A stretch of 48,460 bases of DNA from Bacteroidaceae bacterium (GTDB taxonomy: Bacteria > Bacteroidota > Bacteroidia > Bacteroidales > Bacteroidaceae), in contig JAKSIS010000013.1 in NCBI GenBank assembly GCA_024398665.1, positions 1 to 48,460 on the forward strand, written 5' to 3'. Numbering within the stretch: position 1 is the first letter of the stretch; each line of letters begins with the position of its first letter. Below are positions 1 through 48,460 of this stretch, in pieces. Both the position numbers and the translations under genes were made by a program. Under the pieces are notes generated by a model. The model saw only the letters and a list, made by a program, of their open reading frames with translations, did not search any database and was not told where the DNA came from.

Positions 1-25
1 ACAGTCCCCACAAGTCAGGGACTGT
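1..25. repeat. Short inverted repeat downstream of the GH2 gene
   Basis: An 8-bp perfect inverted repeat, ACAGTCCC at 1-8 and GGGACTGT at 18-25, flanks a 9-base loop. It lies 13-38 bases past the stop of the leftward GH2 gene, so it could be its transcript-end hairpin. The window edge removes the stretch where a U-tract would be. The sequence continues as a second small palindrome (AGGGACTGTCCCT), which also resembles dispersed REP-like repeats. Confidence 0.35.
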
Positions 26-38
26 CCCTGTCGTGCAG

Positions 39-3000
39 TCAGAACAGCCGGATGCTGATGTTGCGTTCGTACCTGGTGGGCTTGACCTGATAGCCGGGCA
101 GGATGTAGTTCGCGGTACAGCCGACTCCGGTCGTGTTGTAGTCCAAGTTCAGGGTCACGCCGTCCTGTTTCATAAGCTGGTAGGTGTATGTGGCCTTGGT
201 CAGGTTGTCAGTACTGTAGTTGTATGCATTGAAGTTGAACAGTTCATCCATGGAGAACCGTATTCCGTGGCCGTCTTCAGATGCCATGGCAAGCCAGCGG
301 TTGTCACACCTCAGACCGCAGTCCTGTGGAATGAGATACGGTTCGAACATGCCGTCCACCGTATTGTCATAGATTCCCACGGCATAGCCTGTCTTCCTGT
401 CGGGATAGTTCTCTTCCGGTCCGCGGCCAAACCACTTGACCTGCTGCATGTTCTCATCCAGAGTCATTGTCAGTCCGATGCGAGGCAGCAGGGTGGGCAT
501 GGATCCTTCCGGTTCCAGAATATGGTGCAGTGCCACGGTGCCGTCACCGTTTATGCGGTATTCATACACCTCGGAATAACCTACGTACCTGATGCCGAAA
601 ATGTAGGCATCGAGCGACCCCGATGATATGCCGCCGAACTGAGAGAAGCAGCGCACATTGACAAATACCTGTCCGCCGGCTTCATAAGCGTCGCATGAGA
701 TGGGAATCCTTGTAATCTTGTCAAGGTTGTTGCTGTAGAATTCATTGGCAATCTGCGAACCGTTCCATGACTTGCGGTTGCTGTAGCTGATGGCACCCTG
801 GTCCCAACTGTCAACCTCAAGAGCCAGAGGGGCGCGCCATACGTTGAACTGCAGCGGTGCCTTGAGCAGCTGCCTTCCGTTCTGTGTGATGCCGGTCAGT
901 TGTCCGTCAGTAGTGAAAGTGTATGAGAAACCCTCACCGTCGGCAACTATGGTGCTGTCAGTCCTTGAGAGCGTGACTTTTCCAACGGTCTTGTCCGATG
1001 CGGCATCGGCCTTGTGCCATGGCAGTTCAAACTGGTCCCATGCCATGATATGCCCCTTGTCGGCCCATATCCGGTCCTCTGACAGTGCACTGGTCAGCAT
1101 GATGAAATATTCGCAGCCGGCCTTGAGCTCAGGTTTGTGATATGGAATGCTGATGACCTTTTTGGACAGCGGTTCTATGTCCAGGGCGGTTGTGCCTTGT
1201 TCAATGCATGTGCCGTCCTCATATATTTCCCACTTGAAATCATAGTACGATGCATTGAGGAAATGGTTACGGTTCCAGACCTCGACCAGGCCGTCATCGG
1301 CGCTGAGCAGACGGCACGATATTGGCTGTGATGATTTCTGCATCTGGTGAATCTCGGGCTGGACGGTGCGGTCGGGCCATATTGTTCCGTAGGTCCTGGC
1401 GCCTGTTCCGTAACTGAAATAGCTGTCACCCTGCCGCTCTTCCTCAAAATCAAGGTGCAGCAGTTCACCTGTGTTGTCCGATATGACCACATTGTCCATC
1501 AGCGCGTCACAAATGTAAACCTGCGTGTCCTGTCCGTGAGCCTGTGCGTTACGGCCAATGTTCACCGGGAACGGGGCGTTGATTATGTTGCCGGCGGCCT
1601 CCAATGAAGCAATCTGTGTGCCGTCAATCGAAAGTGTCATCTGCTCTCCGTCATAGTTGGCTTCGACATGGTGCCAGTTGTCCTCCCAGTCCTGTGGAAG
1701 TTCTGCCGTCAGGACATACTTGTTGTTTGAGCCGGATGCCTGCCTGCGCTGCTGCTGGGAGCCCGGTGCCTTGTTCGTGTTGATGTAGAAATTTATCTTG
1801 TCCTTGCCGGACTGCTGGACACCGAACTGCCAGTCGCCCTTTGTCACGAATGAACCGCATGAACTGACAAGTTTGCGCGGCATGACATCGAAACTGATGC
1901 CCAGACTGCTGCCCGTCACCTCAAGACAGTCGTCCCTGTATATTTCGACCCATTCATCATGGCCGCTTAGGTCAATGACATGGTTCTTCCTGTTACGCTT
2001 GTCCTGTATGAGCTTTGCATTACCCATCACACCGGCCATGACATTGTGTGAAGACCGGTCGGTCAGGAATCTTGCAGTCCAGGTCAGTCCCGGCGATACG
2101 AAATCCCATACCGCTCCGCCAAGCGAACGTTCATGTGTATTAATGGCGCGCCACATCTCATCGAACATGCCGCCGCCATTGCCCGCAACTGAAATGTATT
2201 CGTCCATGAATGACGGACGCACATCGCCGTCACCGTGCAGACCCACCTTCAGGTCCAGTGCCAGAGCAGTGGGGTAACGGGGTCCGATGATATCCTCTGC
2301 GGCATGGCTGTATGCATTGCCGCCGTACATCCACGAACGGGTGTCATCGTACTTGCGGCCTTCCTTTATGACCTCACCGATGTTGGGACCTTCACCGCTC
2401 TCGTTACCGGCGCTCCAGAACAGGACTGCAGGCTGGTTCCTGTCACGCAGCACCATACGGCGCACACGTTCCTGATACATGGGGAGGAACCGGCTGTTGC
2501 TTGAAACGTACTCGGTGGCGTGCGCCTCGACACCCGCCTCATCAATGATGTAGAGACCGTATCGGGCTGCATATTCAAGATAGCGCGGGACTGGGGGATA
2601 GTGGCTGGTGCGCACGGCATTGAATCCGTACTGCTTGAGGATGGTCATGTCCTTGCGTATCAGTTCGTCATTTACGCTGTGTCCGTTATCAGGGTCCTGC
2701 ATGTGGGAACACTGGGCATTCACCTTGAGCGGCTTTCCGTTCAGATAGAACACATTGTCAATGATCGCAGTCTCCTTGAACCCTACATCCTGGCGGGCAT
2801 CTTCCTTGGAATATCCTGAAATCTGTGCACCGGTGGCGGCATCGACAAGATACATCTTCAACTCATAAAGGTCCGGAGTCTCGGCAGTCCATTTCAGGGG
2901 ATTGGCAATGGCCTTTTCCATATTCAGGACCAGACTGCCGTTTCCGCTTGCAAATGAAGCGGCGGGACTTTCCATCTCTGCTACAGCCTTTCCGTCCTTG

Positions 3001-3827
3001 TCTGTAAGAACCGCCCTGACTTTCAGCGGCTTCTGTACGGGTACTTCATCATAACTCCTTACGGTGACTTCAATGCCCAGCCGGGCATCCTTGTACTCAC
3101 TGTCAAGGTCAGTTGTCACATGCCAGTCAAAAAGACGTGTCTTGGGTGCGGCATACAGATAAACGTCATCAAAAATGCCGGCCAGGCGCCAGTAGTCCTG
3201 CCCCTCCAGATAATATCCGTCAGAATATTTGACAACCAGCATGGCCAGGGTGTTGCGTCCTTTCTTCAGATACGGGGTGATGTCATATTCCGCAGGTTCC
3301 TGCGCACCCTCATTGTATCCGACTTCATGTCCGTTCACCCATAGGAATGAGGCCGATGCCACCTTCTCGAACCTAAGGAACACCTCTTCACCCTTCCAGC
3401 TGTCAGGTACGGTAAAACTGGTACGGTATGCTCCCGTAGGATTGTACTCGTGCGGAACGTAAGGCGGATTGGCCCTGAACGCCGCACTGACATTGCGGAA
3501 CAGCGCATCACCGTACCCGCGCATCTCCCAGTTTGACGGGACGTCGATAGTGTTCCACTTGGAATCCCGGAAACCCTCTTCGAAGAATCCTGCCGGAATC
3601 TCTTCCGGCGTATCGGCATAGAAGAATTTCCACTGCCCGTTCAGGCTCATGCTGTGCTGTGGAATGTAATATGCACGCGCATCTTCCTGACCCAGCTCAA
3701 ATACATCAAGGTTCTCAATGTAGTCATAGATGTTGCCCATGAAGTCACGACTGCCAACAGGTGCTGCTGCATGGGCGGCAGTGCACATGAAACTGATGGT
3801 CAGTAATTGTGTAAGAATTCGTTTCAT
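39..3827 (-). CDS. GH2 beta-galactosidase-like enzyme with inserted LamG domain
   Basis: This is an exported glycoside hydrolase of 1262 aa. Residues 1-20 are a Sec signal peptide ending AHA. A GH2 jelly-roll sugar-binding domain (about 50-225), an Ig-like domain (about 230-345) and a TIM barrel (about 350-620) follow. The LacZ acid/base motif reads WSAGNESG (E476) and the nucleophile motif MDEY (E543), so both catalytic residues are present. A LamG/concanavalin-like module (about 625-795, with WHHVEANYDG) then interrupts the usual order, and a C-terminal beta-galactosidase small-chain region (about 950-1262) closes the protein. The extra module explains the length relative to the ~1000-aa LacZ. 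It is the last gene of the leftward block, 130 bases after the esterase pair, and has its own TATCTTTG element. Beta-galactosidase is the best guess, but GH2 also contains other activities. Confidence 0.93.
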   Translation of the reverse strand: MKRILTQLLTISFMCTAAHAAAPVGSRDFMGNIYDYIENLDVFELGQEDARAYYIPQHSMSLNGQWKFFYADTPEEIPAGFFEEGFRDSKWNTIDVPSNWEMRGYGDALFRNVSAAFRANPPYVPHEYNPTGAYRTSFTVPDSWKGEEVFLRFEKVASASFLWVNGHEVGYNEGAQEPAEYDITPYLKKGRNTLAMLVVKYSDGYYLEGQDYWRLAGIFDDVYLYAAPKTRLFDWHVTTDLDSEYKDARLGIEVTVRSYDEVPVQKPLKVRAVLTDKDGKAVAEMESPAASFASGNGSLVLNMEKAIANPLKWTAETPDLYELKMYLVDAATGAQISGYSKEDARQDVGFKETAIIDNVFYLNGKPLKVNAQCSHMQDPDNGHSVNDELIRKDMTILKQYGFNAVRTSHYPPVPRYLEYAARYGLYIIDEAGVEAHATEYVSSNSRFLPMYQERVRRMVLRDRNQPAVLFWSAGNESGEGPNIGEVIKEGRKYDDTRSWMYGGNAYSHAAEDIIGPRYPTALALDLKVGLHGDGDVRPSFMDEYISVAGNGGGMFDEMWRAINTHERSLGGAVWDFVSPGLTWTARFLTDRSSHNVMAGVMGNAKLIQDKRNRKNHVIDLSGHDEWVEIYRDDCLEVTGSSLGISFDVMPRKLVSSCGSFVTKGDWQFGVQQSGKDKINFYINTNKAPGSQQQRRQASGSNNKYVLTAELPQDWEDNWHHVEANYDGEQMTLSIDGTQIASLEAAGNIINAPFPVNIGRNAQAHGQDTQVYICDALMDNVVISDNTGELLHLDFEEERQGDSYFSYGTGARTYGTIWPDRTVQPEIHQMQKSSQPISCRLLSADDGLVEVWNRNHFLNASYYDFKWEIYEDGTCIEQGTTALDIEPLSKKVISIPYHKPELKAGCEYFIMLTSALSEDRIWADKGHIMAWDQFELPWHKADAASDKTVGKVTLSRTDSTIVADGEGFSYTFTTDGQLTGITQNGRQLLKAPLQFNVWRAPLALEVDSWDQGAISYSNRKSWNGSQIANEFYSNNLDKITRIPISCDAYEAGGQVFVNVRCFSQFGGISSGSLDAYIFGIRYVGYSEVYEYRINGDGTVALHHILEPEGSMPTLLPRIGLTMTLDENMQQVKWFGRGPEENYPDRKTGYAVGIYDNTVDGMFEPYLIPQDCGLRCDNRWLAMASEDGHGIRFSMDELFNFNAYNYSTDNLTKATYTYQLMKQDGVTLNLDYNTTGVGCTANYILPGYQVKPTRYERNISIRLF

Positions 3828-3860
3828 ATTTGAAGGTTAAAGTTTATTTGTCGTTTACTG

Positions 3861-3868
3861 CAAAGATA
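3861..3868 (-). promoter_or_regulatory. Bacteroidota -7 element for GH2
   Basis: TATCTTTG (minus strand) followed by C matches TAnnTTTG exactly and lies about 33 bases before the GH2 start. No clear -33 TTTG is visible at the usual 19-21 base spacing. Confidence 0.6.
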
Positions 3869-3957
3869 CTATTGTTTTCGGATAAAATGCATGCAGTAGG
3901 AAATTAACGCCATGATCCGTGATGCCGATGAGGATGGAAATGACGGCATTCTTCATG

Positions 3958-6197
<2,240 letters not shown>

Positions 6198-6203
6198 TTA
6201 TGT

Positions 6204-7043
6204 TCATTCCACAATTTCAAATGATGTGACGCGCGGCTCTCCACTCAGAGGACGGTATATCACCACGTTGCAGTGGCCGTAACTGTCCGGTGCCTGGAAA
6301 CGGCACCAGAAACGGTAATTGAGTCCGGCAACCACCTGTGTGGCAACTGACAGCGGGGTGAAATGGGTGCCTGACGGCCATGGGGCCTGGTCCTGAGGCG
6401 TAAGATCAGTTGTCTGGCGGAACAGGAGCATTTCCTCTTCAGTGAGTTCGCGGTTGTCGGTGTAACCGCCGGCAAGCTGGCGCGGACGGGCGTATTTTTC
6501 GAATTTGTCCATATGCAAGTTCATGAGTTCTTCACTTTCAGGATTCGCGGCCTTCTTCAACTTTGTTCCTGAAACTTTCCAGTAGCGTGTGAAACTGTCT
6601 TCGGCGGAATTCGAACCGTTTTCTTCGACCGTGCCGTCCCGGTGTATGCGGCACCAGTTCCTTTCACCGCCGGAAAACAGGTGTATGACATCACCGGTAG
6701 TACGGTCAAATCCGTATATGTCATAAACGGTATGCGTGCCGTCGTCGAACTCATCACCCAGCAGCATTTCCCCAATGCCGTCTCCGTCAAGATCCGTCAG
6801 GCATGATCCGGCAAGCTGAGATTCATACCGCAGTACGCCGCTCACGCCGCCATCATCGGGATCAATTCCATCCCAATGGCATTGGTATCCCTGCACAATG
6901 AACGATACGATATCCGAATATCCGATACCGAAATACTCCATGAAATCATCTTGTATATGTATACTGCGGACTTTTCTGACAGTCAGGACAGTTCCTGCCA
7001 GGACGGCAAGTCCGATGCATACTGTGGCTGTAATTCTCTTCAT
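6204..7043 (-). CDS. Membrane-anchored or exported protein with C-terminal cystatin domain
   Basis: The 279-aa protein begins with a hydrophobic segment (about 5-22) that is either an uncleaved anchor or a signal peptide. Residues about 50-160 carry a calcium-loop/FG-GAP-like stretch (DLDGDGIGEMLLGD). Residues about 190-279 read as a stefin-type cystatin: a Gly-Gly pair near its start (AGGYTD), an acidic helix (TEEEMLLF), the inhibitory hairpin QVVAGLNY at 236-243, and a terminal strand with HCNVVIYRPL. QVVAG is the exact hairpin of animal stefins, which inhibit papain-type cysteine proteases. Inhibition of such proteases is therefore the inferred role, though some bacterial cystatin folds have other uses. 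The start overlaps the DUF418 stop by four bases (ATGA), so it is co-translated in the leftward operon. Confidence 0.75.
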   Translation of the reverse strand: MKRITATVCIGLAVLAGTVLTVRKVRSIHIQDDFMEYFGIGYSDIVSFIVQGYQCHWDGIDPDDGGVSGVLRYESQLAGSCLTDLDGDGIGEMLLGDEFDDGTHTVYDIYGFDRTTGDVIHLFSGGERNWCRIHRDGTVEENGSNSAEDSFTRYWKVSGTKLKKAANPESEELMNLHMDKFEKYARPRQLAGGYTDNRELTEEEMLLFRQTTDLTPQDQAPWPSGTHFTPLSVATQVVAGLNYRFWCRFQAPDSYGHCNVVIYRPLSGEPRVTSFEIVE

Positions 7044-8158
7044 ATGCGCTTATTGTCAGTTCCAATCCATGTGAGCCTGCGCCACAGACCTTCCAGCGGG
7101 CCGCGCTGGTGTTTCCTTGCCCAGAATGAAAGCAGCGTATACTGGAATATGATCATGCCTAGACCGACCAGTGCGGAGTAGGTGGTTCCCAGTTTGTCAT
7201 ACAGGCTGAATCCCCATTTGTAGAACAGCAGACTTCCCAGTATGGATTGCAGCAGGTAATTCGTGAGGCTCATGCGGCCGAAGAAACCCAGTTTGCCGAA
7301 TATGATTCTGAACCGGTCGCTGCGGTACCAGCATATTGTGGCGGCTGACATGATAAGCATGAGAATGGCGAGATTCCAGACCGGACGGAGCAGATCTTCG
7401 TATTTTCCGAACCTGACTGCAGCACCTGCAACAGTGGCAAAAAGTGATATTACAAATATGACTGACCACTTGTGCAGGTTGTTGCCTTCATTGTAGAAAA
7501 GCCTGAATCGGCCTAAGAGAAGACCAAGATAGAACAGGCCCAGAGTCTGGGTGATGCGGCCGTGGGTGTAGAACCAGGCCATATCTGTGATGAATCCGTA
7601 TCTGAGGTTTGTGACCACGGAATGCCAGAATGTGTCATGCGCCATGGCAATCTGCATGTAGTACATCCTGGCTTCCGGCTGCCAGCCTGTCAGGTGCGTG
7701 ACTATTTCCAGCGGCTGGATGAGCAGCAGGACGGTAATGGCACCAAGCCACCTGCTGTCCAGATATCCGGCTGGAATGAGCAGCAGTCCCATCAGGGCAT
7801 ATGTGGTCAGGATATCTCCGTCATAAAATGCCACGTTTATCAGACCGAAGATGAACAGCAGGACCATGCGCCATAGGAAACGCAGGGAAAAATCCTTGCC
7901 CTTCTGTTCCTGATTGTCGCGCATAATGAAGAAGCTCAGTCCGAACAGTACGGCGAAAATACCGTACATCTTGCCGGACAGCAGTGTCTGGAGCACGTTG
8001 AATACGGTGGCGTCACATGGCAGAGTGTATCTGATACTGCGGCTGAAAGTGTTGAAATGTTCAACCGAATGGAACAGAATGATTCCTGCAACAGCAAGGC
8101 CGCGCAGGGCATCAGCCACTTCAATGCGGCCGTTTTCTATACCTTTGGTTCTGTACAT
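7040..8158 (-). CDS. DUF418 / YeiB-like multi-pass membrane protein
   Basis: The protein has 372 aa and many hydrophobic segments. The N-terminal signature ADALRGLAVAGIILFHSVEHF is the hallmark of the YeiB/DUF418 family, in which the first helix follows a D-x-LRG motif. The C-terminal half (about 210-350) is the DUF418 region proper. The family is related to membrane acyltransferases, but a biochemical role is not established and no substrate is evident. It starts 5 bases after the stop of the small outer-membrane-like gene and overlaps the cystatin-domain gene by four bases, so it sits in the middle of a leftward operon. Its position between two envelope-associated genes fits an envelope role, which is inference. 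Confidence 0.85.
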   Translation of the reverse strand: MYRTKGIENGRIEVADALRGLAVAGIILFHSVEHFNTFSRSIRYTLPCDATVFNVLQTLLSGKMYGIFAVLFGLSFFIMRDNQEQKGKDFSLRFLWRMVLLFIFGLINVAFYDGDILTTYALMGLLLIPAGYLDSRWLGAITVLLLIQPLEIVTHLTGWQPEARMYYMQIAMAHDTFWHSVVTNLRYGFITDMAWFYTHGRITQTLGLFYLGLLLGRFRLFYNEGNNLHKWSVIFVISLFATVAGAAVRFGKYEDLLRPVWNLAILMLIMSAATICWYRSDRFRIIFGKLGFFGRMSLTNYLLQSILGSLLFYKWGFSLYDKLGTTYSALVGLGMIIFQYTLLSFWARKHQRGPLEGLWRRLTWIGTDNKRI

Positions 8159-8163
8159 GGATT

Positions 8164-8763
8164 TCAGAATGTCTTTTTCAATCCGACTGATATGATTCCC
8201 TGTGTTCCGAAACCCAGTTCGGCGAAACCGCGCAGGCTTTCTCCTCCGAATTCCATGCCGGCCGGTACAAGGTTGAAACTGATGTAGCAGCCCAGATCTG
8301 CTTTCTGATGATTCTCATCGTCATCATCCGGCATGACTGTCATGGTTGCACCGGCCTGTACCTTGGTGTACATGGCAAAGTGCATCTTGCTGTTCCAGTA
8401 AAGTTTGGCAGACGGCAGCAGAGACATGAAATGCCCGTTCACAGAGGCGGTACGGACATTCCCCTCACTGTCTTCAAATGACAGTCCGGCATGTTCGTAT
8501 CCGCCTGCACATCCCACCATCCAGCGTTCGCCCAGTCTGTGGTAGTACTGGCCGGAAATTTCACCGGTGCATTTTATTTCGGACATTGAAGCGCTTCCCA
8601 GACTGAACAGCGTTCCGAATATTCCGGCAAACATCAGCGCAAATTCGGGGGCGGTGACATAACCGTACTGCAATGATACTTCATGTTTCGGCAGGGGCTC
8701 GAACGCCTGCGCCTTGGGGACCGTGACGAGCAGTGCCGCCAGAATAAACATAGCTTTCTTCAT
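8164..8763 (-). CDS. Small outer-membrane beta-barrel-like protein
   Basis: The 199-aa protein has a clear signal peptide (MKKAMFILAALLVTVPKAQA, cut near residue 20). The rest has alternating polar and aromatic strands (HEVSLQYGYV, GQYYHRLGERWMVGCAGGYEH, SAKLYWNSKMHFAMYTKVQAG) and a terminal aromatic (VGLKKTF). This is the usual pattern of small Bacteroidota outer-membrane barrels. No named family is recognised. It is the first gene of the leftward operon running through DUF418, the cystatin protein and the two esterases, and TATATTTG lies 23 bases upstream of its ATG. Confidence 0.7.
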   Translation of the reverse strand: MKKAMFILAALLVTVPKAQAFEPLPKHEVSLQYGYVTAPEFALMFAGIFGTLFSLGSASMSEIKCTGEISGQYYHRLGERWMVGCAGGYEHAGLSFEDSEGNVRTASVNGHFMSLLPSAKLYWNSKMHFAMYTKVQAGATMTVMPDDDDENHQKADLGCYISFNLVPAGMEFGGESLRGFAELGFGTQGIISVGLKKTF

Positions 8764-8786
8764 ACCTTTCTTTCTGTTGTCAGATA

Positions 8787-8794
8787 CAAATATA
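8787..8794 (-). promoter_or_regulatory. Bacteroidota -7 element for the leftward operon
   Basis: TATATTTG on the minus strand, 23 bases before the ATG at 8763, matches TAnnTTTG. It probably drives the five-gene run down to the esterases, whose genes abut or overlap. Confidence 0.6.
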
Positions 8795-8848
8795 ATCCAT
8801 TTTCCGTATCATAGTGACAGAATATTGTGTATTTGCATCAAGGATTCG

Positions 8849-8856
8849 TATTTTTG
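8849..8856 (+). promoter_or_regulatory. Bacteroidota -7 element for GH95
   Basis: TATTTTTG followed by C. Only four bases separate it from the ATG at 8861, so a transcript started here would be leaderless. A weak -33 (ATTG, 8824-8827) lies 21 bases upstream. Confidence 0.5.
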
Positions 8857-8860
8857 CGTT

Positions 8861-11254
8861 ATGAAACATTTGAATATTCCTGTATTGTCAATTGTCTGCT
8901 GCCTGTATGCCGGCTGCCTCAACGGATTGGATTCTTCATACCACTTCGATGCTCCGGCATCGGCCTGGGAGGAGCGCATTCCGCTTGGCAACGGACGCAT
9001 GGGCATGATGTCCGATGGCGGGGTGGAACGGATGAACGTGACACTGAACGAGAGTTCGGTCTGGTCGGGGAGCGTGCAGGATTCAGACAATCCGCGTGCG
9101 CTGGAGAGTCTGCCCGAAATACGCAGACTGCTGTTCGAGGGCCGCAATGACGAAGCCCAGCGGCTCATGTATTCCACTTTCGTATGCGGCGGCCGGGGTA
9201 CCGGAAACGGCAGCAGCTGGAACCTTCCGTACGGATCGTACCAGCTGCTGGGCAACCTGGTGATAGAACAGGCAACCGGCGACGGGGAAACAAGTGACTA
9301 CCGCCGTGAACTCAGCCTTGACCGTGCAGTATCAGTCGAGCGTTTCAAGCGTGACCATATAGAATATACGCGCACACTGTTCGCATCGTATTCCGATGAC
9401 GTGTGCGTGATACGCCTTGGCGCCAGCCGGCGTGATGCCGTGCGTTTCACACTGTCGCTGAACCGTGACTGTGAAAGGAATCTTCCAGAACGCTGGCAGC
9501 CGCAGTTGTGCGGAACAGACAATGAACTGATGCTGTGTGGCCGGCTGCCATCGGGAACCGAGCGGCGTGACGAGCCGTTCAACGGAGTGGAATACGCATC
9601 CAAAGTGCGCATTTTGAATCCTGACGGGGGAACGGTCATGTGCCCTGACGGACGCTCGCTGGAGGTCTGCAGCCGTGGTGATGCGCTCATACTTGTTGCC
9701 ATGGCTACGGACTATTACGGTGATGATGTGGAATCAGTTCTGGATGAAAAGCTTGACAGGGCCGCCGGCATGCCGTACACCCAGCTTGAGAAACGGCATT
9801 CACAGGCGTTCGGCCGGCTGTTCGGACGTGTCAGCGTGGATTTCGGACACAATCCACAGCGTGAGTCCATGGCCATGGACAGGCGTCTGGCTGCCTTCAG
9901 GGACAATCCGGATGACCCGTCACTGGCTGCACTGTATTACCAATACGGCCGTTATCTGCTCATTTCCAGCACGCGCCCCGGCTGTCTGCCGCCCAACCTG
10001 CAGGGGCTTTGGGCCAACACGGTACAGACGCCATGGAACGGTGACTACCACCTTAATATAAATTTGCAGATGAACATGTGGCCGGCCGAAACCGGAAACC
10101 TGACTGAACTCCTTGAACCCTTTGTCAGCTTTACGAAGAGTCTGGTTCCAAGCGGGCAGCACACAGCACAGGCCTTCTACGGAGCACGTGGATGGACCGC
10201 ACATACGCCGGTAAACGTATGGCAGTACACGTCACCGGGTGAACACCCGTCATGGGGCGCATCGAACACATCGGCCGCATGGCTGTGTGAACACCTGTTC
10301 GAGCATTATCTCTATACTATGGACAAGGAGTACCTGGCCGGAATATATCCGACAATGAAGCAGGCCGCACTGTTCTTCGTAGACATGCTTGTTGAGAATC
10401 CGAATACAGGATATCTGGTTACCGCACCGACAAATTCGCCCGAGAACGCATACCGTCTCCCCAATGGCAGGACATGCAACGTGTGTGCAGGCTCCACCAT
10501 GGACAACCAGATTGTCCGGGAACTTTTCACCAACGTGATTGCATCGGCTTCAATCCTGAATGAGGACACCGGTTTTGCCGATACGCTGAAACTGATGCTG
10601 GGGCGCATAAAACCGACAACCATTGCAGCTGACGGCCGCATAATGGAGTGGAACGAAGCTTATGGGGAGACCGATGTACACCACCGCCATGTCTCGCATC
10701 TGTACGGACTGTATCCAGCCCATGAGATTTCGGTCAATGGAACTCCCAATCTGGCCGATGCGGCAAGACGCACACTGGAGGTCCGTGGTGACGAAAGCAC
10801 CGGCTGGTCCATGGCCTGGAAGGTTAATTTCTGGGCGCGGCTGCATGACGGCGAGCATGCCTACAAGCTGCTCAGGGACCTGCTCAGTCCGGCTTCCGGT
10901 CAGGGTATAGACTACAGCGGTCAGGGTGGCGGAACGTACCCGAACATGTTCTGTGCACATCCGCCGTTCCAGATTGACGGCAATCTGGGCGGATGCGCCG
11001 GTATAGCTGAGATGCTGTTGCAAAGTCAGGATGGTGAAATTGTACTGCTGCCGGCGCTGCCATCGGCCTGGAAAGACGGTTCTTTCAAGGGTCTGTGTGT
11101 GCGCGGCGGCGCAGAAATTGATGCATCCTGGAAAAACGGTGCAGTCCGCAGCATATCACTTCATGCAAAGCACGACGGCACATTCATGGTTGATGGGTTC
11201 ATGCAGGAACCGGTTTCCCTGAAAGAAGGGGAGTGCTGGACCTGGAAAAGATGA
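8861..11254 (+). CDS. GH95 alpha-L-fucosidase-like lipoprotein
   Basis: This 797-aa enzyme starts at the Met of MKHLNIPVL. An upstream in-frame Met would add 49 residues with no signal. The lipobox LYAGC (C19) makes it a surface or periplasmic lipoprotein. The N-terminal domain opens with WEERIPLGNGRMGMM, typical of GH95, followed by the (alpha/alpha)6 barrel. Key residues match Bifidobacterium AfcA: the Asn pair N399/N401 in DYHLNINLQMN, acid E528 in TNSPENAY, and D706 in FQIDGNLGG. H397 of DYH is, from memory, the position where alpha-L-galactosidases of this family carry Thr, so the sequence favours fucosidase. The product would remove alpha-1,2-fucose or a similar cap from plant or host glycan. 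Confidence 0.92.
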   Translation: MKHLNIPVLSIVCCLYAGCLNGLDSSYHFDAPASAWEERIPLGNGRMGMMSDGGVERMNVTLNESSVWSGSVQDSDNPRALESLPEIRRLLFEGRNDEAQRLMYSTFVCGGRGTGNGSSWNLPYGSYQLLGNLVIEQATGDGETSDYRRELSLDRAVSVERFKRDHIEYTRTLFASYSDDVCVIRLGASRRDAVRFTLSLNRDCERNLPERWQPQLCGTDNELMLCGRLPSGTERRDEPFNGVEYASKVRILNPDGGTVMCPDGRSLEVCSRGDALILVAMATDYYGDDVESVLDEKLDRAAGMPYTQLEKRHSQAFGRLFGRVSVDFGHNPQRESMAMDRRLAAFRDNPDDPSLAALYYQYGRYLLISSTRPGCLPPNLQGLWANTVQTPWNGDYHLNINLQMNMWPAETGNLTELLEPFVSFTKSLVPSGQHTAQAFYGARGWTAHTPVNVWQYTSPGEHPSWGASNTSAAWLCEHLFEHYLYTMDKEYLAGIYPTMKQAALFFVDMLVENPNTGYLVTAPTNSPENAYRLPNGRTCNVCAGSTMDNQIVRELFTNVIASASILNEDTGFADTLKLMLGRIKPTTIAADGRIMEWNEAYGETDVHHRHVSHLYGLYPAHEISVNGTPNLADAARRTLEVRGDESTGWSMAWKVNFWARLHDGEHAYKLLRDLLSPASGQGIDYSGQGGGTYPNMFCAHPPFQIDGNLGGCAGIAEMLLQSQDGEIVLLPALPSAWKDGSFKGLCVRGGAEIDASWKNGAVRSISLHAKHDGTFMVDGFMQEPVSLKEGECWTWKR

Positions 11255-11283
11255 TATGTTTTCATTTTGTCACCATGTTTTGC

Positions 11284-11291
11284 TAAATTTG
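11284..11291 (+). promoter_or_regulatory. Bacteroidota -7 element for M48-TerB gene
   Basis: TAAATTTG followed by C, 23 bases before the ATG at 11315. It suggests the M48 gene starts its own transcript, possibly carrying the GH97 and radical-SAM genes with it. Confidence 0.6.
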
Positions 11292-11314
11292 CCGATAACC
11301 ATCAATTACTGCAT

Positions 11315-12526
11315 ATGAGAGATCTTAATCCTGTAATTCCTCTGGAACAGACCATACGTTCCAGCATATATGAAGCCCTTCAGGGGGAGATAGTTGACGA
11401 ACTGGTACGCATTGCGGGTGACGGCGAAAGCCACAACTATTTCCGCAGCGTAATGGAAGGCCACAGCCTGAAAGTGGAACAGCCGCTGCTGAACCATCTC
11501 TATGAGCTGTTCGAAGAAGTGAAACAGGCGCTGGGCTACACTGATCCCATTGATTTCTATGTGACCGGAAACAGTGACATCAATGCCTTTTCAGTTTCAA
11601 TTGAAAACGTTGACTGCCCCAATATAGTCAATGTCAATTCCGCCCTTCTGACTCTCATGACTGACACTGAAATTAAGTTTGTCCTGGGACATGAACTGGG
11701 CCATCTCATTGACCATGACTCGAAAATGAACAGTCTGATAAGCTTCGTGTTCCCTGTTGAAGATGCCATTCCGATAGGACTCCAGCACAAGATCAGGCTT
11801 TGGAGCCAGCTGGCGGAACTTGAGGCAGACCGTTACGGATATATGGCCTGCAAGGATCTCTACGCCTGTGTAAGCGCATTCTACAAGATGTCGTCAGGTC
11901 TTGATATCACACGCATGGACGTCAAGCTGGACGTGCTTCTTGAAGAGAACCGCCGTCATCTTGACTTCTTCCTCAGCGACAAGGGCATGAGTCTTGACAC
12001 ACACCCGGTAAACCCCATCAGGGTGGAGGGCCTGAACCTGTTCGCAACAAGCAAGTCCGATTCAGCCTTGAACAAAGGCATGGAACAGCTCACCGGCATT
12101 CTGCTGAAGGTGGGATGCAGCGCAATTGACGAACCCATGTCGCAGTTCATAGCCAGTGCCGGACTGATTGCCGCCAGCATTGACGGCGATGTCACGGTCG
12201 AAGAGCAGAATGCCATTCTCGAACAGCTTTCAGCCCAGCAGATGTTCGCCATGGACTATCTCCAGAAGATATCGGAGTCCGATGTGGCTGACATCTTCTA
12301 CAATTCCATAGCCAAGGTTCTGGAGATTGAACCCGGCATGCGTGAACCCATGTTCAGGTATGTCATAGGAATAATAATTGTGGACAACAGCCTGTCCAGG
12401 GCCGAAATGGAGTTCATCTTCAATCTGGGTGAGAATTCGTTCGGCTACACCCGGAAGGAATGTGCTGTGATGACCGCCCAGCAGATACAGCTGGACTTTA
12501 CACCTGACATGAGCAAACTGTCTTGA
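11315..12526 (+). CDS. Soluble M48-type zinc metallopeptidase with TerB-like C-terminal domain
   Basis: The protein has 403 aa from the Met of MRDLNPVIP, chosen because a TAAATTTG element lies between it and the earlier in-frame Met. The peptidase domain (about 60-215) has the zinc motif HELGH (H126, E127, H130) and the third ligand E168 in ELEADRYG, the M48 arrangement. No signal peptide or membrane helix is visible, unlike HtpX or Ste24. Residues about 275-403 carry two acidic-loop repeats (AASIDGDVTVEEQ and VDNSLSRAEMEF) like TerB/tellurite-resistance domains. It is probably a cytosolic peptidase whose tail binds metal or partners; the substrate is unknown. GH97 follows 7 bases later. Confidence 0.8.
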   Translation: MRDLNPVIPLEQTIRSSIYEALQGEIVDELVRIAGDGESHNYFRSVMEGHSLKVEQPLLNHLYELFEEVKQALGYTDPIDFYVTGNSDINAFSVSIENVDCPNIVNVNSALLTLMTDTEIKFVLGHELGHLIDHDSKMNSLISFVFPVEDAIPIGLQHKIRLWSQLAELEADRYGYMACKDLYACVSAFYKMSSGLDITRMDVKLDVLLEENRRHLDFFLSDKGMSLDTHPVNPIRVEGLNLFATSKSDSALNKGMEQLTGILLKVGCSAIDEPMSQFIASAGLIAASIDGDVTVEEQNAILEQLSAQQMFAMDYLQKISESDVADIFYNSIAKVLEIEPGMREPMFRYVIGIIIVDNSLSRAEMEFIFNLGENSFGYTRKECAVMTAQQIQLDFTPDMSKLS

Positions 12527-12533
12527 ACATACT

Positions 12534-14330
12534 ATGAAAAGGAATGTCTTTATTCTTCTCTCGGCGCTTCTTGCACTGACAGGTTGCGTGAAGGGGTATT
12601 ATGTGACGTCACCTGACGGAAACATTTCAGTAGGGGTCACGGACAGTCTGCTGACAGTGCTTTATAAGGGCAGGGCTGTCCAGGTGATCAGCTGCGGCTA
12701 CAGCGGAAAAATCAGCATGTCCGCTGACGGAATTGTTACGGGAACGGAAACATATGATTTGCAGTCCGGCAAGTGCCGCACGGTTTCAGCCCCGTATTCA
12801 GCCTGCACTTTCAACTTCGCTGAAGGTACTGCAATGAATCTGCACGTATTCAATGACGGCATAGCATTCAGTTTCACCGGCGGTGACCGGACAGTCACCT
12901 ACCGCATTCCTGACGGTACGAAACGCTGGCTGCAGCAGCAGAAAACTGATTATGAGGGCTTCTATCCGGCTTCAACATCGGCCCGTGAAGGCAAATACAG
13001 CTATCCCGCACTGTTCGAATACTGCGACGGCGTGTTCGGTCTCATTACCGAATCCGGAGTGGATCACGGCAACAGCTGTTCGTTCCTGACATGCGGCAAT
13101 GACGGATACACTGTCACATATACTGACAGCGAACAGACAGACAGGCATCCCAGCCGCATACTGATGATAGGGTCGCTTGCCGACATAGTGGAATCAAATC
13201 TTGTGACAACAATGGCTGCAGGATGCAGGATTGATGACACTTCATGGATAAGACCCGGAGTGTCGTCATGGATATACTGGGCATACAACCATTCATCCAA
13301 GGATTTCCAGAAGGTCAGGGAGTACATAGACCTGGCTGCAGAAATGGGCTGGCCGTACACTCTGATAGACTGGGAATGGGATGAGATGACCGGAGGCGGA
13401 AACATTGATGACGCCGTGGCATATGCCCGCGGGAAAGGCGTAAGGGCAAATCTCTGGTATAATTCCGGCACGTCATGGATAGGCCCCGGCGCACCCGGAC
13501 CGCAGGACCGCCTGCGCACTGCTGAAGCCCGCGAAAGGGAAATGACACGTCTCGAACAGATGGGCGCAACCGGTATAAAGGTTGACTTCTTCAATCCTGA
13601 CGGTCATGAAATGGTTGACTATTACCTTGATATTCTTGAAGATGCCGCACGCCACCATCTTCTGGTCGATTTCCACGGCTGTACCATACCGCGCGGCTGG
13701 AGCCGCACATGGCCCAACCTGATGTCCATGGAAGCTGTCTATGGCGCCGAATGGTACAACAACAACCGCCGCATGACAAACGCCGCAGCCGCCCACAATG
13801 CAACGCTGCCCTTTACACGCAATGTAATTGGTCCCATGGACTATACGCCCTGCACGTTTACTGACAGCCAGAATCCGCATATTACCACTGACTGCCACGA
13901 ACTGGCTCTGCCCATTCTCTTCGAATCCGGTCTGCAGCATATGGCTGACCGTCCTGAGGCGTATCTGGGCCTGCCTGCTTTAGTGCGGAATATGTTAAGT
14001 AGTCTGCCTTCGGCATGGGAAGATACAAAACTGCTTGCAGGTTATCCGGGTGAGAGTGCTGTGATAGCCCGGTATTCAAAAGGCAAATGGTATATTGCTG
14101 GTATAAACGGCACTGATTCGACACTGACAGTCAGACCTGACTATTCGCGTCTTGGAGTTCTGGACGAACTTGATGCTACTGTTTTCACAGATAAAGGAGA
14201 AGGACCTGGAAAAGGCTTTGAAATCGGCCTGTCCATGACAGGATGTCCAAGTTCTCTGACATTGAGACCACGCGGCGGTTTCGTCATTGTCACCAGCCCC
14301 AAATGGCAGAACGGTGTTATCTTGAAATAA
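12534..14330 (+). CDS. GH97 alpha-glycosidase lipoprotein, probably retaining type
   Basis: The 598-aa protein has a lipobox (LALTGC, C18), an N-terminal GH97 beta-sandwich (about 22-230), a TIM barrel (about 235-490) and a C-terminal beta-domain. Signatures are TLIDWEWDE, IKVDFF with D351, and MEAVYGAEW with E400 and E406. From memory of the family, an Asp at the KVDF position is the nucleophile of retaining alpha-galactosidases, whereas inverting alpha-glucosidases such as SusB lack it. Alpha-galactosidase is therefore favoured over SusB-like alpha-glucosidase. It sits 7 bases after the M48 gene, and the radical-SAM gene begins inside its last 28 bases. Confidence 0.9.
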   Translation: MKRNVFILLSALLALTGCVKGYYVTSPDGNISVGVTDSLLTVLYKGRAVQVISCGYSGKISMSADGIVTGTETYDLQSGKCRTVSAPYSACTFNFAEGTAMNLHVFNDGIAFSFTGGDRTVTYRIPDGTKRWLQQQKTDYEGFYPASTSAREGKYSYPALFEYCDGVFGLITESGVDHGNSCSFLTCGNDGYTVTYTDSEQTDRHPSRILMIGSLADIVESNLVTTMAAGCRIDDTSWIRPGVSSWIYWAYNHSSKDFQKVREYIDLAAEMGWPYTLIDWEWDEMTGGGNIDDAVAYARGKGVRANLWYNSGTSWIGPGAPGPQDRLRTAEAREREMTRLEQMGATGIKVDFFNPDGHEMVDYYLDILEDAARHHLLVDFHGCTIPRGWSRTWPNLMSMEAVYGAEWYNNNRRMTNAAAAHNATLPFTRNVIGPMDYTPCTFTDSQNPHITTDCHELALPILFESGLQHMADRPEAYLGLPALVRNMLSSLPSAWEDTKLLAGYPGESAVIARYSKGKWYIAGINGTDSTLTVRPDYSRLGVLDELDATVFTDKGEGPGKGFEIGLSMTGCPSSLTLRPRGGFVIVTSPKWQNGVILK

Positions 14331-15148
14331 CCAACGTCTGCAATCTGAAATGCAGGTTCTGCCCCGGACATGACAGGGCAGGCCGTTTCATGTCTTTTCC
14401 TGAGTTTGATGCGCTTACAGACAGTCTTCGCGGACAGGTGAAATTCCTGTATTTCCATCTCATGGGCGAACCTACACTGCATCCGCAGCTTCCTCAGTTC
14501 ATCGGCGTGGCCCGTGAGAAGGGCTTTGTCCCGGTTCTGACCACCAACGGGACCAGGCTTTCAGCCGGACTGGCGCAGGATACTGCCGGACGTGGCCTGT
14601 ACAAGGCAAATATATCACTCCATTCGCTGGAAGGCAATGGCCTTACTGAAATGGAGGATTATGTGCGTGGAGTGATGGCGTTTTCCCTTGAGGCGTCGTC
14701 CAGTGGCGTAATAGTTGTTCTCAGGCTGTGGAACCGCGGCGGTTATAATACGGAAAATGAGGCTATTCTGAATCTTGTCGCCCAGTCTGTTCCACGTCCG
14801 TGGACAGAACGTGCTGACGGATGGCGTCTGGCGCAGAACCTTTTCATTGAATATGACAGCATGTTCTCATGGCCGGATTCCGATGGCGACGAGTGCGGAA
14901 ATGCTGACGTTTTCTGTTATGCTCTCAGAAATCAGATAGGGGTGCTGGTAGACGGCCGTGTGGTCCCGTGCTGTCTGGATCATGACGGAGACATGGCCCT
15001 GGGCAGTCTTTTTGACAATACACTGGAAGAAATACTTGCATCAGATCGGGCCCGGGCGATATATGATGGATTCTCACGCCATGAAGCCGTTGAACCGCTG
15101 TGCCGCACATGCGGATATGCAAATGTGACCAAACGCTTTCGCCGCTGA
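14303..15148 (+). CDS. Radical SAM protein with SPASM-like C-terminus
   Basis: The protein has 281 aa if started at [11 protein letters not shown]. Earlier in-frame Met codons lie deeper in the GH97 gene. The CX3CX2C cluster motif is C13-NLK-C17-RF-C20, followed by the GEPTLHP strand typical of the SAM barrel. The C-terminal part (about 205-275) has further cysteines ([23 protein letters not shown]), matching an auxiliary iron-sulfur SPASM/twitch domain. Such enzymes modify peptides or proteins or mature sulfatases, but no sulfatase or obvious precursor is next to it. Its start overlaps the GH97 end by 28 bases in another frame, so translation may be coupled. Confidence 0.87.
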
Positions 15149-15195
15149 CGTTTCATGTCAGTGGACGGCCTGTTGCACAAACCCGTTTATTGTAC

Positions 15196-15203
15196 TAACT
15201 TTG
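15196..15203 (+). promoter_or_regulatory. Bacteroidota promoter for UDP-glucose dehydrogenase
   Basis: TAACTTTG followed by C, with GTTG (15172-15175) 20 bases upstream as the -33 element. This is one of the best-formed promoters in the window and leaves a leader of about 20 bases before the ATG at 15228. Confidence 0.7.
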
Positions 15204-15227
15204 CAGCGTTTTACAAAAGTCCGAATT

Positions 15228-16547
15228 ATGAAAATTGCAGTTGCAGGAACCGGTTATGTGGGACTCAGCATCGCAACCTTGCTTGCCCAGCACAATCATG
15301 TCACAGCGGTTGACGTCATACCTGAAAAGGTGGCGCTCATCAATGACCGCAAGTCACCCATCCAGGATGAATACATCGAGAAGTATCTGTCTGAAAAGAA
15401 GTTGGACCTTAGCGCTACGCTTGACGGCGAAAAGGCATATTCCGATGCGGACTTCGTTGTGATTGCCGCTCCAACGAACTATGATCCGCAGAAGAATTTC
15501 TTTGACACACGGCATGTGGAGGAGGTGATAGACCTTGTCCTCAAGGTCAATCCGAATGCGACTATGGTCATAAAGAGTACCATTCCTGTGGGCTATACAC
15601 GCAGTCTGTATGTACGTTACGCACTGAAATTTGCCTGCACCCCTGAACTCCGTGACTGCAAGTTCCGTCTGCTCTTCTCACCTGAATTCCTGCGTGAAAG
15701 CAAGGCTCTGTACGACAACCTGTATCCCAGCCGCATCATTGTGGGCTATCCCAAGATAATTGACATGCCGGAATTCGATGCCGAGAACGCTGCAATAATG
15801 GCAATTGCCGCTCCTGACCTTGAGGAGAAGGCACATGAATTCGCCGCACTTCTGCAGCAGGGTGCAATAAAGGAGGACATACCGACGCTCTTCATGGGCA
15901 TGAAGGAGGCCGAGGCTGTCAAACTGTTCGCAAACACCTACCTTGCGCTCAGAGTAAGCTATTTCAATGAACTTGACACCTACGCTGAAATCAAAGGTCT
16001 CAATTCCAAAGCCATAATTGACGGCATCGGACTGGATCCGCGCATAGGACAGCACTACAACAATCCCAGTTTCGGGTATGGCGGCTATTGCCTGCCAAAG
16101 GACACCAAACAGCTCCTTGCCAATTTCCAGAATGTCCCCGAGAATATTATTCACGCAATTGTGGAGAGCAACCGTACCCGCAAGGACTTCATTGCGGACC
16201 AGGTACTTCGCAAGGCCGGTTACTACACCGCTTCCAGTTCATGGGACCAGTCCAAGGAACAGGAGACTGTGGTAGGCGTTTTCCGTCTCACCATGAAGTC
16301 CAATTCCGACAATTTCCGCCAGAGTTCCATTCAGGGCGTAATGAAGCGCATCAAGGCCAAGGGCGCCACAGTCATCATATATGAACCTACGCTTCCTGAC
16401 GGCACAATGTTCTTCGGAAGCCGTGTGGTCAATGATCTTGAAGAATTCAAATCACAGTGTCAGGCAATCATAGCAAACCGCTATGACAGCTGTCTGGATG
16501 ATGTCACAGATAAGGTTTATACCCGCGACATATTCAAACGCGACTGA
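15228..16547 (+). CDS. ugd: UDP-glucose 6-dehydrogenase
   Basis: This 439-aa enzyme oxidises UDP-glucose to UDP-glucuronate with two NAD, supplying surface polysaccharide synthesis. The start at [12 protein letters not shown] places the dinucleotide-binding GxGYVG loop at residues 7-12, as in the family; an earlier in-frame Met lies within the promoter. Other signatures are [18 protein letters not shown], and the catalytic cysteine C288 in [11 protein letters not shown]. The length matches the shorter bacterial (KfiD/Ugd) subgroup. GDP-mannose dehydrogenase shares the fold, but the FSPEFLRES motif favours the UDP-glucose enzyme. The HAD phosphatase starts 9 bases downstream and is probably co-transcribed. 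Confidence 0.93.
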
Positions 16548-16556
16548 GAACACGTC

Positions 16557-17156
16557 ATGCTGAAAAATGTCATATTCGATTACGGAAATGTTCTGATTGA
16601 CTGGAGCCCGTGGTATCTTTTCCTGCCGCATTTCGGCGGTGATGAGTCAAAGTGCCGCCATTTCGTTGAAAATATATGCAGCCGGGAATGGTTCACCCGC
16701 ATTGACCGCGGTGAGAGTATGGACAGCTGCATAGCCCAGCTGCAGTCCCAATATCCGGAATACGCTCAGGACATAGCCCTGTTCCGTGACCGCTGGTTTG
16801 ACATGTGCCATGGTGAGATACCGGGCATGCAGCAGCTCATTGACTCCCTGAAAGCACAGGGGGTGGGGGTGTTCGGCCTGAGCAACTGGCCTGCCGAGAC
16901 TTTTTCCAGGGCTCGTGAAAAATTCCATGTACTTGGCAGTATTGACAGGTATGTAATATCAAGCCATGTCGGACTGGCTAAACCTGACCCGGCTATATAC
17001 CGTCTGCTCATGGACCGATACGGTCTCGAGCCGTCGGAATGTGTCTTTGTCGATGACCGCACAGACAACGTGAACGCAGCTGTCAGTTTGGGAATGCACG
17101 GCATTCTCTTTGAAGGCAGCGCTGAAAAATTGGAAAAAGAACTGTTTTCTTTCTGA
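16557..17156 (+). CDS. HAD-family phosphatase, YihX-like
   Basis: The 199-aa cytosolic protein has all HAD motifs: motif I FDYGNVL (D8, with Gly at the +2 position where most HAD phosphatases have Asp), motif II GLSNW, the KPDPAIY lysine, and motif IV FVDDRTDN. The DxG form of motif I is shared with E. coli YihX, an alpha-glucose-1-phosphate phosphatase, so a sugar phosphate is a likely substrate. It follows UDP-glucose dehydrogenase by 9 bases, which fits a sugar-nucleotide role, but that link is inference. A hairpin terminator follows 15 bases after its stop. Confidence 0.85.
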   Translation: MLKNVIFDYGNVLIDWSPWYLFLPHFGGDESKCRHFVENICSREWFTRIDRGESMDSCIAQLQSQYPEYAQDIALFRDRWFDMCHGEIPGMQQLIDSLKAQGVGVFGLSNWPAETFSRAREKFHVLGSIDRYVISSHVGLAKPDPAIYRLLMDRYGLEPSECVFVDDRTDNVNAAVSLGMHGILFEGSAEKLEKELFSF

Positions 17157-17171
17157 CTGTTTCGTGAAAAC

Positions 17172-17216
17172 AGTTCAAAATAATACGCCTTTCAGCAGGT
17201 GCTTGAACTTTTTTAT
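17172..17216 (+). terminator. Terminator after the ugd-HAD pair
   Basis: AGTTCAA (17172-17178) pairs with TTGAACT (17203-17209), and an inner CGCCT/AGGTG stem lies within the loop. A run TTTTTTAT follows. It would end the ugd-HAD transcript. Confidence 0.65.
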
Positions 17217-17612
17217 AGTGTAAAAATTATCAATTGTCCATTCAGACGGTATCAGCGTGCATTTTGCGTAGCTTGGAACTTGCGGAATGATGCTGGTGAA
17301 ATTTGAAAACTTATATTTCCGTCCATACAGTTGAATAATTTTGTTCAACTGCACAATAATTATTCATTTTGACAACTTCCGCTTTATCATCCGGCGTTAA
17401 ATTCACGGGTGTAGATGCACATGTTGCGAAATGAAAGGACTGGAGAACATAGAAAGGACTATCCGTATTATGGCATTGAATACGGTATCTTCAACTGACA
17501 GGAATTCAGTTTCTTTTTCATATGAAAATTAAGGCCATGAACTTACACAGTACCAGTACGGCGTGATGCCGTTATTATTTTTCAATTTGTTTTTCAATAT
17601 GTTGTAAAAGGG
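17217..17612. other. Non-coding stretch, function unknown
   Basis: About 400 bases without a convincing gene. They contain a perfect 8-bp inverted repeat (CAGTTGAA at 17328-17335, TTCAACTG at 17344-17351). They also contain a 33-codon open frame (ATG 17431, stop ends 17532) with no recognisable family or promoter. No exact TAnnTTTG on either strand was seen. Because a strong terminator closes the stretch just before the next promoter, it could encode a small RNA. Confidence 0.4.
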
Positions 17613-17646
17613 AGAAAAGAACCGCGCGCCGGTTCTTTTCTTTTTC
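17613..17646 (+). terminator. Strong intrinsic terminator
   Basis: A 12-bp stem (AGAAAAGAACCG with CGGTTCTTTTCT; arms 17613-17624 and 17630-17641) has a 5-base CGCGC loop and is followed by TTTTTC. It lies about 31 bases upstream of the next -7 element. No gene directly precedes it, so it ends a transcript from the 400-base non-coding stretch or acts as an insulator. Confidence 0.75.
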
Positions 17647-17676
17647 AGCCTGCAGGATGTATTGACGGAAAAGAAT

Positions 17677-17684
17677 TATGTTTG
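17677..17684 (+). promoter_or_regulatory. Bacteroidota -7 element for the lipoprotein esterase
   Basis: TATGTTTG followed by C, 29 bases before the ATG at 17714. An earlier in-frame ATG overlaps this element, which supports the later start. Confidence 0.55.
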
Positions 17685-17713
17685 CAGTCGGAATCCGGAA
17701 AGGCTGTTTCCAT

Positions 17714-19255
17714 ATGAAAAAACGTTCGCTGACATACTTCATACTTGGGGCATTCCTGCTTGATGCATGCGTGATGGAAGATGGTACGCATGTGGAGACG
17801 GATACATGGTATACTGCTGAAAATTCAGGCCGGACAATGTTCTTCAATTTCTCTTCATTTGACGGACAGGTTGCCCGTGGCTTGTATTATGATACGGATT
17901 CGGGCTTTATGCGCAGCCCTGACAGGGTGACTGTAACTCTTGGGAAACGCCGTTCAGTGATTGTCAATGACAGCACTCGCAGGAAAATCAAGGTGCCAGG
18001 TTTCAGGCTGGCCGAATATATTGAGCCGGAATTCACCCCGGCGGACACATCGCTGTACCGTATCCCCAGATACAGTGCGACTGTAACCGATGATATTGTA
18101 TACGGTACAGCCCAAGGTTACTGGACAAGCCTGTCCGGCGTTGAAACCGATGTCATGAAACTCTTGTCCCAGGGTATTATGAACAGTTTCAGCAAAAAGG
18201 ACCTTGAACTTACAATGGACATATCCTGTCCGCAGGGAAAGGAAGGAAAATCGCCTCTGATTGTCTTCATTCACGGCGGGGCCTTTTATGTGGGAGACAA
18301 GCAGGAACCTGCTTACATGGATTTCAAACGCCATTTTGCTGAACTTGGATATGTGACTGCCTGCATCAACTACCGCATGGGCTTCCATATTGGTCGCGAT
18401 GCCATTGAAAGGGCAGGGTATATGGCCGCACAGGATGCGCATGCCGCAATAAGATGGCTGGTTCACCATGCATCGGAATACGGGATTGACAGGGACCGCA
18501 TATTCCTGGCAGGTTCCAGTGCCGGCAGCATTACAGCAATGAATGCCACGTTCATGAGTGAGAAGTTCAGGCCCGAATCGACCCGCGGCAAGGCCGGATT
18601 GTTCCGTGAGTCGGCCGATTTGGGACGTATGGACCGTTCCGGCAATGATCTGAAGGATAAGTTTCATATTACAGCCATTGCCAACATGTGGGGGGCTGTG
18701 AGTGATCTGGACATGCTTGACGAAAGCAGGACTGACATTGTGTCATTTCACGGTGATGCTGACCAGGTTGTTCCATACGCTGACGGACTGCCGTTCATGA
18801 TGGCGGGCGAGAAGGTGGCGGGAAGGCTTTCTGAAGAGATGCACGGTTCACTGAGCATTACAGAAAAAGCCGATGAACTTGGACGCAGGGCTGTAATGTA
18901 TCCCTATCCGGGAATGGGGCACGCATTCAATACTACCGGCAGGGAAAAGACTCCCAACAGCCATCATTATGAGATAAGAGGCCGTATTGCCGATTTCTTC
19001 TACAGTGAACTGGTTCCGGTGCGTGCGTCTCTCCATGATGACGGTGACGGCTGGTATTCGGTTGACGGTATTGGCATTTCCAACGTTTCATGGCATGCTG
19101 ACGGCGGGTTTGTGGTTGAATGCAAAGCGGACCGTGTCCGTATTCTATGGCGCGCCGATTCTCCGTTGCGCACGCTGTCTGCAACTGGAAAGCAGACATA
19201 TGGTACATCTTTCCTGATTTCAGCCGAAGTGTCCGATAGCGGGCATTTTTTCTGA
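17714..19255 (+). CDS. Alpha/beta-hydrolase (carboxylesterase) lipoprotein
   Basis: The 513-aa protein starts at MKKRSLTYF and has a lipobox (LLDAC, C19). Residues about 20-165 form an extra N-terminal region. The catalytic domain has the oxyanion motif HGGAFY, nucleophile S269 in AGSSAGS, an acid in FHGDADQVVP (D348 or D350) and H403 in GMGHAFN. The GSSAG and HGGAF motifs place it among bacterial carboxylesterases of the HSL/para-nitrobenzyl esterase type. The last ~75 residues look like a small beta-domain. It is a single-gene unit between a terminator and the alanine dehydrogenase promoter. The substrate is unknown; a glycan or xenobiotic ester is possible. Confidence 0.83.
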   Translation: MKKRSLTYFILGAFLLDACVMEDGTHVETDTWYTAENSGRTMFFNFSSFDGQVARGLYYDTDSGFMRSPDRVTVTLGKRRSVIVNDSTRRKIKVPGFRLAEYIEPEFTPADTSLYRIPRYSATVTDDIVYGTAQGYWTSLSGVETDVMKLLSQGIMNSFSKKDLELTMDISCPQGKEGKSPLIVFIHGGAFYVGDKQEPAYMDFKRHFAELGYVTACINYRMGFHIGRDAIERAGYMAAQDAHAAIRWLVHHASEYGIDRDRIFLAGSSAGSITAMNATFMSEKFRPESTRGKAGLFRESADLGRMDRSGNDLKDKFHITAIANMWGAVSDLDMLDESRTDIVSFHGDADQVVPYADGLPFMMAGEKVAGRLSEEMHGSLSITEKADELGRRAVMYPYPGMGHAFNTTGREKTPNSHHYEIRGRIADFFYSELVPVRASLHDDGDGWYSVDGIGISNVSWHADGGFVVECKADRVRILWRADSPLRTLSATGKQTYGTSFLISAEVSDSGHFF

Positions 19256-19303
19256 TATGCAGAAAAATATTCAAATATGCGCTGTTTATACCCGATTTAT
19301 TAA

Positions 19304-19311
19304 TAAATTTG
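19304..19311 (+). promoter_or_regulatory. Bacteroidota -7 element for ald
   Basis: TAAATTTG followed by C, 30 bases before the ATG at 19342. The -33 region is not clear. Confidence 0.6.
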
Positions 19312-19341
19312 CAGACAAAACTTTTTTAACAGCAATACTCC

Positions 19342-20463
19342 ATGAAGATTGGAACAACCCGCGAACTCAAGAACCATGAGTATCGAGTCGGCCTGACACC
19401 CGACAACGTGAGCGCATTCGTGGCTAAAGGCCATACAGTTCTGGTTGAAACGAAAGCTGGTGAAGGTGCCGGCTTTACTGACGAACTCTATGCGGCGGCG
19501 GGTGCGACTATATGCCAGACCCCTGACGAAGTGTTTGCCAAGTGCGATATGATTGTCAAGGTCAAGGAACCGGAAGAGTGCGAATACAAGTTCCTGCGCA
19601 AGAATCAGATCCTGTTCACATACCTGCATCTGGCACCGAATCCGTCATTGGCCCAGGCACTAGTCAAAAGCGGCTGCAAGGCTGTAGCTTTTGAAACGAT
19701 CAGGGACGCTCAGGGAAATCTGCCTTGTCTGAGACCAATGTCACAGATTGCCGGACGTCTGTCAATACAGCAGGGCGCCAAGTACGTGGAAATGAGCTAC
19801 GGCGGCCGCGGCATTTTGCTTGGCGGCGTACCGGGTGTGGAAAAGGGTAACATTGTAATTCTGGGCGGCGGTATTGCCGGTACATATGCGGCAAAGGCTG
19901 CAATTGGAATAGGTGCGCACGTTACGCTGCTTGATGTGAATCTCAACCGTCTTTCATATCTTGATGACGTGTTCGGCAATTCAGTTGAAACGCTCTATTC
20001 TACAGAAGCCAATATCGTGAAGGCCCTCAAGACTGCTGACCTTGTTATCGGAACAGTTCTGATTCCTGGCGGCAAGACACCGAAACTTGTACGTCGCGAA
20101 CACCTGTCCATAATGAAGAAGGGTGCAGTCATTGTTGACGTTGCCATTGACCAGGGCGGATGCTGCGAAAGCAGTCACGTTACAACGCATGACAATCCGG
20201 TGTTCGTGGAACAGGGCATTGTACACTACTGCGTAGGCAACATGCCCGGTGCAGTGCCTTACACATCAACTGTCGCTCTTGCCAACGCCACATTCAAATA
20301 TGCAATGATGATGGCTGAAAACGGTCTTGAGAAGGCTGTTGAAATGGATCCCAATTTCGCATTCGGACTTAACATTTACAAGGGAATGTGCACGAATGAG
20401 AATGTAAGCCGTGCGCTCGGCCTTGAATATGTACCCGTATCAAATGCCATCCTGAACGCCTGA
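19342..20463 (+). CDS. ald: Alanine dehydrogenase
   Basis: This 373-aa cytosolic enzyme catalyses reversible NAD-linked deamination of L-alanine to pyruvate and ammonia. The substrate-site residues are in place: R15 in HEYRVGL, K75 in VKVKEP and H96 in YLHLAPNP. The Rossmann loop is GGGIAG, followed by GAHVTLLDVN, and DVAIDQGGC carries the catalytic Asp region. Length and motifs match the Ald family end to end. It has its own promoter and a strong terminator, so it is monocistronic. With pyruvate formate-lyase also in the window, it fits anaerobic pyruvate and nitrogen balance. Confidence 0.96.
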   Translation: MKIGTTRELKNHEYRVGLTPDNVSAFVAKGHTVLVETKAGEGAGFTDELYAAAGATICQTPDEVFAKCDMIVKVKEPEECEYKFLRKNQILFTYLHLAPNPSLAQALVKSGCKAVAFETIRDAQGNLPCLRPMSQIAGRLSIQQGAKYVEMSYGGRGILLGGVPGVEKGNIVILGGGIAGTYAAKAAIGIGAHVTLLDVNLNRLSYLDDVFGNSVETLYSTEANIVKALKTADLVIGTVLIPGGKTPKLVRREHLSIMKKGAVIVDVAIDQGGCCESSHVTTHDNPVFVEQGIVHYCVGNMPGAVPYTSTVALANATFKYAMMMAENGLEKAVEMDPNFAFGLNIYKGMCTNENVSRALGLEYVPVSNAILNA

Positions 20464-20487
20464 CATAATAACCGGAATATACATTTT

Positions 20488-20537
20488 GAGAACGGCCCCT
20501 TTCGGAGACAATATCTTCCGGGGCCGTTCTCTTGTTT
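20488..20537 (+). terminator. Terminator after ald
   Basis: A 12-bp stem, GAGAACGGCCCC (20488-20499) with GGGGCCGTTCTC (20520-20531), has a 20-base loop containing a small CGGA/TCCG pairing and is followed by TTGTTTTC. Confidence 0.8.
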
Positions 20538-20587
20538 TCATTTGTTGAAAAGACAGACTACGTTATGAGAATATCGGAAAAAAACAC

Positions 20588-20595
20588 TAAATTTG
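20588..20595 (+). promoter_or_regulatory. Bacteroidota -7 element for the CapD-like gene
   Basis: TAAATTTG followed by C, with TATG (20564-20567) 20 bases upstream as a possible -33. The leader to the ATG at 20618 is about 17 bases. Confidence 0.6.
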
Positions 20596-20617
20596 CAAAC
20601 TGAAATAATATGCGGAA

Positions 20618-22543
20618 ATGAGACTGCTAAGTAAGCTTTCGCAATGGTACTTTTCTAAGAGGACACTTCCATATTGGTGTATTCTTATTCTTGACTGCTT
20701 GTTTGTACTTCTTGCAGGCAATATTGCATATCTGATTCTTAACGGCCATTTATATTCATCGGAAAGACTGCCGTTCCTATTCGGCAACCTGCTGCTGCTC
20801 ATAGCATTCATTTTCCCGTTCAGGTGGTTCCATACCTACAGCGGCATAGTCCGCTACTCCACACTGGTTGACATGAGCCGTATACTGACAGCGAACTTCA
20901 TTGCTGCAGTAATGTTTTTCCTGGTTTCATTTGTCCTGAAAAGAACAGGTCTGTCACCAGAATACATAACGACACCCGGAGTGTCAGGGTGCATAATGGT
21001 ATTCCTTATATCTTCCATATTCATGTGCTGCGAAAGGATGTTTGTCAAGTCTCTGTTTGACATGTTCCGCCGCAGCCGCGAACAGAATACCTGCAAGGTG
21101 TTCATTTACGGTGTACGTGAAGGAGGTGTGGCAATTGCACGTGCCATCATGGATGAGGAACCGCAGAAATATGTCCTGTCCGGATTCATCAGTCCTCAGG
21201 GTGATTTTCAGACCAAATGGCTGCTGGGTGTCAAGATACGCCGTGACGGTCCCAATCTTATCCGCCATATAAAGGATGCTGGAGTAAAGGCTGTCATAGT
21301 AAGCCCGTTACAGGCGGATTATTTTCGAAGCAGGGAAGAACTTGTGCAGGGACTGATTGATGAAGGAATCAAGATTCTCATGATGCCCGTGGCCGAAACA
21401 TGGGACGGCAAATCCAAGATCAGGCAGGAACAGATAAAGGAGGTCGATATTGAAGACCTTCTGCCACGCGACACTATTGAAGTCGACATGGAATTGATAG
21501 GACGTCAGCTTATGGGCCGGAGCATACTCATTACCGGAGCTGCCGGTTCGATAGGCAGTGAGATGGTACGTCAGGCTGCGGTTTACAAGCCGGCCAACAT
21601 GATTCTCATAGATCAGGCTGAAACACCCATGCACGACATACGCATCTACATGCAGCGCGTTTTCCCTGATATCCGGTGTGAAACGGTTGTAACCAGCATA
21701 GCCAACAGGGAACATATGGAGAAACTGTTCTCCCAATACCGTCCGGACTACGTGTTCCATGCAGCCGCATACAAGCATGTTCCCATGATGGAGGACAATC
21801 CAGCAATTGCCGTCCAGAACAACATATTCGGAACAAGGGTCATTGCTGACCTTGCCGTAAAATACGGAACGCGCAAGTTCGTCATGATTTCAACTGACAA
21901 GGCTGTCAATCCGACAAATGTGATGGGCTGTTCAAAGCGTATCTGTGAGATTTACTGCCAGTCTCTCAACAAGGCCATAGTTGACGGTAAGGTTCAGGGC
22001 GTGACACAGTTCGTCACCACACGGTTCGGCAATGTGCTGGGGTCGAACGGCAGCGTTATTCCGCTTTTCCGTGAACAGATACGTCGTGGAGGTCCGGTTA
22101 CCGTCACACATCCCGATATCATACGTTTCTTCATGCTTATTCCTGAAGCCTGCAAACTGGTGCTGGAAGCCGGAACCATGGGGCAGGGCGGTGAGATATT
22201 TGTATTTGACATGGGCAAGCCGGTACGTATTGTGGACCTTGCAAGGAGAATGATCACCCTTTCAGGTGCAAAGAACATTGAAATCAAGTTTACCGGACTT
22301 CGTGACGGAGAAAAACTGTATGAAGAGGTCCTTGCCGAATCGGAAACGACCAAACCGACACGTCATCCCAAAATTATGATAGCATCGGTCCGTGAATATG
22401 ATTATGAAACGGCCCTTGCAAATGAAGAGCGTCTGCTCAAGGCTTCCTATTCGTTTGATGATATGGAGATTGTCCGTATCATGAAGGAAATTGTGCCTGA
22501 ATACAAAAGCCGGTGCTCAAAGTATGAAGTATTGGACAAGTGA
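20618..22543 (+). CDS. Membrane-bound nucleotide-sugar 4,6-dehydratase (CapD/WbpM/PglF-type)
   Basis: The 641-aa protein begins with about four membrane helices (about 20-135), a first nucleotide-binding-like domain (about 145-285), then the SDR catalytic domain. The NAD loop is TGAAGSIG (306-313). The usual Tyr of YxxxK is replaced by Met (M436 and K440 in VMGCSK), as is normal for the long WbpM/PglF/CapD membrane dehydratases. STDKAVNP is also typical. The expected reaction is 4,6-dehydration of UDP-GlcNAc, the first step to bacillosamine or deoxy-amino sugars for capsule, O-antigen or glycoprotein. It is a single transcription unit between the ald terminator and the phosphate transporter gene. 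Confidence 0.92.
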   Translation: MRLLSKLSQWYFSKRTLPYWCILILDCLFVLLAGNIAYLILNGHLYSSERLPFLFGNLLLLIAFIFPFRWFHTYSGIVRYSTLVDMSRILTANFIAAVMFFLVSFVLKRTGLSPEYITTPGVSGCIMVFLISSIFMCCERMFVKSLFDMFRRSREQNTCKVFIYGVREGGVAIARAIMDEEPQKYVLSGFISPQGDFQTKWLLGVKIRRDGPNLIRHIKDAGVKAVIVSPLQADYFRSREELVQGLIDEGIKILMMPVAETWDGKSKIRQEQIKEVDIEDLLPRDTIEVDMELIGRQLMGRSILITGAAGSIGSEMVRQAAVYKPANMILIDQAETPMHDIRIYMQRVFPDIRCETVVTSIANREHMEKLFSQYRPDYVFHAAAYKHVPMMEDNPAIAVQNNIFGTRVIADLAVKYGTRKFVMISTDKAVNPTNVMGCSKRICEIYCQSLNKAIVDGKVQGVTQFVTTRFGNVLGSNGSVIPLFREQIRRGGPVTVTHPDIIRFFMLIPEACKLVLEAGTMGQGGEIFVFDMGKPVRIVDLARRMITLSGAKNIEIKFTGLRDGEKLYEEVLAESETTKPTRHPKIMIASVREYDYETALANEERLLKASYSFDDMEIVRIMKEIVPEYKSRCSKYEVLDK

Positions 22544-22585
22544 TTAAAATAGCGGTTCCCTATCCGGGGAACAATTGAAACCAAA

Positions 22586-24316
22586 GTGGAAACAGTCTAT
22601 CAGATTCTCAAAATGCTCGGCTGTCTTGCCCTGTTTCTTTGGGGCATGAACCTGATGAGCACAAGTTTACAGAAATTTGCAGGCAACGGCCTGCGTTCGT
22701 TCATTGCCAAAATGACATCAAATACCGGCAAATGCCTTCTGACAGGCTTTGTGGTGACGGTGCTGGTACAGTCTTCAACAGCCACTACGCTTATGCTGGT
22801 CAGTTTTGTCAATGCAGGTCTCATGACTTTGCGCAGCGCAATAGGCGTGATAATGGGTGCAAACATAGGCACGACTGTGACTGCATGGCTGTTTGCAATG
22901 AGTTTTGACGGTTCCTTCAGTCTGGGAGCTGTGGCAATTCCGCTCATATTCTTCGGTTTCCTTTTCAATTCATTTGCAAAGTCTCAGAAATTAAAGGATT
23001 TCGGTTCGTTCATTATTGGATTCGCATTCCTTTTCCTTGGCCTGAGCATGCTTAAGGACACGTCATATCCGCTTCTCTCAAGCCATGGCGTACGCAATTT
23101 CCTGGCACCGATCACTGATATGAAGCTGAGTACCATACTCTTCATCCTGATAGGTGCGGTCATGACATTCTGCCTTCAGTCATCGGCTGCTGCCACAAGT
23201 ATCACAATGCTGCTTCTGGCATGCGGCGTAATCACTTTCCCGAATGCTGTGGCATTCATTCTGGGTGAGAACATAGGAACTACAATCACTTCAAATCTGG
23301 CTGCTACAACCACTAATGTCAGTTCGAAGCGCACAGCACGTGCTCACCTTGTATTCAATCTGTTCGGATCAATTCTGGTTATAATCTTCTTCAAGCCATA
23401 TATGAGTCTGAATGCAAGTCTGGTGGAGATGCTGGGATTCCCGAATCCCATGACTGCTGACTTTTCAGTCCTTTCACAGCCCGGCGGTGAAAGCACGGCC
23501 CTGGCAAAGAGTCTGCCGTACAGTGTGGCTATTGTACATTCGCTGTTCAATATTTTTACGACCCTGCTGCTGGTATGGTTCATTCCCATGCTGGAAAGAC
23601 TTGTTATCCGTATGGTTCCCACCAAGGACGATTCAGCCAAGGAGGAGTTCCGTCTTGTTTACATTGACAAGGGGCTTGGCATAGCTGAGATATCAGTTCA
23701 GGAAGCCCGTCAGGAAATCAACCATTTTGCTGAAATATGCAAGAAGGGATACGGGTACGTATGCAGCGCCATACGCGAAAAGGATCCTGAAAAGTTTGAG
23801 CAGCTGCGCCAGAAACTGGTCAAATACGAAGAGATTACGGACCGCATTGAATTTGAAATTGCTGCATACCTGAACAAAGTCAGCCAGGGGGAGATTTCCG
23901 AACAGGCCAGGATGCAGGTCAAGGCATATTTCAAGATAATAGGTGAACTGGAATCGTTAGGTGACAGCGGTGAATCGATATCACGCCTGCTCCAGCGCAA
24001 ACTGGACCATGAGAAGCAGTTCAGCCCTGCAATGCAGGAACGTCTGGAAACCATGCTGGATTGTGTAGGTAACGCTTATGATGTCATGATCATGAATCTG
24101 ACATCGGATTCCCTTGACAGCATTCAGAATGCATATGACGCTGAAGACAGGATAAACCATACCCGTGACCGTCTTCGTGAAGAGCATATCCAGAACCTGG
24201 AGAACCGCAAGTACGATTTCGTGTCAGGCGTCTATTATATCGATCTGGTCTGCGAACTGGAGAAGATAGGAGATTTCATAATCAACGTTTCCGAAGCCGT
24301 CCTGAAACTGTCCTGA
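22586..24316 (+). CDS. Na/phosphate cotransporter-like protein with PhoU-like tail
   Basis: The 576-aa protein has two inverted NptA/PNaS repeats, marked by QSSTATT (near residue 60) and QSSAAAT (near 200), each followed by a GANIGTT or GENIGTT motif, about eight membrane helices in all. Residues about 360-576 form a helical PhoU-like domain in the cytosol. It would import phosphate with sodium, or act as a related symporter. GTG at 22586 is the likely start because family members begin just before the LGCLALFLWGMNLM helix; the first ATG in frame is 9 codons later. It follows the CapD-like gene by 42 bases. Its stop is 4 bases from the stop of the convergent ABC gene, with no terminator between. 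Confidence 0.9.
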   Translation: METVYQILKMLGCLALFLWGMNLMSTSLQKFAGNGLRSFIAKMTSNTGKCLLTGFVVTVLVQSSTATTLMLVSFVNAGLMTLRSAIGVIMGANIGTTVTAWLFAMSFDGSFSLGAVAIPLIFFGFLFNSFAKSQKLKDFGSFIIGFAFLFLGLSMLKDTSYPLLSSHGVRNFLAPITDMKLSTILFILIGAVMTFCLQSSAAATSITMLLLACGVITFPNAVAFILGENIGTTITSNLAATTTNVSSKRTARAHLVFNLFGSILVIIFFKPYMSLNASLVEMLGFPNPMTADFSVLSQPGGESTALAKSLPYSVAIVHSLFNIFTTLLLVWFIPMLERLVIRMVPTKDDSAKEEFRLVYIDKGLGIAEISVQEARQEINHFAEICKKGYGYVCSAIREKDPEKFEQLRQKLVKYEEITDRIEFEIAAYLNKVSQGEISEQARMQVKAYFKIIGELESLGDSGESISRLLQRKLDHEKQFSPAMQERLETMLDCVGNAYDVMIMNLTSDSLDSIQNAYDAEDRINHTRDRLREEHIQNLENRKYDFVSGVYYIDLVCELEKIGDFIINVSEAVLKLS

Positions 24317-24320
24317 CTTT

Positions 24321-25937
24321 TCAGATATTGAGAATACGGTCGCAGACTCTGGCGACCGATTCGCGGTGGCTTATGAATATGACAGTCTTGCGTCCGGCTG
24401 TATAGTCGCGCAGATTGCTGAGAAGCTGCTGTTCTGTAGCAGGGTCAAGGGCCGATGTCGATTCGTCAAGTATCAGCACGTTGCCGCGGCAGAGCAGGGC
24501 GCGTGCAATGGCAATACGCTGGCTCTGGCCTTCACTCAGTCCTGACCCGGATTCGCCGCAACGGGAATCAAGCCCGTCGGGAAGGTCCAGAACGAAATCA
24601 GCAACGGCAATGTGCAGCGCTTCCTTCATCTGTTCTTCAGATGGTCCTCCGGCAAGCATGAGATTGTCACGTATTGTACCGCTTATCAGACTGTTGCCTT
24701 GCGGGACATACATGAAATTGCAGCGCGTGTCAGCGCTGACAGGAGTGCCGTCAATCAGTATTTCACCTTCCTGCGGTTTCAGGAGGGCCAGGACAAGCCT
24801 TACCAGTGTGCTTTTGCCAATACCTGTAGGACCTGCGACTTCAGTCATCAGACCGGATTCAAATGTGTATGAGAAGTCTTTCAGAACGGGAGATTCCTGA
24901 TCCGGGTAGGCGAAAGTCATTCCGCTTACTTTGATTTCAGGAGCATGAGGACAGAAAAGAGGCTGCCCTTTTTCTTCAAGCGGCATATCCATCAGATCAC
25001 CAAGACGTTCAATTGATGTGAGCGAATGTATGAAGGCCGGGACATGGCGTGCCAGATCAGCTATGGGCCGCTGTACCTGGCCTACAAGCTGTAGGAATGC
25101 TGTCATCATTCCGAATGTGACAGCGCCGCTCCTGATACCGAACACGCCCCACAGGAAGGCTGCAGCATAGCCCGACATGAATCCTAGTCCCATGAAACCG
25201 CGTGCCGTCGCGTTGTAGTTCAAGCGTGTGACTGTGTTGTCCTGTATCTCTTTCTGGATAAATCCAAGTTTTGACAGCACTTTCTCCGTGCCGGTCAGTG
25301 TCAGTACCAGCACCCTGTTCTGCAGGCTTTCCTGTATATGCTGCTGTGCCAGACTTTCCTTCTCACGTATCACTTCAGTGAGCCTTCTCAGTTTCCCGAA
25401 AAACAGTCTGCTGCCAATTATTGCCACAGCCATGAGCCCGATAAGGATCCACAGCAGGTTGGGGGCCAGAATGAACAGGAATACCGATGCGGCTGCAAGC
25501 TGGGTGGCGGTTACAATTATGTCGGGGATGCGTGTGCACAGAAGGTCCACCATGACGCGGACGTCTTCAGTAATACGGTTGACCAGATCTCCGCTGTGAA
25601 ATGATTCGCGCCCGTTCCATACACTTGAAAGAACGTGCTCGAAATACCTGTAGCGCATGGCATTCGTATTTTTAAGCACAATGTAGTTCTCCCAGTAGCT
25701 GGCGGAAAGGCCGCTGACTATCTGGACCAGGATGATGGTGACCATACAGATGACATATGACCTCAGTTCAGCATCGGATTTTCCGGTTGCGATGTCCACA
25801 AGCGCCTTGCTGGTCCATACGAACAGAAGCGATGCCGCTATTCTCAGCACGCCTATCAGTACGCTGACCAGTATCTGCAGCCTGACCGGCCGCACCATTC
25901 CACGTAGTTCGTGCAGGCAGACTTTGAATGATTTCAT
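24321..25937 (-). CDS. ABC exporter (fused membrane and ATPase domains) of the PqqD/kinase cassette
   Basis: The 538-aa half-transporter has a six-helix exporter membrane domain (about 1-310) and an ATPase domain with Walker A GPTGIGKST (about 367-375), signature LSEGQSQR (about 466), Walker B VLILDEST (about 490) and the switch HRE. No N-terminal C39 peptidase domain is present, so any leader cleavage would have to come from another protein, possibly the S26-like peptidase two genes upstream. It overlaps the PqqD-like gene by four bases (ATGA) and is the last gene of the cassette. The cargo is unknown. A peptide is inferred from context, and lipid or drug export cannot be excluded. Confidence 0.9.
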   Translation of the reverse strand: MKSFKVCLHELRGMVRPVRLQILVSVLIGVLRIAASLLFVWTSKALVDIATGKSDAELRSYVICMVTIILVQIVSGLSASYWENYIVLKNTNAMRYRYFEHVLSSVWNGRESFHSGDLVNRITEDVRVMVDLLCTRIPDIIVTATQLAAASVFLFILAPNLLWILIGLMAVAIIGSRLFFGKLRRLTEVIREKESLAQQHIQESLQNRVLVLTLTGTEKVLSKLGFIQKEIQDNTVTRLNYNATARGFMGLGFMSGYAAAFLWGVFGIRSGAVTFGMMTAFLQLVGQVQRPIADLARHVPAFIHSLTSIERLGDLMDMPLEEKGQPLFCPHAPEIKVSGMTFAYPDQESPVLKDFSYTFESGLMTEVAGPTGIGKSTLVRLVLALLKPQEGEILIDGTPVSADTRCNFMYVPQGNSLISGTIRDNLMLAGGPSEEQMKEALHIAVADFVLDLPDGLDSRCGESGSGLSEGQSQRIAIARALLCRGNVLILDESTSALDPATEQQLLSNLRDYTAGRKTVIFISHRESVARVCDRILNI

Positions 25938-26203
25938 TTCTCTATGATGTCAGCTTCAATCCATTGCTGTACAAGTGCTTCCACATCGGACTGTGCCTGC
26001 TGTGGACTGACTTCATAGTTCTCCAGAAGCAGGTCACGCAGCGTGTCGGCATCGAATTCCCTGTTCTGGACTTCCTGCCACAGGAATGCGGCTGTTTCGT
26101 TAAGCACTATCATACGGTTGAAATTAACCTGTTGCAGACCTTCGGGAACGACAATGTTCTCACGGCCCAGCTTGCGCATGCGGAATCCTTCCTTAATTTT
26201 CAT
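25934..26203 (-). CDS. PqqD-like peptide-binding (RRE) protein
   Basis: The 89-aa protein has the PqqD winged-helix pattern: an N-terminal MKIKEGFRMRK strand pair, VNFNRMIVLNETAAFLWQ with the conserved N-E-T-A-AFLW core, and a C-terminal helix around VEALVQQWIEADII. PqqD-family proteins bind the leader of ribosomal peptides and present it to modifying enzymes. The start is taken at MKIKEG because the longer frame upstream overlaps the S26-like gene and has no family match. It begins 5 bases after the S26-like gene and overlaps the ABC gene start, so it is translationally linked to both. Confidence 0.85.
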   Translation of the reverse strand: MKIKEGFRMRKLGRENIVVPEGLQQVNFNRMIVLNETAAFLWQEVQNREFDADTLRDLLLENYEVSPQQAQSDVEALVQQWIEADIIEK

Positions 26204-26208
26204 GTCAG

Positions 26209-26652
26209 TTACTTGTATATACGGCGCAGAATGAACAGCAGATAGCGTCTGAAAGGTTTCAGGAACCTCCAGATACGTCCTTTCGTAGGTTTCCGTCTTC
26301 TGTCGCCGGGTTTGATAATTTCTTTTACACATCCAACTATGTCATTACGGGAACAGGTTTCAGTCCCGCATATGTTTCCGTCACCCATCAAGGTGACATG
26401 GTCCGTGTCAAGTCCTATGATACGGTGCATTATGTATCCGCGCTGTGGGACTTTGGCCAGTACAATGTCACCTATGTCTATTCTTTCCGCCCTTTTCAGA
26501 CATACGCTGTCCTTGGAATCCCTTATGAAAGGCAGCATGCTGTTACCCTTGGCGGTCAGTATGACTTCCTTGCCCTGATCCAGAAGCTCTTCGGCATAAG
26601 TCAGGAGTATGTCATTGGGCAGGTTTATCCTATTTGCCGGTTGGGAGCGCAT
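26209..26652 (-). CDS. S26/S24-like peptidase without membrane anchor
   Basis: The protein has 147 aa from the Met of MRSQPANR; a Met three codons earlier is equally possible. The catalytic motif KGNSMLPFI carries S38. The later GDIVLAK...YIMHRIIG has H76-R77 where signal peptidase I has Lys-Arg, so the dyad would be Ser-His as in SipW/Sec11 types. No N-terminal membrane helix is visible, while the last 25 residues are strongly basic with aromatics and could lie on the membrane. Its start overlaps the kinase gene end by 23 bases. It may cleave a leader peptide for the adjacent exporter, which is inference. Confidence 0.75.
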   Translation of the reverse strand: MRSQPANRINLPNDILLTYAEELLDQGKEVILTAKGNSMLPFIRDSKDSVCLKRAERIDIGDIVLAKVPQRGYIMHRIIGLDTDHVTLMGDGNICGTETCSRNDIVGCVKEIIKPGDRRRKPTKGRIWRFLKPFRRYLLFILRRIYK

Positions 26653-27556
26653 TGCATTCATTTGAATGATTGTCACAAGCCGTGTCACGGCACAGCACCG
26701 CGGCTTCAGCATTAGGGAGACATTCAAGTCTGTAGAAAGGTATGCCTGTCACTGCTGCCGACATGGTTTCAAACAGTCCGTCAGCCATTGCGGTATCTGC
26801 ATGAAAGCCCGATGCCGATGAATATATGGCGGCATATGCTTCAGGCACTCTGAGACGCTGGATGCGGTTGTATGGCGCCTGTTCCAGCATTACGATGGCT
26901 GCAATAGGAGCGTGCCTGTTCCTGTAGCATGGAGTCTTGCCGCTCCAGGGAGTTCCATAGACCATGGCTGTTCCGTCTTCCCGGATCCTGATTACGGGAT
27001 TGTCATCATTCAGAAGCCACGTTCCGGGAATGTTTTCCATCCACAGCCGGCTGTGGGTGCTTTTACCGGTACCGCTCTTGCCTAAAAACATGAACGCCAT
27101 TCCGTTGTAAACAACTGTAGACGAATGCATTTCCAATGTTCTTTTAGTGGATGTGCTGAATGCGAACAGTAGCATCAAGGAGTTATCAAAAGCAAACTTC
27201 GCACCAGACGGATCCTTGGACAGTATCTGAAGATGCCCTTGAGTCAGATTTTCGGACATATCCAGCCAGCCGCATATGTCGGACAATCTGTTCGGAGCCA
27301 TTGATACCCTGTAGCCGCAAGCGGTCCTGTACAGGTTCAATGATGCAGCCTCATCGTCAGCATTGACATTTTCCTGGAGCAGCACAGGGGTCAGTTCACG
27401 TTCAGGGAGACAGCTGACTGTAGAAAGTGAAAACAGTTCCGATACCGGTTCTTCCGTGATGAACGGGCTGTAGTTGTCCATCATGCTCCATATCGGACTG
27501 TCATCGGACATGGATACTGCAAATGTATGACCGGCAACGTTGAAAAATCTCTTCAT
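26630..27556 (-). CDS. HPr-kinase-like P-loop protein of the PqqD cassette
   Basis: The 308-aa protein starts at MKRFFNVAG. Residues 1-150 form an N-terminal domain of beta strands without a known name. The kinase part has Walker A GKSGTGKST (159-167, K165) followed by HSRLW, then LLNDDNPVIR and YGTPWSGK, the layout of HprK-type serine kinases and the HprK-like proteins found in peptide-modification loci. It probably phosphorylates a peptide or protein, but HPr itself is not encoded nearby. It is the first gene of the cassette, with TATCTTTG 6 bases before its ATG, giving an almost leaderless transcript, and it faces manC across a shared promoter. Confidence 0.82.
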   Translation of the reverse strand: MKRFFNVAGHTFAVSMSDDSPIWSMMDNYSPFITEEPVSELFSLSTVSCLPERELTPVLLQENVNADDEAASLNLYRTACGYRVSMAPNRLSDICGWLDMSENLTQGHLQILSKDPSGAKFAFDNSLMLLFAFSTSTKRTLEMHSSTVVYNGMAFMFLGKSGTGKSTHSRLWMENIPGTWLLNDDNPVIRIREDGTAMVYGTPWSGKTPCYRNRHAPIAAIVMLEQAPYNRIQRLRVPEAYAAIYSSASGFHADTAMADGLFETMSAAVTGIPFYRLECLPNAEAAVLCRDTACDNHSNECNALPTGK

Positions 27557-27562
27557 ACTATG

Positions 27563-27570
27563 CAAAGATA
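27563..27570 (-). promoter_or_regulatory. Bacteroidota -7 element for the PqqD/kinase cassette
   Basis: TATCTTTG on the minus strand followed by C, ending 6 bases before the kinase ATG. It forms one arm of a 9-bp inverted repeat (CAAAGATAA with TTATCTTTG) whose other arm is the manC element. Confidence 0.6.
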
Positions 27571-27589
27571 ATGCTTTATTCTTTTTCCT

Positions 27590-27597
27590 TATCTTTG
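27590..27597 (+). promoter_or_regulatory. Bacteroidota -7 element for manC
   Basis: TATCTTTG followed by C, 22 bases before the manC ATG at 27619. Only 19 bases separate it from the divergent -7 element, so the two RNA polymerase sites overlap. Confidence 0.65.
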
Positions 27598-27618
27598 CGG
27601 AACAAAAAAACGGATCTC

Positions 27619-28656
27619 ATGGCAAACCACGTAGTAATCATGGCCGGCGGCATAGGAAGCAGGTTCTGGCCGCTCAGCACTCCTGAATTCCCCAAGCAGT
27701 TCATTGACATTCTCGGTTGCGGCAGAACTCTCATACAATTGACGGTTGACCGTTTCCAGGGTATCTGTCCACCGGAAAACTTCTGGGTGGTGACCAATGA
27801 GAAATATGTTGACATAGTGATGCAGCAGATTCCTTCAATTCCTGAAAGTCATATTCTTGCAGAACCTGCAGCACGCAATACAGCTCCATGCATTGCCTGG
27901 GCATGTTGGGAGATAAACAAAGTTGACAGCAATGCCAATGTCGTGGTTACTCCAAGTGATGCGGTAGTCATGAACCCCGATGAATTCAGGCGCATTGCAG
28001 GCAATGCTCTGGATTTCACATCGGGCAGGGATGCGGTTGTTACATTTGGAATAAAGCCCGGCAGGCCTGAAACCGGTTACGGATACGTACAGGCAGGCCA
28101 CTGCATACAGGGTGAGGTGCTGCGCGTTGACGCATTCAAGGAAAAGCCCACGCTGGATGTGGCAAAGATGTATCTTGAAGCTGGAAACTATTTGTGGAAC
28201 GCCGGTATTTTCGTGTGGAATGTGGGAACGATTGTTGGCTATATCAGAGCATATAAGCCTGAAATTGCAGGAATTATGGATGAAATGGCTGCTACAGGCA
28301 ATGTGAAAGGGCTTTTCCCGCAGTGCGAGAAGATATCCATTGACTATGCAGTAATGGAACCGGCAGCCGCTGACGGACGCGTCTTTACAATCCCGGCCGA
28401 TTTCGGCTGGAGTGATCTGGGCAACTGGCAGTCACTGCACGAAAAGCTGGAGCATGACAGAAACGGTAACGCTGCTGTAGGTAATGTCAGTACATATGAA
28501 TGCACAAACTGTGTAATCCATGCGGAAGGACTGAAACGTATTGTGCTTCAAGGACTTGACGGATACATAGTTTCTGAAAAGAACGGTCAGCTGCTTGTCT
28601 GCCGCCGCAGTGAGGAACAGCGGATAAATGAATTCAGTTCGGGACAGACCGTTTAG
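27619..28656 (+). CDS. manC: Mannose-1-phosphate guanylyltransferase
   Basis: This 345-aa enzyme makes GDP-mannose from mannose-1-phosphate and GTP. The nucleotidyltransferase signature GGIGSRFWPLS lies at the N-terminus, followed by KQFIDI, AEPAARNTAP, TGYGYV and FKEKP, and a short left-handed beta-helix end. The isomerase half found in bifunctional ManC/AlgA is absent, so this is the single-function form (about 350 aa). The start MANHVV follows a clean promoter. GDP-mannose feeds capsule, O-glycan and GDP-fucose synthesis; GDP-fucose is the glycosylation donor in many Bacteroidales. Confidence 0.94.
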   Translation: MANHVVIMAGGIGSRFWPLSTPEFPKQFIDILGCGRTLIQLTVDRFQGICPPENFWVVTNEKYVDIVMQQIPSIPESHILAEPAARNTAPCIAWACWEINKVDSNANVVVTPSDAVVMNPDEFRRIAGNALDFTSGRDAVVTFGIKPGRPETGYGYVQAGHCIQGEVLRVDAFKEKPTLDVAKMYLEAGNYLWNAGIFVWNVGTIVGYIRAYKPEIAGIMDEMAATGNVKGLFPQCEKISIDYAVMEPAAADGRVFTIPADFGWSDLGNWQSLHEKLEHDRNGNAAVGNVSTYECTNCVIHAEGLKRIVLQGLDGYIVSEKNGQLLVCRRSEEQRINEFSSGQTV

Positions 28657-28690
28657 TGCATTTATGTTCGTACATGTGACCTTTTATTTG

Positions 28691-28698
28691 TAATTTTG
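28691..28698 (+). promoter_or_regulatory. Bacteroidota -7 element for the adenylate kinase fusion
   Basis: TAATTTTG, 27 bases before the ATG at 28726. It is one of only two elements in the window followed by T instead of C. Confidence 0.55.
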
Positions 28699-28725
28699 TA
28701 CCAAACACAATATCAATACTGTCAA

Positions 28726-29715
28726 ATGAAATACTACATTCTTTTTGGCCCTCCCGGAGCAGGCAAGGGCACACAGGCCGGATGTCTGGCAGAAAAGTAC
28801 AACCTTATGCATGTCAGCACCGGAGAACTTCTCCGTAACGAGATAGCCGCAGGCACTGAGTTGGGCAAACAGGCAAAGAGTCTTATCGAGGCCGGAAAAC
28901 TGGTTCCCGATGAGGTGGTCGAGGGCATGATGAAGTCGCTGTTCGAGAGCAACCCGGACAAGTCGGGTTTCCTGCTGGACGGTTTCCCGCGTACGCTTGG
29001 TCAGGCATCGGACCTTGACAATATCCTGGCCGAACGCGGTGAGAAGGTGAATGCCGTGATATCGATAATGATCCAGGACGAGACAATCCAGAAACGTCTG
29101 GCACACCGCGCCGAAATTGAGGGCCGTGCCGATGACGCCAATCCTGAGACCATCAAGAACCGCATAGCAACCTATCACAAGCAGACCGAGCCGCTCATTG
29201 AGTTCTACAAGAAAGCCGGCAAGTACCGCGAAGTGGACGGTGAAATAGGTGACATTGAAGCTGTCCGCAAGGAGATGCTCAAGGTGTTCCGCGGCATGGA
29301 CCGTTCATTTGTAAACAAACAGGTTGTGCTTGACGACGATCTGCTTGACCGTCTTCAGACACAGGCTCAGGAGAGCGCCCGTCTCAGAATGAACTATGAC
29401 CTGCGTGACACTGAAGAGGACCAGTCACAGCGCATGCTCAACGTCATGCTTCCGGGTACCATGACCAAGATCCACAAGCATATGCATTCCAGTGAGACAA
29501 TCATGCTGCTTCGCGGCCGCATGGACGCCATTTTCTACAACGACAATGGTGTGGAGAAGGAACGCATACATTTGGGCGGCGACACAGGTGTGTTCGGTGT
29601 GAACATTCCGCAGGGACAGTGGCATACGTTCCAGGTGTTCGAACTGGCTATCATATTCATGGCACAGGACGGTCCGTGGAGTCCCATGTCAAAGGAAAAC
29701 ATGTTGAAGCGTTGA
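28726..29715 (+). CDS. adk: Adenylate kinase fused to a WbuC-like cupin
   Basis: The 329-aa protein is a full adenylate kinase (1-190) joined to a cupin (about 195-329). The kinase has the P-loop GPPGAGKGT (8-16), LLDGFPRT, and a short non-zinc LID ending EGRADD. It interconverts ATP, AMP and ADP. The cupin part has MLPGTMTKIHKHMHSSE with H250, H252, H254 and E257, and H300 in GQWHTF, a metal site like that of WbuC cupins linked to O-antigen loci. One uninterrupted frame joins the two, with no stop or frameshift. Adenylate kinases normally end near residue 190-215, so this is a true fusion. The cupin's substrate is unknown. Confidence 0.9.
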   Translation: MKYYILFGPPGAGKGTQAGCLAEKYNLMHVSTGELLRNEIAAGTELGKQAKSLIEAGKLVPDEVVEGMMKSLFESNPDKSGFLLDGFPRTLGQASDLDNILAERGEKVNAVISIMIQDETIQKRLAHRAEIEGRADDANPETIKNRIATYHKQTEPLIEFYKKAGKYREVDGEIGDIEAVRKEMLKVFRGMDRSFVNKQVVLDDDLLDRLQTQAQESARLRMNYDLRDTEEDQSQRMLNVMLPGTMTKIHKHMHSSETIMLLRGRMDAIFYNDNGVEKERIHLGGDTGVFGVNIPQGQWHTFQVFELAIIFMAQDGPWSPMSKENMLKR

Positions 29716-29725
29716 AAACCGGGAT

Positions 29726-30463
29726 TTGAATAGGAAGAACATTTTCCTTCAGGGCATGCGTGACGGCCTGCCGATAGGGTTAGGCTACTTTGCGGTAGCC
29801 TTCTCTTTGGGTATCATTGCAAAAAAGGCAGGCCTGAATGCTGCCACAGGATTTCTGAGCAGCCTGCTGGTACGTGCCAGCGCAGGCGAATACGGTGCCT
29901 ATTCGCTGATTGCCGTGGGTGCAGCATATGCTGAAGTCGCACTGATGTGTGTCATTGCAAACCTGCGCTATCTGCTTATGGGCGCATCTCTGACCCAGAA
30001 ATTCAATCCTTCAACAGGTATGCTTACCAGAATACTGGTGGCATGCTGCATCACTGATGAAGTCTACGGCATATCAATAGCGTATCGTGGGGACCTGGCG
30101 CCGTCATACACATTCGGTGCCATGTTTCTTGCCGGTATCATGTGGGCTTCAGGTACGGCCTGCGGCATTATAGCAGGAGGAACATTGCCGGTTAACGTTG
30201 TCAGCGCCTTGAGCGTGGCTTTGTACGGTATGTTCATTGCAATAATCATTCCTCCTGCCAGGAAGGACAGCGGAGTCCTGGTCGCAGTGCTTGTCAGTTT
30301 CGTCATGAGCTGGATATGTTCACGTATCGGCTTTCTCAGTCCGGGAATGCGGACAATTGTCCTGACGCTGGCTATATCGGCCGTTATGGCAATATGCAAA
30401 CCTGCTGAGATATCATATGCAAAAGACAAGTTGAAATCAGTCAGAATGAAAGCCGATGCATAG
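29726..30463 (+). CDS. azlC: AzlC-like branched-chain amino acid exporter subunit
   Basis: The 245-aa protein has about seven or eight membrane helices and the AzlC N-terminal signature FLQGMRDGLPIGLGYFAVAFSLG, plus SAGEYGAYSLI and NLRYLLMGASL. TTG at 29726 is the likely start because the family begins with a short hydrophilic leader before that helix; the first ATG (29756) would cut into the motif. It starts 10 bases after adk and overlaps azlD by 8 bases. With AzlD it would export branched-chain amino acids or azaleucine. Confidence 0.88.
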   Translation: MNRKNIFLQGMRDGLPIGLGYFAVAFSLGIIAKKAGLNAATGFLSSLLVRASAGEYGAYSLIAVGAAYAEVALMCVIANLRYLLMGASLTQKFNPSTGMLTRILVACCITDEVYGISIAYRGDLAPSYTFGAMFLAGIMWASGTACGIIAGGTLPVNVVSALSVALYGMFIAIIIPPARKDSGVLVAVLVSFVMSWICSRIGFLSPGMRTIVLTLAISAVMAICKPAEISYAKDKLKSVRMKADA

Positions 30464-30761
30464 GAATCTTTTTGTATATTTGCTGATAACAGTATTGGTG
30501 ACCAACATGATACGTGTGTTGCCGGTAACTCTGATACGGCGGCGTATAGAAAACCGTCTTATCAGAAGTTTCCTGTATTACGTTCCGTATGTGACACTGG
30601 CGGTCATGACATTTCCTGCCATTGTGGAGGCTACGCAGAGTCCGGTTGCCGGTGCTGTAGCAATGCTGGCCGGAGTGGTGGCAGCGTGGCTGGGACTGGG
30701 GCTGCTGCCGGTCAGCCTGATTTGTTGCGCATGTGTATTTCTGATTGAGCTTTATATCTGA
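30456..30761 (+). CDS. azlD: AzlD-like branched-chain amino acid exporter subunit
   Basis: The 101-aa protein has three or four membrane helices and the AzlD pattern NMIRVLPVTLIRR followed by YYVPYVTLAVMTFPAI. It is the expected partner of AzlC and overlaps its end by 8 bases in another frame, so the two are translationally coupled. The length matches the family (about 100 aa). The charged helix end RRRIENRLIRSF is on the predicted cytosolic side. Confidence 0.88.
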   Translation: MHRNLFVYLLITVLVTNMIRVLPVTLIRRRIENRLIRSFLYYVPYVTLAVMTFPAIVEATQSPVAGAVAMLAGVVAAWLGLGLLPVSLICCACVFLIELYI

Positions 30762-30804
30762 CTATTATGAATAAACCGTATAGGATTTTGGTTTTCAATT
30801 GACT

Positions 30805-31185
30805 ATGAAACTGACTTTGCCACAGCAGTGGGTGACAGAAGAACAGAACGGCACACATGTACGGGCCGTGTGCGGATTGTGCGAGATTGAAGTCACCTGC
30901 GGGGAAATGCCGGCCGATGCCACAGCGCAGGACCAGGCATTTGACAATTTCCTTGAAATGGTGGGGTTCGATTCCGATGATCCGGAGGACTACAATCCCA
31001 TCTTCACCGTTAAGTTCAACAACCGCAGTGCATACGGCTTTGAAGCGTGGGTCGATGACGAACTGATGATACGTGTGCTGTGTCTGGAATACAGGAAGGG
31101 GCAGCTTTGTGTGCTGAGCGTCATAGCTCCGCAGCAGATGATGGATGAAACGGCAGGACAGGCTGAACGCGGTCTACGGTTCTAG
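30805..31185 (+). CDS. Conserved-looking small cytosolic protein of unknown function
   Basis: The protein has 126 aa from the ATG at 30805; a TTG two codons earlier is less likely. It has no signal, membrane helix or recognised domain. It is acidic, with beta-strand-like stretches (PIFTVKFNNRSAYGFEAWVDDELMIRVLCLEY) that suggest a small alpha/beta fold. It follows azlD by 43 bases without a clear promoter, so it may be read from the adk-azlCD transcript. Its last 12 bases overlap the convergent pflA gene. Confidence 0.6.
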   Translation: MKLTLPQQWVTEEQNGTHVRAVCGLCEIEVTCGEMPADATAQDQAFDNFLEMVGFDSDDPEDYNPIFTVKFNNRSAYGFEAWVDDELMIRVLCLEYRKGQLCVLSVIAPQQMMDETAGQAERGLRF

Positions 31186-31890
31186 TTCCATCATTCTCCT
31201 GGCATCAACCAGCTGTTCGTCAGTAAGTGCAGGAACGTCCTGAAGCGGGTAGGGAATACCCAGTTCCTGATATTTATGAAGGGCCATTGTGTGGTATGGC
31301 AGGAGCTCAATCTTTTCAATCACTCGGCTGAACTGTCTGAGATACTGTCCAAGTGATTTCAGCCTTTCAGGATTGAATGTCAGTCCGGGAGTGACCACAT
31401 GTCTTATCCATACGGGTTTGTCTGTAGCGTCAAGGTGTCGGAGAAAACTGTCATTGCTGCTGCGGTCAAAACCCGTCAGTTCCTTGTGAAGGGTGTCATC
31501 GGCAGTCTTGATGTCCAGCAGAACAAGGTCCGTGAAATCAAGTACGGACAGGGCCTTTTCGGTGACAATGCAGCCGCTGGTATCAAGTGCGGTGTGGATT
31601 CCGTGTTCTTTGCAGAGACGGAAATACTCACGTACAAAACCGGCCTGAAGAAGCGGTTCCCCGCCTGAACATGTCACACCGCCTGTCCTTATGAAGTTCC
31701 TGTATCTGAGCGTTTCCTCAAGCAGCTGTTCAGGTGTCCATTCATACATTACAGGTGCATCCTGCCGCCATGTGTCAGGGTTGTGGCAGAACTGGCAGCG
31801 CATGGGACAGCCCTGCAGGAAGGTGACGAACCTGATTCCTGGTCCGTCAACCGTTCCGAAACTCTCAAGGCTGTGTATCCTGCCCGTCAT
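31174..31890 (-). CDS. pflA: Pyruvate formate-lyase activating enzyme
   Basis: This 238-aa radical SAM enzyme installs the glycyl radical on pyruvate formate-lyase. The cluster motif CPMRCQFC followed by HNPDTW is the PflA form, and CSGGEPLLQ and LDTSGC are typical. The length matches PflA without extra ferredoxin domains. The start ATG shares one base with the pflB stop (TGATG), so expression is tied to pflB. Its 3' end overlaps the convergent small gene by 12 bases. Confidence 0.95.
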   Translation of the reverse strand: MTGRIHSLESFGTVDGPGIRFVTFLQGCPMRCQFCHNPDTWRQDAPVMYEWTPEQLLEETLRYRNFIRTGGVTCSGGEPLLQAGFVREYFRLCKEHGIHTALDTSGCIVTEKALSVLDFTDLVLLDIKTADDTLHKELTGFDRSSNDSFLRHLDATDKPVWIRHVVTPGLTFNPERLKSLGQYLRQFSRVIEKIELLPYHTMALHKYQELGIPYPLQDVPALTDEQLVDARRMMELEP

Positions 31891-34127
31891 CAGAGACTGT
31901 GGTTGATTGTGCGGGACAGGACGTCAAGCTGCTGTTCGCGTGTCAGTTTGACAAAGTTCACCGCATAACCTGAAACGCGGATTGTAAGCTGCGGGTACTT
32001 TTCCGGATGTTCCATTGCGTCAACCAGAAGTTCGCGGTCAAAGACGTTCACGTTCAGGTGATGGCCGCCGTCAGGTGTGAAATAACCGTCCATGAGGCCT
32101 ACAAGATTGCTTGTCTGAACATCGGACTCCTTGCCGAGTGTTGACGGACTGATGGCGAATGTGTATGAAATTCCGTCATATGAGTGCTGGAAGGGCAGTT
32201 TTGCAACTGATGCAAGTGCAGCGACAGCACCCTTGCAGTCACGTCCGTTCATGGGATTGGCACCGGGAGCGAAAGGAACGCCCTTGGCGCGTCCGTCAGG
32301 AGTTGCACCTGTGTTCTTGCCGTATACCACATTGCTGGTTATGGTCAGGATGCTCTGTGTGGGGGTGGCACCGCGGTAAGTCTCATGCTGGCGCAGGAAC
32401 TCCATGAACTTTTCAGTCACCATGAGTGCAAGGGCATCGGTCTTGGTGTCATTGTTGCCGAAAGGAACGTAGCTGCCTTCCTGCTTGAATCCCACGGCCA
32501 GTCCGGTAACGTCACGTTCAACGCGTACCTTGCCGAACTTGATGGCGGCCAGACTGTCAGCCACAATGCTCAGTCCGGCAATGCCGGTTGCGCGTGTACG
32601 CAGCACGTCACCGTCAATGAGTGCCATCTGGTATGCCTCATAGTCATACTTGTCATGCATGTAATGAATTATCTTCAATGCATTTACGTATGTCTTGGCC
32701 AGCCAGCGCATCATGTTTTCGAACTTGTACATGACCTCATCATAGTCCAGGTAGTCCGATGTGATCGGTGCGTAGTCGGGGCCTACCTGTTCACCGGTCA
32801 TTTCATCACGGCCGCCGTTGATGGCGTACAGCAGACACTTTGCCAGATTGGCGCGGGCGCCGAAGAACTGCATCTGCTTGCCTATCTTCATGGGGCTGAC
32901 GCAGCATGCAATGCCGTAGTCGTCACCGTATTCGGGACGCATAAGGTCATCGTTCTCATACTGTATGGCGCTGGTCTTTATGGACATCTGTGCGCAGTAG
33001 TTCTTCCAGTTCTGGGGCAGGCGGGTGCTCCACAGCACGGTCAGGTTGGGTTCGGGAGCCGGGCCCAGGTTCTCAAGCGTGTGCAGGAAACGGTAGCTGG
33101 TCTTTGTGACCATGGTACGGCCGTCAACGCCCATGCCGCCCAGCGATTCGGTCACCCATACGGGGTCGCCGCTGAACAGGTCGTTGTATTCAGGTGTGCG
33201 CAGGAAACGGACTATGCGCAGCTTGATGATAAGCTGGTCAATGAGTTCCTGAGCCTCGGACTCAGTAAGTGTGCCGTTCCTAAGGTCATTCTCAATGAAA
33301 ATGTCAAGGAAGGTCGATACGCGTCCAAGTGACATGGCGGCTCCGTCCTGGTCCTTGACTGCGCCCAGATATCCGAAATACACATACTGCACGGCCTCAC
33401 GTGCGTTCTGTGCAGGCCGGGTAACGTCGAAACCGTAGTTCGCACACATTTTCACAAAGTCCTTCAGAGCCTTGATCTGTTCCGATGTCTCCTCACGCTG
33501 GCGTATGCATTCCTCAGTCATTTCCTGAATGTCAAGACGTTCAAGGAAGCGCTTCTTCTCTTCAATAAGATTGTTTACACCGTACAGGGCAATGCGGCGG
33601 TAGTCACCTATTATGCGTCCGCGTCCGTAGGCGTCAGGCAGGCCGGTGATAATGTGAGCATGGCGTGCGGCGCGTATGTCAGTGTTGTAGGCTGAAAAGA
33701 CGCCTTCGTTGTGTGTCTTGCGGTAGCGTGTATAGATATCCTTTGTTGCGGGATCCAGCTGGTAGCCGTATGCGTTCAAGGCTGTTTCAACCATGCGTAT
33801 TCCACCACGTGGAAAAATACCGCGCTTCAGCGGGGCATCGGTCTGAAGACCGACAATCACTTCGTTCTCCTTATCTATATAACCTGCGCCGTAGGTGTCC
33901 AGTGACTGGGGCAGGCGTGTTTCAGCATCATATACTCCCTTTTCCCTTTCAATCTTGAACATTTCAGTAAGACGGTCCCATACCCGGCGTGTCCTCTCCG
34001 ATGGTCCTGCCAGAAAACTTGAGTCACCGGTGTAGGGGGTGTAGTTGTGCTGGATAAAGTCACGAACGTTAATTTCACGTTTCCAGATGAAACCTTCAAA
34101 ATGCTCTAACTGATTGGTTAACTTCAT
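31890..34127 (-). CDS. pflB: Pyruvate formate-lyase
   Basis: This 745-aa enzyme splits pyruvate with CoA into acetyl-CoA and formate. The start [10 protein letters not shown] is chosen over an upstream Met in the leader because it opens the conserved PflB N-terminus. The catalytic pair is C408-C409 in GIACCVSP, and the radical glycine is G720 in RVSGYAVN near the C-terminus. The enzyme is oxygen-sensitive and marks an anaerobe. It starts after a TACCTTTG element and is followed at once by pflA. No formate transporter is adjacent. Confidence 0.97.
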
Positions 34128-34166
34128 GTTATATATTTTTAAGTGAATATTTTCCGTAATTTTTTG

Positions 34167-34174
34167 CAAAGGTA
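34167..34174 (-). promoter_or_regulatory. Bacteroidota -7 element for pflB-pflA
   Basis: TACCTTTG on the minus strand followed by C, 39 bases before the pflB ATG. The long AT-rich leader between them has no clear hairpin. Confidence 0.5.
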
Positions 34175-34282
34175 CTGCTTATTTGATGAAATTGTTCTGC
34201 ATTGTTTTCAACAGGATGGAGACGCTCTTCTTTTTTTTTAAAAAATAACATATCTGAAAGTGTGACTTTTTTCCATTTGCTG

Positions 34283-34290
34283 TAATTTTG
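34283..34290 (+). promoter_or_regulatory. Bacteroidota -7 element for the GMP synthetase gene
   Basis: TAATTTTG followed by C, 35 bases before the ATG at 34326. It shows the short guaA gene has its own promoter and is not a fragment. Confidence 0.6.
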
Positions 34291-34325
34291 CACATTGAAT
34301 TTTACATATAAAATTTTACCCATTT

Positions 34326-35309
34326 ATGATTTCAGGAAATGTACGTCCGGCCAGCATGGAGCGCATAACAACTCCCGAACTGGCAAAGAAGTTCATTGAC
34401 GGGCAGATCGCTGACCTGCGCGCTCAGATCGGTAACAAAAAGGTTCTTCTTGCCCTGTCAGGAGGTGTTGACTCATCAGTGGTCGCTGCTCTTCTCATAA
34501 AGGCTGTAGGACAGCAGCTTGTATCCGTTCACGTTAACCACGGCCTTCTCCGCAAGGGTGAAGCCGAACAGGTGATACGCGTTTTCCGTGACGAACTCAA
34601 GGCAAACCTTGTCTATGTTGACGCAACTGACCGTTTCCTGGACAAGCTTGCAGGTGTTTCAGATCCCGAACAGAAGCGCAAGATAATTGGCGGTGAGTTC
34701 ATCCGCGTGTTTGAAGAGGAAGCCCGCAAGCAGGAGGGTATCAGTTTCCTTGCCCAGGGTACAATCTATCCCGATATCATCGAATCAGGTCCTGTCAAGT
34801 CACACCACAATGTGGGCGGTCTGCCTGAAGACCTGAAGTTCGAACTGGTTGAGCCCATCAAGTTCCTCTTCAAGGATGAAGTTCGTGTTGTAGGACACGA
34901 ACTGGGTCTGCCTGACAACATGGTTTACCGTCAGCCGTTCCCCGGCCCCGGTCTTGGCGTGCGCTGCCTTGGTGCAATAACACGTGACCGTCTTGAGGCC
35001 CTGCGTGAGTCCGATGCCATTCTGCGTGAGGAATTTGCAAAGAACGGTCTGGAGGGTAAGGTATGGCAGTATTTCACAGTCGTTCCCGACATGAAGTCAA
35101 CCGGTGTGAAGAATGACAAGCGCGCCTGGGAATGGCCGGCAATCATACGTGCCGTCAACACCCGTGACGCCATGACGGCTACCGTTGAAAACATTCCGTT
35201 CGAACTGCTGCAGCACATTACGAACCGTATTGTGACTGAGGTCCCCGGAATCAACCGCGTACTTTACGACCTGACTCCGAAACCTACAGGAACAATCGAG
35301 TGGGAATAA
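34326..35309 (+). CDS. guaA: GMP synthetase ATP-pyrophosphatase subunit without glutaminase domain
   Basis: The 327-aa protein covers only the second half of a usual ~510-aa GuaA. The PP-loop [11 protein letters not shown] lies at about 42-52, [11 protein letters not shown] follows, and the dimerisation domain runs to the normal end [13 protein letters not shown]. The class I glutaminase domain (Cys-His-Glu) is absent, and none is seen upstream or in the window. The frame starts cleanly after its own promoter and ends with a strong terminator, so it is not a remnant. It should convert XMP to GMP using free ammonia or a glutaminase partner in trans, as in archaeal split enzymes. Confidence 0.93.
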
Positions 35310-35312
35310 ATG

Positions 35313-35340
35313 AAAAAGGGGAACTTCGGTTCCCTTTTTT
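35313..35340. terminator. Bidirectional terminator with UUCG loop
   Basis: GGGAAC (35319-35324) pairs with GTTCCC (35329-35334) around a TTCG tetraloop. A-rich and T-rich flanks extend the stem on both sides, so U-tracts exist in both directions. It ends guaA rightward and the feoAB cluster leftward; the small Cys-rich gene stops at its edge. Confidence 0.85.
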
Positions 35341-35498
35341 CATATCCGGTCGTGTTGTCTGTCAAGTTGTTTGCGGAGTGGACAGGTGTCATTCCGCCTG
35401 CAGCAGGAACAGCGGTTACGGCTGCGGACAATGGCAATGATAGCCAGTGTAATCATTGCGGCCAGAATGACAATTACAATAATGGTTGCGGCGTTCAT
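35340..35498 (-). CDS. FeoB-associated Cys-rich membrane protein
   Basis: This is a 52-aa protein. Residues 4-24 form one membrane helix. The cytosolic tail has four cysteines, C30, C32, C33 and C39, in CSCC and NDTCP, between basic residues. The ATG overlaps the feoB stop by four bases (ATGA), which sets the start; the longer frame upstream lies inside feoB. Proteins of this type often follow feoB and may play the role of FeoC, but their function is not established. The gene ends at the shared terminator. Confidence 0.82.
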   Translation of the reverse strand: MNAATIIVIVILAAMITLAIIAIVRSRNRCSCCRRNDTCPLRKQLDRQHDRI

Positions 35499-37852
35499 AG
35501 CACAATTGCGCAAATAACATATCCCAAATATGCTACGGCCCATGCCACAACGCACTGGAACAGAATCACCCACAAAGCCCATCGTGCTCCCAGTTCACGG
35601 CGTATGCTGCTTATGGCTGCCACACATGGCGTATAAAGCAGACAGAACAGCAGCATAGCCACAGCCGATGCCGGACTCAGTATGGTTTCTATACCCAGAA
35701 GGTCCATTGTGGCAACGACACTTTCCTTGCGCATGAATCCGCAGATCAGTGAAGTGACAATTCTCCAGTCATCCAGACCAATGGGGCGGAAAAGAGGTGT
35801 AAGTATTCCTGAAATCCATGCCATCATGCTGTCCTGGCTGTCCTGTACGAACTGAAATCTGAAATCCAGTGACTGAAGCAGCCATATTATTACAGTCGAT
35901 ATGAGTATTACGCTGAGGGCACCCTCTACAAAGTCACGCGTCTTGTCCCACAGCAGGTGGCCTACACTTCTGAGTCCCGGCAGACGGTAGTTGGGCATCT
36001 CCATTACAAACGGTGCAGCCTGATAGTTGCGGTGCAGCAATTTGGCGCCCAGCGCCACCACGACTCCAACCAGCAGTGAGAGAAGATACAGTGCAGCCAG
36101 TACCAGACCGCCGTGTCCGGGGAACATGAACGCTGCAAAGAAACCGTAAATGGGAATCTTGGCGCTGCAGCTCATAAACGGTGTGAGCAGAATTGTCATA
36201 CGGCGGTCACGGGCCGATGGAAGCGTACCTGCGGCCATCACAGCAGGAACACTACAGCCGAAACCGATTAGCAGCGGGATTATTGAGCGTCCTGACAGGC
36301 CAAGTTTGCGCAGGCTCTTGTCTGTGACGAACGCAATGCGGGACATGTACCCTGTATCTTCAATCAGACTCAGGAAGAAGAACAGCACCACTATTATCGG
36401 AACGAAACTGAGCACAGTACCGACACCTCCGAATATGCCGTCTCTGACAAGTGAAACTATTACAGGACTGACATTCGCCCTTTCAAGCCCTAAACAGACA
36501 ATGCCGCTTAGTGCATCAATCCACCTTGCAAGAATTTCCTGAAGCGGTGAACCCAACACGTCAATAGTGAGCCACAGAACCATACACATTATCAGAATGA
36601 AAATGGGAATGGCTGTCCATCGGCCTGTCAGAATACGGTCAATGCGCTTGCTGCGGATGTACTGGATGCTCTGTGAGGGCTTGATGACAGTTTGACCGCA
36701 CAGACGGTCAATGAACGTGTAGCGCATGTCAGCAATGGCCGCGTTTCGGTCCAGACCGCGTTCCTGTTCCATCTGAAGCACAATATGCTCAAGCATCTCC
36801 TGTTCGTTCACGGACAGCTGCAGGGCATCAAGAACAGCCTTGTCGCCATAGACCAGCTGGCCTGCAGCGTATCGGACCGGAATGCCGGCCTTTTCGGCAT
36901 GGTCCTCTATGAGATGCATAATGCTGTGCAGACAGCGGTGTACGGCTCCTCCGTATTCGTCCTTGTCGCAGAAATCCTGACGCGCAGGAACTTCATGGTA
37001 TCGGGCTATGTGCAGGGCATGGTCCACAAGTTCCTGAATGCCTTCGTTTTTTGTTACAGAAACCGGCACCACAGGCACGCCCATGAACTTTTCCATCTCG
37101 TTGATTCGTATAGAGCCGCCGCTTTCTCTCAGTTCGTCCATCATGTTGAGAGCAACCACGATTGGTATTCCAAGTTCCATAAGCTGCTCAGTCAGGTACA
37201 GATGGCGTTCAATGTTGGTGGCATCGACCACATTGATTATGCAGTCAGGCCTGTTTTCCAGGATGAAATTGCGTGACAGTTCCTCCTCATTGCTGTACGT
37301 CATGAGCGAGCACAGTCCAGGAAGATCAGATACAATGGTATTTTCATGGCCTTTCAACTGACCGTCATGGCGTTCGACTGTCATGCCAGGGAAATTGCCT
37401 ACATGCTGGCTGGATCCTGTCAGAGCATTGAAAAGCGCAGTCTTGCCGCAATTCTGCTGTCCTACTATTGCGAACTCCATAGCCCGACCTTCAGGAATCG
37501 GGTGTTCGTGCGTGGAGTCATGATATTTTCCGGCTTCACCCAGACCTGGATGAGCGTTGTGCTCATGAAGGGACAGGTTGTAGCCAAAGTTGACATCTTT
37601 ACTGACACTGTCCGATGATGGCTGTGTCATGCATGGGGCTACGGTTATTTCATCGGCTTCAGACATGCGCAGCGACAGTACACAACCGCGTACCAGCAGT
37701 TCCATGGGGTCACCCATAGGGGCCAGTTTCAATACGCGGACCACAGTGCCGGGCAGTATGCCCATGTCCAGAAAATGCTGGCGCAAGGCTCCTTCTCCAG
37801 CCACTTCAAGCACACGGGCGCTCTCTCCAACTTTCAGTTCTCGCAGTGTCAT
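35495..37852 (-). CDS. feoB: Fused FeoA-FeoB ferrous iron transporter
   Basis: The 785-aa protein imports Fe2+. Residues 1-75 are a FeoA SH3-like domain, 76-124 a linker, about 125-290 the G domain, and the rest the membrane gate domain. G motifs are GQQNCGKTA (131-139; most FeoBs have GNPNCGKTT), DLPG and NMMD. The linker is rich in histidine (HEHNAH, then HDSTHEH). The start is the Met of MTLRELK, whose ATG lies 4 bases after a TATCTTTG element. The FeoA-FeoB fusion is usual in Bacteroidales. A small Cys-rich membrane gene is coupled at its end. Confidence 0.95.
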   Translation of the reverse strand: MTLRELKVGESARVLEVAGEGALRQHFLDMGILPGTVVRVLKLAPMGDPMELLVRGCVLSLRMSEADEITVAPCMTQPSSDSVSKDVNFGYNLSLHEHNAHPGLGEAGKYHDSTHEHPIPEGRAMEFAIVGQQNCGKTALFNALTGSSQHVGNFPGMTVERHDGQLKGHENTIVSDLPGLCSLMTYSNEEELSRNFILENRPDCIINVVDATNIERHLYLTEQLMELGIPIVVALNMMDELRESGGSIRINEMEKFMGVPVVPVSVTKNEGIQELVDHALHIARYHEVPARQDFCDKDEYGGAVHRCLHSIMHLIEDHAEKAGIPVRYAAGQLVYGDKAVLDALQLSVNEQEMLEHIVLQMEQERGLDRNAAIADMRYTFIDRLCGQTVIKPSQSIQYIRSKRIDRILTGRWTAIPIFILIMCMVLWLTIDVLGSPLQEILARWIDALSGIVCLGLERANVSPVIVSLVRDGIFGGVGTVLSFVPIIVVLFFFLSLIEDTGYMSRIAFVTDKSLRKLGLSGRSIIPLLIGFGCSVPAVMAAGTLPSARDRRMTILLTPFMSCSAKIPIYGFFAAFMFPGHGGLVLAALYLLSLLVGVVVALGAKLLHRNYQAAPFVMEMPNYRLPGLRSVGHLLWDKTRDFVEGALSVILISTVIIWLLQSLDFRFQFVQDSQDSMMAWISGILTPLFRPIGLDDWRIVTSLICGFMRKESVVATMDLLGIETILSPASAVAMLLFCLLYTPCVAAISSIRRELGARWALWVILFQCVVAWAVAYLGYVICAIVL

Positions 37853-37856
37853 GCTG

Positions 37857-37864
37857 CAAAGATA
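37857..37864 (-). promoter_or_regulatory. Bacteroidota -7 element for feoAB
   Basis: TATCTTTG on the minus strand followed by C and 4 bases before the ATG at 37852, giving a leaderless or nearly leaderless transcript. It lies directly after the terminator of the upstream operon. No Fur-like palindrome was recognised. Confidence 0.55.
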
Positions 37865-37865
37865 C

Positions 37866-37897
37866 AAAAAAAAGCACCTCTGGAATGAGATGCTTTT
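37866..37897 (-). terminator. Terminator after the aminopeptidase operon
   Basis: On the minus strand AAAAGCA and TGCTTTT form the stem with an inner CTC/GAG pairing, followed by eight T residues. It ends the leftward aminopeptidase transcript one base before the feoAB -7 element. Confidence 0.85.
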
Positions 37898-37921
37898 CTG
37901 ATTGTCAGCCCGGTCAGGAAC

Positions 37922-39313
37922 TCAGGCCATGAAAGCTTCAACATCGTCCGGATGATAGGGGATGATGTCCTTGCCCAGTACACGGCAGCCTGTTTCCGTA
38001 ATCAGGATGTCATCTTCAATGCGTATACCGCCAAAGTCGCGGTACTCTTCCAGCTTGTCATAGTTGATGAACTGTGTGTGCATCTTTTCAGCCTTCCACT
38101 TGTCAATAAGTGCGGGAATGAAATAGATTCCCGGTTCGTCAGTCATAACGAAACCTGGCTGCAGACGGCGTCCGCAGCGCAGGCAGTTGGTGCCGAACTG
38201 CGTTGAAGGACGTACCTCTTCATCAAATCCTACGTGAATCTGTCCCAGACCTTCCATGTCATGTACGTCCATGCCCATCATATGGCCCAGTCCGTGCTGC
38301 AGGAACATGGCATGTGCGCCTGCCTGAACCGCTTCCTCAGTATCGCCTTTCATCAGACCAAGTTCCTTCAGGCGGTCTGTCATAAGGCGGCATACGTCAA
38401 GATGCATGTCCATCCATTTGTAGCCCGGATGAGCCTTGGCTATCGTCAGGTCATGGCATGCTTCGACAATGGAATAGATTTCGCGCTGCTTTGTGGTGAA
38501 CCGGCCGTTTACAGGCATTGTGCGGGTGTTGTCGCTGCAGTAGTTGTTGACGGTTTCAGCACCGGCGTCAACCAGCAGGAGACGCCCGTCTTCAAGCGGT
38601 TTCAGAGATGGGTCTCCGTGGAAAATCTCGCCATGCATCGATACTATGCTGTTGAACGAAACCTTGGCTCCGTAGGTCATGGCAATGCCTTCCATAAGAC
38701 CGCCGATGGATTTTTCTGTTACTCCCGGCCTGCATGCCTTCATTGCGCCGCAGTGCATCCTGTAACCTATGGCCATGGCGCGTTCAATTTCAGCTGTTTC
38801 AGCATCGGACTTGACGGAACGCATGTCGACGACAGCCTTTATGAGCTGCAGCGATGCGGCATCGCGTGTCTTTAGCGGATGTATGCCCAGCATATCGCCC
38901 AAAAGAATCATGTGGTCATGACGGTAGGGCGGCAGGAAATGGACTTTCTGACCTTTCTTCAAGGCCGATGCCACCATTTCCGCAAGTTTGCCGAATGGAG
39001 CGCTGCTGGCGACACCCACCTGAGCGGCAAGGTCAGCGACTGACGGTACAAAACCGGTCCAGATTATGTCTTCAATGTCGATGTCATCACCGAGAAGCCA
39101 TTCACGGTCCGCATCAATGTCTATGACTCCGGCAAGTGCGTCACGCTCCTGGCCGAAATAGTACAGGAAACTGCTGTCCTGACGGAATGTGTATCCGTTT
39201 GCCGGATAGTTGCACGGGGCACCGTTGTTGCCCAGAAGTACAATAAGACCGCTGCCTACCTTTTCCTTAAGGATCCTGCGGCGGTTGGAATATGTTATAC
39301 TGTCGAATAGCAT
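37922..39313 (-). CDS. pepP: Xaa-Pro aminopeptidase (M24B)
   Basis: This 463-aa metallopeptidase removes N-terminal residues before proline. The N-terminal aminopeptidase-P domain (about 1-150, with FRQDSSFLYYFG) precedes the pita-bread domain. Metal ligands are in LLVDAGAET, the D of SDNTRTMPV, H of HGLGHMMG, E of TDEPGIYF and E of IRIEDDI. It starts 21 bases after the Gly-rich gene and ends at a strong terminator, so it is the last gene of an operon with that gene and DUF3108. No signal peptide, so cytosolic. Confidence 0.94.
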   Translation of the reverse strand: MLFDSITYSNRRRILKEKVGSGLIVLLGNNGAPCNYPANGYTFRQDSSFLYYFGQERDALAGVIDIDADREWLLGDDIDIEDIIWTGFVPSVADLAAQVGVASSAPFGKLAEMVASALKKGQKVHFLPPYRHDHMILLGDMLGIHPLKTRDAASLQLIKAVVDMRSVKSDAETAEIERAMAIGYRMHCGAMKACRPGVTEKSIGGLMEGIAMTYGAKVSFNSIVSMHGEIFHGDPSLKPLEDGRLLLVDAGAETVNNYCSDNTRTMPVNGRFTTKQREIYSIVEACHDLTIAKAHPGYKWMDMHLDVCRLMTDRLKELGLMKGDTEEAVQAGAHAMFLQHGLGHMMGMDVHDMEGLGQIHVGFDEEVRPSTQFGTNCLRCGRRLQPGFVMTDEPGIYFIPALIDKWKAEKMHTQFINYDKLEEYRDFGGIRIEDDILITETGCRVLGKDIIPYHPDDVEAFMA

Positions 39314-39334
39314 GTCAATATAAGATTATGAGAA

Positions 39335-40504
39335 TCAGAATCCGCCGAAGTCACCTCCGCCAAAGCCGCCTCCGCCAAAGCCGCCTCCGCCGAAACCGCC
39401 GGTGCCGCCACCGAAGTCACCTCCGCCCATGCCGCCGCCGAATCCGCCGCCCATGCCGCCGCGGCCTCCAAAGTTCCTTTCGGTAACCTGGCAGCCTTCA
39501 GGAAGCTGGAAAAGTGAAGCGGGAACGTCACATGCCTCAAACTTTGCAGCGCTCTGTGATGTGGAGAACATTTCACTTTCAGTTGCTGTCGAGAGTACGA
39601 TGTTCTTGTATACGCATACAGTCTGCAGGTTGGTGTATCCCTGATTGTCAGTTGACTTGATCTGATACTTGTGGCATTTCATGCCGGCAACTTCGTCTTC
39701 ACCAAGGTCAGTGATCTTGTTCTTCTTCATTGTCTTGGCATCAAGGTTCTCCCAGTCAATGGGGGTCTTGGTGTTGGCGGTCATCATGCCGCCGCCCATA
39801 CCGCCGCCGAATCCTCCCATCATACCGCCGCGGCCCATATTTGCACCGGCCTGCATTTTCGTTGCGGTGTTTTCGGTCTCGTTTATGGTATAGGTATAAC
39901 CGTCAATGACAACGGTACGGGTAGTGCGTTCTTCACCCATTTTGGTGACTGTGACGGTCTTGCGGCCATAGTCATCGAAATATATCTTCGTTTCCATCTG
40001 GCTTGGGTCGAAACTGAAGTTGCGGGCGTTATCTCCGTTCTGGCCGCGCATGCCGCGACCCATTGGAACTTCACCGCCTGCAGCTGCCTGACCGCGCTCC
40101 GGACGCTGGCCCTGTGCAGCCTGACCGCCTTGCGCACCCTGTGCTCCGGGGCCGCGCTGTCCCTGCATGGCCTGACCGTTCTGAGCACCTTGCGGGCGCT
40201 GGCCCTGCATAGCCTGACCACCTTGCGGACGCTGGCCCATCTGGCCACCCATCTGGCCACCCATCTGACCGCCCTGGAATCCGCCCATGGCTCCCATCTG
40301 GCCGCCCATGCCGCCCATCATCATACCTCCGCCGAAACCGCCCATTCCGCGGCCGCCGCCACCCATCATGTTCTGGTTCGGAGCCAATGTGATGACACCT
40401 GACTTCACTCCGTAAAGTATCTCAGTGTTCTTGTCTTTCTTTGCTGCACCGGCTGAAAGACTGACTGCTGCAAGCATGACAGCAGCAATTGCCATTTTTC
40501 TCAT
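39335..40504 (-). CDS. Exported Gly/Gln/Met-rich protein, DUF4412-like
   Basis: The 389-aa protein has a signal peptide (1-20, ending SAGA). Residues about 48-155 are low-complexity: first Gly/Met-rich (MGGFGGGMMMGG), then repeats of QGQRPQGGQAM type. A folded part (about 165-350) contains YFDDYGRKTVTV, VIDGYTYTINE, VAGMKCHKYQI and VPASLFQLPEGCQV. This resembles the DUF4412/LolA-like fold of Bacteroidota surface or periplasmic proteins. The last ~35 residues are again GGGFGGG repeats. The mirror-image low-complexity ends around one domain are unusual. It sits between DUF3108 and pepP, probably in one operon. Confidence 0.8.
   Translation of the reverse strand: MRKMAIAAVMLAAVSLSAGAAKKDKNTEILYGVKSGVITLAPNQNMMGGGGRGMGGFGGGMMMGGMGGQMGAMGGFQGGQMGGQMGGQMGQRPQGGQAMQGQRPQGAQNGQAMQGQRGPGAQGAQGGQAAQGQRPERGQAAAGGEVPMGRGMRGQNGDNARNFSFDPSQMETKIYFDDYGRKTVTVTKMGEERTTRTVVIDGYTYTINETENTATKMQAGANMGRGGMMGGFGGGMGGGMMTANTKTPIDWENLDAKTMKKNKITDLGEDEVAGMKCHKYQIKSTDNQGYTNLQTVCVYKNIVLSTATESEMFSTSQSAAKFEACDVPASLFQLPEGCQVTERNFGGRGGMGGGFGGGMGGGDFGGGTGGFGGGGFGGGGFGGGDFGGF
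39346..39476. repeat. Tandem Gly-codon repeat (C-terminal coding)
   Basis: Short imperfect tandem repeats of about 15 bases (CCGCCAAAGCCGCCT-type on the plus strand) encode the FGGGG tail of the Gly-rich protein. They could change length by slippage in multiples of three. Confidence 0.6.
40075..40370. repeat. Imperfect tandem repeats (Gln/Gly/Met coding)
   Basis: Imperfect repeats encode the QGQRPQGGQ and GGQMGGQM segments. They are in frame and probably unstable in number between strains. Confidence 0.55.
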
Positions 40505-40537
40505 AAATAGTCTGTTATTAGGTTAGTTGCGTTATTC

Positions 40538-41287
40538 TTACTGAAGTTTTGCCTTGACTGCACCGAAACCAAGGTTTATTTCAAGCTGTACAATGGTGCG
40601 CCTGTCATCATCGGACACAAATATAGTCAAAACATCGGAATCCCTGGTCTTGCCCTTTTCAATTTTCGGTTCAACCACATTGAATACCAGGCACTGGACT
40701 TTTTCCCCGTTGACCTTAAGCGTTTCACGGCCATTGTAAACGAAACAGTCATGGAGAATGTCAGCCCCGTCAACAATCTGTATGTCAATGCGCTTGCCAA
40801 CGTACAGATTCCTTGTGTCCATGTTTCTGGTCATGGTCATGATGCTGATAAGGTCATAGACCTGACTTGTGCCGGTCTCCTGGTTCTCCCTGACATGTCC
40901 GTCAGTGTAGACCTTGCGCAGTTTTGTCACATATTTTCCGTCGGACGATCTGGTGAAGACGGACTTCTCACTTACATTCCTGTCACCTTCATGGGCATAC
41001 TTGCGGTATTCAAGCGGGGTGCCGTCGGAGTCCAGTATTGAAGTCAGAGTGTCATGCAGGCTGTAAATCTTGTCTGCAGCCTTTGTGGTGTGTCCTATCA
41101 GCTGCATACTGTATGCCTTTTCACCATTATACGTTACGGATTTCGTACTCAGTACGGCATCGCCTGCGCGGACCGGACCTATATACAGACCGTATCTGAA
41201 CTGTTCGCCGTCAGTAAGTTTCGGACCGGCGGCGCGCATTCCGGCTGCTGCAGCCAGACATGCGGCAAATAACATTATCCTCTTCAT
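40538..41287 (-). CDS. DUF3108 periplasmic protein
   Basis: The protein has 249 aa from the Met of MKRIMLFAAC (two earlier in-frame Met codons exist). A signal peptide ends near residue 20 (GMRAAG). The body follows the DUF3108 layout: FRYGLYIGPVRAGDAVLS, a strand-rich middle with DTLTSILDSDGTPLEYRKY, and VFVSDDDRR-like end strands. DUF3108 proteins have a beta-barrel-like fold and no assigned reaction. It starts 52 bases after the GH98 stop and 33 bases before the Gly-rich gene, so it may be read with either. Confidence 0.85.
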   Translation of the reverse strand: MKRIMLFAACLAAAAGMRAAGPKLTDGEQFRYGLYIGPVRAGDAVLSTKSVTYNGEKAYSMQLIGHTTKAADKIYSLHDTLTSILDSDGTPLEYRKYAHEGDRNVSEKSVFTRSSDGKYVTKLRKVYTDGHVRENQETGTSQVYDLISIMTMTRNMDTRNLYVGKRIDIQIVDGADILHDCFVYNGRETLKVNGEKVQCLVFNVVEPKIEKGKTRDSDVLTIFVSDDDRRTIVQLEINLGFGAVKAKLQ

Positions 41288-41339
41288 AGCTTTCATCATT
41301 GTCCTATATTATAGATACGGTCCGATGCGGAAAGTAAAA

Positions 41340-44300
41340 TCACCTGACAATCTTGCGGCCGTCCAGGATGTATATGCCTGCAGGCAGCATGTCCAGATCG
41401 GATTCAGTTCCTACAGAGCGTCCGAACATGTCATATACAAGTCCCGTACTGCGGCGGGCATATTCAGGTTCGCGGACACTGAGAACGGTCTCGTCATATG
41501 TGGTACCTTCAAACGTGATGTCGTCAATGAGGAAATCGGCACGTGATGCGGCCAGTCCCCATACGTACTGTGTGGCGCCGATCTGGAACGGATTCGATTC
41601 GTCAGTGGTCGATGTGGCGGTCTTCCAGTTCTTTCCGTCAGTCGAATACTCAAGTTTCAGGCTGACCTTTGTCGTGCCGCTGACTGATGCACGGTACCAC
41701 ACGCTCTGTCCTGTGCTGACAGACAGGTCAATCCCTTTCTGTGTCATCATGTTCAGGGAAGTCGATGCGGTTGATTTGTAGATTCTCACGTCAGTAGCCG
41801 TGCCGTGGTTGTAAACGCTGAGATAATACCCTGCGTAAATGCCCTGTGTATATCCCTTGTCGGACGAATTGCCCACCATGGTGTTGTCACCGCGCAGCAG
41901 GACGCCGTTCTTGTAGTCACCGCTTCCAATCAGCACCTGGCGCCATGTGACGCTGTAGTCTGTGGCCTGGCTGGTGAACTTTGTAAGATTCAGCACTCCG
42001 CTGCCGTTGCGCGTGTTGTCACAGGTGTATATCCTGACCATGTTGCTGGTACGGCCGGAATTGTCGGTATAGCTGACAACACCGCCTGTTACCGGGCACT
42101 TTGATCCTTTTCCTATGCCTTTTGCTATTGTGATGCTGGCTGAAGTTCTGGCTGCATCGGATTCGAAATCATATACGTATGTGTATTTCCCCGGGGTTAC
42201 GGAACCGCTGATGGGAATACGGCGTACTATGTCGTCGGCCACCACTGTCAGTGTGCCGCTGTAGTCAGCGACAGGCATAGAGGAATCAAGGCTGATGTCA
42301 ACGTATGCGGTCTGAGCCTTGGGCTTGCGCACTTTTACAATGAACGCATCGTTGTCAGCATATGCTCTGATGGAGTCCGATATGCCGGCCGATGTGACTG
42401 TGAGCGTGCTTTTTGCCGTTGATGCGGCGCCGGACTGGACGGCAGGGGCGGCAAGCGAAGACGCTGACAGACTGACCCATGGCGTGACGGCGGCTGCCAG
42501 GTCAGTTACCTGAATGCAGTCAATGGCCGTATTGACGGCTGATCCGCTGTAACTTATCACCACAACGTTGGCACCTTTCTTAAGACTGAAGTCCGCACCG
42601 GCGGTGTTCCAGGAACTGCTGAATGATGATTTTATGCTGAGAAGCTTGCGTTCACCGTTTACGCTCAGATAGAGATTCGTACTTTGCGGACTCCTGTAGC
42701 GCAATGCAACGTTGTATTCGCCTTCATGGTCCGTCCATATGGTGTCACGTGCCATGGCGTTGCTGTTGCTTCCCATGGTCATGTAACCCTGTCCGTAATA
42801 GTTGCTGTACGAACTGTTGTAGCCGTTCGTGGTAAGTCCGGCACCATTCTTGTAATCGAAGAATTCACCTTCATACTGGCGTACACCGGTGTAGACGGGC
42901 GGAGCTGCGGGGATACGGATGTTTGCCGGAGTCCACTGCGTGAGACGTCCTGAAGCATTGCCCTGCACCTTGAGACCTATTTCAAGCGGACCGTTGTGCT
43001 TGACTGCCAGCTTCAGAACCCCGTTCTCATATGTTGATGTTACTGTGCTTGCCGAATGCTTTCCGCGGTCGTTCCAACTGACTGCTGGCTCTTCCTCTGC
43101 ACCGTAAATCCATATGGTGTCAGTCTGACGGGAATATTCAGCGCCGCCGCTGGTCCTGTAGTTGCTCAGATACAGCAGCAGGCTGTCAGGAAATTCCTTC
43201 ATAACGCCCATAGAATAGGGGGCATAGTCAAAGCTGATGCTTGATGCGGTGTTGTAGAGGAACGGCACATTGCCCTTTGCCCTTTTCGTTGAAGTGCGTA
43301 CCGTACTGCCGCTGTATTCGTACTGGTAGGGGTTGTATGTCATCCATGTGTTTTCCGCATGTGCCGCGTATATGTCACCGGTACTGACCTGAGGGAACAG
43401 AGAGTTGAATTCGGCCACTTTCGATGCCGTATCGGGCCAGCGTTTGCTGTATTCCGATTTCTTTACTGCAATCAGGCGTTTAGCATCATCGTCCAGAAGG
43501 CCGTAAACCTGCGGGAAGGTGGGATACCGGCCAGTCTTCTTCATCCACCATTTGTTTGATGCTATGGGGTCGTTCTCATTGCCGTCATAATCCTGACGGT
43601 ACAGACCGTGGAACATGGTCTTGGGCGTGGTGTAGTCATCTTCCTTGTTGCCGTTGTTCAGGTCGTTGACTACGCATATCTTTGTACGGTCAATGACTTC
43701 GCTGCGTGTCAGTATGCGTACGGTTCCGTCAATGAACTTGCGGAATTCATCAATGTTTATGTTCACGAACTGAGGGTAGAAATCCCATGCACGGCGGGAA
43801 TAGCCGTCCGATGTGCCTATACGGCCGGTCTCACGTGTATCCTGCTGCCAGATAAGTTCAGGACCGTCAGTAACGGTTTCACCCGTCAGCATCATGTGCT
43901 CCATGATGGGAATGGCCCCCGATGCGGTGACGAAGGGATCGGCATCAGTGTCGCTTGTGGCCCATCCGCATTCATCGAACCTTATACCGTACTGGCCTGC
44001 ATAGCCGCCCAGCCATGCGCCCAGACAGTTGCTTTCTATTTCGAAGAAGCCGCGCGGCATGGTGTACTTTTCACAGCATATGAAATTTTCGGGGTGGCTG
44101 GTCAGCTGCTCGCACACGTTCCTGTTGCGCTTCATGTAGGCTATGGGCATCATGTCAGCCGAATATTCGGCCTGCGTGAAACTGACTATCAGATATCCGC
44201 CGTACTTTTCCCCCAGTTTGAGCAGTTCGCCGAACAGTGCCAGACGTTCGGGGAAAGTGGGGGTTCCGTCCTCACCGAATCCCCAGAACTGTTCCGCAAA

Positions 44301-44693
44301 GTTCCAGCCTATGAAATTGGGGTATTCGTTGTAGTACCTTTCATAATAAGTAAGGTCAAAGTCCGAAAAGCGGCTGTGACCGCCTGACGCGCACTGCACG
44401 GTGCACCATACGTTCTTTGCGGCGCACGCCTTGAGCCATGAATCGCAGACATTCGGACCGCTGCAGCAGACATTGTCGCTGGCTGACAGGGAAATGTTGA
44501 ACACGCAGAACGGCAGTATGTCCTTGGGGATAAGTTCAATGATACGCTCCGGATCAGGGTAGTTCCACGTATCAAGATGAATGAGCCACATGGGCATCTC
44601 ATTGCTGATGGGACGGCGCATTTCAGCAGCATTAATGACAGGAGCTGACAGCATCATTGCGGCTATCAGCAGTGCGGTAAGTTTCTTTTTCAT
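41340..44693 (-). CDS. GH98 endo-glycosidase with CBM-like and C-terminal sorting modules
   Basis: The 1117-aa exported enzyme starts at MKKKLTALL (signal peptide 1-22). The GH98 catalytic domain (about 25-330) contains MWLIHLDTWNYPDPE and GWNFAEQFWGFGEDG, followed by the GH98 C-terminal domain to about 600. A CBM6/35-like module (601-734), an Ig/BACON-like domain (735-838), a LamG-like domain (838-1070) and a final VYDMFGRSVG...LPAGIYILDG region follow. That end is typical of Bacteroidota secretion tails. GH98 contains blood-group endo-beta-galactosidases and complex-xylan endoxylanases, and the sequence alone does not decide. It is divergent from GH3 across an 8-base-type promoter pair. Confidence 0.9.
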   Translation of the reverse strand: MKKKLTALLIAAMMLSAPVINAAEMRRPISNEMPMWLIHLDTWNYPDPERIIELIPKDILPFCVFNISLSASDNVCCSGPNVCDSWLKACAAKNVWCTVQCASGGHSRFSDFDLTYYERYYNEYPNFIGWNFAEQFWGFGEDGTPTFPERLALFGELLKLGEKYGGYLIVSFTQAEYSADMMPIAYMKRNRNVCEQLTSHPENFICCEKYTMPRGFFEIESNCLGAWLGGYAGQYGIRFDECGWATSDTDADPFVTASGAIPIMEHMMLTGETVTDGPELIWQQDTRETGRIGTSDGYSRRAWDFYPQFVNINIDEFRKFIDGTVRILTRSEVIDRTKICVVNDLNNGNKEDDYTTPKTMFHGLYRQDYDGNENDPIASNKWWMKKTGRYPTFPQVYGLLDDDAKRLIAVKKSEYSKRWPDTASKVAEFNSLFPQVSTGDIYAAHAENTWMTYNPYQYEYSGSTVRTSTKRAKGNVPFLYNTASSISFDYAPYSMGVMKEFPDSLLLYLSNYRTSGGAEYSRQTDTIWIYGAEEEPAVSWNDRGKHSASTVTSTYENGVLKLAVKHNGPLEIGLKVQGNASGRLTQWTPANIRIPAAPPVYTGVRQYEGEFFDYKNGAGLTTNGYNSSYSNYYGQGYMTMGSNSNAMARDTIWTDHEGEYNVALRYRSPQSTNLYLSVNGERKLLSIKSSFSSSWNTAGADFSLKKGANVVVISYSGSAVNTAIDCIQVTDLAAAVTPWVSLSASSLAAPAVQSGAASTAKSTLTVTSAGISDSIRAYADNDAFIVKVRKPKAQTAYVDISLDSSMPVADYSGTLTVVADDIVRRIPISGSVTPGKYTYVYDFESDAARTSASITIAKGIGKGSKCPVTGGVVSYTDNSGRTSNMVRIYTCDNTRNGSGVLNLTKFTSQATDYSVTWRQVLIGSGDYKNGVLLRGDNTMVGNSSDKGYTQGIYAGYYLSVYNHGTATDVRIYKSTASTSLNMMTQKGIDLSVSTGQSVWYRASVSGTTKVSLKLEYSTDGKNWKTATSTTDESNPFQIGATQYVWGLAASRADFLIDDITFEGTTYDETVLSVREPEYARRSTGLVYDMFGRSVGTESDLDMLPAGIYILDGRKIVR

Positions 44694-44715
44694 ATCTGAT
44701 TTCATTTGCTGACTG

Positions 44716-44723
44716 CAAATTTA
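44716..44723 (-). promoter_or_regulatory. Bacteroidota -7 element for GH98
   Basis: TAAATTTG on the minus strand followed by C. The leader to the GH98 ATG at 44693 is short (about 17 bases). It is separated by one base from the divergent GH3 element. Confidence 0.65.
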
Positions 44724-44724
44724 A

Positions 44725-44732
44725 TATATTTG
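44725..44732 (+). promoter_or_regulatory. Bacteroidota -7 element for GH3
   Basis: TATATTTG followed by C, 7 bases before the GH3 ATG at 44740. It lies back to back with the GH98 element. Confidence 0.65.
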
Positions 44733-44739
44733 CGATACT

Positions 44740-47322
44740 ATGAAAAGAATACCGGCCGCACTTGTATGTGCATTCTGCTTTTTCTGCGCCCAGTCGCAGA
44801 CATTGCCTTATCAGAATCCCTCTTTGAAGTCCCAGGAGAGGGCTGCTGACCTTGTCAGCCGTCTAAGTCTGGAACAGAAGGTTTCACTTATGCAGAATTC
44901 GTCTCCTGCAATACCCGAATTCGGAATAAGGAAGTATGACTGGTGGAGCGAAGCTCTTCATGGAGTGGGGCGCAACGGCCTTGCCACCGTTTTCCCGCAG
45001 GCCATAGGAATGGCAGCCAGTTTTGACGACGCACTGCTATTTGATGTCTTTACATGCGTCAGTGACGAGGCGCGTGCCAAATATGCTCGGCAGTTGGATG
45101 GCGGTCCCCTTGAAAGGTATCAGGGACTTACATTCTGGACTCCGAATATAAACATCTTCCGTGACCCTCGCTGGGGACGCGGCCAGGAGACATACGGCGA
45201 AGACCCGTACCTGACTTCCCGCATGGGGTATTCGGTGGTGACCGGCCTGCAGGGGCCTGCCGGTTCGAAATATGACAAGCTGCATGCCTGCGCCAAACAT
45301 TTCGCGGTTCACAGCGGTCCGGAATGGAACCGGCATGTCTTCAATGCAGAAAACATTGATCCAAGAGATCTGCGTGAAACGTATCTTCCGGCATTCAGGG
45401 TGCTTGTCCAGGAAGCGGGAGTTCGTGAGGTCATGTGTGCCTACAACCGCTTTGAGGACGAACCGTGCTGCGGCAGCAACAGGCTTCTGCAGCAGATACT
45501 TCGTGACGAGTGGGGTTATAAGGGGATAGTCGTATCGGACTGCTGGGCAATAAATGACTTCTTTACCGCAGGGCACCACAATACCGAACCTGATGCCGTT
45601 CACGCCACATCGAAGGCTGTAACCACCGGTACAGACCTGGAATGCGGCAGCTCATACGCGTCGCTTGAACAGGCTGTGAAAGAAGGGCTGGTCAGGGAAT
45701 CGGACATAGACCGATCGCTTGTCCGTCTCATGACGGCGCGTTTTGATCTTGGCGAATTTGACAACGACCTTGTAGAATGGAATAAAATTCCTTACAGTAC
45801 AGTGGCGTGTAAAGAACATGTGGGGCTTTCCTTGAAAATGGCTCAGGAAAGCATGGTGCTGCTGCAGAACAACGGTGTCCTGCCGTTGGAAAAAGGCCGG
45901 AAAGTGGTTGTCATGGGTCCCAATGCGAATGATTCGGTCATGCAGTGGGGCAACTACAACGGTTTTCCCAATCATACGGTTACATTGCTTGAAGGCATAA
46001 AGGCCGTGGCCGGTGCAGGTAACGTCACATACATGCGCGGTTGCGACTACGCCAGCAATTCATTCTCCCTTGAGAGCCTTTTCAGCCAGTGCAGTGCCGG
46101 CGGCATGCAGGGCTTCGATGCCAAATACTGGAACAGCGCCCGCGGAACGGGTGAACCCGATGTGCTGCGTCACAATACCACACCCCTGCGTTTCTCCACT
46201 GCCGGAGCAACGGTGTTCGCTCCGAACGTGAACCTTGAGAACTTTGCGGCAGAATACAATGCGGTATTCCATGCACTGGAAGACGGTGACGTTGCCATGT
46301 TCATGCAGAACCAGGGCAATGCCGAACTGTTCATAGACGGCCGCAAAGTTGTGACCGGAAAGAATGGTGATGAACTGAAAAAAGTTTACACGCTCAAGGC
46401 CCAGGCAGGAAGGGACTATGATATAAGAATAACCTTTGCCAGTCTGAGCGGTCAGGCATCGCTGCAGTTTGACCTGGGATATGAGAAGGAGACAACTGTG
46501 GCAAGTACGGTTGCAGCCACCGCCGGTGCCGATGTGGTGATCTTTGCAGGCGGCATTTCCCCGGCTCTTGAAGGTGAGGAGATGCCTGTGTCCATTCCCG
46601 GATTCAAGGGCGGTGACCGCACTGCAATTGAGCTTCCTGACGCGCAGACCGAACTGGTAAAGGCCCTGAAGGCCGCCGGCCGCAAGGTGGTGCTCGTGAA
46701 TTTCTCCGGTTCAGCTGTAGCGCTGACTGATGCCGCTCCCAGCTGTGACGCAATCCTGCAGGCCTGGTATCCGGGGCAGGAGGGAGGCACGGCAGTCGCA
46801 TCAGTACTTTACGGACAGTACAACCCCGCCGGCCGTCTGCCTGTCACATTCTACAAATCCACCTCGCAGCTGCCTGACTTTGAGGACTATTCAATGAAGG
46901 GACGCACATACCGCTATATGACTGAAAAGCCACTGTTCCCGTTCGGTCACGGCCTCAGTTACACCACGTTCAGATACGGAAAGGCCCGCCTGAGCGGAAA
47001 CACTGTAGCCAAGGGCGGTTCTGTTACCCTGACCGTTCCGGTAACCAATTCAGGTCCGATGGACGGTCAGGAAGTGGTTCAGGTATATGTGAAACGCCTC
47101 AAGGACAATGATGGCCCGTCACACGCACTGCGCGCCTTCAGACGCGTTGCGGTCATGAAAGGGGAAACAGCCCAGGTGAAAATTGATCTGGACTGGAACA
47201 GTTTCGAATGGTTCGATACAGGCCACAATGTAATGACACCTCTTCCCGGTAAGTACGAAGTGTACTACGGCGGCACATCGGACCTGACACAGCTGCAGAA
47301 AGTTACGGTGACGGTAAAATAA
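44740..47322 (+). CDS. GH3 beta-xylosidase/glucosidase-like enzyme with PA14 domain
   Basis: The 860-aa enzyme has a signal peptide ending AQS (about residue 19). The GH3 N-terminal TIM barrel opens with YDWWSEALHGVG, typical of xylosidase-like members, and holds nucleophile D267 in VVSDCWAIND. The second domain is interrupted by a PA14-like module (about 455-583), then continues through ALEGEEMPVSIPGFKGGDR, where the acid/base Glu lies. A fibronectin-like domain (about 750-858) closes it. Beta-xylosidase or beta-glucosidase is likely, removing terminal sugars after the GH98 cut. It is a single unit divergent from GH98. Confidence 0.93.
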   Translation: MKRIPAALVCAFCFFCAQSQTLPYQNPSLKSQERAADLVSRLSLEQKVSLMQNSSPAIPEFGIRKYDWWSEALHGVGRNGLATVFPQAIGMAASFDDALLFDVFTCVSDEARAKYARQLDGGPLERYQGLTFWTPNINIFRDPRWGRGQETYGEDPYLTSRMGYSVVTGLQGPAGSKYDKLHACAKHFAVHSGPEWNRHVFNAENIDPRDLRETYLPAFRVLVQEAGVREVMCAYNRFEDEPCCGSNRLLQQILRDEWGYKGIVVSDCWAINDFFTAGHHNTEPDAVHATSKAVTTGTDLECGSSYASLEQAVKEGLVRESDIDRSLVRLMTARFDLGEFDNDLVEWNKIPYSTVACKEHVGLSLKMAQESMVLLQNNGVLPLEKGRKVVVMGPNANDSVMQWGNYNGFPNHTVTLLEGIKAVAGAGNVTYMRGCDYASNSFSLESLFSQCSAGGMQGFDAKYWNSARGTGEPDVLRHNTTPLRFSTAGATVFAPNVNLENFAAEYNAVFHALEDGDVAMFMQNQGNAELFIDGRKVVTGKNGDELKKVYTLKAQAGRDYDIRITFASLSGQASLQFDLGYEKETTVASTVAATAGADVVIFAGGISPALEGEEMPVSIPGFKGGDRTAIELPDAQTELVKALKAAGRKVVLVNFSGSAVALTDAAPSCDAILQAWYPGQEGGTAVASVLYGQYNPAGRLPVTFYKSTSQLPDFEDYSMKGRTYRYMTEKPLFPFGHGLSYTTFRYGKARLSGNTVAKGGSVTLTVPVTNSGPMDGQEVVQVYVKRLKDNDGPSHALRAFRRVAVMKGETAQVKIDLDWNSFEWFDTGHNVMTPLPGKYEVYYGGTSDLTQLQKVTVTVK

Positions 47323-47442
47323 CGTGAACCCGATGAATTCCAATCTCCTTTTCCAGTTCAACGAATCTGTTGCATGATACAGTCTTCAAAAAAGTAATGC
47401 AGAAAGTATATAAAAAGTATCCCCTTCCAAACTATTGAACAA

Positions 47443-48312
47443 ATGAAACATTTTTTGATATTTCGGTTTTGTGGACAAGACATAAAAAACTTGCTGAATG
47501 AGAATGAGAGAACTCTTTTGGGAGGATATGGAGAAATCTATGAAGGTAGAATACTTGTTCCAGACGAAAGAATAGAAGTACTCAAACTTTTTTTTAAGGA
47601 ACAGACTAACAAAAATAACTTTATAAGAACAGAAAACTTCATTAGCTCAGCATGGTATGAATTTCATTATACAAAATCTGAATTGGATTCCGTAAAAATA
47701 CTTAGGATTATTCCAACAAGGACTATAATGATTTGCGGAGAAGAATGTGGAACAGAATATGATTATTCCGGTTGTTGTCCTGAATGTAATTCCGGTAGGA
47801 AATTGATTTCTCATTTGAATATTCATAAAAGCAGACTGCCGAAGTCGGCTGATTGGATACGCACTTATGCGGGAGAAACAATTGTAACAGAAAAACTTGT
47901 AAATTGTTTTGTTGATTATAATCTGGCAGGAATGAATTATATACAGATGAATACTATTGGGTATTTTTATCCAATCATCAAAGAAAAACTTGAGATATCA
48001 AGTGATACGGAAATCAATGTTCATCCATTGTATCCAGAACTTCGGGACGGATATATTTCTCCTGATGGCACATCTCTACGATGTAAAAAATGTGGTGCTT
48101 TTTGTGGAGATGTATTGGCGGAAGCATCGGTTGTCAACTCGAATTCAATAGAAAAAAATGATTTGTTTATAAGCCGGCAGGTGTTTGGGGTAAGCCGTGG
48201 TTATCTCTATTACGAACCATTGTATTTCTGCTCTCAAAAGTTCAGGCGCATGGTTGAAACTGAAAAGCTGAAGGGATTCAAATTTGAAGTAGCGCATATT
48301 GTAGAACAATGA
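47443..48312 (+). CDS. AT-rich protein with two CXXC zinc ribbons, unknown function
   Basis: The 289-aa protein is of unknown family and clearly richer in A and T than its neighbours. It carries two four-cysteine sites: ICGEECGTEYD...CCPEC (about 100-122) and LRCKKCGAFCGD (about 210-222). These could be paired zinc ribbons, similar in layout to double-CXXCG immunity proteins of myxobacterial type, though that is only a resemblance. No signal peptide or membrane helix is seen. It has no exact TAnnTTTG element. The base composition suggests recent transfer. Confidence 0.6.
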   Translation: MKHFLIFRFCGQDIKNLLNENERTLLGGYGEIYEGRILVPDERIEVLKLFFKEQTNKNNFIRTENFISSAWYEFHYTKSELDSVKILRIIPTRTIMICGEECGTEYDYSGCCPECNSGRKLISHLNIHKSRLPKSADWIRTYAGETIVTEKLVNCFVDYNLAGMNYIQMNTIGYFYPIIKEKLEISSDTEINVHPLYPELRDGYISPDGTSLRCKKCGAFCGDVLAEASVVNSNSIEKNDLFISRQVFGVSRGYLYYEPLYFCSQKFRRMVETEKLKGFKFEVAHIVEQ

Positions 48313-48407
48313 GAAAACAATTATTCTTTGCATATCATCCTTGTCGTATGGATGCATTAAATGTGAACTGGACATTAAACTAGACACACAAATTGAAACA
48401 TCACCAC

Positions 48408-48460
48408 ATGAAGAGATTCTATTTGTATATTGTTGCCATGTTTATATGCGGCATATGTGG
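48408..48460 (+). CDS. Start of an exported protein, cut by window edge
   Basis: The frame from the ATG at 48408 reads MKRFYLYIVAMFICGICG, a short basic start and hydrophobic core typical of a signal peptide or lipoprotein leader. It runs to the end of the window, so the product cannot be named. It follows the AT-rich gene by about 95 bases. Confidence 0.45.
   Translation, partial: MKRFYLYIVAMFICGIC

Follow-up and report, generated by a model that had tools for sequence, protein, structure and literature searches.

A kinase-peptidase-PqqD-ABC cassette of Bacteroidales as a probable maturation and export hub for linear phosphorylated RiPPs with precursors in trans

Introduction

The closest described systems are the LPPs of Bacillota, encoded by lppAKBSDN clusters (Popov et al., 2026; PMC13381572). 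According to that study, their core set consists of a SpI-like peptidase, a discrete RiPP recognition element (RRE), an HprK-like kinase, an MsbA-like exporter and an NTP transferase. The RRE binds the YxxP motif of a leader with the consensus YxxPxVLxHQxIxFETxxS, the phosphosite is the Ser at Y+18 of this consensus, and the peptidase LppS has the residues S29, H68 and D93. LPPs are thought to remain linear, and the authors describe them as restricted to Bacillota and their role as unknown. No end product was identified in that work, and deletion of lppN left the detectable products unchanged in the host used.

The same paper ascribes to paeninodin-type lasso peptides a shared HprK kinase, NTP transferase, discrete RRE and YxxP/WxxP-type leader (PMC13381572). 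Their pathways contain a B2 cysteine protease and a macrolactam synthetase, whereas the cassette described here is without both and has a serine peptidase instead. Paeninodin-type lasso systems also have an ABC exporter. The SynChlorMet cassette (ScmC/ScmD, NCBIfam) resembles the present one in its HprK-related protein, which is ScmC, and its PqqD-related protein, but the scores are far below cut-off (ScmC 22.6 of 125 bits, ScmD 15.5 of 100 bits) and, unlike SynChlorMet, our cassette has no radical SAM gene. Peptide maturation and export in Bacteroidales are likewise known from the GG-leader PCAT systems, in which the exporter carries a C39 domain and the precursors tend to a double-Gly motif (PMC10352776); the cassette has no C39 domain, and its candidate precursors have a YxxP leader. 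Here we analyse this cassette in a stretch of 48,460 nt (the window) of contig JAKSIS010000013.1 from a Bacteroidaceae bacterium (GCA_024398665.1).

Results

The HprK-like kinase, S24/S26 peptidase, PqqD-type protein and ABC exporter are encoded by a minus-strand operon of four genes at 24321-27556 (Table 1). The compact leftward cassette of the first-pass annotation is borne out by the coordinates, with overlaps of 23 nt between the kinase and peptidase genes and 4 nt between the PqqD and ABC genes, and a gap of 5 nt between the peptidase and PqqD genes. Downstream lies a convergent gene with 4 nt between the ends, and upstream a divergent manC-like gene, named by eye, starts 62 nt away (second ATG) or 14 nt away (first ATG). 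These distances leave no room for a precursor gene in or beside the cassette, as had been claimed, and the peptide-family profile found nothing convincing among 1095 window reading frames of at least 25 aa (best E 0.16). The radical SAM/SPASM gene of the window is real and, as annotated, lies outside the cassette; it was rejected as a partner, since no relative of its product (E <= 1e-5) was present in 114 related loci.

Table 1. Positions of the cassette genes and of the radical SAM/SPASM gene in the window.
Feature	Position	Strand	Basis
HprK-like P-loop kinase (LppK-like)	26630..27556	-	308 aa from ATG; motifs and weak family matches
S24/S26 signal-peptidase-like leader peptidase (LppS-like), putative	26209..26652	-	147 aa; Pfam Peptidase_S24 5.1e-7
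PqqD-like RiPP recognition element (LppB-like)	25934..26203	-	89 aa; Pfam PqqD 7.4e-16
ABC exporter (LppD-like), membrane and ATPase domains	24321..25937	-	538 aa; Pfam ABC_membrane, ABC_tran
Radical SAM/SPASM gene	14243..15148		

Among the four names that of the kinase is the least secure, because its family matches are weak: PEPCK_ATP (0.0023) and Hpr_kinase_C (0.28) in Pfam, and ScmC (5.7e-5, the best) and HprK_rel_A (0.017) in NCBIfam. Against PDB, its profile matched PEPCK best (5.5e-4) and no HprK at 0.01. We regard it as probably HprK-like by motif rather than by score. His144, SGxGK (161-165) and NDD (183-185) are invariant in an alignment of 27 relatives (A4), in which a WSGKTPCY block is at least 90% conserved. 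The spacing from the His to Walker A resembles that of HprK/P.

In the peptidase, Ser40, His78 and Asp93 (numbered on the 149-aa alignment reading; two are to be subtracted for the 147-aa gene) do not vary in any of the 28 aligned proteins and are probably catalytic, and its profile had no matches whatsoever in PDB. The PqqD-like protein is related to RREs: its only sequence match below 0.01 in PDB was TfuB1 (6jx3, E 2.3e-6), which we take to be a lasso-peptide RRE, followed by TbiB1 at 0.04. Its Pfam match agrees with the earlier assignment as well. Only ABC_membrane (8.5e-29, residues 23-291) and ABC_tran (1.7e-26, residues 352-495) exceeded the cut-off in the exporter; no C39 was present among the 13 Pfam families listed, consistent with the statement that it lacks a peptidase domain of its own. 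Its best NCBIfam models, type I secretion (slightly better) and MsbA (MsbA_lipidA 1.9e-65), were all below cut-off, and it also scored with the CydC model. Neither macrolactam synthetase C nor cysteine protease B2 was found among the four genes with Pfam and NCBIfam, neighbouring ORFs being judged by eye.

The kinase-peptidase-PqqD-ABC order is not a product of chance. Of the public contig loci, taken as the best 80 of 161 matches, 13 have it, as do 19 of 34 further genome stretches, so that the gene order of the first-pass annotation reappears in relatives, where the recurring partners are the kinase, the peptidase and an NTP transferase and not an unrelated exporter. Many of the related loci come, by title, from rumen and gut MAGs. 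The NTP transferase lies inside the operon of seven relatives and is absent from the window operon; none occurs within the 4.5 kb looked at in any of the 32 operons of the kinase-peptidase-PqqD-ABC order. One NTP transferase (PF14907) is encoded at another locus of the genome from which the window derives, next to a further RRE, within an operon of polysaccharide type that includes glycosyltransferases and a polysaccharide export gene. This second RRE shares only 30% identity, and its peptides may be different ones. In 46 of the 80 contig loci (best 80 of 161 matches), the peptidase-PqqD pair occurs alone, with no kinase or exporter nearby, which counts against our main reading. A kinase is present elsewhere in 20 of the 22 searched genomes with pair-only loci (25 of 27 searched overall), and the idea that kinase-less loci go with Ser-less peptides was dropped on this ground.

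Relatives encode peptides of about 45 aa with a YxxP leader. A profile containing neither peptide picked out C47 (E 2.2e-5) and C41 (E 0.042), both candidates encoded on other contigs of the window's own genome; a third candidate, C24, is weaker (E 0.005), and the matches of C41 and C24 are weak taken alone. Later E-values for C47 and C41 are not independent, because the profiles A2 and A3 include both. A single-peptide search of this genome found nothing, so that profiles were needed. Searches of the first 21 peptides against NCBIfam and Pfam (E <= 0.5) gave no convincing family, with scattered one-member matches including paeninodin (E 0.09).

Over 141 peptides, the leader is conserved (identity 0.31) and the core variable (0.08). 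The invariance of Tyr and Pro is partly due to selection, as peptides were collected by a regular expression early on and then by profiles with a Y..P requirement. A Ser stands 19 or 20 residues past the Tyr (Y+19/20) in 132 of the 141, compared with 8.9% Ser per position. With a profile ending at Y+12, 64 of 69 non-training peptides retain this Ser, a test only partly free of selection because some stretches, from nine genomes of the window's genus, were fetched via full-length profile matches. Copies reach 22 per genome, counted as profile matches that were not all read. According to simple regular expressions for tail and lipobox, 101 of 145 collected peptides follow a surface-tailed ORF or precede a lipoprotein-like ORF; the tail control used genes of at least 150 aa and the test ORFs of at least 100 aa, and some of the 13 rows scored as both are plainly false on one side (e.g., L209). 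A possible fimbrillin identity was considered for the downstream lipoprotein-like ORFs: among 10 picked from 50, one matched Mfa_like_1, two Lcl_C and one DUF4969 below cut-off, and six matched nothing.

Peptide (E <= 0.01) and kinase co-occur across a set of 295 genomes of the order Bacteroidales, with both in 19, the peptide only in 5, the kinase only in 23 and neither in 248 (p = 3.3e-14). These counts retain matches judged false in G046 (inside a longer ORF, L257) and G177 (tail of a secreted protein, L259) and a doubtful one in G060 (L255), without which they become 18/3/24/250 (p = 1.4e-14); removal of the window's own genome and a same-family match gives p = 1e-12. The match in G543, which stops inside, was judged false or doubtful and likewise kept in the counts. 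Genomes having both peptide and kinase belong to 18 different genera. Leaving out the window's own, 18 such genomes remain, and 7 of these have a peptide within 5 kb of the kinase and on its strand. No peptide match at this threshold was found in 23 of the 42 kinase-positive genomes. In a sample of 296 genomes across the phylum, intact peptide matches and kinase matches below 1e-70 were each confined to the window's own genome and G359. Within the window's genus, where many assemblies are incomplete, three genomes have the PqqD-like protein without peptides and two have peptides without it.

Discussion

We posit, with a probability of roughly 76%, that the cassette serves as the hub where a linear phosphorylated RiPP is matured and exported. 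It would be a Bacteroidota counterpart of the Bacillota LPPs, with its precursors encoded in trans. By analogy with the LPP work (PMC13381572), a short precursor would dock with its YxxP leader on the PqqD-like RRE and be phosphorylated by the HprK-like kinase on the conserved Ser 19-20 residues past the leader Tyr; the S24/S26-like serine peptidase would then cut the leader off close to this Ser, leaving a short core for export by the ABC protein. The precursors would be dispersed outside the operon, often in multiple copies and many of them adjoining large surface-protein or lipoprotein-like genes; with precursors encoded elsewhere in the genome, none would be visible beside the cassette. 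The first-pass annotation had seen a RiPP maturation and export core whose substrate could be a distant peptide or a cellular protein. The TfuB1 match and the YxxP peptides on other contigs favour the former, and the cellular protein is less supported. The missing cyclase is no surprise given the presumed linearity of LPPs (PMC13381572).

LPP systems (PMC13381572) have in common with the cassette an HprK-like kinase, a discrete RRE, a SpI-like serine leader peptidase, an MsbA-like exporter and the absence of a cyclase. The precursors are alike too: short, with a variable C-terminal part, and carrying a YxxP leader whose Tyr is followed by a Ser about 18-20 residues on. An NTP transferase, which belongs to the LPP core set, occurs in part of the Bacteroidales loci. 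The systems differ in their hosts, Bacillota versus Bacteroidota. The Ser is at Y+18 in LPPs and mostly at Y+19/20 here, and LPP clusters hold one to three precursors, whereas those in Bacteroidales are largely dispersed in trans. Beyond YxxP and the downstream Ser, the LPP leader consensus is not matched by our peptides, which have no FET before the cut. We suggest that the cassette works like an LPP system, and do not claim membership of the same narrow family. An LPP-like cut in these peptides would fall after Ile/Leu, and this was counted against the main reading. Cleavage after Ile/Leu is unusual for the signal-peptidase fold. Also weighing against that reading are the lack of an HprK match for the kinase profile in PDB, the empty PDB result of the peptidase profile, the kinase-positive genomes without a peptide match, the genomes of the window's genus with only one of PqqD-like protein and peptide, the weak C41 and C24 matches and the differing rest of the leader.

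The YxxP peptides might also be substrates of a longer pathway, in which the phosphopeptide is an intermediate and the NTP transferase or other enzymes add groups to the phosphate. We consider this unlikely, though deserving of attention: the NTP transferase of seven relatives' operons and the one beside the second RRE amid polysaccharide genes agree with it, as do the missing final product and the unaltered lppN deletion products in the host used for the LPP work (PMC13381572), but its absence near all 32 operons of the four-gene order and the low identity of the second RRE, which may have peptides of its own, speak against it. Considerably less probable is that the peptides are not substrates at all, and instead are small ORFs, coupled or regulatory, within surface-protein operons, co-occurring with the cassette through shared ancestry, while the cassette modifies another protein. 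Their placement beside surface-tailed or lipoprotein-like ORFs and the many kinase-positive genomes without a detectable peptide would fit. This is countered by their joint occurrence with the kinase across genera, at times close by, by the conserved leader with a variable core, by the Ser at nearly the spacing of the LPP phosphosite, and by YxxP being what the LPP RRE binds (PMC13381572). That this is an ordinary exporter of lipid, capsule or drugs, standing by chance beside a PqqD-like gene, is very improbable; the type I secretion, MsbA and CydC models with which the ABC protein scores and the manC-like neighbour could point that way, but the peptidase-PqqD pair and the kinase reappear in several gene orders, both where the ABC gene is present and where it is not, and the flanking genes vary among relatives.

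Returning to the hub with precursors in trans, the gene logic of LPPs, which the 2026 description confined to Bacillota (PMC13381572), is now placed in Bacteroidales, with many natural precursors that share one conserved predicted phosphosite. As hub and precursors are often not neighbours, our results suggest that cluster-based mining could miss such systems. Many precursors are tied to a surface-protein gene next to them, which may hint at their function, and a biological role at the surface is our guess. At somewhat less than even odds, we tentatively propose that one hub serves up to about 20 scattered paralogous precursors, each built into an adhesin or surface-lipoprotein operon of its own. 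If so, each surface protein would be expressed with its own secreted or surface phosphopeptide, and the cassette would be part of a trans-acting combinatorial system of Bacteroidales surfaces.

Architecture and conservation of the cassette

The reading frames and Pfam matches of the window bear out the four leftward genes described in the first-pass annotation, which are tightly packed, with overlaps of 23 nt and 4 nt and a single gap of 5 nt. Its claim that the cassette has no space for a precursor gene also holds, since the convergent downstream neighbour lies 4 nt off and the divergent, manC-like upstream neighbour starts 62 nt away (14 nt with its first ATG). A profile of the peptide family described below found no match among 1095 reading frames of the window (best E 0.16). 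As the window is the entire contig C5 of a 90-contig assembly (84% complete), "in trans" here refers to a location on a different contig; both ends of C5 are >20 kb from the cassette.

Genes of the cassette and other reading frames observed in the window
Feature	Position	Strand	Remark
ABC exporter	24321-25937	minus	
PqqD-like gene	25934-26203	minus	
Peptidase	26209-26652	minus	
Kinase	26630-27556	minus	
Adenylate-kinase-like frame	28696-29715	plus	runs into a cupin-like C-terminal half, an unusual fusion (by eye)
GMP-synthase ATP-pyrophosphatase-like ORF	34326-35309	plus	327 aa, frame lacks a glutaminase domain (by eye)
389-aa ORF	39335-40504	minus	long low-complexity Gly/Met/Gln-rich stretches

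The PqqD search matched 34 of 61 genomes, 31/37 within the genus and 3/24 elsewhere in the order. The titles of the best 80 of 161 public contig matches, L094 left aside, point to Bacteroidales, Bacteroidia or taxa that lie within them. Gene orders around PqqD were scored on the same strand and within 4.5 kb, some loci being cut by contig ends. The flanks of the cassette vary from relative to relative, and we therefore regard the operon as a unit of its own.

Gene orders around PqqD in related loci
Order	Best 80 of 161 contig loci	Further genome stretches (34)
Peptidase-PqqD	46	
Kinase-peptidase-PqqD-ABC	13	19
Kinase-peptidase-PqqD-NTP transferase	6	
Peptidase-PqqD-kinase	6	
PqqD alone	4	
Kinase-peptidase-PqqD	3	5
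PqqD-NTP transferase		3
Peptidase-kinase-PqqD-ABC		2
Other orders	2	5 (one kinase-peptidase-PqqD-NTP transferase-ABC)

In two loci (L125, L126) the peptidase gene stands before the kinase gene, and the genes directly 5' of it are a short ORF of HTH-like type and one for a HipA-type kinase (HipA_C 7.5e-42 in L125). The bare peptidase-PqqD loci (L035-L109) have a separate arrangement, with an M6 metalloprotease (4.7e-24 for L054), a secreted-looking protein of ~180 aa without Pfam match and giant surface-type proteins as repeated neighbours.

In the alignments, Ser40, His78 and Asp93 of the peptidase (149-aa reading) are invariant in 28/28 sequences, and His144, SGxGK and NDD of the kinase in 27/27. 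For LppS, the peptidase of the linear polyphosphorylated peptides (LPP) of Bacillota, S29A, H68A or D93A is each reported to abolish cleavage (PMC13381572). Against the PDB, the PqqD profile had TfuB1 (2.3e-6) as its sole match below 0.01, followed by TbiB1 (0.04). At 0.01 the kinase profile found no HprK and the peptidase profile no signal peptidase.

Candidate precursors encoded in trans

When the related loci were scanned for short ORFs, a family of ~45-aa peptides beginning M-K-K-x-Y-x-x-P emerged. In some loci their genes adjoin the cassette: in L118, L120, L129 and L136 the peptide gene converges on the ABC gene, and in L140 it stands directly 5' of the kinase gene. A profile of 21 of these peptides, none from the window's genome, gave two matches there, on contigs C47 (E 2.2e-5) and C41 (E 0.042); a third lies on C24 (E 0.005). 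The C41 peptide is preceded by a 1024-aa ORF, the C47 peptide comes after the end of a contig-truncated ORF with a similar C-terminal tail, and the C24 peptide stands before a lipoprotein-like ORF with a called length of 472 aa. With these three peptides, the window's genome encodes candidate substrates in trans.

Among the 61 relatives, 35 carried peptide matches at E <= 0.1 (30/37 in the genus, 5/24 in others), and the largest number in one genome was 17. A further 60 stretches were added, and 97 of the 101 distinct peptides scored reached E <= 0.01. Loci L111 and up gave 145 unique peptides, 141 of them long enough for position counts. Leaders share an identity of 0.31 and cores one of 0.08 (n=141), and leader columns past the Pro keep 0.22 vs 0.06 with shuffled residues. 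Counted from the leader Tyr, Ser occurs at Y+19 in 87/141, at Y+20 in 55/141 and at either in 132/141, at a mean Ser frequency of 8.9%. A Ser-blind profile ending at Y+12 likewise recovered peptides with this Ser (110/119; 64/69 beyond the training set). In the reported LPP consensus, YxxPxVLxHQxIxFETxxS, the phosphorylated Ser is Y+18, the third residue past the cut (PMC13381572).

Leader changes between the C47 peptide and three homologues are mostly synonymous (pS 0.19-0.32, pN 0.02-0.04, each pair contributing 3-5 synonymous events). For 16 close pairs, pS was 0.35 and pN 0.10 in the leader, and pS 0.44 and pN 0.14 in the core. This pattern is consistent with translated, constrained genes. 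In L279 (1501-2595), L280 and L283, the YxxP leader forms the N-terminus of an ORF of 260-364 aa and is followed by a hydrophobic segment of lipoprotein-like character, so that an entire surface protein would seem to bear the leader; the L279 ORF has no Pfam match.

A same-strand ORF ends <=150 nt upstream of 82/145 peptides, and 64 of these 82 carry a G-x-YI-x-NGK-like C-terminal tail (control 36/338 genes), a putative type IX secretion signal. The large upstream proteins scanned matched GLUG, InlB-type or ASH-type domains; the 1024-aa protein of the window's genome had a weak M26-N match only. Downstream, an ORF starts within 250 nt for 75/145 peptides; these ORFs are diverse, and 50/75 match a lipobox (control 66/405). 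Neither neighbour type was found for 44/145 peptides, many of them close to stretch ends.

Co-occurrence of peptide and kinase

Among 295 genomes of the order, the kinase (E <= 1e-10) was found in 42, the peptidase (E <= 1e-6) in 39 and the peptide (E <= 0.01) in 24. Peptide and kinase occur together in 19 genomes spanning 18 genera, the peptide only in 5, the kinase only in 23 and neither in 248 (Fisher p = 3.3e-14, inflated, like all p-values given here, by shared ancestry). The association persists without the window's genome and a same-family match (p = 1e-12), and without three matches that looked false or doubtful (18/3/24/250, p = 1.4e-14). With the window's genome set aside, 18 genomes have both, and in 7 of these (G055, G198, G193, G126, G274, G266, G294) peptide and kinase lie <=5 kb apart on one strand. 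Peptide matches number up to 22 (G147), 15 (G091) and 10 (G281) per genome.

Within the genus, PqqD and peptide co-occur in 28 genomes, with PqqD only in 3, peptide only in 2 and neither in 4 (p = 0.007). Of the genomes from which the contig loci derive, 27 were searched, 22 with the bare peptidase-PqqD pair and 5 with the kinase in the locus; the kinase is present somewhere in 25/27, including 20/22 with the bare pair, and peptide matches in 26/27. Among 296 genomes of the phylum, 10 had kinase matches, those below 1e-70 solely in the window's genome and G359, which alone among the three genomes listed for the peptide had intact matches.

Relation to linear polyphosphorylated peptides

A second PqqD-like gene of the window's genome, on contig C44 (L134), adjoins its only PF14907 (NTP_transf_5) NTP transferase, in an operon whose products include a glycosyltransferase as well as a protein for polysaccharide export. 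In Bacilli, loci for capsular polysaccharide were where LPP clusters first came to light (PMC13381572). Given this second RRE and the NTP transferase, the LPP gene set is, as judged from gene content, present in the window's genome and spread over five contigs. We found no account of this system in the literature searched, which included PMC10352776 and PMC13381572 and had preprints and most subscription papers outside its scope; the main text of the latter contains no word beginning "bacteroid".

In LPP biosynthesis, deletion of lppK reportedly removes the phosphate, deletion of lppS stops processing, and the RRE is required for cleavage in vitro (PMC13381572). The sequences provide the parts and the motif, together with the Ser and the association. 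By analogy with LPP, we posit that the RRE would deliver the YxxP precursor to the kinase and the peptidase, and that the ABC protein may export the core.
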